From Candidatus Bipolaricaulis anaerobius (lineage in GTDB: Bacteria; Bipolaricaulota; Bipolaricaulia; Bipolaricaulales; Bipolaricaulaceae), in NCBI RefSeq assembly GCF_900465355.1, contig NZ_LS483254.1, forward strand, positions 1,178,001 through 1,242,000: a stretch of DNA of 64,000 nt, in the 5' to 3' direction. Under the pieces are notes generated by a model. The model saw nothing but the letters and a program-made list of their open reading frames with translations. It searched no databases and had not been told where the DNA came from. Position numbers and translations under genes: made by a program. Below are positions 1 through 64,000 of the stretch, in pieces. Numbering within the stretch: the first letter of the stretch is position 1; each line of letters opens with the position of its first letter.

Positions 1-68
1 CCGGCAGGATTTGAACCTGCGGCCTTTGGCTCCGGAGGCCAACGCTCTGTCCCCTGAGCTACGGGCGC
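1..68 (-). tRNA. tRNA-Arg (CCG anticodon), 3' end cut by window edge
   Basis: Read on the minus strand, the sequence folds as a cloverleaf. The acceptor strand GCGCCCG is at 68-62. The anticodon stem TTGGC/GCCAA encloses the loop CTCCGGA, so the anticodon is CCG, reading CGG codons (Arg). The T arm GCAGG-TTCAAAT-CCTGC is intact. The last acceptor bases lie beyond the window start. Confidence 0.93.
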
Positions 69-135
69 CTAGCGGCGGTCCACAGTTTACGGTGCACCCG
101 TTCTCGGTTCACGCCAACCGATGGCCGCCTCGCTG

Positions 136-227
136 CGGAGGGAGTGGGATTCGAACCCACGGCTAAGGCTCAACACCCCAGCAACGGCTTAGCAAGCCGT
201 CGTCTTCGGCCACTCGACCATCCCTCC
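136..227 (-). tRNA. tRNA-Ser (GCT anticodon)
   Basis: Minus-strand cloverleaf with acceptor strands GGAGGGA (227-221) and TCCCTCC (143-137). The anticodon stem ACGGC/GCCGT holds the loop TTGCTAA, so the anticodon is GCT for AGC/AGT serine codons. A long variable arm typical of class II tRNAs is present. No CCA is encoded after the discriminator base, so CCA must be added after transcription. It lies about 67 bp from the tRNA-Arg on the same strand. Confidence 0.93.
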
Positions 228-299
228 GACCGCCCCATTCTACGCTTGTCCCGAACGGGATGCCAAACTCTTGACCGGAACCACACTCCCCCTAGCGGC

Positions 300-305
300 T
301 ATCAT
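300..305 (+). promoter_or_regulatory. -10 box of a leaderless promoter (HAD gene)
   Basis: TATCAT lies exactly 6 nt before the ATG at 312, and there is no Shine-Dalgarno sequence. Transcription would start at or next to the start codon, as at several other genes in this window. Confidence 0.5.
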
Positions 306-311
306 CGCCCC

Positions 312-1118
312 ATGGCCCACCATCCACTCGATCCCTACCGGGGGTTCCTCCTCGACCTCGATGGGGTCCTCGTGCGAGGGAGGAACGTTCTCCCGGGGGC
401 GGCGGACGCCCTAGCGGCCCTTCGCAACCGCGGCCCGGTGGCCCTCCTCACGAACAACTCCACCCAGTCCCGTTTGGCTGTGGCAAGGCGACTGAGCGAA
501 CGGGGGCTCCCCGTGAGCGCGGCGGAGGTGATCCCGAGTTGCTACGTCGCGGCCCACTACCTGCGGGAGGAGATCGGCACGGTGCAGTTCTGGTACCTCG
601 GTGAGGAAGGGATCGCCGCGGAGATGGGCCTCGCCGGCCATCGGCATGTGGAACCCGCACAGGCGGAGTGGGTCGTGGTGGGGATGGATCGCGCCCTGAC
701 CTACGGCAAGCTCTCCCACGCCCTCCAGGCGCTCCTCGCGGGAGCGCGGCTCCTGGCTACGAACCGTGACCCGACCTACCCCACCGAGACCGGCCTCATC
801 CCGGGGGCAGGGGCGGTCGTGGGGGCGCTGGGGGGGATGGGGTTCCCCCCCGCGCTCGTGGTCGGCAAACCCTCGCCCATCGCGTACCGCGTGGCCCTGA
901 CCGCACTGGGGATCGGCCCGGCCGAGGCGCTGATGATCGGGGACCGGCTGGAGACGGACGTCCGCGGCGCCCAGCGCCTGGGGATGGACACGGCCCTCGT
1001 CCTGTCGGGGGTCTCCACCGCAGAGGACATCGCGCGGACCGGGATCCAGCCGACGTGGGTCGCCCCGGACCTCCCGGCTCTGGTGCGGGGGGAGGTCCTC
1101 CCGCCGCCCCAGCGGTAG
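312..1118 (+). CDS. HAD-superfamily sugar/glycolate phosphatase (NagD family)
   Basis: A 268-residue HAD phosphatase of the NagD/phosphoglycolate phosphatase type, with a C2 cap. Motif I DLDGVLVRG near the N-terminus supplies the nucleophile Asp. Motif II is TNNSTQSR, the motif III lysine is in GKPSP, and motif IV MIGDRLETD binds magnesium. The family dephosphorylates small cytosolic phosphate esters; the substrate cannot be told from sequence. I chose ATG 312 because conserved sequence begins just after it and a TATCAT -10 box lies 6 nt upstream. An in-frame upstream ATG lies inside the tRNA-Ser gene and is not credible. The gene stands alone, between the tRNAs and a convergent sensor gene. 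Confidence 0.88.
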   Translation: MAHHPLDPYRGFLLDLDGVLVRGRNVLPGAADALAALRNRGPVALLTNNSTQSRLAVARRLSERGLPVSAAEVIPSCYVAAHYLREEIGTVQFWYLGEEGIAAEMGLAGHRHVEPAQAEWVVVGMDRALTYGKLSHALQALLAGARLLATNRDPTYPTETGLIPGAGAVVGALGGMGFPPALVVGKPSPIAYRVALTALGIGPAEALMIGDRLETDVRGAQRLGMDTALVLSGVSTAEDIARTGIQPTWVAPDLPALVRGEVLPPPQR

Positions 1119-1151
1119 GCGGGGAGCAAGCGGCTCGGTCCCGGGTGCGGC

Positions 1152-4100
1152 TCACCCCGCCTGACTGGCGGCGCGGAAGGTGAACCCGTTACGGAATACC
1201 ACCAGACAAGCGTCCACGACCTGCGGGTCGTAGAGCTTGCCCCGGCCAGCCTCGACCTCGGCGAGGGCGGCCTCGATCCCGAGCGCCGCCCGGTACGGCC
1301 GGTGGGAGCTGATCGCCTCCACAACATCGGCCACGGCGAGGATCCGCGCCCCAAGGAGGATCTCTTCGCCCGCGAGCCCCTGAGGGTAGCCGGAGCCATC
1401 CAGCCGCTCGTGGTGCTGGTGGACGACCTCCGCCACCGGCCACGGGAAGTCAATGCCCTGTAGCACGTTCCACCCCGCCTCGGGATGGACCCGCACCATG
1501 TCCATCTCCAACGGGCTCAGCCGGCCGGGCTTGCTCAGGATCTCGCTCGGGACGACGATCTTCCCCACATCGTGCACGAGCCCCGCGATCCGCAAGCCGG
1601 CCTGGTCCTTCGCCGACAGGCCCAGTTCGCGGGCGATGGCCACAGCGAGTTCGGCCACCCGCCGCTGGTGTCCGGCGGTGTAGGGGTCGCGGAGCTCGAT
1701 CGTCGAGGCGAGGGCGTCCACGATGGCGTCGAACAAGTGCTGTATCCTGGCGTAGCTCTCCGCGAGCTCCGCCTCCGTGCGCTTGCGGGCGGAGATGTCG
1801 CTCATCACCCCGCGCACACCCGCGGGCTTCCCATCCCGGAAGAACGGCTTGGTCAAGGTGCGGACCCAGATGAGATCCCCGGACTTGGCGATCACGCGGT
1901 GCTCAAACGGCGCCGGTTCCCGGCCGGAGAGGGTCTCCTGGAAGGCCTGGAAGAGCCCCGGGAGGTCGTCCGGATGGATGAACCGGGCGAACGGCTGGCC
2001 CACGATCTCGTCGGGGGAGTAGCCGCCGAGCGCGCGGGCCACTGGGCTGATGTACGTTACAATCCCGTCTGCGCTTATGGCGATGATGACGTCGCTAATG
2101 TCCTCCACCAGCTCCCGGTACCGCTTCGCGCTCTCCCGCAGATCATCCTCGGCCCGCTTGCGGTCGGTGATGTCCTGCAACGTGCCCTGCACGCCCACGA
2201 TCCTCCCCGCCGCGTCCCGGACCGGCTCGCCGATCGTGCGGACCCAAACGCGCCTCCCGGAACGGGTGATGATCTGGAGCTCCACGTCGTACGGGATGCC
2301 CTCGGTCGCGCAGGCGGTGAACACCTCCCTGAACCTGGCCTGGTGCTCCGGGGCGTAGAACGAGATGCGCTCCTCCACCGACGGATAGATCCCCGGGGGC
2401 ATCTCGTGGATCGCGGCCACCTCATCGGACCACAGCACCTGGTCCGTGGTGAGGTCCACGTACCACCCCCCAAGGTTGGCCATCCGCCCGGCGATGGCGA
2501 GCAGCCGCTCCTGTCGCTCGCGGGCCCGGCGGGCGGCGACGAGTTCGGTCACGTCCTCCACCGTTCCGTCGTAGTAGAGCGGCTGACCCGTCTCGTCACG
2601 GATGAGGCGGGCGCTCTCCCGCACGAACAGGGTCGAGCCGTCCTTGCGTACCCAGGTCCCCTCAAGGCCGCGCACCTCCCCCTCGCGCTCGACGCGCTCC
2701 TGGAACTCGCGGCGCAGGTACCCCGGCTCGTAACCCTCCGCGGTCAGGTCGCGCTGGGCGAGCTCCTCGAACGACTCGTACCCCAGCATGCGCACGAGCG
2801 TCGGGTTTGCCATCACGATCCGCCCCTCCGGCGTCGTCCGGTAGAGGCCAAGCAGGGTGTTCTCGAACACGCTACGGAACTTCCCCTCGCTCTCCCGCAG
2901 GTCCGAAAGGAGGCGGGCGTTCTCGAGCGCCGCCGCGGCATGGGCGACGAGCATCTCCAGAATCTGCAGGTCCTCCTCGCTGTACACGGCGGGCTCGTAG
3001 CTCTGGGTGGCGAGCATCCCCACCGTCCTCTCCCCGATTCGGAGGGGGACGGCGAGGATCGAGCGCACACTCTCCTTGCTCCCGAACTGGCGCCTTGGGA
3101 ACGGAACGCCCACGGTCACGTCGGGGATGACCACCGGTTCCCCGGTCGAGAGGACGTGCCAGGTCAACCCCTCGCCGGGGGGCACGCGCTCCGAGGGATA
3201 GCGGCCCCCCTCGTCCACGAGGTACACCGCCTCCGCCTCGTCGTCGCCGGTGCGGAGGGAGATGGCGAAGGCCTCCGCCGGCATGAGCTCCGCCACGGCG
3301 CGATGGATGGTGGCATAGATCCCTTCAGGATCCCTGGCGGCGCGGGTGATTTCCTGGCTCACCCGGTGGAGGACGGTGAGGCGCTGGATGAGTTGGGCCC
3401 GCTTCGCCTCGCCGCGCTTGCGCTCGGTGACGTCTTCGCCGATCGCGAGAACCATCCTGAACTCACCGTTCTTCTTCACCACGGTGTTGCGCCAGCTGAT
3501 GACCCGCTCCTCCCCCATTTTCGTGAGGATGACATTCTCGTGGTGGTGGTAAACGAGCTTCTGCGCGATGATCTCGTTCCAGACGGAGCGCGTCTCCTCG
3601 TGGATCTCCGGGGGGAGGAAGGTCGTGAACCAATCCTTGCCCACGACCTCCGGGGCGGCATAACCCGTCAGCTCCTCGGCAAAACGGTTGAAGATCACGA
3701 TCCGCGCGTCCCGATCGAGCCCGATGATGATGTTCGGGGCATTGCGGATGATCGCTTCGGACCAAGCTCTCTCTTCCCTCACGCGTTCTGCCATCCGCAC
3801 CCGCGCGGTGACGTCGGTGATGAACCCCGTGAGGAGGGCCTCCTCGCCCTCACCCTGGATTGCCATCCCTCGTTCCCAGACCAGTTTCTCCTCCCCGGTC
3901 GCGGTTCGGATGCGGTAGGGCATGGTGAACGGTTCGCGCCGCGCGATCGCCTTCTGAACAGTATCCCACACCCGCGGGCGGTCCTCGGGGTGGATGAGGC
4001 GCGCGTAGCTCACCTCACGGTTCCCCACCAGGGCATCCGGTGTGTAGCCGAGGAGATCTACGCTCCCCTCGCTCACGAACTCCATCGTCCAGCCGCGGTC

Positions 4101-4769
4101 ATTCCGGCACCGGTACGCCATTCCGGGCAGGCTCGCTAGGATCCCCTCCCACCGCCGCTCTGCTTCCGATCGTCCTGGGTCGGCGTGGACCAGGGAGATG
4201 ACGATGGGGTGGGTGCGCCAGACATCGCGGAGGGCCGCGGGGGGGAAGCGGCGGGCATCGTACTGGCAGAGCCCGGTGCAGGCCGTGCCGGGGAAGAACG
4301 CGTTGAGGAGCGCCTCGAACTCGGTCAGGCGTTCTGAGCCGAGGGGCCCCGACCGGGCCCCCGTCATCTCCCCGGTCACGCGGAGGCCGGTGAACCCATC
4401 GTCCAGTGCCCGCTGCGTCTCTTGCTGAAGGAGGTCGACCATCCGGTGCGGGTCGAACGTGCCCTTCCGGAGGTAGGTCTCGTCGCTGGGGAGGAAGACG
4501 AGCTGGCCGCGCCGCTCGGCATCGCCGATAGCACCACCGGCATCGCGGAAGTAGCTACGGATCTCGTGGACCGTGGGGGCATCTACGATCCAGAGCACCC
4601 GCTCGCCCACCGCGAGGCCCTGGTGCAGGTAGGCCGAGAGGGCAGCCATACAGTCGTCGTCGTCAAGGTAGATGAGGCACGCGTGGTCACCCGGGCCGAG
4701 GTCGGCCACCTCGCGCAGGATCCGCGGGGAGGTACGGTCGCTTGCTGCTCCGCCTTCAGCGGGCCCCAT
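1152..4769 (-). CDS. MEDS-PAS-GAF-PAS sensor with HD-GYP c-di-GMP phosphodiesterase output
   Basis: About 1205 residues, no membrane segment visible. Order: an N-terminal MEDS (DcmR-type sensory) domain at roughly 10-195 (GDHACLIYLDDDD start), two PAS domains (about 200-450), a GAF domain (about 470-620), three further PAS domains (about 630-1010), then HD-GYP (about 1020-1205). The output carries HDVGK and HHERLDGSGYP, the metal and GYP motifs of c-di-GMP-hydrolysing enzymes. The likely role is to lower c-di-GMP in response to several small-molecule or redox cues. Start: ATG 4769 follows AAGGAGGT. An upstream in-frame ATG at 4802 overlaps a TATCAT -10 box (4806-4801) and is rejected. MEDS domains are known from methanogens and methylotrophs; the ligand here is unknown. 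Confidence 0.88.
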   Translation of the reverse strand: MGPAEGGAASDRTSPRILREVADLGPGDHACLIYLDDDDCMAALSAYLHQGLAVGERVLWIVDAPTVHEIRSYFRDAGGAIGDAERRGQLVFLPSDETYLRKGTFDPHRMVDLLQQETQRALDDGFTGLRVTGEMTGARSGPLGSERLTEFEALLNAFFPGTACTGLCQYDARRFPPAALRDVWRTHPIVISLVHADPGRSEAERRWEGILASLPGMAYRCRNDRGWTMEFVSEGSVDLLGYTPDALVGNREVSYARLIHPEDRPRVWDTVQKAIARREPFTMPYRIRTATGEEKLVWERGMAIQGEGEEALLTGFITDVTARVRMAERVREERAWSEAIIRNAPNIIIGLDRDARIVIFNRFAEELTGYAAPEVVGKDWFTTFLPPEIHEETRSVWNEIIAQKLVYHHHENVILTKMGEERVISWRNTVVKKNGEFRMVLAIGEDVTERKRGEAKRAQLIQRLTVLHRVSQEITRAARDPEGIYATIHRAVAELMPAEAFAISLRTGDDEAEAVYLVDEGGRYPSERVPPGEGLTWHVLSTGEPVVIPDVTVGVPFPRRQFGSKESVRSILAVPLRIGERTVGMLATQSYEPAVYSEEDLQILEMLVAHAAAALENARLLSDLRESEGKFRSVFENTLLGLYRTTPEGRIVMANPTLVRMLGYESFEELAQRDLTAEGYEPGYLRREFQERVEREGEVRGLEGTWVRKDGSTLFVRESARLIRDETGQPLYYDGTVEDVTELVAARRARERQERLLAIAGRMANLGGWYVDLTTDQVLWSDEVAAIHEMPPGIYPSVEERISFYAPEHQARFREVFTACATEGIPYDVELQIITRSGRRVWVRTIGEPVRDAAGRIVGVQGTLQDITDRKRAEDDLRESAKRYRELVEDISDVIIAISADGIVTYISPVARALGGYSPDEIVGQPFARFIHPDDLPGLFQAFQETLSGREPAPFEHRVIAKSGDLIWVRTLTKPFFRDGKPAGVRGVMSDISARKRTEAELAESYARIQHLFDAIVDALASTIELRDPYTAGHQRRVAELAVAIARELGLSAKDQAGLRIAGLVHDVGKIVVPSEILSKPGRLSPLEMDMVRVHPEAGWNVLQGIDFPWPVAEVVHQHHERLDGSGYPQGLAGEEILLGARILAVADVVEAISSHRPYRAALGIEAALAEVEAGRGKLYDPQVVDACLVVFRNGFTFRAASQAG

Positions 4770-4838
4770 GCCCACCTCCTTGCCGCATCCGCGGACCACC
4801 ATGATAGCACAGGGCGGCCCGGCCGACTGTGGCCCACG

Positions 4839-5835
4839 TCACCCGCCGGGTGCTCCGGCCCGCCCGGGGTTCGCGAACCACACCACGGCGGGGATGGACC
4901 GCAGGCGGTTCATCTCCTCAACGTTGGCCACGAGATCGAGGTCGCCATCGCCATCCACATCAAGGGGAAAGAGCTGATCCCATTTTTTTCCGTTGAACGT
5001 CCTCAGCCCGAGGGACCCCGACCCCCACTTGATGACGTGGGCGACCCATCCCGTGAGGCCCTGTTCCAACCACCACACGGCGGCGACATCCTGCGGAAGC
5101 CGGCCGTCACGGTGGATGGCCGCCCCGACGATATCAACCCTCCCGTCGCCATTGAGGTCCAACATAGGGCGGGGGGCTTGGCGATCACCTCGTGCTCGAA
5201 CCACCCCCACCGGCGTTCCCAAACAGGTGAACCACGTTCTCCGATTGGGCGACGATGTCCGGGAACCCGTCGCCGTCGAGGTCTGCCACCTGCACGTCCA
5301 GGTAGTGCCCAACCCCTGTGCCCTCGGGGAGCATCCCGCCATCCTCCCAGGCGTAGGCCGAGAGGGAGGCCTCGGGATCAGGCGGGGATCGCCCCCACAG
5401 AATCCGCACCGCGGAGGGGTCGGCGTGGTGCTCGATCCCCTGCACGACGACAATGTCCACGATCCCATCCGCGTCGAGGTCCCCGAACGCTGCGTTCTCG
5501 GCGTTGGGGAATCTCCCCACGTCCACGGCCGGCCACGGACGATCGGGGGCCAGGCCCCGCCCTGGGTGGAACACGACGCGGACCCGCCCCGTCCATTCGT
5601 AGTTGACAAGGAAATCGGGGTCCCCACCGCCGTTCACGTCCGCCATGTCGAGCCCGTTGGGGAGCCAGTCGCCGGGGTTATCCACCGGGTACATCCGCCA
5701 CGGGACCCCGAGCTCCGGCCAGTGGGGGGGAGCGGTCCACCGCTACGGCGGGTAGATCCCCACAGCGAGGTCGTGGGCGTAGAAGAACCCGGCCACGAGG
5801 AGCGGGAGGGCGAGGACCAAGGTCCACCACTTCAC
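4839..5835 (-). pseudogene. Broken secreted FG-GAP/VCBS repeat protein
   Basis: Translation from GTG 5835 (with AAGGA 8 nt before it) gives a hydrophobic signal segment (KWWTLVLALPLLVAGFF). A TAG follows at codon 31 (5745-5743). Frame then continues through FG-GAP calcium-binding repeats such as DLDADGIVDIVVV and DLDGDGFPDIVAQ. Near 5185-5215 the frame is lost twice, around a G-run and a C-run. After that, repeats resume in another frame (LDLNGDGRVDIVG, DVDGDGDLDLVAN) to a stop at 4839. One nonsense codon plus two frameshifts indicates a decayed secreted beta-propeller gene, or repeated sequencing error in homopolymers. The family is usually extracellular and calcium-binding. Confidence 0.8.
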
Positions 5836-6113
5836 GCGCCGATCCTTCCCCCACCTGGCCCGGCCGTCAACCCCCGGGGCAGTTCATCTCGGCTCTGTCC
5901 CCTTTGTACGGGCGCTCGCGCTCCCTCGCGACGCGGTCCACAACGGCGGGGATCCCGTTCTACGTCCAGTTCCTGGGCCGGGAGCTCGCCCGGGGGAGGG
6001 GTTCTATAGCCAGCGCTTCCCCGAGCTCCACGCGAAGCAGCTTGAGGACTACGCCGATCCGGGAGAGGACTGGCGCGCGCTGGAGGCCCCCAACTCCAGC
6101 GTGGACGGACGAC
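5836..6113 (+). other. Gene debris, possible AAA-ATPase fragment
   Basis: No intact gene. On the plus strand around 5938-5990 one frame reads TAGIPFYVQFLGRELARG, which resembles the segment after the sensor in archaeal-type ATPases. A few bases later a different frame reads FYSQRFPELHAKQLEDY, which looks like real protein but which I cannot assign. The frames are short and mutually shifted, so this is probably the remains of one or two lost genes lying beside the broken FG-GAP gene. Confidence 0.3.
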
Positions 6114-7475
6114 CTAGCCGTCCCGAGGGCCTTCCTTGAACAAGGCGGCGATCCCGCCCTGGGCGGTCTCCTTGTACTTGGGGCTCATGTCTCGCCCGAT
6201 CTCGGCCAGGGCGGCCACTGCGGTGTCGAATGAGATGCGGTCCTCTCCCCGACACAGGACGGCCAGGCTCGCCGCGTGGAGCGCCGCCACCGCCGCCGCC
6301 GCGTTGCGCTCGATGCACGGGATCTGGACGAGCCCGTACACCGGATCGCAGGTGAGGCCAAGGTAGTGCTCGAGGGCGGTCTCTGCCGCCCGGTCCACCT
6401 GGGCCTCGGCGTCCCCGCCCAAGAGGTAGCACGCTGCCGCGGCGGCCATCGCGCTCGCTGTCCCCACCTCGCCCTGGCAGCCGACCTCGGCCCCGGCAAT
6501 GGAGGCGTTCGTGGCCACGGCGAGGCCAATCAGGCCCGCCACGAGGAGGGCATCGTGGACCCGCTCGTCCGGAAGCCCAAGCGTCTCCTGAAGGGTGCGC
6601 AGCACGGCGGGGAGAACCCCGGCGGCGCCACACGTGGGGGCGGTGACGACGCGCCCCCCGGCCGCGTTCTCCTCGGCAGTTGCGATCGCATAGGCCGATG
6701 CGAGGTCCATCTCCCGCGCCAGGACTCGCCTTCTGCCTTCCCGCCCCTGCAGGGCATCGTGGATATCAGGGGCACGGCGGGCGAGCCGCAGCAGGCCAGG
6801 AAGCACGCCCCGGGTGGAGAGCCCGCGGTCGACGGAGCCCCGCATCGCCGCCCAGAGAGCCGAGAGCTGCGCCTCGACCCCGTCGTCGGTGCGCTCCAGG
6901 TACCGCTCGTTCTCCCGAACGAACCCGGCAAGGTCGATCTCCCGCTTCCGACACGCGGCGAGGACTTCGGTCATCGTGAACCGTCCCCCTCGAGCCGATT
7001 GGGGGCCGAACGTCCCCCCTGCCACCGCTCCACCGCCGAGGGACCGGTACTCCTCCGTGAGCGCGACACGCCCCTCCTCACCGAGGAGTTCGAACCGGAG
7101 GGTGTTCGGGTGGGGAAGCTCGCGGTCGGAGAGGTCGAACACGATGTCCTCATCCGGGCTAAACGCGAACCGGCGGCCCGCGATCCCTACCTCCCCCGCC
7201 GCCCGCACCGCGGCGAGCACGTCAGGGAGGGACCTTGTTGCATCCCGGTCGGGATCGTGGCCGGAGAGCCCGGCCGCCACCGCGGCGTCGGTGAGGTGCC
7301 CCCGCCCGGTACGGGCGAGGCTGCCCAAGAGCACGGCCCGCAGCCGGCCTCCCGCAACCCCCTGGGCAGCGACAAGGCCCCGGAAGTCGCGGGCGGCGAA
7401 GAACGGGCCCATGGTGTGGGAGGAGCTAGGGCCGATCCCCACCTTGAGGATCGTGAACACGCTTGGGACGTCCAT
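6114..7475 (-). CDS. sdaA: L-serine ammonia-lyase, iron-sulfur type, single chain
   Basis: 453 residues, the normal size of one-chain L-serine dehydratases, which convert L-serine to pyruvate and ammonia using a 4Fe-4S cluster. The N-terminal beta-domain begins with [10 protein letters not shown], the family signature. The alpha-domain carries cysteines in [16 protein letters not shown] and IPCIERNA that hold the cluster. Pyruvate from this step would feed the pyruvate:ferredoxin oxidoreductase encoded at 41-44 kb. It follows trmI by 4 bp. A TAGGAT box 6 nt before its ATG, overlapping the trmI stop, suggests it can also be transcribed alone as a leaderless message. Confidence 0.95.
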
Positions 7476-7479
7476 TGTC

Positions 7480-8286
7480 CTATCCTACAGCGCCGGCGGG
7501 AGGCGGCCCCGGGAGGCGCTTGCGGGCGGAGACGAGGTACCCGGTGAACGCGGTCATCCGCTCGCTGGGGCGCACCCCTTCCCTCTCCCGGACGAGGATC
7601 GGCCGCTCCATCAACTCCACCGTCTCGATGAGGGCGAACCCGGCCTCGCGCAGCGCCCGGACCGACTCCTTGAGCTGCTCGGCGGTGGGGACGATCAGGG
7701 CGAGCGGCCGGCCCGGGGCGAGGGCAGCCCACGCCGCGGGGATCGCCTCCCACGGGGTGGGGAGGTCGAGGAACACGGCGTCGACGCCCGCCACGGGGAA
7801 CGGTTCCCCGGCGGTGAGAACTCCCGCCTCCACCCGATCCGCGGATCCGGCGCGGGCGATGTTGGCGAGGGCGTTCTCCAGGAACTCCGCTCTCTGATCG
7901 AACGTGTAGATCCGGCCCGTGGGGGCCACGAGCTGGGCGAGCAAGATCGTGAACGCGCCGGACCCGGTCCCCATCTCGACCACCCGCGCCCCCGGGCGGA
8001 GGTCGAGGGAAAGCGCGATCCAGCCCGCGTCCTTGGGGTAGACGATCTGGGTGCGGCGCTTGACCTTGAACATCCGGTCCCCGACCCGCGGCCGGAAGGC
8101 GAGGAACGGCCGCCCGATGTGGCTGAGGACCGTCGTCCCCTCAAGCTGTCCCGCGATCCCGTCGTGGGCGATCGTTCCCCGATGGCTGTGGAACTCCATC
8201 CCCGGCTCAAGGCGGACGAGGAAAGTCCGCCCCTTCCCCTCCTCCACGAGGAGGACGTCCTCCCCATACGCGAACGCCTCAGCCAC
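7480..8286 (-). CDS. trmI: tRNA (adenine-N1)-methyltransferase TrmI
   Basis: 268 residues. A small beta-barrel N-domain (about 1-75) with [10 protein letters not shown] and LSHIGRPF precedes a Rossmann methyltransferase fold with SAM motif [12 protein letters not shown] and the family motif [12 protein letters not shown]. These enzymes methylate A58 (and in archaea A57) in the T loop of tRNA and are common in thermophiles, where they stabilise tRNA. The start is GTG 8286, preceded at 6 nt by TAGCCT with no Shine-Dalgarno, suggesting a leaderless start. It is the first gene of a pair with sdaA, diverging from the ZIP transporter gene. Confidence 0.93.
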
Positions 8287-8358
8287 GGGAGGAGGCTACC
8301 CGGCCCCTCCCCCCCGGTCCACCCTATACTCGGCGCACACGTTGGGGGAGGTGACGAG

Positions 8359-9213
8359 GTGGAGAACATCGCGCTTGCGTTCGGGCTGACCCTCGTGGCG
8401 GGCCTCGCCACGGGACTGGGGAGCCTGGTCGCGTTCTTCGTTCGGCAGACGAACTACCGCTTCCTGTCCCTCTCCACCGGCTTCTCAGCCGGGGTGATGC
8501 TCTACGTCTCGTTCGTGGAGATCCTCCTCCAGGGCGGAGAGGCTCTGGCTTCGGTCTACGGTCCCGCTACGGGGCAGTGGATCAACGTCGCATCCTTCTT
8601 CGGCGGGATCGCCCTCATCGCCGCCATCGACGCCCTGATCCCCGGCCCCGATAACCCCCATCAGCTCCCTACCGCCGAGGAGACCGCCGGCCTCGGGGTC
8701 CATGCCGCCCCGTCGGCCCCTCCCGTCGCGGGCCCCCCGCAGGCAAGGCTACTGCGGATGGGCCTCTTCACCGCCTTCGCCATCGCGCTCCACAACTTCC
8801 CGGAGGGCCTGGCGACCTTCCTCGCCGCCCTCCACGACCCGACGCTGGGTGGCGCGATCGCCCTCGCCCTTGCCCTGCACAACATCCCGGAGGGGATCAG
8901 CGTTGCTGTCCCAATCTACTACGCGACCGGGAGCTGAACGAGGGCCTTTCTATACTCGTTCCTAAGTGGGCTGGCTGAGCCGATCGGGGCCGGGATCGCT
9001 TTCCTCGGGCTCCGGCTCGCGTTCAGCAGGACCGGGGCAGGGTTCCCCCCGCAGGTGATGGGGATCCTGTTCGCGGGGGTGGCGGGGATCATGGTCTACG
9101 TAAGCCTGGACGAGCTCCTGCCCACCAGCCACGCCTACGGCCGCGGGCACGAGAGCGTCATCGGGCTCGTCGGGGGGATGGCGACGATGGCCCTGACCCT
9201 GATCCTCCTGTAG
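8359..9213 (+). pseudogene. zupT: ZIP-family zinc transporter interrupted by one in-frame TGA
   Basis: One frame of 285 codons runs from GTG 8359 (GGAGGT 6 nt upstream) to TAG 9211-9213, broken only by TGA at 8935-8937. The N-part (192 residues) has ZIP membrane segments and the metal motifs [10 protein letters not shown] and [19 protein letters not shown]. After the TGA the frame continues perfectly as [16 protein letters not shown] and ends with [15 protein letters not shown] and a last membrane helix, matching the ZupT C-terminus. The TGA sits where family members have a charged residue. Either this is a fresh nonsense mutation, a sequencing error, or the codon is read through. Intact, it would import zinc or other divalent metals. 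Confidence 0.85.
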
Positions 9214-10483
9214 GGACCCCGGCCCCCGGCGCCGCCCCTTGGGCGGAGTGGGGCAGGCCGTGGATCCCGTAGCGCAGCGCACTCGCCGCCACCAGCCACG
9301 GCGTCCACAGAGGGGCCCGCTTTCGCCCCGCGCCGGAGGAGACCGCCGCGAGCTCCGCATACACCCGGGAGTTCTGCTCCACCACCGCCCGCCAATCGAG
9401 CGAGCGAACCCGCTCCTGACCAGCCCGGCACAGGGCCACGTAGTGCTCGGGCGACATCCGGCAGATCGCCTCCACCTCCCGCGCGAACTCCGCCGGGCTT
9501 GCATCGGCCGGGAGCCTTCTCCCCACCGCGTCGTCCACGAGCTCGGCGACCGTCTCGTTCGTCAACCCAACGACCGGGGTCCCGGACGCGAGGGCCTCGA
9601 TCACGGCCAGGCTTTGCACCTCGAGCTTCGACGCCGACACGAAGACGTGGGCCACGCGGAGGAGGTGCGGGATCTCCGTGTGCGGGACAGGACCGACGAT
9701 GTCCACGTTCCCCAGCGCCCGGTCGCGGACGTACGCCCGGAGCTCCTCCAGGTACCCCGGTTCGAGCTTCTCCCCGACGAGCACGAGCCGAGCGGGGACA
9801 GTGAGGTGCGCCATCATCTCCAGGAGGTAGCGCTGGTTCTTGCGCCGAGCGAACGACCCCACGAACAGGAGCTCCTTCACCGGCTGCGTGATGTCCGCCA
9901 GAGGGAGGTCGCGGTACGCCGCGAGATCCCGGCCGTTGGGCACCTGGTACAGAGGCCCCCGGTACCCGAACTGCCGCAGGTCCTCCACCATCGCCGCGTT
10001 GAGGGCGATCACCCCATCGCAGCGGTGGAGGAAGAGGCGGATGAACGTGGGGAAGAGGGGGCTCTCCCCCATCCACCGGGTGAGCCGCGGCCTCTCCAGG
10101 GAACCGAACGCCTGCGCCTGCGAGGGCAGGCAGTGGAGGGTCACCGCGAACGGCCGCCCATTCCGGTGGGCCCAATCCTGGAACCACAAGGAAAGAGGGC
10201 TGAAGTCGTGGGCATGGACAACGTCCGGCCGGAAATCCTGAAGGAGCGCCTCTAGCCCATCCCGCGTCCGGAGATCGGGGAGCTGAACATCCCCGTCCCC
10301 GCGCGTCGCCACCCGCACCCTGATCGGTTCGCCCGGGGGAGAAGCGATCCATTCCGTGCGCTCGCCCGGGGTGACGAGGAGGACGTCGTGGGTCCGGGCG
10401 CTCGCTGCGGCCAACTCGTGGGCCACCCGTCCCGCTCCCCCGCTCTCCGCGGTGGGGAAGGTCGTCACAAACACGATCCTCAT
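9158..10483 (-). CDS. GT4-family glycosyltransferase
   Basis: 441 residues, GT-B fold. The N-terminus [19 protein letters not shown] is typical of GT4 enzymes (glycine-rich acceptor loop). The C-domain has [14 protein letters not shown] and the nucleotide-sugar motif [20 protein letters not shown] (E-x7-E region). It probably transfers a sugar to a lipid or polysaccharide at the cytoplasmic face of the membrane; donor and acceptor are not predictable. Its last 56 bp overlap the convergent ZIP gene. I start it at ATG 10483, where homology begins. A TATCAT box lies about 37 nt upstream, followed by an 8-codon reading frame whose TGA overlaps this ATG. Confidence 0.85.
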
Positions 10484-10615
10484 GCCCGAAACCCGTCCCG
10501 AGGCATGGCCCTCGAAAGGGATGATACGGCGGAACGAAGATCCCGTCACCCATCCCCACGGCCCCCCCGAAACCAAGGGGCCCGGCTACGTATACTTCTC
10601 ACGGAGGTGCTGATC

Positions 10616-11401
10616 ATGCGCACGGTTCGCTGGGCATTGCTCCTCGTGGCTGGACTGGCGATCGGATCCTTCGGGCAGGCGTTGGGGACGGCGACGAGCT
10701 CGATCCCCCCCGGACAGGTGCGGGTGACGACCGGGGTGTTCACCTTTTCTCAGGGGCAGGGGCTCGCCGTAGAGCTCACGGGCGATGATCCATGCCCCTG
10801 CACGTGCGGGACCATCTTCGTGTCCGCCTTCCTCGTCCTCGATCCCACCGGGGCCGTGGTCTACGCCGATGAGGCGACGGCCTACCCCCTCCCGTCGGAC
10901 GAGTGGCTCGGCCACTGGGACCTGACCACCACGGATGGGGAACCCGTGGCCGAGGGGAAGTACACCCTCCTCGTCATGACCTCGATCGGGGACTTCCAGG
11001 CTGAGCTCCAGGTCACCGCGCCCGACCCGGCCCCCCGCGCCGGATGGAGCATGGCCGAGGCCACGGTGTGCGGGATCGGCCTCGCGCTCTACCGCCGGGT
11101 GGACGAACGGGACGAGGGGACGACGATCCCCCTGAACGGGGGGGCAAGGCTGTTGATCGCCCTGCCGGGGAACCCCACCACCGGCTACGGATGGGAGGCC
11201 GTGGAGGAACCGGCGTTCCTGGCGCGGATTGAGGGCCTCCCCTACCGTGCGGACTCCCACCTCATCGGGGCGGGCGGGGTGTTCTACTTCCGCTACCAGG
11301 CGACCGAGGCCGGCGCAGGAAACCTCTCCTTCGCCTACCGCCGTTCGTGGGAGGCCACGCCTCCTGAGAAAACCTTCACCCTCACCGTGATCGTCCGGTA
11401 G
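10616..11401 (+). CDS. Secreted protein with FlgD/BsuPI-like Ig domain and chagasin-like (I42) inhibitor domain
   Basis: 261 residues. A signal peptide (about 1-22, RTVRWALLLVAGLAIGSFG) is followed by a beta-rich domain (about 25-135). This contains a CPCTCG cluster and a FlgD/BsuPI-like ending with EGKYTLLVMTS. The C-terminal domain (about 165-261) shows chagasin family signatures NPTTGYGW, then GGVFYFRYQA and FAYRRSWE. Chagasins inhibit papain-like cysteine peptidases. The protein is probably periplasmic or extracellular and may protect against host or self peptidases. Start ATG 10616 has GGAGGT 7 nt before it. It stands alone between a divergent glycosyltransferase and dcd. Confidence 0.8.
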   Translation: MRTVRWALLLVAGLAIGSFGQALGTATSSIPPGQVRVTTGVFTFSQGQGLAVELTGDDPCPCTCGTIFVSAFLVLDPTGAVVYADEATAYPLPSDEWLGHWDLTTTDGEPVAEGKYTLLVMTSIGDFQAELQVTAPDPAPRAGWSMAEATVCGIGLALYRRVDERDEGTTIPLNGGARLLIALPGNPTTGYGWEAVEEPAFLARIEGLPYRADSHLIGAGGVFYFRYQATEAGAGNLSFAYRRSWEATPPEKTFTLTVIVR

Positions 11402-11479
11402 CGACTCTTCGGTCCCGAGACCGGACGGGACCTTGGGCCGCCCTCCATGGGGGGGCGCGCATCCGGGTACGATTCCCGG

Positions 11480-12034
11480 GTGAGCATCCTCAGCGATCGG
11501 GAGATCGCGGCGCTGGCGAGGGGGAACCCGCCGCTCATCGCCCCGTTTACTCCCCGTCAGGAGGGGAAGCCGTCCTCCGGCCTGGGCTCGTTCGGGTACG
11601 ACCTTCGGCTCGGACCGCGCTTCCTGATCCCCGAAGGGGGAGCTGGCCTCATCCTCGATCCGCAGGGCACCCCAGCCGAGGCGTTCCGCGAAGCGACCTG
11701 CAAGGGGACACTCGAACTCCTCCCCGGCGCGTTCGTCCTCGGGGAGAGCGTCGAGCGGTTCGCGATGCCCCCCGACCTCGTGGGCCTCTGTTGCGGGAAG
11801 TCAAGCTATGCCCGGTGTGGGCTCATCGTGAACGTGACCCCGCTCGAACCGGGGTGGCGGGGCCGGCTCACGCTGGCCCTCATCAACGCCTCCCCACTCC
11901 CGCTGCGGCTCCACGTGGGGCAGGGGATCGCCCAGATCGTGTTCTTCCGCGGGGAGCGCCCTGCACGCACGTACGGGGAGAAGGAGGCCGGCGGGGCCTA
12001 CCAGGACCAGGTTGGCCCGACCCTGCCACGCTAG
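11480..12034 (+). CDS. dcd: dCTP deaminase-family protein lacking the catalytic Glu
   Basis: 184 residues, the usual length. Dcd enzymes convert dCTP to dUTP (or dUMP) for thymidylate synthesis. Family features seen: SFGYDLRLG, CCGKSSYARCG (phosphate-binding Ser and Arg) and VTPLEPGWRG. The next strand in homologues reads TLE-x-x-N with the catalytic Glu (E138 in E. coli), but here the codons give TLALIN, with Ala in that place. So deamination may be lost or changed, while a trimer and nucleotide binding look preserved. I chose GTG 11480, because TACGAT lies exactly 6 nt upstream in the leaderless pattern; an ATG 33 nt upstream precedes that box. Confidence 0.85.
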   Translation: MSILSDREIAALARGNPPLIAPFTPRQEGKPSSGLGSFGYDLRLGPRFLIPEGGAGLILDPQGTPAEAFREATCKGTLELLPGAFVLGESVERFAMPPDLVGLCCGKSSYARCGLIVNVTPLEPGWRGRLTLALINASPLPLRLHVGQGIAQIVFFRGERPARTYGEKEAGGAYQDQVGPTLPR

Positions 12035-12044
12035 AGGAGGAGCG

Positions 12045-12512
12045 ATGAAGACCGTCGTCGTGCACTACAGCCGGTACGGGACCACGCGCACGATCGCCCA
12101 AACGCTCGCCGCGGAATTGGGGGCCGAGGTGCGGGAGATCAAGGCCGTGCGCGAACGCGGGTTCCTCGGGATGGGGCTCCGGGCAGTCTGGGGGATCCCG
12201 ATGGGGATTCGCCCAATGGACCTCGCCTTCGCGGGAGTGGAGCGGATCGTCCTCTGCACGCCGATCTGGGCGGGAAAGCCCGCCAATCCGGTGCGGACGT
12301 TCCTCAAGGAGGCGCAGCTCGAGGGGAAGAGGCTCGCCGTCCTGTTCACCGCCGGCGGGGGGGAAACGGGCCGGGCGCGGGAGATGATCCGGAACTCCCT
12401 CGCCGGAAAGCGCGTCGAGGTCACGTTCCTTGGGGAGATCGTCACCCGGAAGGTGGGGGAGGACCAGCTCCGCGCCGAGGCCCGCAAGCTCGCGCGAGCG
12501 CTCCAGGGGTAG
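12045..12512 (+). CDS. Flavodoxin-family FMN protein
   Basis: 155 residues. The N-terminal phosphate loop SRYGTTRTIA follows the first strand (KTVVVHY), as in flavodoxins and WrbA-like quinone reductases. TPIWAGKPANPVRTFLKEA and LFTAGGGE match the FMN isoalloxazine loops. It probably carries electrons or reduces quinones in the cytosol of an anaerobe. The start ATG 12045 has GAGGAGG 5 nt before it. It follows dcd by 10 bp and precedes a small unknown gene, so the three are probably one transcript. Confidence 0.82.
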   Translation: MKTVVVHYSRYGTTRTIAQTLAAELGAEVREIKAVRERGFLGMGLRAVWGIPMGIRPMDLAFAGVERIVLCTPIWAGKPANPVRTFLKEAQLEGKRLAVLFTAGGGETGRAREMIRNSLAGKRVEVTFLGEIVTRKVGEDQLRAEARKLARALQG

Positions 12513-12530
12513 GATCAACCGGGACTAGAG

Positions 12531-12845
12531 ATGGCCGAACTCGTGTTCGCGTGCCTGGCCGAGGACGAGAGGTACGCGATCTTTGCCCACCAGGCCGTGC
12601 TCGCGGGGGTAGTCCTCTCCTCCCTCGAGCGTGAGGCAATCGGAGAACTCTCGCCGTGGGCGAACTACCCACTCCACCTCCACGAGCGGTATCCTCTTGC
12701 CCGGCGGCCCCCCCCGCTCGATGAAGTCACGGTGTGCCGCTACGAGGACTTCTTCGAGAACCCGGCGTGGGAGGACGTGATCCCGGTAGAGGAGTCCCTC
12801 CGGGGCTGGCTCAGCCGCGAGCTCCCGGCAACCTTTGCAGGATAG
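12531..12845 (+). CDS. Hypothetical protein, 104 aa
   Basis: I do not recognise this protein. It is acidic and soluble, with no signal peptide or membrane segment. It carries a distinctive middle with two acidic-aromatic stretches (PLHLHERYPL, RYEDFFENPAWEDVIPV) that look like a folded domain rather than a shadow frame. It sits 18 bp after the flavodoxin and 9 bp before the saccharopine dehydrogenase-family gene, in the same orientation. Codon use matches its neighbours. It is probably a real gene of the same operon, function unknown. Confidence 0.6.
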   Translation: MAELVFACLAEDERYAIFAHQAVLAGVVLSSLEREAIGELSPWANYPLHLHERYPLARRPPPLDEVTVCRYEDFFENPAWEDVIPVEESLRGWLSRELPATFAG

Positions 12846-12854
12846 GAGGTCCAG

Positions 12855-14015
12855 ATGGGCTACAGGTACGTGGTGATCGGGGCCGGACGGCAGGGCGTGG
12901 CGGCGGCCTACGACCTCGCCCGTCATGGCGAGGCGGAGCAGATTACGCTCCTCGACCGCAATGCTGCGATCGCACGCGCGGGGGCGGAGCGGCTGAACGG
13001 GCTCCTCGGCCGGCAGGTGGCCGACGCCGCGGTGGGGGATGCGTCCCAACCGCAGATGCTCGCCCCGCTCCTCGCCAAGGCCGATGGGCTCCTCTCCGCC
13101 GCCTCGTACCGGTTCAACCTCGGCCTCGCCCGGGTCGCGATCGGGACGAAGACCCACATGGTGGACCTCGGCGGCCATACGGGGATCGTCCGCGACGAAC
13201 TCGCTCTCGATCGGGAAGCGAAGAACGCAGGGATCGCCCTCGTCCCCGACTGCGGGATGGGGCCGGGGATGAACGTGACCCTCGCCCTGGTCGCGATGGA
13301 CCTCCTCGACGAAGCCGAAGAAGTCCGGATCTACGACGGGGGCCTTCCGGAGGACCCCAAACCGCCATGGAACTACGCCCTGTTCTTCAGCGCCGAGGGG
13401 CTGGTGAACGAGTACGAAGGCGAGGCCTACTTCCTCCGCGGGGGAGTGGTCACCCCCATCCCCGCCCTATCCGAGCTCGAGGAGCTGGAGATCCCGCCGC
13501 TCGGGGGGCTCGAGGCGTTCGTGACGTCGGGGGGCCTATCCACCATGCCGTGGACGTACGCAGGAAGGCTGCGCATCCTGGAGAACAAGACCCTCCGCTA
13601 CCCTGGGCACGCCCATCTCCTCCACGGCCTCCGCGCCTTGGGGCTGTTTGGGCGCGAGGCGATTCAGGTCGGAAACAACCTGGTAGCGCCGCGCGATGTG
13701 CTGATCTCCCTTTTCAACTGGGCCCTGACCGACCCCGAGGCCCGCGACGTGTGCGTGATCCACGTCCGGGCGCGGGGGAAGGTGGGCGGCCGCCCGGCCG
13801 AGGCCCGAGTGGGCCTCCTGGACCGCTACGATCCCGAGACGGGGTTCCGGGCGATGGAGAAGCTCACCGGATGGCACGCCGCGCTCGTTCTCTCCCTCGC
13901 CGTGCGCGGGGAGATCCCCCCCGGGGCGACCCCAATCGAGCGCGCTCTCTCTGGGGACCGGTTCCTCTCCGCCGCCCCGGCGCGGGGATGGGCGATCGAG
14001 CGCGACGTCGAGTGA
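12855..14015 (+). CDS. Saccharopine dehydrogenase-family oxidoreductase (lysine dehydrogenase-like)
   Basis: 386 residues. The Rossmann start YRYVVIGAGRQGVAAAYDLA gives a NAD(P)-binding GAGRQG loop. DCGMGPGMNVTLA and TSGGLSTMPWTY are features of the saccharopine dehydrogenase/L-lysine 6-dehydrogenase family. It likely oxidises or reduces an amino-acid substrate at an amine carbon; lysine or a related diamino acid is the best guess. GGAGGT lies 7 nt before ATG 12855. It is the last gene of the dcd-flavodoxin-hypothetical-dehydrogenase run and converges on the NYN gene. Confidence 0.85.
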   Translation: MGYRYVVIGAGRQGVAAAYDLARHGEAEQITLLDRNAAIARAGAERLNGLLGRQVADAAVGDASQPQMLAPLLAKADGLLSAASYRFNLGLARVAIGTKTHMVDLGGHTGIVRDELALDREAKNAGIALVPDCGMGPGMNVTLALVAMDLLDEAEEVRIYDGGLPEDPKPPWNYALFFSAEGLVNEYEGEAYFLRGGVVTPIPALSELEELEIPPLGGLEAFVTSGGLSTMPWTYAGRLRILENKTLRYPGHAHLLHGLRALGLFGREAIQVGNNLVAPRDVLISLFNWALTDPEARDVCVIHVRARGKVGGRPAEARVGLLDRYDPETGFRAMEKLTGWHAALVLSLAVRGEIPPGATPIERALSGDRFLSAAPARGWAIERDVE

Positions 14016-14064
14016 GTCCCGCGGCCCCCATCGTGGCAAGGGCTATCTAGGGCAGCCACTCCCC

Positions 14065-14895
14065 CTACGAAGCGTGGCAGCCCTTGATGATGTACCCGCC
14101 GGATTTCTCGTCCCGTTCGAGATCGAGGATCCCCCGCGCCCCGGCCTCCTCGAGGAGCTGCCCGAACGAGCTGAACCCGTGGTAGGACTCGCTGAACCCT
14201 GGACGCCGCCGCTTGATGGTTTGCTTGACCATCGACCCCCAGATGTTCTCCCCTTCTCCCCGCTCCTTGAGGAGGGCCTTGTACGTTTCCACGACGAGGT
14301 TCCACGCCTCCTGCTTCTTGGGTTCCACGGGGGGGAGCGCCGGCTGTTGGCTCTTCTTCGCCGCCGGCTTGCGGCCGCCCGACTTGGGCTGGTCCTTGGC
14401 GGCCGGCCGCACCGCGCGGACGAGGTCATCGTAGAAGATGAACTCGTCGCAGTTGGCGATGAGGAGGTCGGAGGTGGAGTTCTTGACCCCAACCCCGATC
14501 ACGGTCCGGTTGTTCTCGCGCAGCTTGCTCACCAAGGGCGAGAAGTCGGAATCGCCGCTGATGATCACAAACGTGTCCACGTGCTGCTTCGTGTAGCAAA
14601 GGTCGAGGGCGTCCACCACCATCCGGATGTCGGCGGAGTTCTTCCCGGACTGGCTCACGTGGGGGATCTCGATCAGCTCGAACGACGCCTCGTGCATGGG
14701 CGCCTTGAACTCCTTGTAGCGCGCCCAGTCGCAGTAGGCCTTCTTCACCACGATGTTCCCCTTGAGGAGGAGCCTCTCCAGAACCTTTTCGATGTCGAAC
14801 GCGGGGTAGTTCGCTTCCCGCACTCCAAGGGCGATGTTCTCGAAATCGCAGAACAAAGCCATGTTGACGGTATCCGCCGCTTGTGCTGCCTTCAT
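14065..14895 (-). CDS. NYN-domain RNase-like protein with C-terminal OST-HTH/LOTUS domain
   Basis: 276 residues. The NYN (LabA/PIN-like) domain covers about 1-150. Its acidic metal ligands are in LFCDFENIA, GKNSADIRMVVDAL and ISGDSDFSPLV. A lysine-rich linker (about 160-190) leads to a LOTUS/OST-HTH domain (about 195-270: FSSFGQLLEEAG). Similar proteins bind RNA and the NYN part is thought to cleave it; the bacterial targets are unknown. Start ATG 14895 is where homology begins. A TATAAT -10 box at 14951-14946 and a small hairpin (TGGTGC/GCACCA) precede it, so the leader may be regulated. Confidence 0.88.
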   Translation of the reverse strand: MKAAQAADTVNMALFCDFENIALGVREANYPAFDIEKVLERLLLKGNIVVKKAYCDWARYKEFKAPMHEASFELIEIPHVSQSGKNSADIRMVVDALDLCYTKQHVDTFVIISGDSDFSPLVSKLRENNRTVIGVGVKNSTSDLLIANCDEFIFYDDLVRAVRPAAKDQPKSGGRKPAAKKSQQPALPPVEPKKQEAWNLVVETYKALLKERGEGENIWGSMVKQTIKRRRPGFSESYHGFSSFGQLLEEAGARGILDLERDEKSGGYIIKGCHAS

Positions 14896-14945
14896 AAAAC
14901 CTAACCAACCACCTGTGTGGTGCCTAGCGCGCACCACGCAATTAG

Positions 14946-14951
14946 ATTATA
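14946..14951 (-). promoter_or_regulatory. -10 box for the NYN-LOTUS gene
   Basis: TATAAT on the minus strand, about 50 nt upstream of ATG 14895; no convincing -35 hexamer is seen. The first transcribed bases would form the hairpin TGGTGC-(7 nt)-GCACCA at about 14917-14936. Confidence 0.5.
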
Positions 14952-14966
14952 CCTGAGGATGGGAAG

Positions 14967-15182
14967 TCAGCTACCGTCCGCCGGCCGTGAGCTGGGGCGG
15001 CCGATCCCCGACGCAAGGGCGGAGAGCGGGAACGCCTCCCGGTAGTCAGAGGTGAGCACAGCCGCCTCAGCGGCGGGCACACCCTGGCGGTGCAGCCGAC
15101 GGCGAAAGGTGGCCACCGCTCGGCGCCGGACCCACGCGTATCCGATGGAGAACCCAATCAGGGCGGCAAGGAGGCGGACCAC
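14967..15182 (-). CDS. Small single-pass membrane protein, 71 aa
   Basis: I do not recognise it. The first 18 residues (VRLLAALIGFSIGYAWV) form one membrane helix, followed by an arginine-rich stretch and a short tail. The start is GTG 15182 after a purine-rich GGCGGGAGC; no ATG is available in frame. It is 35 bp downstream of the 106-aa gene and closes an operon that begins with an ECF sigma factor. It may be a target or partner of that regulatory pair. Confidence 0.5.
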   Translation of the reverse strand: MVRLLAALIGFSIGYAWVRRRAVATFRRRLHRQGVPAAEAAVLTSDYREAFPLSALASGIGRPSSRPADGS

Positions 15183-15217
15183 CGCTCCCGCCGCCCTGAT
15201 CCCATGCCATAGCCGTC

Positions 15218-15538
15218 TCAGTCGTCCTCCTCTTCGTCATCCACGTGAGCGTGCATCCCTTCACCAGCCTTGATCCACTTCTTGATCCCCCGGAAGGCCT
15301 CGCGGAGGTTGATCATGTACCCGCGGGCCATCTCGAGCGCTTCCTCCTTGGGGATGCCGGACTCCACGAGCTTTTTGTAGAACGTCCCCACCGCATCGGC
15401 CATGCTCTCCGCGGCCTCCTTCGAGTACAGGACGTCGCGCAGCCCCCGGAGGAGCCCTGGCACCTGCTGCGTGACGACATCCAGCACCTCGCGAAACTGT
15501 TCCACGTCGGTCTGCCCCTCTTTCTCCTCGTCGCTCAT
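15218..15538 (-). CDS. Hypothetical acidic helical protein, 106 aa
   Basis: Not recognised. It is mostly helical and strongly acidic at both ends (starts SDEEKEGQTDVEQF, ends HAHVDDEEEDD). The middle reads like an amphipathic helical bundle (FYKKLVESGIPKEEALEMARGYM). The His/Asp/Glu tail might bind metal. It is 13 bp after the anti-sigma gene, with AAGGAGGT before the ATG, so it is translated efficiently as third gene of the sigma operon. No signal peptide is seen. Confidence 0.7.
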   Translation of the reverse strand: MSDEEKEGQTDVEQFREVLDVVTQQVPGLLRGLRDVLYSKEAAESMADAVGTFYKKLVESGIPKEEALEMARGYMINLREAFRGIKKWIKAGEGMHAHVDDEEEDD

Positions 15539-15551
15539 CGTCTACCTCCTT

Positions 15552-15908
15552 CTAGATTCGCAATACCGGGACTTCCCGCCCGAGGAGGGACAGGCTCCCC
15601 GTGACCGAGAACCCGGATTTCGTGGCCCCCACAGCGAGGGTCAGGCCCGCGATCTCCGACCCCACCCCCACCTCGAGGAGGGACGCTCCCACCGTCCGCG
15701 CGGCAATGGCCAACCACGTCCGTGCGGGCGGGCCCGGAAGCCGCGCGAACGCGGCACGAAGTTCGTGCCCGAGGCGCATCGCTGCCACGAGCTCCCCCTG
15801 GCAGAGCTCGCACCCCACCACGTGCCCGAGGAGGGCCGCCCCTTCCGGCTCGGGGAGGGAACGCGCCGCATAGAACGGAATCCGCTCCCGGGCCTCGTCG
15901 CACGTCAT
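15552..15908 (-). CDS. Zinc-finger (zf-HC2) anti-sigma factor
   Basis: 118 residues. It begins TCDEARERIPFYAARSL and has a HVVGCELCQGEL segment, the H-x3-C-x2-C zinc motif of ZAS-type anti-sigma factors. There is no clear membrane helix, so it appears cytosolic, as in redox-responsive ZAS proteins. Its ATG overlaps the sigma stop codon (ATGA), the usual coupling that keeps sigma and anti-sigma levels matched. It likely sequesters the upstream ECF sigma and releases it on a signal such as oxidation of the zinc thiols; the signal itself is inferred. Confidence 0.82.
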   Translation of the reverse strand: MTCDEARERIPFYAARSLPEPEGAALLGHVVGCELCQGELVAAMRLGHELRAAFARLPGPPARTWLAIAARTVGASLLEVGVGSEIAGLTLAVGATKSGFSVTGSLSLLGREVPVLRI

Positions 15909-16432
15909 GGCCTGAGCTCCTCGGCGAGCCTCTTCTTGGCGTGGAACATCCGTGACTTCACCGTCCCCTCCGGAACCCCTTGCACCCGGGCGATCTCCTC
16001 GTAGCGGAGGCCCTCGTAGAACGCGAGGAACACGACCTCGCGCTGGTCGGGGGGCAGCCCCGCCACCGCCCGTTGCACCCGCACCTCCCGCTCCACCGTA
16101 GAGGAGGGATCCGGGGATTCCCCCTCTTCGTCGGGGACCCGCTCGCCCTTCACCTCGCCCCGCCCGATGCGGTGCGCGTGATGGCGGGCGATCCCGAAGA
16201 TCCATGTCGAGACCTGGGATCTCCCCTCAAACTTGTCCGCCCCATTCCACACGGCGACCATCGTCTCCTGCACCACCTCTTCGGCGAGATGTCGGTTCCG
16301 GAGGAGGGTGAGCGCGTAGCGGAACACCCGATCGGCGTACCGCTCGTACAGGGCGCGGAACGCCCGTCCATCCCCGCGCGCCACCTGCCCCACCAACTCC
16401 CCATCGTCCGCCAATGGCTCTCCTCTCCCCAT
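15905..16432 (-). CDS. ECF RNA polymerase sigma factor
   Basis: 175 residues. Region 2 (about 22-85) contains FRALYERYADRVFRYAL and AEEVVQETMVAVW, binding the -10 element. Region 4 (about 115-170) contains LPPDQREVVFLAFYEG and an HTH ending EGTVKSRMFHAKKRL. The family directs polymerase to a small stress regulon and often its own promoter. I chose ATG 16432; a TTG 15 nt further in, with AGAGGAG before it, is an alternative. It heads a four-gene operon with anti-sigma and two unknown small proteins. Confidence 0.88.
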   Translation of the reverse strand: MGRGEPLADDGELVGQVARGDGRAFRALYERYADRVFRYALTLLRNRHLAEEVVQETMVAVWNGADKFEGRSQVSTWIFGIARHHAHRIGRGEVKGERVPDEEGESPDPSSTVEREVRVQRAVAGLPPDQREVVFLAFYEGLRYEEIARVQGVPEGTVKSRMFHAKKRLAEELRP

Positions 16433-16824
16433 CCCCCGCTGCTCTGACCGCAGCCGCCTGGCGTGAACTCTACCCTCCCCGTTCATCCGGTATGTGCCTG
16501 TTGGGGGGGCGGGAGGTTCAATGGAGGAACCTCGGTCGGTCAAGCGGCGTCGTGGGAGGAGGCCACGGTTCGATCGCGCAAGGAGGAAGCCAGGGGCACG
16601 AAGAGGAACATTGGGCTTTTGATCGGCATCATGACCCTCCTCATGGGGACGCCAAGCGGCACCCAATCAGGTGGCACGGTTGACGCGCTCGCCCAGCAAA
16701 CGCCCGCCGATGCGGGATCGCGGTGGAGGTGCTCCAAGACGGCACCGTCCTCCCGGGGTTCGTGGCCACCCCGGTGCGGATCGATGGCCCGGGCGCGGGG
16801 ACCGTGGTCGGGGAGTACCCCACC
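16433..16824 (+). pseudogene. Intergenic remnant of a secreted-protein gene
   Basis: About 390 bp with no intact gene. On the plus strand from about 16598 one frame encodes a signal-peptide-like segment (KRNIGLLIGIMTLLMGTPSG) preceded by AAGGAGG but with ACG where a start codon should be. Near 16715 coding sense moves to another frame (VEVLQDGTVLPGFVATPVRI) and runs into the ABC permease end without a matching C-terminus. This looks like a frameshifted, truncated secreted protein gene. The rest of the stretch, 16433-16590, shows nothing I can name. Confidence 0.4.
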
Positions 16825-17889
16825 CTAGCGGCGCCCGACCCTGACCACGTACCGGCTGAGAGCGGGGAACAGGCCGAGCCCCACCCCAAACAAGACCGCC
16901 GTGACGAGGGCAAACCGCAGGGCGGACATGTCAGCCACGCCCGTCACGTACCTCATCCCCTCGACCATGTACGTGAGGGGGACGGCGCGGCCCACCGCAC
17001 GGAGGAACGCGGGCATGATCTCCAGGGGGAAGTAAACCCCTGACAGGAAGAGCATGATCTGGGCAAGGATGTTCGCCACCGTGCTCGCGCTGGTCGGACG
17101 GCGCACGACGAGGGCGATGAGCGTGCCCAACCCCATCGCCCCGCTGGTCGCCGCGATGACGAATACCGTGTACAGGCCCCAGTTCACCGCGAACTGAACG
17201 CGGAACAGGACCACGGCCAGGCCCAAGGTGATCGTGGTGGAGACGAACCCCACCCCCAGCCGCACCAGGCCGATCGCCCCGAGGAGGGCGGTGGGGGGCA
17301 TCGGGGTCACGAGGAGGCGATCGAGGAGCCTTCGCTCCTTCATCTGGGTGATGTGCCCCGACACGGCGAGGAGCCCGGACATGAGGACCGAGAACGCCAT
17401 GATCCCCGGCACGACCATCGTGAACCAGCCGGCCGGCGTTCGTCCAACGCTCACCCGCTCCACCTCGACCACCGGGGCCAATCCTTGCCGGCGCAGGTCG
17501 AGCTCCGCCGCGATCCCCTGGGCCACCTCGGCCAGGGCGTACCCCTCCTGAACGCGGGTGGGATCCTGGAGGAAGAGGAGCTCCTCCCCATCCCACACCA
17601 ACCCCAGGCCGAGCACCTGCCCAGTGAGGTCAGCCTCGAGCTCGGCGCGGTCCTCATACGGCCGCACCGTCACCGTGTTCTGGGAGGAGAGGACCTCGTC
17701 GAGCAGGGCATCGCGTTCCCCGACGACGAGGAGGCCGAGGGTCACCTTCCCCCCGCCCTCGCCCCCTCCCCACACGAACCCAAAGATGATGATGAAGACG
17801 ACGGGAAACAAGACGGTGAAGAACAGCGCGATCTTGTCCCGCAGGAAGACGAGGGCCTGCGTCCGGAGGAGCTGCCGGAACGCGGTCAT
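16825..17889 (-). CDS. ABC-2 type exporter permease
   Basis: 354 residues. One N-terminal membrane helix (FFTVLFPVVFIIIFGFVW) is followed by an extracytoplasmic domain of about 140 residues. Five more helices follow in the C-terminal half, including the ABC-2 signature region MLFLSGVYFPLEIMPAFLRAV. This is the membrane half of a drug, lipid or polysaccharide exporter. Its ATG overlaps the stop of the upstream permease (ATGA), and the two permeases plus ATPase form one operon. The two permeases probably make a heterodimer. Confidence 0.88.
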   Translation of the reverse strand: MTAFRQLLRTQALVFLRDKIALFFTVLFPVVFIIIFGFVWGGGEGGGKVTLGLLVVGERDALLDEVLSSQNTVTVRPYEDRAELEADLTGQVLGLGLVWDGEELLFLQDPTRVQEGYALAEVAQGIAAELDLRRQGLAPVVEVERVSVGRTPAGWFTMVVPGIMAFSVLMSGLLAVSGHITQMKERRLLDRLLVTPMPPTALLGAIGLVRLGVGFVSTTITLGLAVVLFRVQFAVNWGLYTVFVIAATSGAMGLGTLIALVVRRPTSASTVANILAQIMLFLSGVYFPLEIMPAFLRAVGRAVPLTYMVEGMRYVTGVADMSALRFALVTAVLFGVGLGLFPALSRYVVRVGRR

Positions 17890-19079
17890 CGGGCCACGTC
17901 CCACCGCAGGCGCCGCACGGCGACGGCCGCGGACAGGCCCGTCCACCCGAGGGGCACGAGGAACGTCAGGGGGAGAGGGAGGGTGGCCTGCCCTGCCCCG
18001 AGGGAGAAGCGGAGCCCTTCCGCGAGGTAGCTCAACGGGTTGAGGTAGAGGAGGACGCGCAGGAACAGCGGGAGATCCGCGACTGGGAAGAAGAGGCCGC
18101 TCAGGAACAGGATCGGCATGTTGATGATGTTGGCGATGGCCATCCCCGCTTGAGCTGTGTTGGCGAGCGAAGCGACGAAGAACCCGAACGCGAGGAACGT
18201 GACCGCCGCCAGGACGAGGTACCCGACGGCCAACGGCCGGGTGAACGCCACCGTGGCCCCGAACCCCACCCGGCCGAGGAGGACAACGAGGGTGAACTGG
18301 AGCCCGCACATCGCCAAGTACCCAAGCGCGAACCCGGCGAGGTACTGCAATACGCGGAGGGGGGTCACCCAGTAGCGGCGGAGGATCTTCAGATCCCGCG
18401 AGAAGAGGATCGTCCCCGACACGCTGAACAGCCCGCCCACGAAGAACGCCATGAGGACGATCCCCGGGAGGAGGAAGTCCACGTACGCCACGGGAGCACT
18501 GGAATCCCCGATCCACTCCGTGCGCACGGGGGTCGCGGCCTCTGGCTCGTAGAGACCGGCCCGGGTGAGGAGCTCCCGGTTCAGCCGCGCCAGGACCTGC
18601 TCCACGACATCCGCGGCCATGGTCGAGGCAGCGTTCGCCTCGCTCGAGTACACCTCAACCTGAGCAGGGGGGCCGGACCCGACCAGCGCCGCCAGCGCGG
18701 CGGAGCTGAACCCGGGCGGGATCACGATCAGGGCCGCAACGTCCCCCAGCCGGACCGCCTCCTTCTCCCGAGCGAGGAACCGCTCCGCATCCTCCCCAGA
18801 AGTGGGCTGGCGCAGGGTCAAGAGGGGCTCCTCCCCTACTCGGGGTGGGGCGGACAGGGAAACGAACACCTCCTCCACCACCGACGCGAACCCCTCCTCC
18901 CGGTCGAGGTTCGCAAGCGCGACAGGGAAATTCATCGTCCCCTCCTCCCCGAGGTGCCCGAACACGAGCGTCAGGACCGAGAGGAGAAGGAGCGGGAACA
19001 CGACGAACCAAAACAGGGTCTCCTTTTGCCGCAACGCGGTCACGAGGGCGCACCGCGCCAGTTGGAGAACGGCCCTCAC
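17886..19079 (-). CDS. ABC-2 type exporter permease
   Basis: 397 residues, same plan as its downstream partner: N-terminal helix (FWFVVFPLLLLSVLTLVFG), a large external domain, then five helices including ILFLSGLFFPVADLPLFLRV. The external domain contains VAALIVIPPGFSSAALAAL, common in ABC-2 proteins of the YhgE/DrrB type. It starts at GTG 19079, overlapping the ATPase stop (GTGA). The substrate is unknown. Confidence 0.88.
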   Translation of the reverse strand: MRAVLQLARCALVTALRQKETLFWFVVFPLLLLSVLTLVFGHLGEEGTMNFPVALANLDREEGFASVVEEVFVSLSAPPRVGEEPLLTLRQPTSGEDAERFLAREKEAVRLGDVAALIVIPPGFSSAALAALVGSGPPAQVEVYSSEANAASTMAADVVEQVLARLNRELLTRAGLYEPEAATPVRTEWIGDSSAPVAYVDFLLPGIVLMAFFVGGLFSVSGTILFSRDLKILRRYWVTPLRVLQYLAGFALGYLAMCGLQFTLVVLLGRVGFGATVAFTRPLAVGYLVLAAVTFLAFGFFVASLANTAQAGMAIANIINMPILFLSGLFFPVADLPLFLRVLLYLNPLSYLAEGLRFSLGAGQATLPLPLTFLVPLGWTGLSAAVAVRRLRWDVAR

Positions 19080-19996
19080 GCGCGGAGCCTCCTCCCGGTG
19101 AGGGAGAGGAACACGTCCTCCAGGTTCGGCTGGCGCACGACCATGTTCCGGAGGGGAATCCCTCGCTCTCGGGACCAGGAGAGGAGCCCCTCCAGGGCCG
19201 CCACCAGATCGGGCGTCGTCAGGGTCACCGTCGTCCCGTCCCCGTGTGCCTCCCCGGGAAGGCTCGCCAGGGCCTCCGGGCTGAGGTCGAACGCGTCGAA
19301 CTCGATGAGCGTCTCCTGACCGAGGCTGGACGTGAGGTCGCGCGGGCTCCCGTGGGCGATCACGCGGCCGTGGTCCATGATGCACACCTCATCGGAGAGG
19401 GCCTCCGCCTCCTCCATGTAGTGGGTGGTGAGGACGATCGTTTTCCCCTCCCCCTTCAGGCGCTCGACGATCGCCCAGATGTTGTGGCGGGCTTGGGGAT
19501 CGAGCCCGGTGGTGGGCTCGTCGAGGAACACAAGGTCCGGATCGTTGATGAGGGCAGCACCGAGGGCGAGACGCTGCTTCTGCCCTCCCGACAGGTGTCG
19601 CACCAGGCTTCCTGCCTTGTCCTCAAGCGCGATCTCAGCCAGGACCTCCGCCACCGGCCGCGGCCGATCGAAGAACGACGCGAACAGGGCGAGGACCTCC
19701 CGCACCCGGAGGTAGGGCTCGAACCCGCCCTCCTGGAGCAGCACGCCCATCCGCCCCTTCATCCCCGCCGTCACCCGCCGCACCCGGGCCCCGAACATCT
19801 CGATCTCGCCTTCGTCCGCGTCGCGGATCCCCTCGAGGATCTCCAGGGTCGTCGTCTTGCCGGCGCCATTGGGCCCAAGCAGGGTGAACACGGTCCCCAC
19901 CCGGACCGCGAACGAGACCCCGTCCACGGCGTGGACGGTGCCGTAGCTCTTCTTGAGGTCGCGCACAGCGAGAAGCATCTGCGGATCGTTCGCCAC
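19076..19996 (-). CDS. ABC-2 exporter ATP-binding protein
   Basis: 306 residues. Walker A GPNGAGKTT, signature LSGGQKQRLALG, Walker B LVFLDEPTTGLD and switch His in TTHYMEEAE are all intact. The C-terminal 90 residues are the extension typical of DrrA/CcmA-type exporters. It powers the two permeases encoded directly downstream. GTG 19996 is chosen because AAGGGGG lies about 6 nt upstream; ATG 19978 has no ribosome-binding site. It is divergent from the cyclase gene, with 123 bp between them. Confidence 0.92.
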   Translation of the reverse strand: MANDPQMLLAVRDLKKSYGTVHAVDGVSFAVRVGTVFTLLGPNGAGKTTTLEILEGIRDADEGEIEMFGARVRRVTAGMKGRMGVLLQEGGFEPYLRVREVLALFASFFDRPRPVAEVLAEIALEDKAGSLVRHLSGGQKQRLALGAALINDPDLVFLDEPTTGLDPQARHNIWAIVERLKGEGKTIVLTTHYMEEAEALSDEVCIMDHGRVIAHGSPRDLTSSLGQETLIEFDAFDLSPEALASLPGEAHGDGTTVTLTTPDLVAALEGLLSWSRERGIPLRNMVVRQPNLEDVFLSLTGRRLRA

Positions 19997-20086
19997 GACC
20001 GCCCCCTTGCCCCCCCATATCGGGAAGGGCCGGCGGATCGTAGCGCCGCCGCCCTCGCTCCGCCACGGGAAGCCCGGGGGGCTCGG

Positions 20087-20092
20087 TATAAT
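20087..20092 (+). promoter_or_regulatory. -10 box for the adenylate cyclase-TPR gene
   Basis: TATAAT, 27 nt upstream of ATG 20120, with a GGAAGGGGGGAG ribosome-binding region between. No clear -35 hexamer is visible. Confidence 0.5.
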
Positions 20093-20119
20093 GCGAATAT
20101 CCGGAAGGGGGGAGCGACC

Positions 20120-22396
20120 ATGCCTGAAGAGGAACGCCGGCTGAGCGCGATCCTGATCACCGACATCGTCGGGTACACCCTCCTTGGGCAGACGAACGAG
20201 GACCTCTCGCTCAAGCTCCTCGAGGAACACGATGCCCTCTTGCGACCCCTGTTCTCCTCCCACGGCGGACGGGTGGTCAAGGCGATGGGCGACGGGTTCC
20301 TCGTCGAGTTCCCAAGCGCGCTCCAGGCCACGCGGTGCGCGATCGCGATCCAGGAGGCCCTCCACGCGCGGAACGCCTCTCAGCCCCCCGAGCGCCGGAT
20401 CCGGATCCGGATCGGAGTCCATGTCGGGGATGTCGTCCACCGCCAGGGCGACCTGTTCGGGGACGGTGTGAACGTGGCGTCGCGGATCGCCCCGCTTGCT
20501 GAGCCGGAGGGAGTTTGCATCTCGGCCCAGGTGTACGATCACGTGTGGAACAAGGTGCACTTCCCGCTCGTGAGCATGGGAAGGCAAGCCTTGAAGAACG
20601 TCCGCGTGCCGACGGAGGTGTACGCGGTGGCGTTCCCCTGGTCCCAGGTGCGGCCGGAGGAACCGCGGCCGGTGGACCGCACGCGGATCGCCGTCCTCCC
20701 CCTGGCGAACACCAGTCCCGACCCAGCCGACGCCTTCTTCGCCGACGGGATGACAGAGGAGCTCATCTTCACCCTCTCCCGAATCCGCGGATTGCGCGTG
20801 ATCGCCCAGACATCGGTCATGAAGTACAAGGGGACCAAGAAGTCCATCGCCGAGATCGCCCAGGAGCTGAGGGTGGCCACGGTGCTGGAGGGCAGCGTGC
20901 GCAAGGTGGACCACCAGCTGCGGATCAACCTCCAGCTCATCGATGCCCAGACCGAGGAACACCTGTGGTCGGAGGCCTATGACCGCAAACTCGAGGACGT
21001 GCTTGCTGTCCAGACCGAGATCGCGCGCAAGGTGGCGGAGATGCTTGAGGTGAAGCTCGTCGCCGGCGAGGAGCGACGCCTCCAGCCAGCGGGGGCGCGG
21101 GACGTGGACATCTACATGCTGTACCTGAAGGGTCGCCATTTCTGGAACCAGCGGTCCGAGAGTGGCCTCAAGCGAGCGATCGAGATCTTCCAGGACGTGA
21201 TCGCGGCCGATCCGCACTACGCCCTCGCCTACGCTGGCTTGGCGGACTCCTACAGCGTGCTCGCCAGCCAAGGGCATCTGCCGGTGCACGAGGCGCTCCC
21301 CCTCGCCAAGGAGGCGGCACAGAAGGCCCTCGAGCTGGACGAGGACCTCGCTGAGGCGAACACGTCGCTGGCTCTCATCGAGTGGCTGTTCGAGCACGAC
21401 ACGGAGCGGGCGGCCACCCGGTTCAAGAAAGCGATCGAACAGAACCCAAACTATGCCACCGCTCGCCATTGGTACGCCAACCTCCTGAGCGACCTCGGCC
21501 GGACCTCGGAGGCCCTCGCCGAGATGAAGCGTGCCCTCGCCCTCGACCCCCTCTCCCCGATCATCAACATGGCCCTGTCCGCCATCCTCTGGGAGTCCGG
21601 GCAGTTCAGCGAAGCCCTCGATCAACACCGCCGGGCGCAGGCCCTCGCGGCCGACTTCGTGGAGGGCCATCTGTCCCTCGCTTCCGTCCTCCAGACGGCG
21701 GGGAAGTGGGCCGAGGCCGAGGCGGAGCTCAACAAGGCCCTCGATCTCGATCCCAACAGCAGCGCGGTGCGCCGGGCGTTCGCGGACCACCTCACGTTCC
21801 TCGGCCGCTTCGACGAGGCCCTGGAGACCATGAACAAGGTCCTCGTCATGGAGCCCGACTCACCGATCGCGAACCATACCTACGGGCGGTGCCTCGTCTT
21901 CGCCCGGCAGTACGAGGAGGCGATCGTCCAGCTTCAGCGGACCCTCGATCTCGATCCGGAATGGGTTCAGCCCCGCGTCACCCTCGGCATCGTGTACACC
22001 CTGCTCGGGCGGCACGAGCAGGCCCTGGAAGCATTCCGGAAGGCCGAAGCGAGGGTTGCCAAGACGGACCGGGTGCAGACCGAGATCCAAGCGTCCCGGG
22101 TCGTCACCTACGCCGGGATGGGGGAGACGACGACCGCCGAGGAGAACCTGCGGGCGCTGGAGAGAAGGGATTCCGGACTCGGCCACGCGTTCACGGTCGC
22201 CTCCGCTCACTTCGCCCTCGGGCACGTGGACGAGGGCCTGGCCTGGCTCGAGAAGTCCTTCCAGGCACGCGATCCGGGGCTACGCCTTCTCAAGGTCCAT
22301 CCCTGGTTCGATAGCGCCCGGTCCGACCCCCGGTTCCAGGGCTACCTCGTCAAGATGGGGTTCCCCGAAGAGGCGCCCCCGGTGGCGGCGGGGTAG
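20120..22396 (+). CDS. Class III adenylate cyclase fused to TolB-like and TPR domains
   Basis: 758 residues. The N-terminal cyclase domain (about 1-180) has metal Asp residues D15 (LITDIVGYT) and D58 (MGDGF), the ATP-selecting lysine K54, and GDLFGDGVNVASRI. A FlgO/TolB-like middle (about 190-320: IAVLPLANTSPDP, FADGMTEELIFTLSRI) is followed by about ten TPR-type helical pairs to the C-terminus. No membrane segment is seen. It probably makes cAMP in the cytosol under control of proteins bound to the TPR part. The same architecture is known from rhizobia and other bacteria. It is divergently placed from the ABC exporter operon. Confidence 0.9.
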   Translation: MPEEERRLSAILITDIVGYTLLGQTNEDLSLKLLEEHDALLRPLFSSHGGRVVKAMGDGFLVEFPSALQATRCAIAIQEALHARNASQPPERRIRIRIGVHVGDVVHRQGDLFGDGVNVASRIAPLAEPEGVCISAQVYDHVWNKVHFPLVSMGRQALKNVRVPTEVYAVAFPWSQVRPEEPRPVDRTRIAVLPLANTSPDPADAFFADGMTEELIFTLSRIRGLRVIAQTSVMKYKGTKKSIAEIAQELRVATVLEGSVRKVDHQLRINLQLIDAQTEEHLWSEAYDRKLEDVLAVQTEIARKVAEMLEVKLVAGEERRLQPAGARDVDIYMLYLKGRHFWNQRSESGLKRAIEIFQDVIAADPHYALAYAGLADSYSVLASQGHLPVHEALPLAKEAAQKALELDEDLAEANTSLALIEWLFEHDTERAATRFKKAIEQNPNYATARHWYANLLSDLGRTSEALAEMKRALALDPLSPIINMALSAILWESGQFSEALDQHRRAQALAADFVEGHLSLASVLQTAGKWAEAEAELNKALDLDPNSSAVRRAFADHLTFLGRFDEALETMNKVLVMEPDSPIANHTYGRCLVFARQYEEAIVQLQRTLDLDPEWVQPRVTLGIVYTLLGRHEQALEAFRKAEARVAKTDRVQTEIQASRVVTYAGMGETTTAEENLRALERRDSGLGHAFTVASAHFALGHVDEGLAWLEKSFQARDPGLRLLKVHPWFDSARSDPRFQGYLVKMGFPEEAPPVAAG

Positions 22397-22427
22397 GCCG
22401 TTGGACCCCGAGGAGGTCTCGTCATCC

Positions 22428-23585
22428 ATGATCCCCACGCCGGTTGCCGTGAAGGCCGTGCGAACCTACGATGAGGCGGAGATCCGCTCGGCCGTGGAGG
22501 CCGCGCTGGCCGCGATCGGAGGGGTGGACGACCTCCTCCGGCCGGACAGTCGGGCGTTCGTGAAGATCAACCACCTCTCCCCGCCATCCCCTCCCGAGCG
22601 GGGGATCGTCACCCATCCCACGTTCACGGGTGCGGTCCTCGCGGTCGTGCGGGACTACACGCCGCACATCACGGTGGGCGACGACCTCCACCCCTCGACT
22701 CCGGATGGGTTCGAAATCTCCGGGTACCGAGCTCTCGCGGAGCGGCTGGGGGTGAGGCTCGTCAACCTGCGGGAGGAGGGATTCACCCGTGTGGAGTGCG
22801 CGGGGGTGGTCCTAAAGGAGGTCTACCTCGCCCGCGCGGTCCGCGAAGCGGACGTCATCATCGATCTCCCTAAGCTGAAGACCCACTCCCTGACCCTGTT
22901 CACCGGCGCGGTGAAGAACATGTACGGCGTGATCCCCGGCGGGCTGCGCACCGCGTTCCACGGGCAGCACAAGGACCCCACCGAGTTCAGCCAACTCCTC
23001 GTGGACATCTTCGCTGCTGCCCAGCCCCAGCTCACGATCATGGACGGGATTGTGGCGATGGCGGGAGCAGGCCCGGCCAACGGGACGCTGCGCGAGCTCG
23101 GGGTGATCCTCGCCAGCCGCGATGCGGTGGCCGTGGACGCCGTGGCATCGCGGATCATCGGGCTCGATCCGCTCGCCGTGCGGACCACCCGCTACGCCCA
23201 GGAACGGGGGCTGGGAGCGAGGGACGTGGAGATCGTGGGCGAGCCGATCGCAACGGTCAGCGTCGCCGACTTCGCCCTCCCGCCGATCCCGGCGGGGGAG
23301 ATTGTGGGCTGGGCCCCGCGGTTCCTGACGCAGTTCGTCACCCGCCAGCTTGCCGTCCGCCCCCAGATCGTGCGCCGGAACTGCGTGGGGTGCGGGGCCT
23401 GCGCCCGCATCTGCCCCACCGGCGCGGCCACCGTGACGATGGGGAAGGCGCACATCAACCGTGAGATCTGCATCCGCTGCATGTGCTGCCATGAGGTGTG
23501 CCGGTTCGACGCGATCGCCCTCCAGCGATCGCCCCTCGGACGGGCGCTCCACCCGTTCGCTCGGGCGCGGCGCCGTCGGAGGTAG
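22428..23585 (+). CDS. DUF362 protein with C-terminal 2x[4Fe-4S] ferredoxin domain
   Basis: 385 residues. A DUF362 domain (about 1-290) has PKLKTHSLTLFTGAVKNMYG and a DGIVAMAGAGPANG segment. Its C-terminus carries two cluster motifs, CVGCGACARICPTG and CIRCMCCHEVCR. Such proteins are common in anaerobes and are thought to shuttle electrons or help in iron-sulfur chemistry; no reaction is established that I can name. AGGAGGT lies 10 nt before ATG 22428, 31 bp after the cyclase. Hemolysin III starts 1 bp after its stop, so they form one operon. Confidence 0.85.
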   Translation: MIPTPVAVKAVRTYDEAEIRSAVEAALAAIGGVDDLLRPDSRAFVKINHLSPPSPPERGIVTHPTFTGAVLAVVRDYTPHITVGDDLHPSTPDGFEISGYRALAERLGVRLVNLREEGFTRVECAGVVLKEVYLARAVREADVIIDLPKLKTHSLTLFTGAVKNMYGVIPGGLRTAFHGQHKDPTEFSQLLVDIFAAAQPQLTIMDGIVAMAGAGPANGTLRELGVILASRDAVAVDAVASRIIGLDPLAVRTTRYAQERGLGARDVEIVGEPIATVSVADFALPPIPAGEIVGWAPRFLTQFVTRQLAVRPQIVRRNCVGCGACARICPTGAATVTMGKAHINREICIRCMCCHEVCRFDAIALQRSPLGRALHPFARARRRRR

Positions 23586-23586
23586 G

Positions 23587-24240
23587 GTGAACCGCGAACT
23601 CCCCGAGTACACGGAAGGCGAGGAGATCGCGAACGCGGTCACCCACGCCGTGGCCACGGGACTCAGCCTGGCTGGCCTCGCCGCCCTCACCGTGCTCGGC
23701 GTGGTGCGGGGAGCGAGCGCGGGCCAGATCGCGAGCCTCGTCGTGTATGGGACAACCCTCGTCCTGACCCATCTCGCCTCGACCCTCTACCACAGCGTGC
23801 GGAACCGCCAGGCGAAGGCCGTGTTCCGGATCCTCGACCACGCCTCGATCTACCTCCTCATCGCCGGGACCTACACCCCATTCCTCGTGATCCGCCTCTG
23901 GAACCCATGGGGATGGGCGCTCCTCGGGGTCGTGTGGGCGATGGCCGCGGCGGGGGTCGTGTTCAAGTCCTTGTTCCTGGGGCGCCTGCGCAAGGCATCG
24001 GTCGTCACCTACGTCGCGATGGGATGGCTGATCGTGGTGGCAGCGAAACAGGTCCTGTCCCATGTTCCACTGGGGGCGCTCGTCCTCCTCCTCGCCGGTG
24101 GCGTGATCTACACCTTAGGGATCATCTTCTACGCGTGGAAGCGCCTTCCGTTCAACCACGCCATCTGGCACCTCATGGTGCTCGCGGGCGGGATGTGCCA
24201 CTACTTTGCGATCTTCCTCTACCTCCTCCCCGCCCGGTAG
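23587..24240 (+). CDS. Hemolysin III (PAQR/YqfA family) membrane protein
   Basis: 217 residues and seven predicted membrane helices. The family signatures are THLASTLYHSV near the N-terminus and FNHAIWHLMVLAGGMCHYFA near the C-terminus, giving the Ser-His-Asp/His metal site of the PAQR superfamily (CREST). It sits in the inner membrane; a hydrolase acting on ceramide-like or other lipid amides is proposed for relatives, not proven here. The start GTG 23587 follows GGAGGTAGG and is 1 bp from the previous stop. Confidence 0.9.
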   Translation: MNRELPEYTEGEEIANAVTHAVATGLSLAGLAALTVLGVVRGASAGQIASLVVYGTTLVLTHLASTLYHSVRNRQAKAVFRILDHASIYLLIAGTYTPFLVIRLWNPWGWALLGVVWAMAAAGVVFKSLFLGRLRKASVVTYVAMGWLIVVAAKQVLSHVPLGALVLLLAGGVIYTLGIIFYAWKRLPFNHAIWHLMVLAGGMCHYFAIFLYLLPAR

Positions 24241-24251
24241 GGTGTGAGCGC

Positions 24252-24257
24252 TATCAT
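24252..24257 (+). promoter_or_regulatory. -10 box of a leaderless promoter (rsmA)
   Basis: TATCAT with 7 nt to ATG 24265. It overlaps the earlier in-frame ATG 24256, which argues against that ATG as a start. Confidence 0.45.
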
Positions 24258-24264
24258 GCGCGGG

Positions 24265-25104
24265 ATGGAGGGGAAACTCACATCGCCCACGGTCCTGCGG
24301 GAGGTCCTCTCCCGCCACGGGGTCCGGCTGCGCCCCGAACTCGGCCAGCACTTCCTCGCCGACGGGAACATCCTGGAGAGGATCGTTGAGTTGACCGAAG
24401 CAGGGGGGGATGAGACCGCGGTCGAGGTCGGCGCGGGCGCGGGAACCCTCACCGTGGCGCTCGCCCCGCGGGTGCGGGAGCTCGTGGCGGTCGAGGTGGA
24501 TCGGCGGCTGATCTCGGTCCTGGAGGAGACAACCGCCGCTCACCCCAACGTGCGGGTCCTCCCCGGGGATTTCCGCGGGTTCCCGCTCAGCTCGCTCGGG
24601 GAACGGATCCTCCTCGTGGGGAACCTCCCCTACGGGATCACAAGCGATGTCCTCGTGAAACTCATCCGCGAGCGGGAGGCGGTGGAGCGGGCGGTAGTCA
24701 TGGTCCAGCGGGAGGTCGGGGAGAAGCTCGTCGCCCCCCCCGGACCGGAGGCGAGCCGGCTCGGGGTCCATCTCCGTGCCTACTTCGACGCTGAGGTGGT
24801 GCGGAAGGTGCCGCGGACCGTGTTCTTCCCCCCGCCGGCGGTGGACTCGGCCCTCATCCGGCTGCGGAAGCTCCCCGTGCCGCACGTCACGGCGCCGGAG
24901 CCGGCGTTCGAGCGGGCGCTCTCCCTCATCTTCTCCGGCCGGCGGAAGACCCTCCGTCGCGCCCTCCTCGGGCAGCTCTCGGCTGCGGAGGCGGATCGGA
25001 TCCTGGCCGAGGCTAGGTTGGACGGCCGAGTGCGCGGCGAGGCCCTGCCCCTCGAAGCCGTGGACCGCCTGGCCCATACCCTTGACCCCGGCGGGACGAG
25101 ATGA
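24265..25104 (+). CDS. rsmA: 16S rRNA (adenine1518/1519-N6)-dimethyltransferase
   Basis: 279 residues, a normal RsmA/KsgA. It dimethylates two adenines in helix 45 of 16S rRNA during small-subunit assembly. Features: [19 protein letters not shown] motif [11 protein letters not shown], catalytic NLPYGI, the [11 protein letters not shown] segment and the C-terminal RRKTLRRAL. Earlier in-frame starts (GTG 24244, ATG 24256) overlap or precede a TATCAT -10 box, so ATG 24265 is preferred as a leaderless start. It lies 24 bp after hemolysin III and may also be co-transcribed. Confidence 0.92.
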
Positions 25105-25134
25105 TGGCCCAGGGCTCTAGAGACGGGGGGCACG

Positions 25135-25287
25135 ATGATCAGCTGTCGGGGAGCGGCGAAGACCTATGTGGTGCGGGAGCGGGCGGGGCTTCTCGGCCGC
25201 AACGCGGACGAAGGCCTCCGCCCACTCGGACGAGCGGCCCTTCGCCGTTGCCTGGAGCACGGGGGAACCGTCGCCTCAGGCCCATGA
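25135..25287 (+). CDS. Small ORF, possible remnant of an ABC ATPase N-terminus
   Basis: 50 residues. The opening [20 protein letters not shown] resembles the first strand and A-loop of ABC ATPases, but no Walker A follows. A GACGGGGGGCACG purine-rich stretch precedes the ATG. Its TGA overlaps the start of the next gene (ATGA), so it could act as a translated leader for the phosphatase. It may be a real small protein, a decayed ATPase fragment or chance; I cannot choose. Confidence 0.35.
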
Positions 25288-26060
25288 CCGACGGGGGGCT
25301 GCTCACGCGGATGCGGGATCTGCTGACGAGGGAGGGGCGGCTCATCTCCCTCCCTGCGGACCGGACCACAGTGTTCGTGGGCGACACACACGGGGACTGC
25401 GATGCGACCGAGCGGGTGCTGGACAAGTTTCCCCCCCGCGAGCACGTCCTCGTGTTCCTCGGGGACTACGTGGACCGGGGGCCGGATTCGCTCGGCAACC
25501 TCCGCCTCCTCCTTGAGGCCAAGCTCGCCCACGGGGGCCACGTGGTCCTCCTCATGGGCAACCACGAGGGGTGGGCGGTCCAGCAGTTCGCGCCGGCCGA
25601 CTTCTGGGAGCGCCTCCGGCCCCCGGAGGCCGCGGCGTGGGGGGAGGTCCTCGCCGGGCTCCCGTTCGCCGCTCACCACCCCATCGGCCTCCTCGCCCTC
25701 CATGGGGCTCTGCCCGATGTGGAGAAGCTCGCCGACATCGCCCGCATCCAGCTCGGCTCAGCGGCGTGGCGGGCGCTGGCGTGGGGAGACTGGGAGGACC
25801 GCCCCGGCCCTGCCCTCAAAGCGCTCCCCTCCGGCCGTCCGGCGTTCGGAGGGGACCACTTCCGCCGCGTCGCGGATCGCCTCGGAATTCGCGCCCTCGT
25901 CCGCTCCCACCAGCCCTCGGCCCCCTTGTACCTGTACGGCGACCGGTGCCTCACCCTGTTCACCTCCCGCGCCTACGGGGGAACGGTCCGGCGGGTGGCC
26001 GTCCTCCGTCCGGGGCAGACGGTAGCCACGGCGCGGGACCTCGAACTCGTCGAGATCTAG
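25284..26060 (+). CDS. PPP-family serine/threonine protein phosphatase-like metallophosphoesterase
   Basis: 258 residues. The metal-binding signature is complete: GDTHGD, GDYVDRG and GNHE, then later histidines in LHGALP and RSHQP. This is the calcineurin-like fold of the PPP family, which removes phosphate from proteins or from small molecules such as Ap4A. The gene starts at ATG 25284, overlapping the stop of the small upstream reading frame. It converges on the oligoribonuclease, sharing 4 bp. Confidence 0.87.
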
Positions 26061-26620
26061 GCCGGCGGCCCCTGGTCAGGGAGGGGCTGGAACACGGTGC
26101 CCCGGTAGCGGCGCAGCTCCTCGATCGATTCCAGGACATCGGGGAGGGCACGGTGCTTGGCGTTCGCTCCGTTGGCGGGGACCCGGTCGGGGTACCAGCG
26201 GCGGACGATCTCCTTGATCGAGCTCACGTCCACCTGGCGGTAGTGGAGATAGGCGTTGAGGCGCGGCATGTGACGGGCGAGGAACCGGCGGTCGAAGCAC
26301 ACCGAGCTCCCGGCGAGCGGACACGCTCGGGGCGGGCAGTACTTGCCCACGAGGGCGAGGGCGGCCGCCTCGGCCTGGGCAAGGGTCGTCGTGGACCGGC
26401 GCACCTCCTCCAGCAACCCCGACGCCTGGTGCTGCTCCTGGACCCAGTCGTCGAGGCCCACGAGCGCGTCGTTGGGGTGGTGCACGACGAGCGATCCCTG
26501 GGCGAGCAGGTTCAGATGCTTGTCGGTGATGACGACCGCGATCTCGAGGATCACGCTCGTCTCCGGATCGAGACCGGTGGTCTCGAGGTCTATCCACACG
26601 ATGTTCTCTCGGTACCGCAT
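26057..26620 (-). CDS. orn: Oligoribonuclease (DEDDh 3'-5' exonuclease)
   Basis: 187 residues. The DEDDh catalytic set is visible: [11 protein letters not shown] (Exo I), [18 protein letters not shown] (Exo II) and [17 protein letters not shown] (Exo III, catalytic His). Orn degrades 2-5 nt RNAs and pGpG, the product of c-di-GMP phosphodiesterases such as the HD-GYP protein at 1-5 kb. ATG 26620 begins the homologous region. It is transcribed alone, converging with the phosphatase gene. Confidence 0.93.
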
Positions 26621-26711
26621 GGTGGGCCGTATGTCCTTTCTCTTCCCGGTCAGGCTCGGCCGTCGTGCCCTCGCTTGCCACGAAGCCACGGGAGGGCTAC
26701 CGTACCGGGCG

Positions 26712-27275
26712 ATGATGCCCGCACGGCTGCCCGTTGGCCAGCGGTGGGTGGAAAAGCCTATCCCCTACGATATTGGACCGGTTCCAGACATCGCCCTGCC
26801 CCGGTTTCGCCTGCGCCTGTTCGGCGCGGTGGGGCATCCCGGCGAGCTGAGCTGGGACGAGCTCCTCCGCCTCCCCCAGACCACCGTTCAGGCTGACTTC
26901 CACTGCGTGACGGGGTGGAGCGTGCCGGACCTCGTGTGGGAGGGGATCCCCACCGGGGCGATCGTGGACCTCGTCCGCCCCCACCCGGGCGTGACGTGGG
27001 TGATAGCCTACGGCCGGGAGGGGTACACGACGAACGTCCCCTATCCCCAGTTCCAGGATGCCCACAGCCTCCTCGCCCACCGGCTGAACGGAGCCCCGTT
27101 GCCTCCGGAACACGGGGCCCCGCTGCGCCTCGTCGTTCCCTCCCTCTACGCCTGGAAGAGCGCGAAGTACCTTTCGGCCCTGGAATTCCTGACGAGCTTC
27201 CGCCGCGGACACTGGGAAGCGCGAGGCTACCACGACGTCGGGGACCCGTGGCGCGAGGAACGGTTCCGATCCTAG
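26712..27275 (+). CDS. Small molybdopterin-binding oxidoreductase (sulfite oxidase/YedY family)
   Basis: 187 residues, a minimal SUOX-fold Moco domain with no dimerisation domain, signal peptide or Tat motif. The molybdenum-ligand cysteine is in DFHCVTGWSVPDLVW. Other family features are LRLVVPSLYAWKSAKYL and the GYHDVGDPW ending. Such short forms are found in archaea and thermophilic bacteria; the substrate is not known. A TACCGT box 8 nt before ATG 26712 suggests a leaderless start. It is divergent from orn and overlaps the lepB end by 4 bp. Confidence 0.83.
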   Translation: MMPARLPVGQRWVEKPIPYDIGPVPDIALPRFRLRLFGAVGHPGELSWDELLRLPQTTVQADFHCVTGWSVPDLVWEGIPTGAIVDLVRPHPGVTWVIAYGREGYTTNVPYPQFQDAHSLLAHRLNGAPLPPEHGAPLRLVVPSLYAWKSAKYLSALEFLTSFRRGHWEARGYHDVGDPWREERFRS

Positions 27276-28180
27276 AGGGACGACCACCAGTACCCGTTCA
27301 TCGGCCCGAACCGCGAGAACGGCCACACCCGGAAGAACGGAGCCCCGATCAACTCCTCCTCCGGCACGAACCCCCAATAGCGGGAGTCGTAGGAGTTCAT
27401 CGTGTTGTCCCCGAGGACGAAGTAGTGCCCCCGCGGGACGTGGGTGGGGGCAATCCCGTACTGCATCCCCGCCCCTTGGGTCCAGTAGGTTCGCTCGGCG
27501 ACAGCGGCGAGGGGGGACCCGTCCACGATGATCTTGCCCCCCACGATCTGCACGGTCTGGCCGCCCACGGCGATGAGCCGCTTCACGTACCGCTCGCGCC
27601 GCGTGCGGTACTCGATCCCGAGCCCACGGAGATCCTGGACTCCGTCGGGAACGGAGACCGAGAGCTCCTTGTGCCCAACGCCCTCCCGGAGGACGACGAA
27701 CGCGAGCTCACCCCCTTGGGCGGCCTCGATCCGCCGGTCGGCGGTGCGCACCGCGGGCACGGGCTCCCCGCCGATCCCGATCGTCGGGTACTGGACATGG
27801 GTGATCCAGTCCTTGGCTTGAATCCCGGCCAGGGCCGCCGGGCTGCCCGGCTCGACCGCCGTGACCTGCATCTCCTCCAGTTGCCAGAACACGATCACCC
27901 GGCCCGGCACCGGGTCGCGGAAGTGATAGGTGAGGATGTCCACGAAGAACGAGTCCCCGGGGGCGATCGTGGGGTTCATGGACCCTGTGGGGACCGTCAT
28001 CCGGACGGTGACGAAGTTGATCGTGAGGAGGAAGATGATCCCCACCTCGACGATCGTCTCCGCCCACCCCAGCCAGTACTCCGTGCGGTGAGAGAGGCGC
28101 ACCCCGCGCCGCCGGAGGAGGCGCACGATCCAGGGCGGTTTCTTCTCCTTCTTGGGCTTTCGCTGCGGCGAGGGGCTCAT
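27272..28180 (-). CDS. lepB: Signal peptidase I with inserted PDZ-like domain
   Basis: 302 residues. One membrane helix (about 40-58) precedes the catalytic Ser67 in TGSMNPTI. The partner Lys200 lies in YVKRLIAVGGQ, and GDNTMNSYDSRYWG (257-270) closes the active site. Between the Ser and Lys boxes, residues about 105-180 form an extra domain beginning VTAVEPGSPAALAGIQ, which is a PDZ-like ligand-binding start. This insertion is unusual for signal peptidases and may help choose or hold substrates. Lep cleaves export signal peptides on the outer face of the inner membrane. The ATG overlaps the rplS stop (ATGA). Confidence 0.92.
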   Translation of the reverse strand: MSPSPQRKPKKEKKPPWIVRLLRRRGVRLSHRTEYWLGWAETIVEVGIIFLLTINFVTVRMTVPTGSMNPTIAPGDSFFVDILTYHFRDPVPGRVIVFWQLEEMQVTAVEPGSPAALAGIQAKDWITHVQYPTIGIGGEPVPAVRTADRRIEAAQGGELAFVVLREGVGHKELSVSVPDGVQDLRGLGIEYRTRRERYVKRLIAVGGQTVQIVGGKIIVDGSPLAAVAERTYWTQGAGMQYGIAPTHVPRGHYFVLGDNTMNSYDSRYWGFVPEEELIGAPFFRVWPFSRFGPMNGYWWSSL

Positions 28181-28515
28181 TCGATCTTGTGGATGCGGCT
28201 CACCCGGCGCAGCCAGTAGGGGCGGCTCTTGCGCACCGCGTTGCGCTTGACCACTTCGATCCGCTCCAGCCGCGGCGAGTGCACGGGGACGGTGCGCTCC
28301 ACGCCCACCCCGGCCGCGACCTTGCGGACCGTCATCATCGTCCGCGTCCCGGAGCCGGAGATCTTGAGCACGACCCCTTCGAAGGGCTGCAGCCTCTCCC
28401 GCGCCCCCTCCGCTACCTTCTCGTAGAAGCGCACGATGTCCCCGGGCCGGAAGTCGGGAATCTCCCGTACCTGTTCAACCTCGAGGGCGTGGATGAGATC
28501 GTCCATACCGGTCAT
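28177..28515 (-). CDS. rplS: 50S ribosomal protein L19
   Basis: 112 residues, normal length. Family features: DFRPGDIVRF, ERLQPFEGVVL, SPRLERIEVVKR and the C-terminal VRKSRPYWLRRV. L19 sits at the interface of the 30S and 50S subunits. GGAGAGG lies 4 nt before ATG 28515. The gene overlaps the methylase upstream and lepB downstream by 4 bp each. The order SPOUT methylase-rplS-lepB resembles that in Thermotoga and Aquifex relatives. Confidence 0.97.
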   Translation of the reverse strand: MTGMDDLIHALEVEQVREIPDFRPGDIVRFYEKVAEGARERLQPFEGVVLKISGSGTRTMMTVRKVAAGVGVERTVPVHSPRLERIEVVKRNAVRKSRPYWLRRVSRIHKIE

Positions 28516-29063
28516 ACTTCCTCTCCTTTCAACCGATCCAAGATGATGGCCACCGCGGCCCGCACCGAGAGGTAATTGTACCCGCGCCCGCGCACCGGGG
28601 GGAGGAGGGCATCGCACGCGGCGAGGAGCTCATCGGCCATGCCGTTCCCCGTCCCGAACGCAAGGAGGACCGGCTTCTCCCGGACGAGGGCCCGCGCCTC
28701 GTCCCAGCTCAGGCGAGGGTAGGGGAGGCCGCTCCGCGCGCTCGTCCCCCACAACAGCGGGGGCTGGCCCTCCGCCGCGGAGATCTCGTCAAAGCACTCC
28801 TCGATCTCCTCGCGCACCGCGACGAGGGACACCGCCTCACGGCGGTTGGAGGACTCCTCCTCTTCCATCCAGAAGCTGCGGAGCCGCTCCGCGATCCGCC
28901 GCTGGCTGGCGAGAGGGGTGACCACGTAGTAGCGGGAGGCGCCGTAGGTGCGGGCCGTACGGGCGATATCGGGCACGTTGATCGAGGTCAGGGCAGTGGC
29001 CACGATCCCGCCCTCCCGGCTCCGCATCGGGAAGTGGAGGAGGGCGATGTAGAGGTTCCCCAT
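28512..29063 (-). CDS. SPOUT-class RNA methyltransferase (Methyltrn_RNA_4 family)
   Basis: 183 residues. It begins GNLYIALLHFPMRSREGGI and ends with a trefoil-knot region (LLAFGTGNGMADELL, GRGYNYLSVRAAVAI), as in TM1570-like SPOUT enzymes. The family usually lies next to trmD and rplS and probably methylates tRNA or rRNA; the exact base is unknown. ATG 29063 is the conserved start; TACCCT 8 nt upstream fits the leaderless pattern. Its stop overlaps the rplS start. No trmD is present next to it here. Confidence 0.85.
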   Translation of the reverse strand: MGNLYIALLHFPMRSREGGIVATALTSINVPDIARTARTYGASRYYVVTPLASQRRIAERLRSFWMEEEESSNRREAVSLVAVREEIEECFDEISAAEGQPPLLWGTSARSGLPYPRLSWDEARALVREKPVLLAFGTGNGMADELLAACDALLPPVRGRGYNYLSVRAAVAIILDRLKGEEV

Positions 29064-29153
29064 GGTGGGGAAGGGTAAAAGAGGACGGCGGTTGGGGCAA
29101 GGGAACCCCATGTCTTTTGCCCGGCGCGGGGGTCGCGGGTAGACTGGCGCGCC

Positions 29154-29600
29154 ATGCGCTCCCGGCGATCCTTCCTCCTCGCGGCGGCGGTCCTCGCCCT
29201 CGATCAGGGCACCAAGGCCTGGGCAGGGCGAACCCTCCCCGGGGGGGGATCCCGATCGTACCTCGGCGGCCTGGTTCGCCTGACGCTGGTCCACAACCCC
29301 GGTGGCGCGTTCGGCCTCTTCCCAGAGCATAGCGGGGCGTTCATCGCCGTGTCCGCGGTCGTCGTGGCGGCCCTGGCCGTGCTCCTCCTCCTCGGGCGGT
29401 GGCGCCCGTTGGGCCGCGTGGGGAGCGCGCTCCTCCTCGGGGGGGCGGCGGGGAACCTCGTGGATCGGGTGCAGTGGGGGTACGTGCTCGACTTCCTCCA
29501 GGTCCCGGGGTTGCCTGTGTTCAACGCCGCCGACGTGGCGATCGTGGTCGGGGCAGGGCTGCTCGCGGTGGCGCTCCTTGGGGGAGGGAAGGCGAAGTGA
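29154..29600 (+). CDS. lspA: Lipoprotein signal peptidase (signal peptidase II)
   Basis: 148 residues with four membrane helices. Conserved boxes: ALDQGTK, HNPGGAFG, and the catalytic Asp pair in GNLVDRVQWG and FNAADVAI. LspA removes signal peptides from diacylglyceryl-modified prolipoproteins after Lgt acts. TAGACT is 8 nt before ATG 29154. Its TGA overlaps the tmk start (GTGA). Together with lgt and lnt, all lipoprotein maturation steps are encoded within 7 kb. Confidence 0.95.
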   Translation: MRSRRSFLLAAAVLALDQGTKAWAGRTLPGGGSRSYLGGLVRLTLVHNPGGAFGLFPEHSGAFIAVSAVVVAALAVLLLLGRWRPLGRVGSALLLGGAAGNLVDRVQWGYVLDFLQVPGLPVFNAADVAIVVGAGLLAVALLGGGKAK

Positions 29601-30202
29601 AACCTCTCTTCGTCGTGCTTGAAGGCCCTGACGCGTCGGGGAAGTCCACCCAGCTCCATCTGGTCGCGGATGCCCTCGCGGCGAAGGGGGTCCCCGTCCT
29701 TGCTACCCGCGAGCCGGGGGGGACGCCCCTCGGCGAGCATCTGCGGGACCTCGTCCTCTCCCCCAACTCCGCGATGAACCCCCTCACCGAGCTCCTCCTC
29801 ATCATCGGGGCCCGGCACGAGCACGTGGAGAAGGTCATCCGCCCGGCGCTGGGGGAAGGGAAGTGGGTCCTCTGCTCCCGCTACACCCTGTCCTCGCTCG
29901 CCTACCAGGGGTGGGGCCGCGGGCTCGACCTCGACCTCATCCGTCACCTGAACCAACTCGCCACCGGCGGCCTTGAGCCGGACTACGTCTTCCTCCTCGA
30001 TCTCCCCCCCGGGGTCGCCTACGAGCGGACGCGGGAGCGGGATCGGTTCGAGGGTGAGGGGCTCGAGTTCTTCACCCGGGTCCGGGTGGGATACCTCGAA
30101 CTGATCCGCTCCGTGCCGCGGGCCTACGTGATCGATGCCACCCTGTCCCAACAGCGCGTGCTCGGGGAGATCCTGGCCCACCTTCCTCTCCCTGGGATAT
30201 GA
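29597..30202 (+). CDS. tmk: Thymidylate kinase
   Basis: 201 residues. P-loop EGPDASGKSTQ, the DR-type motif replaced by CSRYTLSSLAYQ, and the LID/family segment RDRFEGEGLEFFTRV identify dTMP kinase, which makes dTDP for DNA synthesis. It starts at GTG 29597 overlapping the lspA stop, and is 21 bp upstream of dnaN, so lspA-tmk-dnaN form one transcript. Thymidylate kinase next to DNA polymerase subunits is a common arrangement. Confidence 0.92.
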   Translation: MKPLFVVLEGPDASGKSTQLHLVADALAAKGVPVLATREPGGTPLGEHLRDLVLSPNSAMNPLTELLLIIGARHEHVEKVIRPALGEGKWVLCSRYTLSSLAYQGWGRGLDLDLIRHLNQLATGGLEPDYVFLLDLPPGVAYERTRERDRFEGEGLEFFTRVRVGYLELIRSVPRAYVIDATLSQQRVLGEILAHLPLPGI

Positions 30203-30223
30203 TCTCTCCGTCAAGGAGGGTCC

Positions 30224-31357
30224 ATGGAGATCGTCTGCCGGCGTGAGGATCTGGTGTTCGGGGTGAGGACCGTCAGCCATGCTCTGGGCGGGCGGACCGC
30301 GATGCCCATTCTGGGGGGGATCCGCTGCCAGGGGGAGGGAACGGGGGTCGAGCTGACCGCGACCGACCTCGAGCGGTCCATCCGGTGCCGGATCGCGGCC
30401 CAGGTGAACGGCGCGGGGACCGTCGTCCTGCCGGGGCAGGTCCTCTCCCAGCTCGTGGGCCGCCTCCCCGAGGCGGAGACGGTCGAGCTGCGGGAAGAGA
30501 ATGGACAGGCCCGCCTCACGTGTGGCCGGGCGAGGTTCGATCTCCTCACCCTCCCCCCCGACGACTTCCCCGCGGGGGCGCGGCCGGAGGGGAAGCCGGT
30601 GGGAAGTATGTCGCTTCCCACGCTCCTGCAGGGCATTTCCCAGACCACGTTTGCCGCCCTGCGGGCCTCCGAGACGACCCGCCTCGCCCTCACCGGAGTG
30701 GACATCGTGCTCCGCGACGGGGCAGCCAAGCTCGCCGCCACGAACGGGTACCGGCTGGCGATCAAGAAGGTCCCCGTGGATGGCCTGGCGGAGGACTACG
30801 AGGGGTCGTTCCTCGTGGACGCGACGGTGTTGGGCGACCTGTCGCGGGTCCTGGCTGGGGTGAGCGAGGAAGAAGTGGCCATCTACACTGACGCGGGCCA
30901 GCTCCACTTCGCGGCCGGGCCGGTGTTCTTCTCCTGCCGGACGATCCAGGAGCAGTTCCCCGACTTCGAGCGCGTCGTGCCCAAGGATAGCGAGATCGGC
31001 CTCTTCGCCCCACGAGCTGAACTCCTCGACATCCTACGCCGGTTGGAGCTGTTCGCGGCCGAGGAGTCGGGGGCGGTGAACCTCAAGGTGGCCGGGCCCG
31101 AGCTCGAGCTGGCCGCGGCATCGAAGGACAAGGGCCAGGGCCAGGAGTCGGTTCAGCTCCTCAAGACCCCCCAAAAGAGCATGGAGATCGCGTTCCGGGC
31201 GGAGTACTTGATTGACGCCCTGCGGAGGATGGAGTCGGATCAGGTTGCGCTGTGGCTGTCAGCGCCGGAGCGGGCGGGGCTGATCGAACCGGCGGGGGAG
31301 ATCGCCGCCGGGGACGCGGGGTTCATCTACGTGTGCATGCCGGTCAGGCTCCTTTAA
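30224..31357 (+). CDS. dnaN: DNA polymerase III sliding clamp (beta subunit)
   Basis: 377 residues with three clamp domains. The N-domain starts EIVCRREDLVFGVRTVSHAL; the middle has LAATNGYRLAIKK; the end is IYVCMPVRL, the usual clamp C-terminus. It forms a ring that holds polymerase on DNA. AAGGAGG lies 5 nt before ATG 30224. The gene is not next to dnaA here, so the origin is probably elsewhere. Its last 14 bp overlap convergent alaS. Confidence 0.96.
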   Translation: MEIVCRREDLVFGVRTVSHALGGRTAMPILGGIRCQGEGTGVELTATDLERSIRCRIAAQVNGAGTVVLPGQVLSQLVGRLPEAETVELREENGQARLTCGRARFDLLTLPPDDFPAGARPEGKPVGSMSLPTLLQGISQTTFAALRASETTRLALTGVDIVLRDGAAKLAATNGYRLAIKKVPVDGLAEDYEGSFLVDATVLGDLSRVLAGVSEEEVAIYTDAGQLHFAAGPVFFSCRTIQEQFPDFERVVPKDSEIGLFAPRAELLDILRRLELFAAEESGAVNLKVAGPELELAAASKDKGQGQESVQLLKTPQKSMEIAFRAEYLIDALRRMESDQVALWLSAPERAGLIEPAGEIAAGDAGFIYVCMPVRLL

Positions 31358-33908
31358 GCCTTCCCTCGGCGTGAGCGATCGCGCTCTCGATCGCGTGCGG
31401 CAGGGCCTGCCAAGCAGGCCCTCCTCCCTGGGCGAACGTGGGGCGGCCGCCCCCCTTCCCACCGAGCGCCGCGGACGCGAGGCGGACGAGGTCCCCTGCG
31501 CTCACCCGTGGCTCGTCCACGACCTTCGCCACGACGATCGCCCGCTCGGCATCGCAGGCTCCGACCACAACCACGGACCGGCCGAGCCGGGCGGCGAGCG
31601 CGTCCGCGACCCGTTTTGCCTCCTCCGCTCCCCCCTCCACGATCGTGCTCACGAGCTTCGTCCCTCCCACCTCGCGCGCCGCGGTGAGGACCTGCTCCGA
31701 CCGGAGCGAGGCGAGCTCCTCCTCGAGGGCCGCGACGCGGCGACGCAGGGAACGCGCTTCGTCGAGCGACCTCCGGATCCCGGCGAGGGCCTCCGCCTCG
31801 GGCACCCCGACCAGGTTCGCGATCTCGCGTCGCTCCTCGCGCAGACGGGAGAGGTAGCGATGGGCGGCCTCGCCGACGAGGGCGCGCAGCCGACGCGTTC
31901 CCGCCGCCACCGCCTCCTCGGAGAGGAGGACGATCGGGCCGATCTCCCCCGTGCGGCGGACGTGGGTCCCCCCGCACAGTTCCCTGGACACCCCCGGCAC
32001 CTCCACCACACGCACGCGGTCCTTCCCCCGGTACTCCTCCTCGAAGTGGGCGATCGCGCCGCGCTTCTTCGCCTCAGCGAGCGGCAGTTCCTCCACGCTC
32101 ACCGCGAGGTCCTGGAGCACGGGGGCGAACGCAAGCTCCTCGACCTGGGCGAGCTCAGCGGGCGACAGGGCGGAGAAGTGGGTGAAGTCGAACCGGAACT
32201 CCTCCGGACCGACCGACGACCCGGCTTGGATCACGTGCTCCCCCACCACCCGGCGCAAGGCAGCGTGGAGGAGGTGGGTCGCGGTGTGGGCCCGCTCGAT
32301 CCTCCGCCGCCGCGCCTCGTCCACGATGAGCCGGCACCGGTCGCCGAGACGGAACTCACCTTCCGTCACTCGGACGGTGTGGAGCGTGCCGTGGGGCGAC
32401 TTCTGTACATCCAGAACCTCAGCTCGTCCCGGTCGGGTCAGGTTCTCGATCCAGCCGGTGTCCGCGACCTGCCCGCCCCCTTCGGCGTAGAACGGGGTCC
32501 GCTCGAACAGAAGCGGCCCCCCTTCTGCCGCGGCGAGGCACGTGGCCTCCACCTGGAGCGTTCCGTACCCAACGAATTCCGTCTCCCGCTTCACAGGGGC
32601 GGGAGTCAAGCCCTCCCCCGAGGCCACGCCGCTCCCCCCGTGAACGTTCCGGGAGCGCTCCCGCTGGGCTTCCATCTCCTGGGCGTAGCCCGCGTGGTCG
32701 ACTGAGAACCCTTGTTCCAGAGCGATCTCTTCCGTGAGCTCGGGCGGGAAGCCGTAGGTATCGTAGAGCTCGAACACCACTCGGCCAGGTATCCTCCCCC
32801 CGTGGGGCAGCCCGGCCAGCACCTCGCGCAGGCGGGCCTCTCCCGCACGGAGCGTCCTCCGGAACGTCCTTTCCTCGTGGGAAATGACCTGTCGAACGAG
32901 GGAACGCCGCTCCTCGATCTCGGAGTAGATGGGCCCGAACGAGCTCACCACCGGTTCAACGAGAGTGCGAAGCTGCCCCTCCTTGAGCCCGAGCTCATCC
33001 GCCGCCCGCACCATCCGCCGCAGGATCCGCCGCAGCACGTACCCCTGGGCCTCGTTCCCTGGCCTCACCCCATCGGAAACGAGGAACACGACCGCCCGGA
33101 TGTGGTCGGCGATTAGGTTCCGCAGCCGGAGATCGCTCCGGCGGGCCGCGGCGGTGATCGCCTCAACAATCGGCCGGAACAGGTCCGTATCGAAGTTCGA
33201 GTGCACCCCTTCGATCACAGCCGTCATCCGCTCGAGGCCCATCCCGGTGTCGATGTTCTTTTGGCCAAGCTCGCGCAGCGTCCCATCGGCTCCCGCGTCG
33301 TACTGCATGAACACGAGGTTCCAGATCTCGGAGAACCTTCCGCAGTCGCAGGCCGGCCCACAGTCGGGTCCGCAGGGTGGGAGGCCCCAGTCCCAGAAGA
33401 TCTCCGTGTCCGGGCCACACGGGCCGCGGTCGCCCACCGGCCCCCACCAGTTGTGGTCCTTCCCCAGGCGGACGATCCTTGGGGCGGGGATCCCCACCAC
33501 GTCCCGCCAGATCGTATACGCCTCGTCGTCATCCTCGTACACGGAGACCCACAGGCGGTCGGGGGGAAGCGAAAGCTCGCGGGTGAGGAACCGCCACGCC
33601 AGTTCGATCGCTCCCTCCTTGAAGTAATCGCCGAAGCTGAAGTTCCCGAGCATCTCGAAGAACGTGTGGTGGTAGGCGGTCGTCCCCACCCGCTCGATAT
33701 CGGTGGTGCGGAAGCACTTCTGGCAGGTCGTGACACGGGGATGGGTCGGGGCGATCCTCCCCCAGAAGATGTCCTTGAACTGGACCATCCCCGCTCCCGT
33801 GAAGAGGAGCGTTGGGTCCGCGGGGACGAGGCTCGCCGACGGGAGGACGACATGGCCCTCGCGGCGGAAATAGTCGAGGTAAAGTTGGCGCAGTTCGTGG
33901 CCCGTCAT
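31344..33908 (-). CDS. alaS: Alanyl-tRNA synthetase
   Basis: 854 residues. The class II catalytic core begins TGHELRQLYLDYFRREGH and includes GMVQFKDIFWG and TTCQKCFRTTDIE. The editing domain zinc site is present (RAHTATHLLHAAL with CGGTHVRRTGEIG). The C-Ala coiled coil and globular end follow. It charges tRNA-Ala and hydrolyses mischarged Ser- or Gly-tRNA. The ATG overlaps the lgt stop (ATGA), so alaS is the second gene of the lgt operon. Confidence 0.97.
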   Translation of the reverse strand: MTGHELRQLYLDYFRREGHVVLPSASLVPADPTLLFTGAGMVQFKDIFWGRIAPTHPRVTTCQKCFRTTDIERVGTTAYHHTFFEMLGNFSFGDYFKEGAIELAWRFLTRELSLPPDRLWVSVYEDDDEAYTIWRDVVGIPAPRIVRLGKDHNWWGPVGDRGPCGPDTEIFWDWGLPPCGPDCGPACDCGRFSEIWNLVFMQYDAGADGTLRELGQKNIDTGMGLERMTAVIEGVHSNFDTDLFRPIVEAITAAARRSDLRLRNLIADHIRAVVFLVSDGVRPGNEAQGYVLRRILRRMVRAADELGLKEGQLRTLVEPVVSSFGPIYSEIEERRSLVRQVISHEERTFRRTLRAGEARLREVLAGLPHGGRIPGRVVFELYDTYGFPPELTEEIALEQGFSVDHAGYAQEMEAQRERSRNVHGGSGVASGEGLTPAPVKRETEFVGYGTLQVEATCLAAAEGGPLLFERTPFYAEGGGQVADTGWIENLTRPGRAEVLDVQKSPHGTLHTVRVTEGEFRLGDRCRLIVDEARRRRIERAHTATHLLHAALRRVVGEHVIQAGSSVGPEEFRFDFTHFSALSPAELAQVEELAFAPVLQDLAVSVEELPLAEAKKRGAIAHFEEEYRGKDRVRVVEVPGVSRELCGGTHVRRTGEIGPIVLLSEEAVAAGTRRLRALVGEAAHRYLSRLREERREIANLVGVPEAEALAGIRRSLDEARSLRRRVAALEEELASLRSEQVLTAAREVGGTKLVSTIVEGGAEEAKRVADALAARLGRSVVVVGACDAERAIVVAKVVDEPRVSAGDLVRLASAALGGKGGGRPTFAQGGGPAWQALPHAIESAIAHAEGRLKGA

Positions 33909-34696
33909 GGGAGGATTGTCGGTCCGGCGTGCGCTGGCCGCCACAGGCGGCCCACGAGAAGCCACGTCCCGAACGCCATAATGAGGAGGACGCTCACCAC
34001 CTGAGCCGCCCGGAACGGGCCAAGCCACAGGGCATCCCCGCGGAAGAACTCGCACGCGAACCGCACCGCCCCGTAGCCGATGAAGTACGTGGCGGCCAGG
34101 AACCCATCCTTCGCCGGCCGCGTGCGCAGCTTCCAGAGGAGGGCGAAGAGGAGGAGGTTCCCAAGGGCCTCGTACAGCATCGCGGGGTGGAGGGGGAGAC
34201 CGGGGTAGGTCGCGCCGGCGGGGGACGAGGCGGGGAACACGATCCCCCACGGGAGGTTCGTCGGGGTCCCGAACGCGTCGCCGTTCAGGAAGTTCCCGAT
34301 CCGACCCAGCACCTGCCCGAGGATGAGGGCGGGAACCACCGCGTCGGCAAGGCGCCAGAACGGGACCCTCTTCCAGCGGGCGACGATGAGGAGCCCCACC
34401 ACGCCGCCGATGATCCCGCCGTGGATCGCCAGCCCCCCGTGCCAGATCATGAACACCTCCCACGGCGCGCTGCGGTACCAGTCCCACTGGAAGGCCACGT
34501 AGTACAGGCGCGCGAACAGGATCCCGAGGGGGATGACGACGAGGAAGAGGTCGAGCACGTCATCGGGCTGCGAGAACACCCCGCGGCGGCGGGCCTCCGC
34601 GCGGACGATGAAGTACCCGAGCACGAACGAGATCACGTACATGAGGCCGTAGTACCGGATTTCAATCGGCCCCAACCTCAGGAAGATGGGATGCAT
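33905..34696 (-). CDS. lgt: Phosphatidylglycerol-prolipoprotein diacylglyceryl transferase
   Basis: 263 residues, seven membrane helices. Family motifs: IRYYGLMYVISF, MIWHGGLAIHGG (essential His) and the Lgt signature GQVLGRIGNFLNGDAFG. It attaches diacylglycerol to lipobox cysteines, the first step of lipoprotein maturation. ATG 34696 is preferred over an adjacent TTG. It is divergent from lnt, with only 33 bp between the start codons, and the shared ATTATAAT at 34716-34723 can serve both. Confidence 0.95.
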   Translation of the reverse strand: MHPIFLRLGPIEIRYYGLMYVISFVLGYFIVRAEARRRGVFSQPDDVLDLFLVVIPLGILFARLYYVAFQWDWYRSAPWEVFMIWHGGLAIHGGIIGGVVGLLIVARWKRVPFWRLADAVVPALILGQVLGRIGNFLNGDAFGTPTNLPWGIVFPASSPAGATYPGLPLHPAMLYEALGNLLLFALLWKLRTRPAKDGFLAATYFIGYGAVRFACEFFRGDALWLGPFRAAQVVSVLLIMAFGTWLLVGRLWRPAHAGPTILP

Positions 34697-34715
34697 CAAC
34701 GGTCACCGAGCGGCC

Positions 34716-34723
34716 ATTATAAT
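34716..34723. promoter_or_regulatory. Palindromic -10 element shared by divergent lgt and lnt
   Basis: ATTATAAT is its own reverse complement, so it offers TATAAT on both strands. On the plus strand TATAAT (34718-34723) is 6 nt before lnt GTG 34730 (leaderless). On the minus strand TATAAT (34721-34716) is 19 nt before lgt ATG 34696. Confidence 0.6.
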
Positions 34724-34729
34724 GGGATC

Positions 34730-36190
34730 GTGATCAGGGGGAGGCGCTGGCTGGGGGCGCTGGGAGCGGGTCTTCTCCTGTGGGCGTCGTTCTTCCCCGG
34801 GCTGGGGTGGCTCGCTTGGCTCGCCCTCGTCCCCCTCTTGTGGGCCCTTGATGAGGCGGGAACGAAGCGCGGGTTAGGCCTCGGCGCCCTGTGTGGGGTC
34901 GTGTTCTTCGGGCTCGAGTTCTCGTCCCTTTCCTCCCTCTCGCCGTTCGTGGGCGCGATGGTGGTCCCGATATGCCTCGCCCTCGCGGTGTACGGGGGAC
35001 TGTTCCTCGCCCTGTTCGGGGCGGTGGCCGGGCGGTGGAGCTCCCCCTTCGTGTGGGCGGGGGGATGGGTCCTCGTCGAGGCCCTCCGCGCGGCCGGGCC
35101 GTTGGGGGTCACGTTGGGGAGCGTGCCGGGGACGATGGCGGGCGGGCCGTTCCTCCCCGCGGCGGCCTGGGGCGGGCCGTGGCTCCTCTCGCTCGGGGTG
35201 GCTTGGACGGCGGGGTGCCTCGCCTGCGGCGTGCGCCAGCGACGGTGGCTCCCATGGGCGGCGCTCGGCCCCCTCGCCCTGTTCGTCGTGAGCGTCGTCC
35301 CATCCGGAACGCGGGACGGAGGGACCCTCACCGTGGCCCTCATCCAGCCGAACATCGCCAAGCTCGAACAACTCGACCCAAACCTCCTCCCGGCCCACCT
35401 CGCCCTCTACCAGGAGCTCCTCGCCCAGGTTGCGCCCCCCGTGGACCTGATCGCCCTCCCCGAGAACGTGCGGCCGTGGCTCCTCGCCGAGCGGGACCAC
35501 CTGGCCCTGTTCCAAGGCGCGGCGATCGAGGTGGGGGCGTCCGTCCTTGTGGGGACAGCGGAGTTCCGCGAGGGGAAGATCTACAACACGGTCCTCGTCC
35601 TCTCCCCCCGCGGGGAGGTCACGGGCACGTACGCCAAGACCCGCCTCGTCCCGTTCGGGGAGTATGTGCCGGGGCGGGGCCTCTGGGAGAAGATCGGGCT
35701 CGGCCCGCTCATCGCTCCGCTCCTCCCGTTCGACCAGACCCCCGGGGAGGAGGTGCGCCCGGTGGGGAACCTGGGGATCATGATCTGTTTTGAGTCCACG
35801 TTCCCCGGGGTCAGCCGTGAGCTCGTGCAGGCGGGAGCGGAGGTCCTCCTCGTCCCCACCAACGATGCCTGGTTCGGGGAGACGCGCCTCCTGTGGGAGC
35901 ACTACGCGCTGGGGGCGCTCCGGGCAGCGGAGACGGGGCGGGCGCTCGTTCAGATCGGCCAGACCGGGGTAAGCGGCGGATGGGGGCCGCGGGGGGAGGA
36001 CCTCGGCCGGCTTCCCCCCCGGACGAGGGGGACCACCGTCCTGGAGGTCCCGTTACGGACAGGCTCAACCCCCTACGTGCGCGTGGGGGACGGGCCGGTG
36101 CTCGGCCTGGCCGGGGCCCTCCTCGTCCTCGGGCTCAGGACAAAGCGGCCCCGCTCGGGGCGGGGCCGCGAAGGTCGGCTGCGAACCTAG
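34730..36190 (+). CDS. lnt: Apolipoprotein N-acyltransferase
   Basis: 486 residues. The N-terminal half has six or so membrane helices; the nitrilase-like domain follows. The catalytic triad is seen as Glu in ALPENVRPW, Lys in YAKTRLVPFGEYVPG and Cys in MICFESTFPG; LVPTNDAWFG is also conserved. Lnt adds the third acyl chain to lipoproteins in the periplasmic leaflet, mostly in diderm bacteria. GTG 34730 is the only plausible start and follows TATAAT by 6 nt. The last 16 codons run through a perfect 10-bp hairpin (36145-36169) that looks like a terminator. Confidence 0.95.
   Translation: MIRGRRWLGALGAGLLLWASFFPGLGWLAWLALVPLLWALDEAGTKRGLGLGALCGVVFFGLEFSSLSSLSPFVGAMVVPICLALAVYGGLFLALFGAVAGRWSSPFVWAGGWVLVEALRAAGPLGVTLGSVPGTMAGGPFLPAAAWGGPWLLSLGVAWTAGCLACGVRQRRWLPWAALGPLALFVVSVVPSGTRDGGTLTVALIQPNIAKLEQLDPNLLPAHLALYQELLAQVAPPVDLIALPENVRPWLLAERDHLALFQGAAIEVGASVLVGTAEFREGKIYNTVLVLSPRGEVTGTYAKTRLVPFGEYVPGRGLWEKIGLGPLIAPLLPFDQTPGEEVRPVGNLGIMICFESTFPGVSRELVQAGAEVLLVPTNDAWFGETRLLWEHYALGALRAAETGRALVQIGQTGVSGGWGPRGEDLGRLPPRTRGTTVLEVPLRTGSTPYVRVGDGPVLGLAGALLVLGLRTKRPRSGRGREGRLRT
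36145..36169 (+). terminator. Strong hairpin inside the lnt 3' end
   Basis: GCGGCCCCGC-TCGGG-GCGGGGCCGC is a perfect 10-bp stem with a 5-nt loop, lying within the last codons of lnt, before the convergent PKD lipoprotein gene. There is no T-run. It may end transcription from either side. Confidence 0.5.
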
Positions 36191-36198
36191 GAGGGGAT

Positions 36199-37152
36199 CT
36201 AGGGCGCTACAACGTCCACATCGAGGGTTACCTCGTCCGTGTTTGCGGTAGGGGTGAGGTCATCCCACACCTTCACCGTCGCCGTGTACGAACCGGTTTG
36301 AGCGTATCCACCTGCGTAGACCTGGGTCACGTTCAGGGTGCTGGCTGGCGTGGGGAGAACCACCGTCACCACGTAGCCATCGCCGGAGCGGAGCTCCCAC
36401 TTCACCAGCTTGCGGGCTGCATCCCCAGCCTCGGCTTCAAAGGCGAACGTGACATTGGCGCCCGCAGAGGGGGTCTGCGGGGTGGCGGTGAAGGCCGTGA
36501 TCACCGGCGGGGGGCTGGTCACGGTGATCGTTGCCGTGGCGGTGAAGTCCTGGGCGGGAGTGGCGTCGTCGGTGACGGTAAGGGTCGCGGTGTAGGTTCC
36601 AGGATCGTTGTAGGTGTAAGGTGAACTGTCATCCGGGATCCACCAATCGTAGGTCGCGAAATCCACATCGGATTCGAAGTCGGGCGTCCCGTCGGTCTCA
36701 TAGTCGAGCGCGACGTGCTTGATCCTCCGCCCCGGCGCGGCGCTGATCGTGGCCCAGAACTCGACATCGAGGGGAGCTGGGCCCGAAGCGGGAACCGCCC
36801 CCAGGCTCACGGTCGTCGTCGGTGCTGCACTCACCGTGATCCCCACCGATGCGGAGCTCGTCCGCCCCCGAGCATCCTGGACGGTCAGGGTGGCGATGTA
36901 GTCGCCAGGGTCCTCGTAGGTGTGAACGACCGCCACGGTGATGTCGGACCCCTCCGCCGCGGCCGAACCGTCCCCAAACGTGAGGGTGTAGCTCACGATA
37001 TCCCCCGTGGAGCCTGACAGATCGAACTGCACGGTAAGGGGAGAGGTAACGCTTGCCGTGAGGACGGCCTGGGGCGGGGCGAACAGCCACGCACACCCGG
37101 CGAGCCCTAGCCCAAAGACCACCACGAGCCCTATCTTCCAAATCCTGCGCAT
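36199..37152 (-). CDS. Lipoprotein with PKD-type beta domains
   Basis: 317 residues. The N-terminus RRIWKIGLVVVFGLGLAGC has a lipobox (LAGC). Three Ig-like PKD domains follow: YTLTFGDGSAA with VVHTYEDPGDY, then YTYNDPGTYTATLTVTDD, then TQVYAGGYAQTGSYTATVKV. It is probably a surface or periplasmic lipoprotein with binding or structural use; no enzyme motif is seen. ATG 37152 has AAGGAGG 5 nt upstream. It is divergent from the ECF sigma operon, which encodes another PKD protein, so both may share regulation. Confidence 0.85.
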   Translation of the reverse strand: MRRIWKIGLVVVFGLGLAGCAWLFAPPQAVLTASVTSPLTVQFDLSGSTGDIVSYTLTFGDGSAAAEGSDITVAVVHTYEDPGDYIATLTVQDARGRTSSASVGITVSAAPTTTVSLGAVPASGPAPLDVEFWATISAAPGRRIKHVALDYETDGTPDFESDVDFATYDWWIPDDSSPYTYNDPGTYTATLTVTDDATPAQDFTATATITVTSPPPVITAFTATPQTPSAGANVTFAFEAEAGDAARKLVKWELRSGDGYVVTVVLPTPASTLNVTQVYAGGYAQTGSYTATVKVWDDLTPTANTDEVTLDVDVVAP

Positions 37153-37255
37153 ACCGACCTCCTTCGTCATTGCAGCTGGGGCGAGCGTAGCCCGATCCCA
37201 GCATGCCCAATGAGAATCGAGCGAACTCTGGACCGCGGTTCCGTCCATCGGTGGG

Positions 37256-37287
37256 CGGACACGTGTCCGGGCGAAACCCTGTTTCGC
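37256..37287 (+). promoter_or_regulatory. Two adjacent inverted repeats upstream of the ECF sigma gene
   Basis: CGGACACGTGTCCG at 37256-37269 is a perfect 14-bp palindrome. It is followed by GCGAAAC-CCT-GTTTCGC at 37271-37287. A -10-like TATATT is at 37297-37302, before the SD and GTG 37321. The palindromes cover the expected -35 region, so they are good operator candidates. Confidence 0.5.
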
Positions 37288-37320
37288 GGCACGGTGTATA
37301 TTGCCACGGAAGGAGGCGGG

Positions 37321-37863
37321 GTGCCCGACGGGGAACTTGAGCTCATCCAGCGGAGCCTGAATGGCGACCTGGAGGCATGGGGGGAGATCGTGAGCCGGTA
37401 CAAAGAGGCCGCGTTCGGGATCGCGGTGGCGATCCTCCGGAACCGCGCCGACGCCGAGGACGCGGTCCAGGATGCGTTCGTCCGCGCCTACGAGCGGTTG
37501 GACCGGTACGATCTTTCCCGCAAGTTCTCGACGTGGTTGTTCACGGTGACGGCGAACGTGGCGAAGAACGCGCTGCGCCGTCGCCGGCGGGACCCGCTCC
37601 CGAAGGAGGTGTGGGCGGAGGACCCCGCCCAGGCGGTGTGGCAAGAGGAGATGGAGCAGAGCGTGCGCGAAGCGGTGTGGGGCCTTCCCGAGCCGTACCG
37701 GGCCCCGCTCGTCCTCCGCTACTGGCACGATTTACCGCTCGAGGAGATCGGCGATGTGCTCGGCCTGCGGCTGGGCACGGTCAAGACACGGTTGCACCGG
37801 GCGCGAGCCCTGGTGCGGGCAGAACTTGCGGCACGGGGGGTGATTCGCGATGCGGTTGGATGA
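37321..37863 (+). CDS. ECF RNA polymerase sigma factor
   Basis: 180 residues. Region 2 contains SRYKEAAFGIAVAILRN and ADAEDAVQDAFVRAYERL; region 4 contains LPEPYRAPLVLRYWHDL and an HTH ending LGTVKTRLHRARALVR. I start it at GTG 37321, which has AAGGAGG 4 nt upstream; earlier in-frame codons lie inside the promoter palindromes. It overlaps the next gene by 14 bp, which encodes a membrane protein that is probably its anti-sigma factor. Confidence 0.9.
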   Translation: MPDGELELIQRSLNGDLEAWGEIVSRYKEAAFGIAVAILRNRADAEDAVQDAFVRAYERLDRYDLSRKFSTWLFTVTANVAKNALRRRRRDPLPKEVWAEDPAQAVWQEEMEQSVREAVWGLPEPYRAPLVLRYWHDLPLEEIGDVLGLRLGTVKTRLHRARALVRAELAARGVIRDAVG

Positions 37864-38386
37864 ACTGGACCCTCTGATCCGGAGGGCGATCGCCCGGGAA
37901 GTGGAGGAAGGCCTCCCCGCCGTGGAGGGGTTGGAGGGGCGGGTCATCCGCCAGCTGGCCCAACCGGCCCCCCGCCCGTCGTGGCGGAGGCGGGCCTCCG
38001 CAGCCATCGCCCGGCCCCGGATCCGCTGGGGATGGGCCCTCGTCGGCGGGATGGCCATCCTCGCGGTGGGGGTGCTGATCGGGAGGTTCTCCTTCCCCGG
38101 CGGGAACCCGCTCCCCCCCGCGGGGGCGAACCTGTTCACCGTGGCGGCGCCGGGGGCGAAGGAGGTCAGCGTGGTCGGGGACTTCTCGGCCTGGCAGCCG
38201 ATCAACCTATTCGACCACGATGGGGACGGCGTGTGGACGGTGACGGTGGCCCTCCCCCCCGGCCGGTACGAGTACGCGTTCGTCGTGGATGGCCGCTGGG
38301 TGGGGCAGGACCCGCTCGCGGCCGAGTACGTGCGCACGTTCGGGGAGTACGTGTCGGTGCGCTACATCGGCGGGGAGGGGCTGTGA
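37850..38386 (+). CDS. Membrane-anchored putative anti-sigma factor with AMPK/CBM48-like domain
   Basis: 178 residues. A basic cytosolic N-part (1-58) is followed by one membrane helix (about 60-78, WGWALVGGMAILAVGVLIG). The external C-domain (about 90-175) matches the glycogen-binding AMPK1_CBM/isoamylase-N fold: VSVVGDFSAWQPI, then LPPGRYEYAFVVDGRWVGQDP. A sigma-binding N-part linked to a sugar-binding external sensor would let glycans outside the membrane control the sigma factor. The anti-sigma role is inferred from position and topology; the domain fit is good. Confidence 0.75.
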   Translation: MRLDELDPLIRRAIAREVEEGLPAVEGLEGRVIRQLAQPAPRPSWRRRASAAIARPRIRWGWALVGGMAILAVGVLIGRFSFPGGNPLPPAGANLFTVAAPGAKEVSVVGDFSAWQPINLFDHDGDGVWTVTVALPPGRYEYAFVVDGRWVGQDPLAAEYVRTFGEYVSVRYIGGEGL

Positions 38387-39054
38387 GGGGCCTCGTCGTG
38401 GCCGTCGCCCTGCTCACGGTGGGGACCATGGCTCAGGTCCCCCTGGCGCCGGTTCCCACCGCAGAGGAGGTCCTCCAGTTCCTCCAGGGGATGCCGATCT
38501 CCGCGGCGCTGAAGGCCGCGTTGGCTCCGGTCCTGGGGGCGGGCCTCGCCACGGGACGGGCGACCCCAGCGGTGAGCCTCCCCTTCCTCCGCGGGCTCGC
38601 TACCTTGCCCCCTCCTCAGGCCGAGGAGGCCCTCTCGATCGTGTACCGCACGCTCGAACGGGGGTTCATGGTGGACGCGCTGATGAACGATGTGCTGAAG
38701 GTGCTCAAGATGGGGCAGCCGTGGGAGGCGGTGATGACGAACCTCCGCATCCGCGCCAACCTCCTCGTGGCTAGCCAGCAGGTGCTTGTCCAGCATGGCA
38801 TCGTCGGGGTGGGGCCTCAGGGGCCGGGAGGCCCGCTCCTTCCCCAGGACCGGCTCGTTGTGGAGATGGCATGGGCCGTGGGGGATTTCGTGCTCAGCCA
38901 GCCACGGGAACCGTTGGAGGCGTTCGTGCGCTCTCGCTTCCAAAAGTTGCGGGGCTCGGTGCTCGACCCGAGCCTCGTGGATCCGCTGCTCGCCGCACTC
39001 ACACCGGAGCTCGTGGAGCAGATCGCGCGTCAGGCGTATGGACCTAGCCTTTAG
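38383..39054 (+). CDS. Secreted hypothetical protein, 223 aa
   Basis: Not recognised. A short signal peptide (about 1-18, RGLVVAVALLTVGTMAQ) is followed by an all-helical protein with no obvious motif beyond VLQFLQGMPISAALKAAL and LERGFMVDALMNDVLKVL. Start GTG 38383 overlaps the stop of the anti-sigma gene (GTGA), so it belongs to the sigma operon. It probably works in the periplasm with the PKD protein that follows 16 bp downstream. Confidence 0.75.
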   Translation: MRGLVVAVALLTVGTMAQVPLAPVPTAEEVLQFLQGMPISAALKAALAPVLGAGLATGRATPAVSLPFLRGLATLPPPQAEEALSIVYRTLERGFMVDALMNDVLKVLKMGQPWEAVMTNLRIRANLLVASQQVLVQHGIVGVGPQGPGGPLLPQDRLVVEMAWAVGDFVLSQPREPLEAFVRSRFQKLRGSVLDPSLVDPLLAALTPELVEQIARQAYGPSL

Positions 39055-39070
39055 AAGGAGGTCGAGGAAC

Positions 39071-41161
39071 ATGAAACACATGTGGACCATCGCGCTCGTG
39101 CTGGCCATCGGCGTCGCCGCCGTGGGCCAGGTGGAACCGTTGGGGATCGTGGTTGAGCCGCCGGCGGGCGACCTCGTGGTCACGATCACCACCGACAAGC
39201 CGGCCTACGCCGTCGGGGAGACGGTGAAGATCACGTTCACCCTTAATACGGCCGCCTACATCATCATCGTGGACCGACATCCGGATGGGAATAGCTATCA
39301 GATCTTCCCCAACCAGTATGAGTCCCAGAACTACTTCCCCGCGGGGACGCACACCATCCCCACTCCGGGGAAGGGGTACCAGTTCACGGTGAACCCTCCC
39401 CTGGGCACGGAGTGGCTGTGGATCATCGCTTCGACCCAGCCCGTGAGCAGCCTCGCCGGGTTCTCCCCGGGCGAGCCGTTCCCCCTCCTCGGGGCGGACC
39501 CTGAGGATGTGCAGGTGCAGGTCCTCGGGCTCGTCCCCGAGCCGACCCAGCGGGCGTTCGACTTCACGAGCTTCGAGATCGTGTCCGGGCCCGCTCCTGG
39601 CTATGGCACGCTCATCGTGCGCACCTCGCCGGCAACGGCCAAGCTCTACGTGGACGGCATCTTCCGCGGCTACACTCCCCGGACCCTGAACCTCGTGCCG
39701 GGGTTCCACGATATCCTCATCCGCAAGGCGGGATACGGGGACTACACGGCGCGGGTCTACCTCGTAGCGGGGGGAACCCGGACCCTGGATGTGGTCCTCG
39801 CGCCGACCGGACCTGCGAACCAGCCTCCGGTCGCCCAGTTCACGTTCACGCCGCCCGTTCCCACCCCAGGGGCGCCTGTCTCGTTCAGCGCCGCTTCGTC
39901 CTACGATCCCGACGGGACCATCGTGACCTACCAGTGGGATTTCAACGGCGATGGCGTGTTCGATCGGACGGGCCGGACCGCGACGTGGACGTTCCCCGTG
40001 GCGGGCACGTACCCGGTGCGCCTCGTGGTGACGGACGGCCTGGGGGCGACCGGGCAGACAACGCAGCCCGTGGCGGTGGCGGCGATGAACCAGCCACCGG
40101 TCGCGCGGTTCGCCTACACGCCCACCGCTCCGCGGCCCAGCGACTGGATCCAGTTCGATGGCGGCGCCTCGTTCGATCCGGATGGATCGATCGCGGCCCA
40201 CCAGTGGGACTTCCAGAACGACGGGATCTTCGATCGCACCGGTCAAGTGACGTTCTGGCAGTACGCGACGCCGGGCACGTACACGGTGCGGCTCGTCGTA
40301 ACCGACAACCAGGGGGCTACCGGCCAGGCGACGCAGACGGTCGTCGTCACGCCGCTCGTCATGAACCGGCCGCCGGTGGCACAGTTCACATACAGCCCTG
40401 TCTCTCCGACCGTCGGGGCGCCGGTCACGTTCAACGGCACCACTTCCTACGACCCCGATGGGGCCATCGTCGCCTACGCTTGGGATCTGAACGGCGATGG
40501 GGCGGTGGATCTCGCTGGGCCGATCGTTTCGTGGGCCTACGCGACGGCGGGGGCGTACAACGCGACCCTCTACGTCACCGATAACGAAGGGGCCACGGGG
40601 CAGATGACCCAGCCCGTGATGATTGCGGTGGCGGGGCCTCCGGGGATGCCGGCGATGGCCGTCCCCGGGATCTACGTGTGGGGCACCGACACGTGGCGGA
40701 TCACGGTGAACGGGGCCTCGACCTGGACCACGCCGCGGAGCTACCGCGTTGAGCTCCGCACGGATGGCGAGTTCATCAACGCGTCCACGGATACCGGCCC
40801 GGTCCCGCTGGGGCTCGTCCCCGAACCGGTGAGCGAGGGGTGGCGGATCGTGTTCGAGGGCACGGTGACCTCGGGCCGGATCACCCACTCGTTCCAGGTC
40901 CGCAATGCGAACTCGATCTACCTGGACCTGCAGCTGGACATGGACGGAGATGGGGACCTTGACCGCTCGCCGGGGTTCGTGCGGCTGCGCCAGTTCGGGG
41001 TCAACCCGCCCCTGAACCCGCTCGTCGTGGGAAACCCGGAGGGGTACAGCGGGGCGTTGGTCCCCTCGCTTAACTTCCGAATTGGGTCCGCCCTCTCCTA
41101 CACGGAGTTCGTGCGGATCGTGTTCTGGCAGACGACGATCGGGGCGCTCGAGGGGATGTAG
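39071..41161 (+). CDS. Secreted DUF4384-PEGA-PKD multidomain surface protein
   Basis: 696 residues. Signal peptide (about 1-20), DUF4384 domain (about 30-150: VTITTDKPAYAVGETVKITF), PEGA domain (about 175-245: YGTLIVRTSPATAKLYVDG), then three PKD domains (about 255-515) each with SYDPDG or SFDPDG and QWDFNGDG-like motifs. A C-terminal beta domain of about 180 residues follows. It is probably exported to the cell surface and binds polymers or proteins. Last gene of the ECF operon, with AAGGAGG before the ATG; a strong terminator follows at 41186. Confidence 0.88.
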   Translation: MKHMWTIALVLAIGVAAVGQVEPLGIVVEPPAGDLVVTITTDKPAYAVGETVKITFTLNTAAYIIIVDRHPDGNSYQIFPNQYESQNYFPAGTHTIPTPGKGYQFTVNPPLGTEWLWIIASTQPVSSLAGFSPGEPFPLLGADPEDVQVQVLGLVPEPTQRAFDFTSFEIVSGPAPGYGTLIVRTSPATAKLYVDGIFRGYTPRTLNLVPGFHDILIRKAGYGDYTARVYLVAGGTRTLDVVLAPTGPANQPPVAQFTFTPPVPTPGAPVSFSAASSYDPDGTIVTYQWDFNGDGVFDRTGRTATWTFPVAGTYPVRLVVTDGLGATGQTTQPVAVAAMNQPPVARFAYTPTAPRPSDWIQFDGGASFDPDGSIAAHQWDFQNDGIFDRTGQVTFWQYATPGTYTVRLVVTDNQGATGQATQTVVVTPLVMNRPPVAQFTYSPVSPTVGAPVTFNGTTSYDPDGAIVAYAWDLNGDGAVDLAGPIVSWAYATAGAYNATLYVTDNEGATGQMTQPVMIAVAGPPGMPAMAVPGIYVWGTDTWRITVNGASTWTTPRSYRVELRTDGEFINASTDTGPVPLGLVPEPVSEGWRIVFEGTVTSGRITHSFQVRNANSIYLDLQLDMDGDGDLDRSPGFVRLRQFGVNPPLNPLVVGNPEGYSGALVPSLNFRIGSALSYTEFVRIVFWQTTIGALEGM

Positions 41162-41185
41162 GACCTCCGCGCTCCGTGTGCGATG

Positions 41186-41212
41186 GGGCCCGGCCGACGA
41201 GGCCGGGCCCCT
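41186..41212 (+). terminator. Rho-independent-like terminator of the ECF/PKD operon
   Basis: GGGGCCCGGCC-GACGA-GGCCGGGCCCC, an 11-bp perfect stem with a 5-nt loop, 24 bp after the stop at 41161. It is followed by TCGTCTCCC rather than a clean T-run. Confidence 0.7.
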
Positions 41213-41244
41213 CGTCTCCCGGGGATCCCCGCGCTCGGCCCGAC

Positions 41245-41281
41245 CGCCGCGGGGGAGAAACCGCGGCGCGTGGGCTATAAT
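41245..41281 (+). promoter_or_regulatory. por operon promoter with inverted repeat over the -35 region
   Basis: TATAAT at 41276-41281 is 26 nt before ATG 41308. Directly upstream, CGCCGCGG-(8 nt)-CCGCGGCG at 41245-41268 is a perfect 8-bp inverted repeat over the place where a -35 box would be, so it may be an operator. Confidence 0.5.
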
Positions 41282-41307
41282 GACCCAACCTGCAAAGGAG
41301 GGTCTCG

Positions 41308-41874
41308 ATGAAGGAAATCCGCTGGCACGGGCGAGGGGGGCAGGGAGCGAAGACCGCGTCCCAGATCCTCGCCCAGATCAACCTGCGCGAGGGCAAGTTC
41401 GTGCAGTCCTTCCCCGAGTTCGGCCCCGAGCGGTCGGGGGCCCCGATCCGGGCCTATAACCGAATCGCAGACGACGCGATCCGCGTCCATTCTGCGGTGT
41501 ACGCGCCGGACATCGCCGTGGTGGTGGATGAGTCGCTCCTCACCGCGGAGAGGCCCGCCGACGGGCTCCATCCCGACGGCACGCTCATTGTCAACACCTC
41601 CTGTTCGGCCGAGGAGATCCGCCGCCGCACCGGCTACACGGGCCGGATCGTCGTCCTCGACGCGGACCGGATCGCCCGCGAGGCGGGAACAGGGTTCGCC
41701 AATATCCCCATGCTCGGGGCGGTGGCCGCTGTGCTTGGCACCCCCTGGGAGCTCGTGGAGGAGGAGGTCCGGGCAACGATGGGGGAACGCATGTCCCGCG
41801 ACATGCTGGAAAAGAACATCGCCGCGCTGCGAACGGCGTACGAGGCAGCAAAGGGGGCAAGCCATGGCCGATGA
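41308..41874 (+). CDS. porC: Pyruvate:ferredoxin oxidoreductase gamma subunit
   Basis: 188 residues. The gamma-subunit signature is at the N-terminus: IRWHGRGGQGAKTASQILA, with FPEFGPERSGAPIRAY. It is one of four subunits that oxidise a 2-oxoacid (best guess pyruvate) and CoA to acyl-CoA, CO2 and reduced ferredoxin. The gene order gamma-delta-alpha-beta equals that of Thermotoga maritima POR. AAGGAGG lies 6 nt before the ATG. Related 2-oxoacids cannot be excluded. Confidence 0.9.
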   Translation: MKEIRWHGRGGQGAKTASQILAQINLREGKFVQSFPEFGPERSGAPIRAYNRIADDAIRVHSAVYAPDIAVVVDESLLTAERPADGLHPDGTLIVNTSCSAEEIRRRTGYTGRIVVLDADRIAREAGTGFANIPMLGAVAAVLGTPWELVEEEVRATMGERMSRDMLEKNIAALRTAYEAAKGASHGR

Positions 41875-42166
41875 ACTCAAGGGCTGGAAGGACCTCCCCT
41901 TGGGCGGGGTCGTCCCCGGAGGGGCGGCGCGGGAGCTCAACAAGACGGGGAGCTGGCGGGCCGAGCGCCCGATTTGGCATGAGGAGAAGTGCATCCAGTG
42001 CTTCCAGTGTTGGCTCCATTGCCCGGACGATTCGATCCTCCTCCACGGCGGGAAGATGACGGGGATCGACTACGACCACTGCAAGGGGTGCGGGCTGTGC
42101 GCGGCGATCTGCCCCAAGGATGCCCTGGAGATGGTTCCAGAACGGGAGGGAACATGCGCAAAGTGA
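41864..42166 (+). CDS. porD: Pyruvate:ferredoxin oxidoreductase delta subunit (2x[4Fe-4S])
   Basis: 100 residues. Two ferredoxin motifs, CIQCFQCWLHCP and CKGCGLCAAICP, carry electrons from the catalytic subunits to ferredoxin. It overlaps the gamma gene by 11 bp and the alpha gene by 13 bp, so the four subunits are tightly coupled. Confidence 0.9.
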   Translation: MADELKGWKDLPLGGVVPGGAARELNKTGSWRAERPIWHEEKCIQCFQCWLHCPDDSILLHGGKMTGIDYDHCKGCGLCAAICPKDALEMVPEREGTCAK

Positions 42167-43317
42167 TGACGGGCCACAAGGCGGTGGCCGAGGCGATGCG
42201 CCAGATCGAGCCGGATGTGGTGGCGGTGTACCCGATCACCCCCCAGTCGGAGATCGCCGAGTACTACGCCCAGTACGTGCACGACGGGATCGTCCACTCC
42301 GAGCTTGTGCCGGTGGAGAGCGAGCACTCCGCGTTGTCGGCGTGCGTGGGGGCGGCGGCGGCGGGGGCGCGGGTGATGACCGCGACCTCGTCCCAGGGGC
42401 TCGCGTTGATGGTGGAAGTCCTGTACATCGCGGCCGGGATGCGGCTCCCGATCGTGATGGCGTTGGCCAACCGGTCGCTTTCGGCGCCGATCAACATCCA
42501 CTGTGACCACGCTGATGCCTACCTCGCGCGGGACGCGGGCGCGTTCCAGATCTTCTGCGAGAGCGCTCAGGAAGCGTACGACTACACCCTCATCGCCCAG
42601 CGGATCGCCGAGCACGAGAAGGTGCGGATCCCGGGGATCGTGAACCTCGACGGGTTCACCCTCACCCACACCTCACAGGTGGTCGAGCCGCTGGAGGACG
42701 AGACGGCGAAGAAGTTCGTCGGCCCGTTCAAGGCCCTGTTCCCCCTCCTCGATGTGGACCACCCCGTGTCGTGGGGGACGTTCGCCATGCCCGACTACTA
42801 CTTCGAGCTGAAACGGGCCCAAGCTGCGGCGATCGAGGAGGTGGCGGGCGTGTTCCTGGAGGTGCAGCGGGCCTACGCCTCCCTCACCGGCCGGCGCTAC
42901 ACAGGGTTCATCGAGCCGTACCGGCTGGACGATGCGGAGCGGGCGGTGGTGGTGTTGGGCTCCACGGCGGGCACGGCGAAGGTGGCCGTGGATCAGCTGC
43001 GGGAGAAGGGGGAGAAGGTCGGCGTCCTCAAGGTATGGCTGTATCGGCCGTTCCCCTATGCCGAGGTCGCCCGGGCGCTCGGACACGTGAAGCAGGTGGC
43101 CGTTCTCGACCGCGCGTTCTCGTTCGGGGCAATGGGGGCCCTGTACAACGATGTGGCGGCGGCCCTCGTCCCAAGCGAGCGGCGGCCCGTCCTCGCCAAC
43201 TACATCTACGGGTTGGGAGGGCGGGACGTGACGGTGGAGCAGATCCTGCAAGCGTTTGCCGAGGTGAAGACGGCCCGCCCCGCGACGGGGCTGCGCTACC
43301 TCGGCCTGAGGGAGTAG
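42154..43317 (+). CDS. porA: Pyruvate:ferredoxin oxidoreductase alpha subunit
   Basis: 387 residues. Family motifs: VYPITPQSEIAE near the N-terminus, ESEHSALSACVGAAAAGAR, TATSSQGLALMVEVLYIA, and SAPINIHCDHADAY. This subunit holds the pyrimidine end of TPP and the substrate and CoA sites. GGAGGGAAC precedes ATG 42154. It is followed by beta at 8 bp. Confidence 0.92.
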   Translation: MRKVMTGHKAVAEAMRQIEPDVVAVYPITPQSEIAEYYAQYVHDGIVHSELVPVESEHSALSACVGAAAAGARVMTATSSQGLALMVEVLYIAAGMRLPIVMALANRSLSAPINIHCDHADAYLARDAGAFQIFCESAQEAYDYTLIAQRIAEHEKVRIPGIVNLDGFTLTHTSQVVEPLEDETAKKFVGPFKALFPLLDVDHPVSWGTFAMPDYYFELKRAQAAAIEEVAGVFLEVQRAYASLTGRRYTGFIEPYRLDDAERAVVVLGSTAGTAKVAVDQLREKGEKVGVLKVWLYRPFPYAEVARALGHVKQVAVLDRAFSFGAMGALYNDVAAALVPSERRPVLANYIYGLGGRDVTVEQILQAFAEVKTARPATGLRYLGLRE

Positions 43318-43325
43318 GAGGGACC

Positions 43326-44282
43326 ATGCCAAGCATCAAGACCCTTGCCCAGCGCGAAGAAGCGGGAGTCCGGTTCACGAGCGGCCACACCCTGTGCGCA
43401 GGGTGCGCGGAGCCCCTCGTCGTGCGCGCCGTCCTCAACGCGATCGAGGGGCCCGTGGTGGCGGCGAGCCCCACCGGCTGCCTTGAGGTCGCGACGAGCC
43501 GTTTCCCGGGGACGGCGTGGAACGTGCCGTGGGTCCACGTCGCGTTCGAGAACGCGGCGGCGGTCATCTCGGGGGTGGAGGCGGCGTACAAGGCCCTCAC
43601 CAAGACCGGTGCCGTCAAGCGGCGGATCCGGTTCGTCGTGTTCGGCGGCGATGGGGGGACGTACGACATCGGGCTCCAGGCCCTGTCCGGAGCGCTGGAG
43701 CGCGGCCACGACTTCCTCTACGTGTGCCTGAACAACGAGGCGTACATGAACACCGGCGTCCAGCGCTCCAGCGCCACGCCGCGCTGCGCCTCGGCCACGA
43801 CCTCCCCGGTGGGGGACGAGATCCCCGGTAAGCCCCAGGACCGCAAGGACCTCACCGAGATCGTGGTCGCCCATCACGTCCCGTACGCAGGCCAGGCGGC
43901 AGTATCGAACCTCATCGATCTCGCGAACAAGGTCGAGCGGGCGATGAAGCACGAGGGGCCGAAGTTCCTCAACGTGCTCACCACGTGCCCGTTGGGCTGG
44001 CGGACCCCGCGCGATAGCGCCGTCACCCAGGCGAAGCTCGCTGTGGAAACCCGGTACTGGCCGCTCTACGAAGTGATCGAGGGCGTGTACAAGATCAACT
44101 ACAAGCCGAAGGAGAACGTGCCGGTGGAGGAGTGGCTGAAGACCCAAGGCCGGTTCCGCCACCTGTTCCGCAATCCCAACGGTAAGGAGCTCATCGCCGA
44201 GTTCCAGGCGGCTGTAGACCGGCACTGGAACGAGCTTTTGAGGAAAGAGAAGTGCCTCTCCGGCGGCGAGAGCCAAGGCTAG
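43326..44282 (+). CDS. porB: Pyruvate:ferredoxin oxidoreductase beta subunit
   Basis: 318 residues. It contains the TPP/Mg motif FGGDGGTYDIG...NNEAYMNTG and cysteines of the proximal cluster in TLCAGCAEP, with later ones in ATPRC or TTCPLGW. It binds the diphosphate end of TPP. Product acetyl-CoA would feed substrate-level ATP formation or carbon fixation; reduced ferredoxin feeds hydrogenase or Rnf-type systems not seen in this window. Its 3' end overlaps a small membrane protein gene. Confidence 0.92.
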   Translation: MPSIKTLAQREEAGVRFTSGHTLCAGCAEPLVVRAVLNAIEGPVVAASPTGCLEVATSRFPGTAWNVPWVHVAFENAAAVISGVEAAYKALTKTGAVKRRIRFVVFGGDGGTYDIGLQALSGALERGHDFLYVCLNNEAYMNTGVQRSSATPRCASATTSPVGDEIPGKPQDRKDLTEIVVAHHVPYAGQAAVSNLIDLANKVERAMKHEGPKFLNVLTTCPLGWRTPRDSAVTQAKLAVETRYWPLYEVIEGVYKINYKPKENVPVEEWLKTQGRFRHLFRNPNGKELIAEFQAAVDRHWNELLRKEKCLSGGESQG

Positions 44283-44485
44283 CTGAGGGAAGGGACCGGC
44301 CCAGGCCGTGGTGGGTGGACCTGGGTCGGGACCTCTTCCTCGGGGCCGGGGTGGGGGCGGGGACGGGGGCCTTCTTCCACGACGCCGCGTTCGGCGCGGC
44401 GTGCGGGGCGATCATCGGCCTCCTTTTCTTCCTCTACTTCCGGCTCCGGCTGCGGTTGGTTCCCTACTGGAGAGTGAGGCGCTGA
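44252..44485 (+). CDS. Small membrane protein, 77 aa
   Basis: Not recognised. A basic N-terminus (PLRRREPRLAEGR) is followed by a glycine/alanine-rich membrane helix (about 28-48) and a second one (about 50-66, IIGLLFFLYFRL), then basic residues. GTG 44252 has AGGAAAGAG 3 nt upstream and overlaps porB by 31 bp. Position suggests co-expression with the por operon, but nothing shows a role in it. Confidence 0.5.
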   Translation: MPLRRREPRLAEGRDRPRPWWVDLGRDLFLGAGVGAGTGAFFHDAAFGAACGAIIGLLFFLYFRLRLRLVPYWRVRR

Positions 44486-45532
44486 AGGTCGGGCTCACGC
44501 TGGGCGAAGTGGATCCCGGGGGCCCTGCCAAGACGTGGATCTTGACCGTGGGCGGCGTTGTTTCTCGCCAGCGCCGCGGTGGTGGTGCGGAGCGGGCTAC
44601 GCTTGTCGAACGCAGGCGACCGCCTCGCCGAGGCGACGGGGATCGGACGGCTGTGGGTGGGGACGATCCTCCTTGCCCTCGCCACGTCGCTTCCCGAACT
44701 CGTGACCAACCTGGCGGCGGTCCACCTCGATGCCCCCGACCTCGCCGGCGGGAACATCCTCGGGGCGAACATGCTGAACATCGTTGTCCTTGTTGCGCTC
44801 GTGAGCCTGTTCCCGCGAGTCGTGATTCGGCCTATGGAGCGCGACCAAATCTGGCTCGTCGTCACCGCCTTGATCCTCACGGGGGCAGTGCCGGTGCTAG
44901 TCGCAATCGGAGGGCGCGTCAACCTGGGCCCAGTCAGCCTGGGCACGGCGTTCATCCTCGGCGGGTACCTGATCGGCATGGCCGTGGTGTACCGCACCCG
45001 CAGCTGTCAACCTGCGCCAGCCCCCACCAGCGCCGACCAGGACCCAGAAGAGGCGCCTCCGACGGTGCGCGGGGCATGGGCCAGGTTCGGGCTGGCAACG
45101 GCGGGGGTTCTTATCGCTGCCCCTGCCCTCGCCGTGAGCGCTGACCAGTTGGCCACCATCCTCGGGATCGCCGGGAGTTTCATGGGTGTCCTCGCCGTGG
45201 CGCTCGTGACGACGATGCCTGAGCTGAGCGTGACTTGGGGGGCGCTGCGCTTGGGTTCAGCGACGATGGCCCTCGGCAACGTGTACGGAAGCTGCGCGTT
45301 CAACGTTCTGATCCTGGGGATTGCTGATCTCATGTATCCGAAACCGATCTTCCTCGCCCTTGACCAGTCTCACATCGCAGCGGGCGTGGGAGCTTTCCTT
45401 CTCATGGGGCTCGGCCCGGCCTTCTTGGCCCTGCGGACGCGGGGCAAGCTTGCCCTGTCCCAAGCCCTGGCCGTGGTGATGGCCTTGGGATGGGGAGGCT
45501 TGATGTACCTTGTGCTCACGCTGGCCCAGTAG
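44473..45532 (+). CDS. CaCA-family cation/Ca2+ exchanger, N-terminus probably frameshifted
   Basis: The frame ending at 45532 is open from TTG 44558 (324 residues) and has both alpha-repeats: TILLALATSLPELVTNL and ALVTTMPELSVTW with NVYGSCAFNVLILG. It has about ten membrane helices and a short acidic cytosolic loop in the middle. The first helix is incomplete if translation starts at TTG 44558, and no ribosome-binding site is seen there. A different frame just upstream (44515-44557) reads TWILTVGGVV and would complete the first helix, so a +/-1 shift at the GTTGTTT run near 44558 is likely. Intact, it would exchange Ca2+ or Na+ for H+/Na+ across the inner membrane. Confidence 0.7.
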
Positions 45533-45706
45533 CTCCCTGGGTGCTGCTGGTGTCCACTGCCCAGCGGATGCCCCCGACGCACGATGGCCGTTTCGGAGGT
45601 CGCATCCGGCAGCGGGGGGTTGAGCATCGCTACCGCAGGCGGGCCAGCTTTGCTCGGGCGGGCTCCCGGACGCTTAGCCAAGCCTGAAGTAGCTCTCGAG
45701 CTCGGG
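45533..45706. other. No gene recognised
   Basis: About 170 bp without a supportable gene. A 26-codon frame on the minus strand (45710-45630, opening TRARELLQAWLSVREPARA) overlaps the end of the upstream restriction tail by ATGA but is too short to assign. Confidence 0.5.
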
Positions 45707-45850
45707 TCATGCTCGTGTCGTCGCCTCCTCCACGATCTTGATCTCCTCGTCGGTGAGGCCGTAGAGGTCGTAGACGAGCTGGTCAACCCGGCGGTCCATG
45801 GCCACGATCTGCCCCCCGGGCGAGGTGTTGGGCAAGGCACGTCGCCTGAC
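45707..45850 (-). pseudogene. C-terminal tail of a type IIG/Eco57I-like restriction-methylase (copy A)
   Basis: The frame ends with MDRRVDQLVYDLYGLTDEEI, then KIVEEATTRA and a stop. This is the common end of class I DNA methyltransferase/type IIG restriction subunits. No methylase motifs lie upstream; the preceding sequence belongs to the PUR-like gene. It is about three-quarters identical at DNA level over some 85 bp to copy B at 46273-46461. Confidence 0.65.
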
Positions 45851-46276
45851 TTATGAGCGCTTGGGGCTGAGCCCCAATCGCTCCAGGCGATGTTTAATTG
45901 CCGAAGGGGCGCGCCCGTGTCGTTGGGCAAGCTGGTCGACGTTGAGTCCCTGCGCGAATCCTGCCTTGAGGCGCTGGTCTTCTTCCTCGGTCCAGGCTTC
46001 GTAGGCTCTGGGATGCGTGCGACGTTTCTCTTCAAGCGTATACAACTTAGCAGCTCTCTTTGGCGCGATGAAATCCAGGACTGCACCAAGTGCCCAAAAC
46101 AGGTCCGGGACGTATTGTTCGTCGATCAAGATTCGGGATCGCACGTCCGCGCCATGCTTCACCTCGCTGATGCTCAGGAACCTCGATCCGTCCGGTGTCT
46201 CCTTGAGATCAACGTACAGGGTCCGCGATCCGGCCTTGACCCTCACGCTTATGATCTCCGTGTACTCAGGGGTCAT
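45851..46276 (-). CDS. PUR-alpha-like (DUF3276-type) nucleic-acid-binding protein with Myb-like HTH
   Basis: 141 residues. The first 70 residues (EIISVRVKAGSRTLYVDLKE, then FLSISEVKHG) resemble bacterial PUR/DUF3276 single-strand nucleic-acid-binding proteins. The C-terminal 50 residues (AYEAWTEEEDQRLKAGFAQG, then VDQLAQRHGRAPSAIKHRL) form a SANT/Myb-like HTH. ATG 46276 overlaps the stop of restriction tail B. It lies between two restriction-enzyme tails, so it may be a regulator or accessory of that lost system. Codon use is less GC-biased than in core genes, pointing to transfer. Confidence 0.7.
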   Translation of the reverse strand: MTPEYTEIISVRVKAGSRTLYVDLKETPDGSRFLSISEVKHGADVRSRILIDEQYVPDLFWALGAVLDFIAPKRAAKLYTLEEKRRTHPRAYEAWTEEEDQRLKAGFAQGLNVDQLAQRHGRAPSAIKHRLERLGLSPKRS

Positions 46277-46461
46277 TTTGTCGCCTCCTCGACAACGCGG
46301 ATCTCCTCCTCGGTGAGGCCGTAGAGTTCGTACATAAGGTGATCGATTTGGCGGTCGGTAGCGGCGATTTGGCGCTGGAGGGCGGTCCTTTCATGTTCGG
46401 TCTTGGCGGCGGAGGTGGGGTTCACCTTGTGCCACTGGTTGATTCGCGCTTGTACAGGATG
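46273..46461 (-). pseudogene. C-terminal tail of a type IIG/Eco57I-like restriction-methylase (copy B)
   Basis: 63 codons in one frame: an opening (VQARINQWHKVNPTSAAKTE), then LQRQIAATDRQIDHLMYELY and GLTEEEIRVVEEATK, then TGA overlapping the next ATG. This is the typical end of type IIG restriction-modification proteins. It follows directly, and in frame, after the TGA that ends the PLD-like gene. The catalytic parts are missing. Confidence 0.65.
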
Positions 46462-47028
46462 TCACGGCCATTCCTTCGCCATGCCCCAGAGGCCGCCGAA
46501 CCATCGAATCATACCCACGCGCACGTTCTCCGCCGTTCGCACTACGAAACACTGCTTCTTACCGAAACCGTTCAGATTCGTCCCTAGGATCAACATGCTT
46601 CGGTCGTCGATTATGAAACGATCGTGTAGTACAGGCCTTGCTGGTAGCCGTACGTGGATATCGCGTCCTGACGCCTGGGCTACGTTGAGTAGTCTCCTGA
46701 GTTTCCCGGAATCCCGAATATTTGTGGTCAAGATATCGATCGTGCATTGCGGTGAACACGCATCCAGGTGTTCGACAGTCGCGTAGTCGAAGTAAGGATC
46801 GCATACTCTGATGTCGCCGAAGAGGGCGCCTAAAAATTGATGCAGTTGGACGACTTCCTGAACAGCCTTGGCGGGATCAACCATGGTCACAGAGCCACAA
46901 ACAGCGGCAATTCTGGTCTTCCCACCGGCAAGTAGGAAGTACTCGTGTCTCCCCTTCCGTCGTCTCCGGTCCAAGGTACGCACTTCCCTCGGCGCGGCCA
47001 TCGTTCCCGCCCCGGTCGTGGGGCTCAC
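46462..47028 (-). CDS. PLD-like nuclease/phosphodiesterase domain protein, possibly truncated
   Basis: 188 residues from GTG 47028. The C-terminal half has one HKD-type motif, VLHDRFIIDDRSMLILGTNL (H-x-R/K-x4-D variant), as in phospholipase D-like nucleases of defence islands, which usually act as dimers. The N-part begins with a basic stretch (TLDRRRRKGRHEYFLLAGG) and may be a cut-down version of a longer protein. It follows mutS by 63 bp. Base composition drops in this part of the window compared with the core genes, supporting horizontal transfer. Confidence 0.65.
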   Translation of the reverse strand: MSPTTGAGTMAAPREVRTLDRRRRKGRHEYFLLAGGKTRIAAVCGSVTMVDPAKAVQEVVQLHQFLGALFGDIRVCDPYFDYATVEHLDACSPQCTIDILTTNIRDSGKLRRLLNVAQASGRDIHVRLPARPVLHDRFIIDDRSMLILGTNLNGFGKKQCFVVRTAENVRVGMIRWFGGLWGMAKEWP

Positions 47029-47091
47029 TGGTTGTACCGTGCGGTCACCCCGCGGGCAAGCCAGGCGGAACCGACGCGGGTTAGGGGGCGG

Positions 47092-49590
47092 CTACTCCGC
47101 GCCCGGACCGCGCTCGAGGCATTCCTTGAGCCGGTACAGGAGATCGAGGGCCTCGAAGGGGGTCAGCCGGTCCGGGTCCATGCGCCGCAGCTCCTTCAGC
47201 ACGGGGTGATCGTCGGTGGCAAAGAGGGGGAGCTCCTTCTCACGCGGGGGCAAGGCGGGCGCGCCCTTCTCGAGTTCGTCCAGGGCCCGCTGGGCCTCGC
47301 GGAGGACCTCCTCGGGAAGCTGGGCCAGTCGGGCGACGTGAACACCGTAGCTCCGCTCCCCGACCCCGGGGAGGATCCGGTACAGGAAGACGACCTCCCC
47401 CTTCCACTCCCGGGCCGCGGCGTGGAGGTTCACGACCCCGGGAGCCTCGTCGGCGAGGCGGGCCAGCTCCCGGTAGTGGGTCGCGAACAGGGTCTTGCAC
47501 CCGATCTCCATCGCCAGATGGCGGGCGATGGCCCGGGCGAGGACCATCCCATCGTGGGTGCTCGTCCCCCGCCCCAGCTCATCGAGGATCACCAGAGAGC
47601 GCGGGGTGGCCCCCCTCAGGATCGCCCCCGCCTCCACCATCTCCGCCATGAACGTGGACAGACCGCCCGTCAGGGCGTCGGACGCTCCGACCCGGGTGTA
47701 GATGCGGTCGAACACGGGGAGCTCCGCCTCCTTCGCCGGCACGAACGACCCCATCTGGGCGAGGAGGGCGATGAGCGCCGTCTGGCGAAGGAACACGGAT
47801 TTGCCGGCCATGTTCGGCCCCGTGACCACCGCCAACTTCACCCCTTCCCCTAGCTCGAGATCGTTGGGCACGAACTGGGTCACTTCCTCCACCATCGGGT
47901 GCCGACCCTCGCGGATGCGAACCACGGCCCGATCCGTGAACCGAGGCCGGGTGTACCCCTTGCGACGGGCGACCTCGGAGAGGGATCGCAACGCGTCGAG
48001 CTCAGCGAGGGCCTCCCCCACCGCCCCGAGGGCCCCGATCTCCCCCTCCACCCGGCGGCACAGGGAGAGGAACGTGTCCCGTTCAAGTTTCGCGATCCCG
48101 TCCTCCGCCGCGGCGAGCCGGTCGGCCAGGGACGCGAGCTCGGCCGAGGTGAACCTCTCCCCACCGGTGAGGGACTGCCGCCTTCGCCAGTCGGACGGGA
48201 CCTTCGCAAGCTGGGAGCGGGTGACCTCGAAGTAGTACCCGAACACCCGGTTGTAACCGACCTTGAGGCTCGGGATCCCGGTGCGGGCCCGCTCCGCCGC
48301 CTCGAGGCCCGCGATCGCCTCCCGCACCTCCCCCGCCTCGCGGCGCAGGGAGTCAAGCGCGGGGTCATAGCCCTCGCGGATGACATCCCCTCCATCGAGG
48401 GTCGGGGGCGGAGGGTCCACGATCGCGCGGCGCAGGTCGTCGGCGAGCTCAGCCGGCGCCTTCCCGATCGCGTCGGAGAGGGCGGCAAGCTCCTCCGGCG
48501 CGACCGCCAGGAGATCCTTCAGCCGCTCGCCGATCTCGGCCGCCGCGTCCAGGGTGCGGGCGAGGGCGAGGAGGTCCCCGGGGGAGAGCCCCCCCGTGGC
48601 CACCCGCCCGCGGAGGCGGGGGAGGTCGCAGCACGACCCGAGCGGGCGAGCGAGCGCGTCGTCCAAACCTGACTGGAGGAGGCAGTCCACCGCATCGAGC
48701 CGCCGCTCGATTCCCTCCCGCCGGGCGAGCGGAGCGAGGACCCACCTCCGGAGGAGCCGCCGCCCCATCGCCGTCTTCGTCCGGTCGAGGACGGACAGGA
48801 GCGTGACCGCGCCCTCAGCTCGGAGGGGGGTCAGGAGCTCAAGCGAACGCTGGGTGAACGCATCGAGGACGAGCGTCTCCTCCCCCGCCCGCGCCGGCGG
48901 CCTCAGGTGAGGGAGATCCCCCACCGTGGCCGTGAGGTAGACAAGGAGCGCGCCCGCGGCTGCCGCCGCGAGCGGAGCATCCCCCAGCTCCCCTGGGAAC
49001 CGGGCGTGCAGGGCCGCGGAGCTGAAGTCGGCCTCCGGCCGTTCCGTACCTACCCCGGGCAGCTCGACCGGAGGGCGCCACCCCTCGGGGACGATCCACT
49101 CCGCCACCGGCAGCCGCGCCGCGAGATGAGCGAGCTCCCCAAGCGGGAGTTCCTCGGCCCAGAACCCGCCCGACGCCGCCTCGGCCCACGCCACCCCCGC
49201 CCGTTCCCCCCGCGGCCACACCGCGGCGAGGAGGACGTCCAGCCCGGAGTCGAGGGCCCCCTCCTCGATCATCGTCCCCGGGGTGAGGACCCGCACCACG
49301 CCCCGCTTGAGGAGCTTCTTCCCCTGTCCCGGCCGCTCGAGCTGGGAGGCGAGGGCGACCTTGTGCCCCTTGCGGAGGAGGCGCTGCACGTAGAGATCGG
49401 CCTTCCGCACCGGGACCCCCGCCATCGGGACCCCCTCCCGGCTGGTGAGGATGATCTCCAGGTCGCGGGCCACGGTCTCCGCATCCTCGAAGAACGCCTC
49501 GTAGAAATCGCCGAGCTGAAAGAGAAGGACCGCGTCGGGGTGGCGCGCCTTGAGCTCGCGGTACTGCCGCATCACCGGGGTCAGTTCCAT
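47092..49590 (-). CDS. mutS: DNA mismatch repair protein MutS
   Basis: 832 residues. The mismatch-reading Phe-x-Glu is in LLFQLGDFYEAFFED near the N-terminus. The ATPase has Walker A GPNMAGKSVFLRQ, ILDELGRGTSTHDG and FATHYRELARL. It recognises mispairs and starts repair with MutL (not in this window). ATG 49590 is the conserved start; a TATACT box is 9 nt upstream with no Shine-Dalgarno. The accessory nuclease island lies directly downstream. Confidence 0.96.
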   Translation of the reverse strand: MELTPVMRQYRELKARHPDAVLLFQLGDFYEAFFEDAETVARDLEIILTSREGVPMAGVPVRKADLYVQRLLRKGHKVALASQLERPGQGKKLLKRGVVRVLTPGTMIEEGALDSGLDVLLAAVWPRGERAGVAWAEAASGGFWAEELPLGELAHLAARLPVAEWIVPEGWRPPVELPGVGTERPEADFSSAALHARFPGELGDAPLAAAAAGALLVYLTATVGDLPHLRPPARAGEETLVLDAFTQRSLELLTPLRAEGAVTLLSVLDRTKTAMGRRLLRRWVLAPLARREGIERRLDAVDCLLQSGLDDALARPLGSCCDLPRLRGRVATGGLSPGDLLALARTLDAAAEIGERLKDLLAVAPEELAALSDAIGKAPAELADDLRRAIVDPPPPTLDGGDVIREGYDPALDSLRREAGEVREAIAGLEAAERARTGIPSLKVGYNRVFGYYFEVTRSQLAKVPSDWRRRQSLTGGERFTSAELASLADRLAAAEDGIAKLERDTFLSLCRRVEGEIGALGAVGEALAELDALRSLSEVARRKGYTRPRFTDRAVVRIREGRHPMVEEVTQFVPNDLELGEGVKLAVVTGPNMAGKSVFLRQTALIALLAQMGSFVPAKEAELPVFDRIYTRVGASDALTGGLSTFMAEMVEAGAILRGATPRSLVILDELGRGTSTHDGMVLARAIARHLAMEIGCKTLFATHYRELARLADEAPGVVNLHAAAREWKGEVVFLYRILPGVGERSYGVHVARLAQLPEEVLREAQRALDELEKGAPALPPREKELPLFATDDHPVLKELRRMDPDRLTPFEALDLLYRLKECLERGPGAE

Positions 49591-49671
49591 GCCCGGCGGA
49601 GTATACCCACCGCCGTCGCCAGGCCGGCTCCACACCGTCGCCACATCCTCGCCCCATGCCCTGCACCTGGA

Positions 49672-49687
49672 TGGGTGAGCCTTCACC
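49672..49687. promoter_or_regulatory. Inverted repeat between mutS and the response regulator
   Basis: GGGTGA-GCCT-TCACCC, a perfect 6-bp inverted repeat midway between the divergent starts 49590 and 49753. It could be an operator or a short leader hairpin. TAGACT at about 49736-49741 is the likely -10 for the regulator gene. Confidence 0.35.
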
Positions 49688-49752
49688 CGAAGTCGGTCTC
49701 CCAACGGCCATTCTGTGCCGAAGGCAGGGCCCGGCTAGACTCGGGAGCGAGG

Positions 49753-50451
49753 ATGAAGAGGATTCTGGTGGTGGACGACGACCCGTGGGTGCGAAAGCTC
49801 GTGCGGGGCTACCTCGAGCGGGCGGGGTTCGCGGTGACAGCCACAGCGAGCGGCGAGGAGGCCCTCGCCGAGTTCACCGCCCACCCCCCCGACCTCGTCG
49901 TCCTCGATCTCATGCTCCCCGCGATGGATGGCCTGGAGGTGGCCCGCCGCATCCGAAGCTCTTCCCCGGTCCCGATCATCATGCTCACCGCCCGGTCCAC
50001 GGAAGAGGACCGCGTGGTGGGACTGGAACTGGGGGCGGATGATTACGTGGTGAAGCCATTCAGCGCCCGTGAGCTCGAGGCACGGGTGCGGGCCGTGTTC
50101 CGCCGCGCCGAGTCCGGCCCCGCGGAGCCGCGGGTGGCCGAGGCGGACGGGATCCGACTCGACCTCGAGCGACGGGAGGCGTGGGTGGACGGGAGACCGG
50201 TGGAGCTGACGGCGCTCGAGTTCGATCTCCTCGCGTTCCTCGTCCAACACCCCGGCCGCGCGTTCACGCGCCTGGAACTGCTGGAGGCGGTACGGGGATC
50301 CTCGTTCGCCTCGTTCGAACGCGCGATCGACTCCCACATCAAGCGCCTGCGGAAGAAGATCGAACCCGTGCCCGAGGCCCCGACCCGGATCGTGACCGTG
50401 TACGGGGTGGGGTACAAGCTTGCGGCGGAGGGACCGCGTGAGCCTGGTTAG
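49753..50451 (+). CDS. OmpR-family response regulator
   Basis: 232 residues. The receiver domain (1-120) has the acidic pocket VVDDDP, phosphoacceptor Asp52 in VVLDLMLPAMDG, and Lys in DDYVVKPFSARE. The winged-helix DNA-binding domain (about 135-225) ends IVTVYGVGYKLA. It works with the histidine kinase whose gene overlaps its end by 14 bp. ATG 49753 follows GGAGCGAGG. Target genes are unknown. Confidence 0.93.
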   Translation: MKRILVVDDDPWVRKLVRGYLERAGFAVTATASGEEALAEFTAHPPDLVVLDLMLPAMDGLEVARRIRSSSPVPIIMLTARSTEEDRVVGLELGADDYVVKPFSARELEARVRAVFRRAESGPAEPRVAEADGIRLDLERREAWVDGRPVELTALEFDLLAFLVQHPGRAFTRLELLEAVRGSSFASFERAIDSHIKRLRKKIEPVPEAPTRIVTVYGVGYKLAAEGPREPG

Positions 50452-51781
50452 GAAGCTCTCGTTTCAGACGAAGCTCGTGATCGTGCTCCTCGGGGTGGTC
50501 CTCCTCGTGACCACGCTCGGCCTCACCCTCGTGCGGATCTCCGTCAACCGGGCGTTCTCCGACCTCTCCCAGCGCGAGGGGCGGGCCTACGATCAGTGGG
50601 TGCGAACGCTCATCACCCGCTACCCTGGGCATCGGGACGACCTCGCTGGGATCGGGCGGTTCCTCGAGGGAAGCCCCCGCGCCCCGGGCTTCCTCCTCGT
50701 GAGCCCCGAGGGACAGGTCGTCCTCGCCCAGGACCCCTCCCTCGTGGGGCAGGTCCTCCCCCCCGCCGAAGTGGCGCGGGGAACCCCGATCGAGCTGCCT
50801 GACGGGAGCCAGTGGACCATCGTTCCCGTTGAGGAGAGCCCGCCCCCTCCCCTCCACGAGGCGTTCCTCCAGACGGTGAATCGCTCGCTGTGGATCGCCA
50901 CGGGGGTGGTGGCGGTCGTCGCCCTCATCCTCGCCCTGCTCCTCATTCGCCACCTCACTGGCCCCCTGCGCAACCTGGCGGCCGCAGCCCACCGCATCGC
51001 CGCGGGCGACCTCACCGCCCGGGTGGAGGAGACAGGGGAGGACGAGCTGGGGAAGCTCGCCCAGTCGTTCAACGCGATGGCGGAGAGCCTGGAGGAGGCG
51101 GAGCGCTCCAAGCGGCAGATGATCGCCGATGTCGCCCACGAACTGCGGACCCCGATCACCGTCCTCCGCGCCGCGGTGGAGGGGTTCGAGGACGGGGTCC
51201 TCGAGCCAACCCCGGAGAACCTGTCCGCCCTCAAGGACAAGGTCCACCTCACGGCGCGGCTCATCGAGGACCTCCAGCAGCTCGCCCTGGCGGATATGGG
51301 GCGCCTGTCGCTCCGCCAGGAACCGTTCCCGCTCGAGCCGGTCATCGCGGACATCGCGGCGATGATCGGGCCCCAGCTCGAGGATGGGGGGATCCAGCTT
51401 GCCCTCGATCTTCCCCCCGACCTCCCCCCCGCGGCTGGCGACCGCCAGCGGATCCAACAGGTCCTCCTCAACCTGATGGCGAACGCCCTCCGCCACACCC
51501 CCGCCGGGGGGGAGATCCTTGTCACCGCCCGCGCGGACGGGTCCGAGATCGAGGTGAGCGTGTGCGACACCGGGCCTGGGATCAGCCCCGAAGACGCGGC
51601 ACACCTCTTCGCGCGGTTTTACCGGGGGCGGGAGGAGCGCGCGGCCGGGACGGGGACGGGCCTGGGCCTGTCGGTGGCGAAGGCGATTGTGGAGGCCCAC
51701 GGGGGGAGGATCTGGGCCGAGAACCGCCCCACCGGCGGGGCCTGCTTCCACTTCACCCTCCCCCGCGCCCTCACACCGTAA
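50438..51781 (+). CDS. Membrane sensor histidine kinase
   Basis: 447 residues. Two membrane helices (about 12-34 and 153-172) flank an external sensor domain of about 115 residues. HAMP follows (173-225), then the H-box with His234 in ADVAHELRTPITVL, N-box NLMANALRHT, G1 DTGPGI and G2 GTGLGLSVAK. It phosphorylates the response regulator encoded just upstream. GTG 50438 has GGAGGG about 5 nt before it. The signal sensed is unknown. Confidence 0.93.
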   Translation: MSLVRKLSFQTKLVIVLLGVVLLVTTLGLTLVRISVNRAFSDLSQREGRAYDQWVRTLITRYPGHRDDLAGIGRFLEGSPRAPGFLLVSPEGQVVLAQDPSLVGQVLPPAEVARGTPIELPDGSQWTIVPVEESPPPPLHEAFLQTVNRSLWIATGVVAVVALILALLLIRHLTGPLRNLAAAAHRIAAGDLTARVEETGEDELGKLAQSFNAMAESLEEAERSKRQMIADVAHELRTPITVLRAAVEGFEDGVLEPTPENLSALKDKVHLTARLIEDLQQLALADMGRLSLRQEPFPLEPVIADIAAMIGPQLEDGGIQLALDLPPDLPPAAGDRQRIQQVLLNLMANALRHTPAGGEILVTARADGSEIEVSVCDTGPGISPEDAAHLFARFYRGREERAAGTGTGLGLSVAKAIVEAHGGRIWAENRPTGGACFHFTLPRALTP

Positions 51782-51792
51782 TCGTCCATGAG

Positions 51793-51833
51793 TTGACGCG
51801 ACGGCTTCTTCCGTTATAATGCGAATCATAATC
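51793..51833 (+). promoter_or_regulatory. Sigma-70-type promoter and possible Fur-box of the oxidative-stress operon
   Basis: TTGACG (51793-51798), a 16-nt spacer, then TATAAT (51815-51820), the best complete promoter in the window. An AT-rich stretch 51821-51836 (GCGAATCATAATCATG) follows, containing TCAT-AATC-ATGA; this could be an autoregulatory Fur/PerR site. Confidence 0.6.
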
Positions 51834-52235
51834 ATGAGCAGGCGGGAGCGGACCCCGAAACAGCACGTGATCCTGGAGGCCATCCAGGGGCGCACCGACC
51901 ACCCCACCGCGGAGGAGCTGTATCGGGAACTCAACGAGCACGGCCATGCGATCAGCCTGGCCACCGTGTACAGGAACCTGCGCGCCCTGACCCAGGAGGG
52001 AAAGGTGCGCGAGCTCCACGGAGCTGGCCCGGATCGGTTCGACCCCACTGTCTCCCCCCATTACCACTTCCGCTGCCACCGCTGCGGCCGGATCTACGAC
52101 CTCGATCTCCCCTACCGCAGGGAACTGGACAGCCTGAACTTGGGCCTGGGATTCAAGGTGCTGGGACACCAGCTCATCTTCCTGGGCCTGTGTCAAAACT
52201 GCCAAGGAGAAAAGGAGGAACCATGGCAAAAGTAG
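51834..52235 (+). CDS. Fur/PerR-family metalloregulator
   Basis: 133 residues. The winged-helix N-domain has HPTAEELYRELNEHG and SLATVYRNLRALTQEG; the C-domain has HYHFRCHRCGRIYDLDL and a final CQNCQ, giving the structural zinc site. It heads an operon of peroxide, superoxide and iron-storage genes and most likely represses it, as PerR does. An ATG 15 nt upstream lies within the TATAAT box, so ATG 51834 is the start. PerR rather than Fur is inferred from the genes it controls. Confidence 0.9.
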   Translation: MSRRERTPKQHVILEAIQGRTDHPTAEELYRELNEHGHAISLATVYRNLRALTQEGKVRELHGAGPDRFDPTVSPHYHFRCHRCGRIYDLDLPYRRELDSLNLGLGFKVLGHQLIFLGLCQNCQGEKEEPWQK

Positions 52236-52774
52236 CGCGGGAGATGGTAGAAAGGGCAGGAGTGGATGTGGAACAACTCCTGGAGCTTTTGGTGAACAAC
52301 GCTGCTGCGGAACTCACCACCTATTACTACTACACCATCCTCAGGGCCAACCTCATCGGCCTGGAGGGAGAAACGATAAAGGAGATCGCTGAGGTAGCGA
52401 GGATCGAAGACAGGAACCACTTCGAGGCCTTGGTCCCCCGGATCTACGAACTGGGCGGGGAGCTCCCCGATGACATGGTGCAGTTCCACAATCTTTCCGC
52501 GTGCCGGCCCGCCCACCTTCCGGAGAACCCCCGAGATGTGAAGGGGATCCTGACGGTGCTGGTGGAGGCGGAGCGGTGCGCCGTGCGAGGCTACACCCAA
52601 ATCTGCAACATGACCGCCGGCAAAGACCACAGGACCTACGACCTTGCCCTTTCCATCTTGCATGAGGAGATCGAGCATGAGTCGTGGTTCTCTGAGTTTC
52701 TGGGGGAGGGTCCGTCCGGGCACTTCATGCGCCGGGGGGAAACCTCTCCCTTCGTCTCCAAGTTCCTCAAGTAG
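52223..52774 (+). CDS. Thioferritin/DPS-like (DPSL) protein
   Basis: 183 residues, ferritin-like four-helix bundle with metal ligands in AAAELTTYYYYTILR, EDRNHFEALVPRI and ILHEEIEHESWF. Cysteines in NLSACRPAH and AERCAVRGY match the Cys pair next to the ferroxidase site in archaeal and Bacteroides DPSL. It would store iron while consuming peroxide in the cytosol. AAGGAGG lies 5 nt before ATG 52223, which overlaps the regulator gene end. Confidence 0.85.
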   Translation: MAKVAREMVERAGVDVEQLLELLVNNAAAELTTYYYYTILRANLIGLEGETIKEIAEVARIEDRNHFEALVPRIYELGGELPDDMVQFHNLSACRPAHLPENPRDVKGILTVLVEAERCAVRGYTQICNMTAGKDHRTYDLALSILHEEIEHESWFSEFLGEGPSGHFMRRGETSPFVSKFLK

Positions 52775-52832
52775 AGGGTGCGGCGGGGCTACACCGGTGA
52801 AGAACTCACCCAGTTGTAACCGAGACCAGTGC

Positions 52833-52852
52833 CCGTCCCCTGCACGGGACGG
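52833..52852 (+). terminator. Hairpin between thioferritin and rubrerythrin genes
   Basis: CCGTCCC-CTGCAC-GGGACGG, a perfect 7-bp stem followed by AGTTTCTG. It may attenuate transcription or protect the upstream mRNA end inside the operon. Confidence 0.45.
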
Positions 52853-52880
52853 AGTTTCTGAAAATCAGGAGGGGTAAAGA

Positions 52881-53384
52881 ATGCGTAAAATGACGGAACA
52901 GAACCTGAGGGACGCGTTCGCCGGGGAATCCCAGGCCCACATGCGCTACCTCATCTTCGCCGACGTGGCCGAACGGGAAGGAAAGCCCAACATCGCCCGC
53001 CTGTTCCGGGCGATCGCCTACGCGGAACAGGTCCACGCCCAAAACCACTACCGCGAGCTCGGGATGATCCGGGGCTCCGCCGACAACCTCACGGTGGCCA
53101 TCGACGGCGAGACCTATGAGGTGGAGGAGATGTACCCGGCCTACAACGCCGTGGCCGAGCTCCAGGGGGAGAAGGGCGCCGTAAGGAGCACCCACTACGC
53201 TCTGGAGGCGGAGAAAATCCACGCCCAGATGTACAAGGGGGCCCAGGAGGCCGCCCAGGCCGGGAAGGATATCCAGCTCAAGACCGTGTACATCTGCCCG
53301 ATCTGCGGATACACCGCGGAGGGCGAGGCCCCCGCCCGGTGCCCGGTTTGTCAGGCCCCGCGGGAGAAGTTCCGCGCGTTCTGA
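52881..53384 (+). CDS. Rubrerythrin
   Basis: 167 residues. The diiron four-helix domain (1-135) has LRDAFAGESQAHMRYLIFAD and YAEQVHAQNHY, with the later EAEKIHAQMY. The C-terminal rubredoxin domain holds one iron by CPICG and CPVC. It reduces hydrogen peroxide in anaerobes using NADH-linked rubredoxin or ferredoxin. AGGAGGGG lies 8 nt before the ATG. Third gene of the stress operon. Confidence 0.93.
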   Translation: MRKMTEQNLRDAFAGESQAHMRYLIFADVAEREGKPNIARLFRAIAYAEQVHAQNHYRELGMIRGSADNLTVAIDGETYEVEEMYPAYNAVAELQGEKGAVRSTHYALEAEKIHAQMYKGAQEAAQAGKDIQLKTVYICPICGYTAEGEAPARCPVCQAPREKFRAF

Positions 53385-53400
53385 CGGGAAAGGAGGAACG

Positions 53401-53871
53401 ATGGGAAAGAAGGCGCAGGAGATCGTTGGGATGAAGGTGGAGGAGCTGGTGGAGCAGCTCAACCGGGCCTATGCCGATGAGTGGCTCGCCTTCTACCAGT
53501 ACTGGGTAGCGGCACAGATCGCCTCCGGCCGGGGATCCCAGCCCGTGGTGGAGGAGCTAACGCGGATCGCCGACGAGGAACTCGAACACGCCGAGGAGCT
53601 CGCCCAGCGGATCGTCCAGCTGGGGGGGAAACCCCTTCCCCATCCTAAGTTGTGGCTGGAGAAAACGAACTGCGGCTACAGTGAGCCGCCGGACTCCCGG
53701 GACCTGGAGAAGCTGCTCCGCACAAGCATCGACGCCGAGCGCTGTGCGGCCTCCGTCTACCAGAAGCTCGCCACGCTCACCCACAGTAAGGATCACATCA
53801 CGTACCAGCTGGTCTGCCACATTCTGGCCGAGGAGCTCAACCACGAGGATGCTTTTGAGAACCTGCTCTAA
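53401..53871 (+). CDS. Second thioferritin/DPS-like protein
   Basis: 156 residues, homologous to the protein at 52223. It has the same ferritin helices (RAYADEWLAFYQYWVAA, ADEELEHAEELAQRI, ILAEELNHEDAF) and the same pair of cysteines (EKTNCGYSEP and AERCAASVY). It is about 27 residues shorter, mostly at the C-terminus. AAAGGAGG is 5 nt before ATG 53401. Two paralogues may make a mixed shell or act under different conditions. Confidence 0.82.
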   Translation: MGKKAQEIVGMKVEELVEQLNRAYADEWLAFYQYWVAAQIASGRGSQPVVEELTRIADEELEHAEELAQRIVQLGGKPLPHPKLWLEKTNCGYSEPPDSRDLEKLLRTSIDAERCAASVYQKLATLTHSKDHITYQLVCHILAEELNHEDAFENLL

Positions 53872-53881
53872 GGAGGAGACC

Positions 53882-54556
53882 ATGGAAGAACGGCGTATCC
53901 CATTGATCGGTGACCCCGCCCCCGCGTTCGTCGCCCAGACGACCCGGGGGAAGATCGACTTCCCCAAGGACTACCAGGGAAAGTGGGTGATCCTATTCTC
54001 GCACCCGGGGGACTTCACCCCTGTCTGCACCACGGAGTTCGTGGCCTTCGCCAAGCGGTACCCGGAGTTCCAGAAGCTAGGGGCGGAGCTCATCGGGCTT
54101 TCGGTGGACCACGTCTACTCCCACATCAAGTGGACGGAGTGGATCGAGGAGAAGCTCCGGGTGAAGATCCCGTTCCCGATCATCGCCGACACGACGGGGA
54201 GGATCGCGGGGCTCTACGGGATGATCCACCCCGGGGCCTCGGAGTCGGCCGCGGTGCGGGCGGTGTTCCTCATCTGCCCCCAGGGGATCGTGCGCGCGAT
54301 CGTGTACTACCCAGCGAATATCGGGCGGAACATGGACGAGATCGTCCGGCTCCTCAAGGCATTCCAGACCGCGGTGAAGGAGAAGGTGGCCCTCCCCGCC
54401 GATTGGCCGAAGAACGGGCTCATCGGTGACCACGGGATCCTCCCCGCCCCCGATACCGAGGATGGGGCCAAGAAGCGATTGGCGGAAGCCCAGGCTGGAG
54501 CCTACGAGTGCTACGACTGGTGGTTCTGTCACCGCAAGCTCAAGGAGGCCGCGTGA
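53882..54556 (+). CDS. Peroxiredoxin, archaeal Prx6/TPx type
   Basis: 224 residues. Peroxidatic Cys49 is in HPGDFTPVCTTEF. C-terminal Cys210 and Cys216 in ECYDWWFC match the extra cysteines of Aeropyrum pernix thioredoxin peroxidase. It reduces H2O2 and organic peroxides in the cytosol. AAGGAGGAG precedes ATG 53882, 10 bp after the ferritin. Confidence 0.93.
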   Translation: MEERRIPLIGDPAPAFVAQTTRGKIDFPKDYQGKWVILFSHPGDFTPVCTTEFVAFAKRYPEFQKLGAELIGLSVDHVYSHIKWTEWIEEKLRVKIPFPIIADTTGRIAGLYGMIHPGASESAAVRAVFLICPQGIVRAIVYYPANIGRNMDEIVRLLKAFQTAVKEKVALPADWPKNGLIGDHGILPAPDTEDGAKKRLAEAQAGAYECYDWWFCHRKLKEAA

Positions 54557-54615
54557 TGGAACGTCATCTGACCCAATCTCGACCGACGGAAAGCTGAAGG
54601 GTAGAGGAGGAAACA

Positions 54616-55008
54616 ATGGGAATCGCAGCGAAGATCCAAACCGCTGATTGGCAGAAGGAAAAGCACGTCCCAGCGCTCGAGTGCCCGGACCGGGTGAAGG
54701 CGGACACGTGGACCCAGGTGAAGGTCTCCCTCGGCAAGGCGACCGCCCATCCCAATACGACCGAGCACCATATCCGCTGGATCGGGGCCTATTTCGCCCC
54801 TGACGGGGACAAGTTCATCTACGAGCTCGGAAAGTTCGAGTTCAACGCCCATGGCGAGGCCGTGGCCGGGCCGAACCAGGGCCCTGTGTACACCCATCAC
54901 GAGGTGACGTTCTCCTTCAAGACGACGAAGCCCGGGACGCTCCACGCCCTGGCGTACTGCAACATCCACGGCTTGTGGGAGGCGGAGAAGCGGATCGAGG
55001 TGGGATAG
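54616..55008 (+). CDS. Superoxide reductase (class II, neelaredoxin type)
   Basis: 130 residues with a single iron site. Ligands are seen as Glu15-Lys16-His17 (QKEKHVPA), His45 and His51 (HPNTTEHHIRWIG), and Cys115 and His118 (YCNIHGLW). There is no desulforedoxin domain. It reduces superoxide to peroxide without making oxygen, and the peroxide is then removed by rubrerythrin, peroxiredoxin and the thioferritins encoded upstream. AGAGGAGG is 7 nt before ATG 54616. Last gene of the operon. Confidence 0.95.
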   Translation: MGIAAKIQTADWQKEKHVPALECPDRVKADTWTQVKVSLGKATAHPNTTEHHIRWIGAYFAPDGDKFIYELGKFEFNAHGEAVAGPNQGPVYTHHEVTFSFKTTKPGTLHALAYCNIHGLWEAEKRIEVG

Positions 55009-55039
55009 CAGGCTCCCCCGGGCGGCACGGTACAACGAA

Positions 55040-55071
55040 CCGGGGCCGGGGAGAGCCCTCCCCGACCCCGG
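55040..55071. terminator. Bidirectional hairpin between superoxide reductase and CDF genes
   Basis: CCGGGG-C-CGGGGAG-AGCC-CTCCCCG-A-CCCCGG: a 13-bp stem with one mismatch and a 4-nt loop between convergent stops 55008 and 55081. It can serve both directions; no T-run. Confidence 0.65.
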
Positions 55072-55080
55072 GCTCACCCC

Positions 55081-56034
55081 CTACCGGCCCATCCTCGTGC
55101 CGCGAGGGCCGAGGCAAGCGCTCGTGCCCTGGCAGTTTGCGCATTCAAACTGGATCGTGGTGTGGCTGATCCCAAATTCATCGGCGAGGACCCGCTTCAG
55201 GTCCGCCATCACAGCTCCCGCTCTGCTCAGCGCCTGATCGGCAATCACAACGTGGGCGGACAGGGCGACGTACCCCGGACTCACCGTCCACACGTGGAGG
55301 TCATGGACCTCCGCTACCCCCGGAACTCCGGACATCGCCTTCAAGACGGAGCTCGCTCGCATCCCTTCAGGCGTCCCCTCGACGAGGATGTGCCCGGCTC
55401 GGCGCACCACCCGCACCGCGCCGACGAGGATCAGCACCGCGATCGCGAGGCTCACCAGGGGATCGGCGATCGTCCATCCGGTGGCGAGGATCACGACCCC
55501 TGCCCCGATCACGCCCACCGAACCCAGGGCGTCGCCCACCACGTGGAGGAACGCGCTGTGGACGTTGAGGTCGTGGCGGTCGTGGCGATGGAGCACCCCC
55601 GCCACGCTGATGTTCACGACGAGCCCCGCCCCGGCCACGGCGAGCATCGGCCCCGCCAGGATGGGGGATGGGTTACGGATCCGCCCGATCGCCTCCCAGA
55701 AGATCCCCACCGCCACCGCCGCCAGCGTGGCCCCGTTGACGAGCGCGGCCAGGACCTGCACCCGGTGGTACCCATAGGTGTGCCGGTCCGTGGGGGGGCG
55801 GCGGGCAGCCTTGAGGGCGGCGTAGGACAGGGCAAGGGCGAACGCGTCCAGGAAGACGTGCGCCGCATCGGAGAGGAGGGCAAGGCTCCTCGTGAGGAGC
55901 CCGCCCACGACCTCGGCGACGCAGACGAGTGCAGTGATCCCGGCAGCGAGGAGGAGCCTTCCCTCGCTGTGAGAACGTGTCGCCATCGCCTGTGCATGAT
56001 CCCGACCGGACGCCGCCCGCGCAAGGCCGTCCAT
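55081..56034 (-). CDS. CDF-family divalent metal cation exporter
   Basis: 317 residues. Six membrane helices; metal sites are in LLSDAAHVFLDA (H-x3-D) and FLHVVGDALGS, with the marker RHTYGYHRVQ. A His-rich short loop (HRHDRHD) is between helices 4 and 5. The cytosolic C-domain has EVHDLHVWTVSPG. It exports Zn2+, Co2+ or Mn2+ using the proton gradient. Start is ATG 56034, or ATG 55986; the signals do not decide. A CxxC near the C-terminus (FECANCQG) may add a metal site. Confidence 0.9.
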   Translation of the reverse strand: MDGLARAASGRDHAQAMATRSHSEGRLLLAAGITALVCVAEVVGGLLTRSLALLSDAAHVFLDAFALALSYAALKAARRPPTDRHTYGYHRVQVLAALVNGATLAAVAVGIFWEAIGRIRNPSPILAGPMLAVAGAGLVVNISVAGVLHRHDRHDLNVHSAFLHVVGDALGSVGVIGAGVVILATGWTIADPLVSLAIAVLILVGAVRVVRRAGHILVEGTPEGMRASSVLKAMSGVPGVAEVHDLHVWTVSPGYVALSAHVVIADQALSRAGAVMADLKRVLADEFGISHTTIQFECANCQGTSACLGPRGTRMGR

Positions 56035-56086
56035 GGGCCTGGTCGAACGTGCTACCGGAAGAAGGATCGGTTCCCGCGGGTGCGGG

Positions 56087-56632
56087 TTAGCGAGGGGGCT
56101 CCGCGGCGTAGCCCCGTTCGAGGGCTTCCCGGTTCAGCTCGATCAACCGTTCACGGGCCTTGGCCCCGAGCTCAACAGCCATCGCCTTCGCGACCGTCTC
56201 AAGGGGGAGGATGCCAAGGGCGCGCACCACCGCCCCGAGGGCGATCATGTTCGCCACGCGTGGCTCCCCGAGCTCCCGGGCGACGTCGTTCGCCGCGACG
56301 AAGATCCCGCGCACATCCTTCCGCGTGAGGTCGCGTTCGATGAGCGACCGGTTCACCACGATCGCCCCACCCTCGGCGACCCGCGGCTCGAACCGATCGA
56401 GGGACGGGCCGTTCATCGCGAGGAGGACATCCGGGTTCTCCCCGATCGGCGACCCGATCGGCTCATCGGAGAGGACCACGGTACAGTTGGCTGTTCCCCC
56501 GCGCATCTCCGGCCCGTAGGAGGGAAGCCAGGTCACGTCGAGGCCAGCCTCCATCCCCGCCCGGGCGAGGATCTTCCCCGCCAGGAGCACCCCCTGCCCT
56601 CCGAACCCCGCACACACCACCGCTCGCTCCAT
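56087..56632 (-). CDS. vorC: 2-oxoacid:ferredoxin oxidoreductase gamma subunit
   Basis: 181 residues. The gamma signature AVVCAGFGGQGVLLAGKILA and PSYGPEMRGGTANCTVV are clear. Fourth gene of the delta-alpha-beta-gamma set, 2 bp after beta. This second complex is of the VOR/KOR type, oxidising 2-oxoisovalerate (from valine) or 2-oxoglutarate to the CoA ester and CO2 with ferredoxin. Confidence 0.88.
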   Translation of the reverse strand: MERAVVCAGFGGQGVLLAGKILARAGMEAGLDVTWLPSYGPEMRGGTANCTVVLSDEPIGSPIGENPDVLLAMNGPSLDRFEPRVAEGGAIVVNRSLIERDLTRKDVRGIFVAANDVARELGEPRVANMIALGAVVRALGILPLETVAKAMAVELGAKARERLIELNREALERGYAAEPPR

Positions 56633-56634
56633 CT

Positions 56635-57390
56635 CTACCCCCTATCCACGAGGTCCCCGAGGGGGAACGCCCCCGTCACGACATCGGCCACGTGCTGGTG
56701 GGCCGCCGCGGGGGGCATCCTCCATCCCGTGGGGCACGTCGCCAGGATCTCCACGAGCGAGTACCCCTTCCCCTCCACCTGGTAGCGGAGGGCCTTCTCG
56801 ATCGCCTTCGTCGCCTGGGCAACGTGGCGTGGGTCGTGGAGCGACTGGCGGGTGACGTAGGCCGGAGCAGCAAGGGTGGCGATCAATTCCGCTACGGGAA
56901 GCGGATGCCCCATCGTGGAAACATCGCGCCCCTCGGGACAGCTCGTCGCCCGCTGCCCGGGAAGGGTGGTGGGGGCCATCTGCCCCCCGGTCATCCCGTA
57001 GATCTGGTTGTTCACGAAGATGACGGTGATCGCCTCGCCCCGGTTCGCGGCATGGATCGTCTCCGCCGTCCCGATCGCGGCCAGGTCACCGTCCCCCTGG
57101 TAGGAAATCACAACCAAGTCAGGGTTCGCCCGCTTGAGCCCCGTGGCCACGGCGGCCGCCCGGCCGTGGGAGGCTTGGATCCCGTCGCAGCGGAACCACT
57201 CGTAGGCGAACACAGCGCACCCCACGGGGGCGATGAACACGGTTCGTTCCTGCACTCCCAGCTTATCGATCGCCCCCGCCACGAGGCGCGTGATGAGACC
57301 GTGGTCGCACCCCGGGCAGTACGTAAAATGCTTCTCGTTGAGGCTCGTGGGGCGAGCGAAGACCTTCACCATCGTCTCCGCCTCAGGCAT
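56635..57390 (-). CDS. vorA: 2-oxoacid:ferredoxin oxidoreductase beta subunit (TPP-binding)
   Basis: 251 residues. Cluster cysteines in HFTYCPGCDHGL, TPP motif SYQGDGDLAAIG with VNNQIYGMTGGQMAPTT, and ATCPTGWRM. It overlaps the alpha gene by 8 bp. GGGAGGT precedes ATG 57390. Length and sequence match annotated VorA/KorB. Confidence 0.88.
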   Translation of the reverse strand: MPEAETMVKVFARPTSLNEKHFTYCPGCDHGLITRLVAGAIDKLGVQERTVFIAPVGCAVFAYEWFRCDGIQASHGRAAAVATGLKRANPDLVVISYQGDGDLAAIGTAETIHAANRGEAITVIFVNNQIYGMTGGQMAPTTLPGQRATSCPEGRDVSTMGHPLPVAELIATLAAPAYVTRQSLHDPRHVAQATKAIEKALRYQVEGKGYSLVEILATCPTGWRMPPAAAHQHVADVVTGAFPLGDLVDRG

Positions 57391-58435
57391 AGCGCAGCAC
57401 CTCCCGCAGGATATCGCTCGGGGTCGGCACGACCCCCCCCAGCTCCCCGTAGAACGGGGTCGCGGTGCGACCCTCCACCGCCAGCCGCACGTCCTCCCAC
57501 ATCTGGCCAGCGGATAGCTCCACCGTGAGGATGGCTTTCACCCGCTCGGCGAGGGTCCGAATCGGGGCGTAGGGGAACGGCCACAGGGTGACCGGACGGA
57601 GGAGCCCAACCTTGACCCCCCGCTCCCGCCCCCGCCGCACCACGGTCTTGGCGATCCTCCCCATCGTCCCGTACGCGATGAGGAGGACCTCCGCGTCCTC
57701 GGTCGCCACCTCCTCCCACCGCACCTCACGGGCCTCGATCTCCCGGTACCGGGCGTACCTCTTCACGTTGAGCTCCCGCAGCACCGTCGGCTCGAGGGCG
57801 AAGCTCGCGATCAGGTTGGGCTCTCGCCCCTTCGCCCCGGTGAGGGCCCACGGCTTGGGAGGGAGGGTCCCCGGATCACGCGGTGGAGGGAGGGTCACCG
57901 GCTCCATCATCTGCCCGAGCATCCCGTCGGCGAGGATCAGTGCTGGGACCCGATAGCGATCGGAGAGGTCGAAGGCGAGCCCCGCCAGTTCGGCCGCCTC
58001 CTGGCCGGTGGACGGGGCAAGGACGATCAGCCGGTAGTCGCCGTGGCCCCCGCCCTTCGTGGCCTGAAAGTAGTCCCCTTGCGCCGGGGCGATGTTCCCC
58101 AGTCCGGGCCCGCCCCGGGCGGCGTTGAGGATCACGCACGGGAGGTCCGCCCCCGCGAGGTAGGAAATCCCCTCCATCTTGAGGCTCACCCCGGGGGAGG
58201 AGGAGGAGGTCATCGCGCGCACCCCCGCTGCCGCCGCGCCGTAGCACATGTTGATCGCCGCCACCTCGCTCTCCGCCTGGAGGAACGCCCCTCCAGCCTT
58301 GGGGAGGTGGGCCGCCATGTATTCCAGGACCTCGTTCTGGGGGGTGATCGGGTAGCCGAAGTACGCGCGGAGCCCCGCACGGATCGCTGCCTCGGCCATC
58401 GCCTCGTTGCCGGTCATGAGCTGTCGTTCCGCCAT
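57383..58435 (-). CDS. vorB: 2-oxoacid:ferredoxin oxidoreductase alpha subunit (VorB-like)
   Basis: 350 residues. It has the alpha-subunit pattern AYFGYPITPQNEVLEYMA, ESEVAAINMCYGAAAAG and TSSSSPGVSLKMEGISYLAG, closest in feel to 3-methyl-2-oxobutanoate (VorB) subunits of clostridia. AAGGAGGGG is 5 nt before ATG 58435. It is 10 bp after the ferredoxin gene. 2-oxoglutarate as substrate cannot be excluded. Confidence 0.88.
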   Translation of the reverse strand: MAERQLMTGNEAMAEAAIRAGLRAYFGYPITPQNEVLEYMAAHLPKAGGAFLQAESEVAAINMCYGAAAAGVRAMTSSSSPGVSLKMEGISYLAGADLPCVILNAARGGPGLGNIAPAQGDYFQATKGGGHGDYRLIVLAPSTGQEAAELAGLAFDLSDRYRVPALILADGMLGQMMEPVTLPPPRDPGTLPPKPWALTGAKGREPNLIASFALEPTVLRELNVKRYARYREIEAREVRWEEVATEDAEVLLIAYGTMGRIAKTVVRRGRERGVKVGLLRPVTLWPFPYAPIRTLAERVKAILTVELSAGQMWEDVRLAVEGRTATPFYGELGGVVPTPSDILREVLRYA

Positions 58436-58445
58436 CCGCCCCTCC

Positions 58446-58718
58446 TTACCGCTGCGGCTCGCCGGATGGTCGCCCCGCACCCCGCGCCGGGGTGCCAGCG
58501 GCCGCTTTCTCCCGGTAGACCTCGATCGCCACGTCGGGACACGTCTGAGCACAAAGGGCGCAGCCGGTGCACGCCTCAGGGTGAACGGCTGCGGCCACGG
58601 CGTATCCTGAACTGTTGTACTCTTTGGACAGATCGAGCACCCCGAACGGACACACGGCGACACACAGGCCGCACCCCTTGCACCGTTCCCGGTCTACCAC
58701 CACCTTCCCCTTGGGCAT
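58446..58718 (-). CDS. vorD: 2-oxoacid:ferredoxin oxidoreductase delta subunit (2x[4Fe-4S])
   Basis: 90 residues. Cluster motifs CKGCGLCVAVCP and CTGCALCAQTCP accept electrons from the catalytic subunits. A proline/glycine-rich tail follows. First gene of the vor set, 10 bp after the S1 protein gene, so it is probably read as part of a longer minus-strand operon. Confidence 0.9.
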   Translation of the reverse strand: MPKGKVVVDRERCKGCGLCVAVCPFGVLDLSKEYNSSGYAVAAAVHPEACTGCALCAQTCPDVAIEVYREKAAAGTPARGAGRPSGEPQR

Positions 58719-58728
58719 CGCTCGCCTC

Positions 58729-59178
58729 CTAGTCCAGTTCCAATCGTTTGGATGTGCGGTCCCCGTGGCGGCGCTTGAGGCGCCCCAATGCGGCGTCGGT
58801 CGCCTTCAGCCACGCCTCGAGCCGCCGCTCCACCCGTTCCTCAGGCTCCGCGGGGAGGGGGGTGGCACCAGCGCGGCTGTTGAGGGCGGACCGGAACTCG
58901 ATCGCCTCGCGGTGATAGGCGAGGGCATCCCGATCCTGGTCCGTGACCCGGCGCAGGGAGAGGGTGGGCCGGTCGAGGCGGTCCAACCCGATCACCTTGA
59001 CGAGGACCTCCTGGCCCACGATGAGGGCCCTCCCGCCCGGGCCGTCGCCCACGGTAGGGATCTCCGACGTGTGGAGGAACCCCACCCCTCCTTCCGGGAA
59101 CCCGATCAGAACACCGTTGAGTTGGATCTCCAGCACCTTCCCCAGCGCAAGGTCACCGACCCGGGGGTTGGGAGTCAT
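58729..59178 (-). CDS. S1-domain RNA-binding protein
   Basis: 149 residues. An S1 OB-fold covers about 5-75 (VGDLALGKVLEIQLNGVLIG, GFLHTSEIPTVGD, RPTLSLRRV). A basic helical C-terminus (LKATDAALGRLKRRHGDR) follows. It resembles YabR/GSP13-type single S1 proteins that bind ribosomes or mRNA. It lies between rpmB and the vor genes. Confidence 0.8.
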   Translation of the reverse strand: MTPNPRVGDLALGKVLEIQLNGVLIGFPEGGVGFLHTSEIPTVGDGPGGRALIVGQEVLVKVIGLDRLDRPTLSLRRVTDQDRDALAYHREAIEFRSALNSRAGATPLPAEPEERVERRLEAWLKATDAALGRLKRRHGDRTSKRLELD

Positions 59179-59215
59179 CGTCTCCCCTCACCTCCCGCGC
59201 GGTCCTCCTCAGGGG

Positions 59216-59404
59216 TCATGCCTTGGCAACCTTGCCCGCCTTGATGCAGCGGGTACAAACCTCGATCCGCACCCGCCGCCCGTTGTGGACGACGTGGATG
59301 CGCTGCAGGTTGGGCAGGCGCACCCGGCGACTGTGGCGGCCGGAGTGGCTCACCTTCGCCCCGAACTCGGGGCCCCGGCCGCAGATTTCGCATCTTCGTG
59401 CCAT
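59216..59404 (-). CDS. rpmB: 50S ribosomal protein L28, zinc-ribbon form
   Basis: 62 residues. It begins ARRCEICGRGPEFGAKVSHS and ends RIEVCTRCIKAGKVAKA, so it has the four-cysteine (C+) form. It binds 23S rRNA near the E site. AAGGAGG is 6 nt before ATG 59404, 1 bp from the tsaB stop. Confidence 0.95.
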   Translation of the reverse strand: MARRCEICGRGPEFGAKVSHSGRHSRRVRLPNLQRIHVVHNGRRVRIEVCTRCIKAGKVAKA

Positions 59405-59405
59405 C

Positions 59406-60053
59406 TCAATCCTCCTTGTGCACGTAGTGAGGGGCAAGTGGACGCGGGTCATCGGGTCCCCCCGACTGAAACCGGTCCCAGCCTTGGCGGGCAACCTCGC
59501 TCGCCCGAGGGTGGGCGAACCGCGCCCCGGCGCAGGTGACCCCCGGCGCACAAGTCGCGATCTCGTCCCGGAACTGCTCGACCCCGGATCCAACGAGGAG
59601 AGCGCCCGGCTGTTCGACCACCTTGGCGAGGGCCTCCCGCCACGGGAGCACGGCTTCCGCCCCCACGCGGTCCCGGGTTGCCCACGCCATGTACACGAAC
59701 TCCCGGCGGTCATGGATCCACACCGCGACCTTCCCCGGCCACCACGCAACCGGTCCGGCGAGGGCCTCGGTGTGGCGAACCCCCACCACGGGAACCTGTA
59801 AAGCCTGCGCCATTCCCTGGGCGAATGCAAGGCCGACCCGGAGACCGGTGAACGAACCGGGGCCGATGTCAACGGCGATCAGTTCGATCTCTTCCCGCTT
59901 CGCCGCCGCCAGACGGAGCAAGGCATCCACCGCCGCGGGGAGGACTCCCCCCCCGCTGCGGCCCATCGGCAGCACGAATTCGTGCTCCCCACCACCCAGG
60001 GAAACAAGGGCGACTCCGCCCTGGGCGCCCGCAGTCTCGATCCCCAACACCAC
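59406..60053 (-). CDS. tsaB: tRNA threonylcarbamoyladenosine biosynthesis protein TsaB
   Basis: 215 residues. ASKHA fold start VLGIETAGAQGGVALV, family motif AVDIGPGSFTGLRVGLAFAQ. TsaB supports TsaD in making t6A37 of ANN-reading tRNAs. It starts at GTG 60053, 8 bp after ribF. The genes for TsaC, D and E are not in this window. Confidence 0.92.
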   Translation of the reverse strand: MVLGIETAGAQGGVALVSLGGGEHEFVLPMGRSGGGVLPAAVDALLRLAAAKREEIELIAVDIGPGSFTGLRVGLAFAQGMAQALQVPVVGVRHTEALAGPVAWWPGKVAVWIHDRREFVYMAWATRDRVGAEAVLPWREALAKVVEQPGALLVGSGVEQFRDEIATCAPGVTCAGARFAHPRASEVARQGWDRFQSGGPDDPRPLAPHYVHKED

Positions 60054-60061
60054 GGTCCATC

Positions 60062-60964
60062 TTAGAGGCCAGCTCCCGGGGCGCGCAACTCCGCCTCACG
60101 AAGGAGGCGGGGCGGGGGATGCGTTCCCGCTAGGATTTGCTCGCCGCGGAGGCGATCCTGGGCGATCGCACGGGCGAGGGCCTTCTCATCGGCGAAGCGC
60201 TCGTCAGGCCTGAGGAAGGAGAGGAGGTGGACCTCCACTGACCCCACCACCTCGCCGTGGGGGGGGGTGAAGAGGTGGACCTCGGCCGAGGGGGATAGCC
60301 CAGGGAACGTCGGCCGGTCCCCGATGTAGAATAGAGCCTTGCTTTCCCCGAGCGACCATTGAACCCACGCCGCGTACACCCCGCGCCGCGGCCGCACGAG
60401 CTCGGGGGCGAGGTCGAGGTTCACCGTGGGGTAGCCGAGCCGGCGGGCGAGCTTCACCCCCGACGTCGGGCTCCCGGCGAGCCACGCTGGCCGGCCGAGG
60501 AGCAAGGCCGCCTGATCCACCTCCCCCCGGGCAATGAGGTCCCGGATCCGGCCCGCGCTCACCACCTCCCCCTCCCACCGCCAGGGGGCGACGACGTGCA
60601 CCGCCAGGTTGAGGGGGGAGGCGAGGCGCTGGAGGGTGGCCACATCCCCCGCCCGATCCCGGCCGAACCGGTGATCCGGCCCCACCACGGCCACTGTCGC
60701 CCCGAGCCGGGCGACGAGTTCCTCACCCACGAACTCCTCGGCGCTCAGGTCCTGGATCCGTTCCCAGGGGGCCACCACGACCTCGTCGGCGTGATCCCGG
60801 AGCAGGCGCACCTTGGCGGGGAGGGTGAGGAGAGAGGGCCCCCGGGGAGGGAACGTGTAGGCGACCACAGGGAGCCCGGCGGCGCGCTGGCGCGCCTCCG
60901 CGAGGAGGAACTGGTGGCCGCGATGGACGCCGTCAAACCGCCCCACCGCCACGGCACAGGACAT
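60062..60964 (-). CDS. ribF: Bifunctional riboflavin kinase/FAD synthetase
   Basis: 300 residues. FAD synthetase domain (1-150) has AVAVGRFDGVHRGHQFLL and VGPDHRFGRDRAGD; the kinase domain (about 165-290) has ARRLGYPTVNLD and RRGVYAAWV. It makes FMN and FAD. ATG 60964 starts the conserved region. It lies 5 bp after the TolB-like gene. Confidence 0.93.
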   Translation of the reverse strand: MSCAVAVGRFDGVHRGHQFLLAEARQRAAGLPVVAYTFPPRGPSLLTLPAKVRLLRDHADEVVVAPWERIQDLSAEEFVGEELVARLGATVAVVGPDHRFGRDRAGDVATLQRLASPLNLAVHVVAPWRWEGEVVSAGRIRDLIARGEVDQAALLLGRPAWLAGSPTSGVKLARRLGYPTVNLDLAPELVRPRRGVYAAWVQWSLGESKALFYIGDRPTFPGLSPSAEVHLFTPPHGEVVGSVEVHLLSFLRPDERFADEKALARAIAQDRLRGEQILAGTHPPPRLLREAELRAPGAGL

Positions 60965-60969
60965 CCGCG

Positions 60970-61821
60970 TTAGGAGGTCTTGCTGGCGAGGATGAGCCAC
61001 CCGTAGCTGCGCAGGGATCCGTACCCGATCTCATCCCCCTCGGGGCTCCAGCACGGGAACGCATCGCGCCACTCGTCAAAGGTGAACGCGGTCCGCTCCC
61101 GCCCATCGCGGCGGATGACGTGGATGTCGGATGGCCCGCGCAGGCTCGACTCAAACGCGATCCATTCCCCATCCGGGGAGAAACGGGGGCACCAGTCGAA
61201 GAACGGGTCCTCGGTCAGCATCTCGATCCGGTCTCCCTCCACGAGGTCGAGGACGTACAGGTCCCAACTCAGCGTCGCCCCGACCTGCCACAGGCCGACG
61301 AAGGCGAGCGATCGGCCATCGGGGGAGAAGTCGGGGGTGTCCACCGGACCAGGGGTGCGGGTGAGCCGGCGGACCGTCCCCGAGGGAAGATCGAACAGGT
61401 ACAAGTCGCACTGCCCATCCGCATACGCGATGAACGCGATGCTCGTCCCATCCGGCGACACGGCGGGCCGCGCGATGAGCTCGACCCCGGGGAGGGCCCC
61501 CGACTGCCGGAGCTGGTCTTGGGAGAAGAGGAGGGTCCGCTCCCCAGCGAGGGTGGCCTGCCACAGGGCGTAGCCTTGCTCGCTGAACGCCACGTACACG
61601 AACCAATCCCCGGGCCCGAACCGCGCCCAGTCGGTGGCCGCGCCCTCGGTCAGCGGACGGGCGTTCCGCCCCTCCGGGGCGAGCCCAACCCACACTTCCC
61701 CTTCGTCCACGTACAGCACGTACTGGCCATCCCGCGACCAGTCAAGGGCCGTCAGGCCGAGGAGCCCCGCCCCCGCCTGGATCGGGATCAGGAGAAGCAG
61801 CCCAACGCACAGCCTGCGCAT
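60970..61821 (-). CDS. Secreted TolB-like WD40/PD40 beta-propeller protein
   Basis: 283 residues. A signal peptide (about 1-19, RRLCVGLLLLIPIQAGAG) precedes five or so PD40 blades, e.g. LTALDWSRDGQYVLYV, RPAVSPDGTSIAFIA, TPDFSPDGRSLAFVG and CPRFSPDGEWIAFES. It probably acts in the periplasm as a binding scaffold. ATG 61821 is chosen because TAGAAT lies 7 nt upstream and overlaps the alternative ATG 61830. Confidence 0.85.
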   Translation of the reverse strand: MRRLCVGLLLLIPIQAGAGLLGLTALDWSRDGQYVLYVDEGEVWVGLAPEGRNARPLTEGAATDWARFGPGDWFVYVAFSEQGYALWQATLAGERTLLFSQDQLRQSGALPGVELIARPAVSPDGTSIAFIAYADGQCDLYLFDLPSGTVRRLTRTPGPVDTPDFSPDGRSLAFVGLWQVGATLSWDLYVLDLVEGDRIEMLTEDPFFDWCPRFSPDGEWIAFESSLRGPSDIHVIRRDGRERTAFTFDEWRDAFPCWSPEGDEIGYGSLRSYGWLILASKTS

Positions 61822-61891
61822 CACGCCCATTCTAGGCACGAGGCCGGAACGGGACAACTCCGACGCCCCCATCCCTTGCGGGGGGAAAGGG

Positions 61892-63109
61892 TCAGAACCC
61901 ATCCCGCACCTCCACGACGTCCAGTTCCGCGACCCGCGCCGGGATGCTGAGGAGGGAGGCAAGGTTGGGCTGGGTCGCCCCGCCGTCCCCGGAGATGAGC
62001 TCCTTCACGTACAGCCCACCCTGACAGAGGATCTCGACCTCCGCTTCCGTGGGGGAGAGGAGGCGGCCCGTGGCCGCGAGGACCCTCCGCCGGCGGACGA
62101 GGTCAGCCCGCCGATGACGGACCCGCTCCGGGGTCCGCTGCTCGATCTCCCCCACAAGCGCCCCCACGGCCCGCGTGAAGGCCTCCTCGTCCACCGGCCG
62201 TGCAAGCTCGATCCGCGCCCGGTACCTTTTGTCGGCCCGTTCCTCCTTCACCTGGGCCACGAGGTCCGCCGTGCCCGGTCGGAGGTCGAGGACCTCCACC
62301 TTCCCCGCGGCGGCAGCGTTCACCTCGCGGGCAATCGCCTCCAGGTCGAGGGTGCGGATCGTGGGCTCCTTGACCTCGATCACGAACGGCCGACCCCGGC
62401 CGAGCATCCGCGCGTCGATGTCCTCCCGCCCTGCCCCGTGGAGGTGGCCTCCCGTGCCGCCGCTGGCGGCGAGGAACGCGGGGAGCACGAGCTCCTCGAC
62501 CGAGGTCGGGTACTGCTTCCCCGTCCCCCCGCAGCTCACGCAGCCCCGGCCACGGCAGCTCCGGCACGGCCAGTGGGTTTGGGGGATCCCCCGCGCGAGC
62601 TTCCGGTACCGGCCGTAGAAGAAGGCCGGGGCGACGGTGAGCGCGATCGCCCCCGTGTCGAGGTCCACCGTGAACTGTACGTCCGGGCGGGCGAAGTCCA
62701 CCGTCGCCTCCCGCCCCGCCAGTTCCCGCTCGAACGCCTTCCCCAGCTCCCGATTCACATCGCGCCTGAACGGTTCGGCCCACGGGGAGGGGAACCGCTC
62801 AGCGAGGAACTCCTCCACCGCCTCGTGGCGGGGGGAGAGGCGCACGCCGAAGAGGAACGTGGCGAACTCCCGATCCCGAACGAGTTCGGCCGCCTCGCGG
62901 GCCCGCGCAGCGAGGGTCGGCCACAGGCCTTGGCAGACCCAGCACCGTCCCTCGGGGACCGACGCCCCGCCGCCGGCTGCGGCACGGAGGATCCTCCCCC
63001 GCTCCGCATTGGGGACACCGGAGCCCAGCCCAGCGAAGCGACGCCCGAGGCACCGATCGCAGATCGGCCCCGCGGAGGCAAGAGAGGCGGCGAGTTCGAG
63101 CGGGTCCAC
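61892..63109 (-). CDS. pus10: Archaeal-type tRNA pseudouridine synthase Pus10
   Basis: 405 residues, normal for archaeal Pus10. The N-part has zinc cysteines C17, C20, C56, C59 and a THUMP-like region. A knuckle CRSCRGRGCVSCGGTG (182-197) leads to the catalytic domain with GREDIDARMLGRGRPF; Asp232 is the expected catalytic Asp. The end shows LYVKELISGDGGATQPNLAS. Pus10 makes pseudouridine 54/55 in the T loop of archaeal tRNA; most bacteria use TruB for position 55 instead. GTG 63109 follows TATAAT by 7 nt, a leaderless start. First gene of a minus-strand run. Confidence 0.93.
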   Translation of the reverse strand: MDPLELAASLASAGPICDRCLGRRFAGLGSGVPNAERGRILRAAAGGGASVPEGRCWVCQGLWPTLAARAREAAELVRDREFATFLFGVRLSPRHEAVEEFLAERFPSPWAEPFRRDVNRELGKAFERELAGREATVDFARPDVQFTVDLDTGAIALTVAPAFFYGRYRKLARGIPQTHWPCRSCRGRGCVSCGGTGKQYPTSVEELVLPAFLAASGGTGGHLHGAGREDIDARMLGRGRPFVIEVKEPTIRTLDLEAIAREVNAAAAGKVEVLDLRPGTADLVAQVKEERADKRYRARIELARPVDEEAFTRAVGALVGEIEQRTPERVRHRRADLVRRRRVLAATGRLLSPTEAEVEILCQGGLYVKELISGDGGATQPNLASLLSIPARVAELDVVEVRDGF

Positions 63110-63116
63110 GAAGGAG

Positions 63117-63122
63117 ATTATA
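63117..63122 (-). promoter_or_regulatory. -10 box of leaderless pus10 promoter
   Basis: TATAAT on the minus strand, 7 nt before GTG 63109, no Shine-Dalgarno. Confidence 0.55.
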
Positions 63123-63136
63123 GGGGGTAAGGCGCG

Positions 63137-63180
63137 TATACTGATCCCCTATGCCCCTCGTACGGGGCGAGGAGGATCCG
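63137..63180 (+). promoter_or_regulatory. Promoter and leader of the last gene
   Basis: TATACT at 63137-63142 is a likely -10. The leader has an inverted repeat GCCCC-TCGTAC-GGGGC just before the GAGGAGG ribosome-binding site, which it could partly mask. Confidence 0.4.
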
Positions 63181-64000
63181 ATGACGATGCGTGAGGTGGT
63201 GCGGAGGGTCGGGGCATGGGTCGCCGTTCTGACCGCAGTTTTGGGGGCAACCGCCGTCGCGGCAGGGGATGTGGTGGCCTGGATCCCCTACGCGCGGATC
63301 ACCCCCGAGTACGACAACGTGGTTGCCATCCTCGGGTTCCGCCCGACGGAGACGACGACGACCGACCCGGCGGAGCTCGACCTCCTGCTCGCGGGCCGGC
63401 CGGTGCTCCTCATCCCCGAGCAATCGGAGGCCGAAGAGAGGGCCCTCGAGGAGCTGGGCCTCGCCACGGCAACCGTCCTGACCGGGTTCCTCGCCCAAGG
63501 AGGCCGGATCGTGGGCCTGACCTACTCCCAGGGGGCCGAGGACATCCTGCGCGGGGCCGGGCTATGGGCTGTGACGGATGACTACAACGTCACGGGCGGT
63601 GACATCGCGATCGCCCTTCCCACTGACCCCTTGGCGCGGGACGTCCCCGCGCGCTACGAGGGTCCGGACGGGAGCACCGACTTCGCGAACCTGCCCCGGG
63701 ACGCGGTGGTGGTCGCCTGGGACACGGTGGACGAGGCGCCGGTCGTCTTCCGCTGGGAGACACGGGGGGGAACGGTGGTCATGCTCGGGTTCGACTGCTA
63801 CGAGTACAACGACGCGACGGCGCAACTCCTCACGAACGCGGTTGAGGTTGCGCTTGGGACGCCCGTCGAACCAGCCGCGGACAACGTGGTGCAGGACCTG
63901 GGCCCAGCCGATATCGAGGACATCCTCATCCAGCTTGGCTACACGTTCGACAGGAGGACCGACGACTACGGCGATCCGGCCTGGGTGATCTACCTCAACG
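63181..64000 (+). CDS. Secreted protein of unknown function, 3' end outside window
   Basis: 273 codons visible from ATG 63181 (GAGGAGG about 6 nt upstream), still open at the window end. Signal peptide about 1-28 (VGAWVAVLTAVLGATAVAA). The next 190 residues look like a class I glutamine amidotransferase-like or ThuA-like fold (LLIPEQSEAEERALEELG, FLAQGGRIVGLTY, GGTVVMLGFDCYEYND). A new domain starts near residue 245 (PADIEDILIQLGYTFDRR), resembling YbjN-type proteins. Function unknown; both fold guesses are weak. Confidence 0.7.
   Translation, partial: MTMREVVRRVGAWVAVLTAVLGATAVAAGDVVAWIPYARITPEYDNVVAILGFRPTETTTTDPAELDLLLAGRPVLLIPEQSEAEERALEELGLATATVLTGFLAQGGRIVGLTYSQGAEDILRGAGLWAVTDDYNVTGGDIAIALPTDPLARDVPARYEGPDGSTDFANLPRDAVVVAWDTVDEAPVVFRWETRGGTVVMLGFDCYEYNDATAQLLTNAVEVALGTPVEPAADNVVQDLGPADIEDILIQLGYTFDRRTDDYGDPAWVIYLN

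Follow-up and report, generated by a model that had tools for sequence, protein, structure and literature searches.

The pus10 locus

The window, i.e., the whole stretch of DNA that was analyzed (64,000 nucleotides), carries a pus10 gene whose ORF has a GTG start and codes for a protein of 405 aa (Table 1). Downstream of pus10 the order is: TolB-like beta-propeller, RibF, TsaB and then bL28. The initial annotation had placed tsaB, ribF and rpmB beside pus10, and a TrmI (m1A58) at 7.5 kb. All four genes are confirmed by Pfam, with the TolB-like gene intervening before ribF; the ORF listed for this gene (60970-61962, minus strand) overlaps the end of pus10.

A perfect TATAAT is localized at 63117-63122 (minus strand), 7 bases upstream of the GTG start of pus10. 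Because it is so close to the GTG, with no clear ribosome-binding site in between, a leaderless pus10 transcript is suggested.

Table 1. Features of the window, with their positions, strand and the evidence for each of them.
Feature	Position	Strand	Evidence
pus10, archaeal-type tRNA pseudouridine(54/55) synthase	61892..63109	-	TIGR01213, Pus10_C, Pus10_THUMP_arc, fold match to 2v9k
Catalytic pseudouridine-synthase domain, residues 163-401	61907..62623	-	Pfam Pus10_C, 202.7 bits
THUMP domain, residues 70-149	62663..62902	-	Pfam Pus10_THUMP_arc, 64.2 bits
N-terminal Cys4 site, first half, C17-x2-C20	63050..63061	-	Invariant in 23-row alignment
N-terminal Cys4 site, second half, C56-x2-C59	62933..62944	-	Invariant in 23-row alignment
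Second Cys4 site, C182..C193 (CRSCRGRGCVSC)	62531..62566	-	Invariant in 23-row alignment
Catalytic motif GREDIDARMLG, residues 227-237	62399..62431	-	Alignment with human PUS10; GRED invariant in 23-row alignment
ribF	60062-61000	-	Pfam FAD_syn, Flavokinase
tsaB	59406-60053	-	Pfam TsaD
rpmB/bL28	Just downstream of the ribF-tsaB block (59406..61000, -)		Ribosomal_L28
trmI-like m1A58 methyltransferase	7480..8286	-	Pfam GCD14, 117.4 bits; TrmI-like_N, 48.8 bits
tRNA-Ser(gct), likely substrate with U54-U55	135..227	-	ARAGORN; T-loop tally

Sequence and predicted structure of Pus10

The window protein is a genuine member of the known Pus10 family. The TIGR01213 model (tRNA pseudouridine(54/55) synthase Pus10) matches residues 9-401 with 455.9 bits, the cut-off being 200. 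When bacterial and archaeal Pus10 sequences are aligned (23 rows), the eight cysteines (C17, C20, C56, C59, C182, C185, C190 and C193) are all invariant, as are G227, R228, E229 and D230. The full-length Pus10 with zinc cysteines and GREDIDARMLG motif that had been read from the DNA alone is upheld by these results. The catalytic Asp is Asp230, assigned by aligning the protein with human PUS10.

Human PUS10 (2v9k) is the sole match found by a sequence search of the PDB (E 1.4e-27). It is also the top match of the predicted fold, i.e., of the AlphaFold2 model (pLDDT 94.1), with E 1.7e-33 and TMq 0.76. PUS3, TruA and TruB are far behind, the next family reaching a TMq of 0.41. The catalytic GRED motif is common to both proteins; human PUS10 differs by a larger accessory domain (PMC9957541) and has no second Cys4 cluster in the alignment. 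Archaeal Pus10 of the Halobacteriota type (COG1258, TIGR01213) has the same architecture, the eight cysteines and the catalytic motif, with ~45-52% identity. By comparison with it, the Pus10 of the phylum is characterized by bacterial hosts, by a branch of its own (support 96/84) and by genomes containing no Cbf5/TruB relative.

Distribution of Pus10

Pus10 was found in 85 of the 100 genomes of the phylum (Bipolaricaulota), covering 36 of its 39 genera, and in 35 of the 38 high-quality genomes (completeness of 90% or more, contamination of 5% or less). Most of the 15 genomes having no match are incomplete; three of them are of high quality. A scan of genome contigs gave 583 relatives, and the 80 best of them belong to Bipolaricaulota, Halobacteriota-type archaea and one Jordarchaeum, with no other bacterial phylum represented; the nearest named relatives, again among these 80, come from Candidatus Bipolaricaulota / Acetothermia. 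Pus10 was looked for in 10 bacterial control genomes and found in none. No bacterial Pus10 was found among 72,556 plasmids, the single plasmid Pus10 being that of Natronococcus. A mobile or viral origin was rejected: no relatives of Pus10 or TrmY were found in viral contigs, and the plasmids contain, besides the Natronococcus Pus10, COG1901 proteins of Vibrio/Photobacterium type.

Pus10 is described as present in Archaea and in some Eukarya, not in Bacteria (PMC7912444, PMC9957541, PMC5682645). The initial annotation had likewise treated it as an archaeal and eukaryotic enzyme unusual in bacteria, which agrees with the results for control genomes and plasmids. The bacterial Pus10 described here contradicts the review statement that Bacteria have none. 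The literature searched describes neither a phylum devoid of TruB nor the combination of Pus10 and TrmY in bacteria; a mention may exist in the literature beyond this search.

T-loop enzymes of the phylum

TruB is near-universal in bacteria. The TruB_N model (TruB/Cbf5, COG0130), which also detects archaeal Cbf5, gives no match in the 100 genomes of the phylum, including that of the window, while the 14 controls out of 14 are positive. A truB elsewhere in the genome, a point raised together with the first reading of the locus, is absent both there and from the whole set. With a second TruB model (TIGR00431), used at a permissive E of 1, no sequence is over the cut-off in 68 genomes; the only two matches (E~0.1) are the Pus10 genes themselves.

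The TrmA/RlmD family (m5U54) is not represented over the cut-off in any of the 100 genomes (11 of the 14 controls pass). TrmFO, the bacterial flavoenzyme for m5U54, is over the cut-off in a single genus, g6 (7 of its 8 genomes; genes L200-L202), among the 100 genomes. Outside g6, the matches are weaker and correspond to short partial alignments in other proteins, presumed to be relatives, e.g., MnmG. The TrmFO of g6 looks like a late gain. Since the one RluA-family synthase of the window's genome is RluD-like, no other obvious Psi55 synthase is seen in this genome (the search covered the RluA and TruB families).

In archaea, TrmY converts Psi54 to m1Psi54 (PMC7912444). TrmY is present in 79 of the 100 genomes of the phylum, including that of the window (G000:C1:552653-553231), where it reaches 146.3 bits with PF04013 and 192.1 with the NCBIfam model NF002560 (cut-off 183). 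It must be noticed that NF002560 is also passed by Vibrio-type COG1901 proteins, the function of which is listed as unknown (PMC5041015); this model does not discriminate the two groups and was rejected as a functional proof. The motifs LxDLPGxxGRLDxLCRC and PDER of the phylum's TrmY are common to MJ1640 and AF1056, whereas the Vibrio protein L203 is devoid of them; conversely, the Vibrio forms of these motifs are not found in the phylum. The TrmY of the window's genome is nearer to the archaeal structure (MJ1640, E 2.8e-29) than to the Vibrio one (VCA1059, E 1.2e-16). On sequence grounds, the TrmY of the phylum is of archaeal type rather than of Vibrio type, and an m1Psi54 activity is predicted for it. 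It matches archaeal TrmY (MJ1640, AF1056; COG1901) over the full length and differs by its bacterial host and, in family f9 (L192, L193, L199), by an extra C-terminal domain of ~70 aa matching DUF2007.

aTrm56 (Cm56; PF01994) was found in none of 68 genomes, all four archaeal controls being positive; a complete archaeal set of T-loop modifications was thus rejected. All the tRNA genes of the window's genome (46/46) have U54-U55.

Proposed modification of the T loop

Few features of tRNAs are as conserved as the T loop carrying Psi55 and a modified U54. Bacterial TruB, with TrmA or TrmFO, is expected to have the same target nucleotides (U55 and U54) as Pus10 and TrmY, but these are other enzyme families, not found in the phylum save TrmFO in one genus. 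Pus10 would be the tRNA T-loop pseudouridine synthase of the phylum, standing in for TruB, with the following steps: (i) the catalytic Asp of Pus10 would lead to the conversion of U55 and U54 into pseudouridine in all tRNAs; (ii) TrmY would then convert Psi54 to m1Psi54; (iii) the result would be an archaeal-style m1Psi54-Psi55 T loop, beside the m1A58 of TrmI. Pus10 and TrmY together would thus replace TruB and TrmA/TrmFO.

This replacement in the phylum, with Psi54, Psi55 and m1Psi54 as predicted products, is considered very likely, and the same high confidence applies, jointly with this whole explanation, to the statement that the pus10 of the window truly belongs to a bacterial chromosome and codes for a Pus10 of archaeal type. 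An archaeal mode of T-loop modification in this bacterium had been put forward as a possibility by the initial annotation; the proposal is now strongly supported by the absence of TruB, the presence of TrmY in the same genome and the absence of U54 methylases outside g6. The enzymes themselves have been described before; what would be new is that Pus10 and TrmY take over from TruB and TrmA/TrmFO across a phylum, a replacement well supported by genome content. If it is true, a core T-loop modification system is replaceable wholesale across domains; this reading also predicts m1Psi54 in bacterial tRNA. A broader statement, reasonably probable, is that m1Psi54-Psi55 occurs on all tRNAs in the whole phylum, after the loss of TruB and of the U54 methylase, and that g6 came back to m5U54 with a Pus10 making Psi55 only.

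The specificity of archaeal Pus10 varies: that of M. jannaschii makes both pseudouridines, that of P. furiosus just Psi55 (PMC7912444). Archaeal Pus10 has been expressed in an E. coli strain mutated in both truB and trmA (PMC7912444). As some archaeal Pus10 make Psi55 only, sequence alone does not prove a dual Psi54/Psi55 activity. The bacterial enzyme could in the same manner make a single pseudouridine, i.e., either Psi55 (U54 being unmodified and TrmY acting elsewhere) or Psi54 (Psi55 being lacking or made by another synthase). Since COG1901 proteins of Vibrio have no assigned function, homology to TrmY is not by itself a proof of Psi54. This possibility is nevertheless unlikely: TrmY, which acts on Psi54 in archaea, accompanies Pus10 in most of the phylum; no genome of the TrmFO-bearing genus has it; and the sole RluA-family synthase of the genome is of the RluD kind.

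A main role of Pus10 on other RNA (rRNA, mRNA), or as a non-catalytic tRNA-binding protein, in bacteria without Psi55, recalls human PUS10, which also acts in miRNA processing (PMC9957541). It is very improbable in view of the catalytic residues, invariant across the alignment, of the complementarity between the presence of Pus10 and the absence of TruB in the 100 genomes, and of the co-occurrence with TrmY.

Lineages without TrmY

TrmY is absent from all the genomes of genus g6 (8/8) and of family f2 (6/6). The probability that genome incompleteness alone accounts for this absence is ~1e-7 (g6) and 7e-5 (f2), if gaps are independent. Family f2 has neither TrmY nor TrmFO, while g6 is the sole genus with TrmFO and counts as one evolutionary event, so that the Fisher value for this pattern does not amount to independent evidence.

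The Pus10 sequences were compared over 86 reference columns, i.e., the positions that are at least 97% invariant across 69 archaeal sequences. In the 12 sequences from lineages without TrmY, 11-14 (g6) or 10-16 (f2) of these 86 columns are broken, against 1-7 in the 56 sequences from its other lineages in the phylum. P176, Y200 and E245 are replaced in the seven Pus10 sequences of g6 (7/7); the three residues are conserved in 56/56 of the remaining bacterial sequences, and 99-100% of the archaeal sequences have them as well. In f2, M235 is changed, and G239, P241 and L366 are changed in part. The simplest reading would be that, when m1Psi54 ceased to be made, selection for the Psi54 function was relaxed or altered. 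Genus g6 would have later acquired TrmFO and lost TrmY, its Pus10, altered at otherwise invariant positions, being probably narrowed to U55. P176, Y200 and E245 are candidate residues deciding between Psi54 and Psi55 and, if this is true, the phylum is a natural experiment on the site specificity of Pus10.

The Pus10 of genus g15 in family f2 (L126:2264-3532) resembles human PUS10 in that its second Cys4 cluster is lost.

Host genome and origin of bacterial Pus10

The description of the Pus10 family as absent from bacteria (same three references as above) would fit an assembly chimera, a contamination or an archaeal contig, an explanation also considered in the initial annotation, but it has practically no chance of being right and was rejected: the neighbor genes are bacterial, the 16S on the same contig is bacterial (1420.5 bits, the top score within its Rfam clan), the assembly is a single contig of 1,324,338 bases (96.9% complete, 0.06% contaminated), Pus10 is spread over nearly all genera of the phylum and its sequences are split from the archaeal ones by one branch of the tree.

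truB often adjoins ribF. An in-place swap of truB for pus10 beside ribF was rejected: the pus10-ribF link is observed only at the window locus among the 42 bacterial pus10 loci compared, many of them with just ~1.5 kb of flank. At the rimP-nusA cluster of the window's genome (L212, G000:C1:531500-543500), truB was not found; rimP-nusA is followed by MMPL, RNase Y and SpoVS instead of infB-rbfA-truB.

The branch separating bacterial from archaeal Pus10 (96/84) was obtained in a tree from which the human and Jordarchaeum sequences, having long branches, were left out. This tree is unrooted and its archaeal side is of Halobacteriota type. Rooting with human and Jordarchaeum sequences was found unreliable owing to long branches (human 2.79, L126 1.28, L116 1.24). 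The mean identity is 45% between bacterial and archaeal Pus10 and 51% within bacteria; on these values, pus10 is old in the phylum, where it has apparently a single origin. Transfer from archaea or an ancient trait of the lineage had both been envisaged at first: age and an apparently single origin within the phylum stand. The pathway was probably gained once, before the phylum diversified, together with the loss of TruB; the event proposed is a single ancient transfer, with a euryarchaeon as the putative donor.
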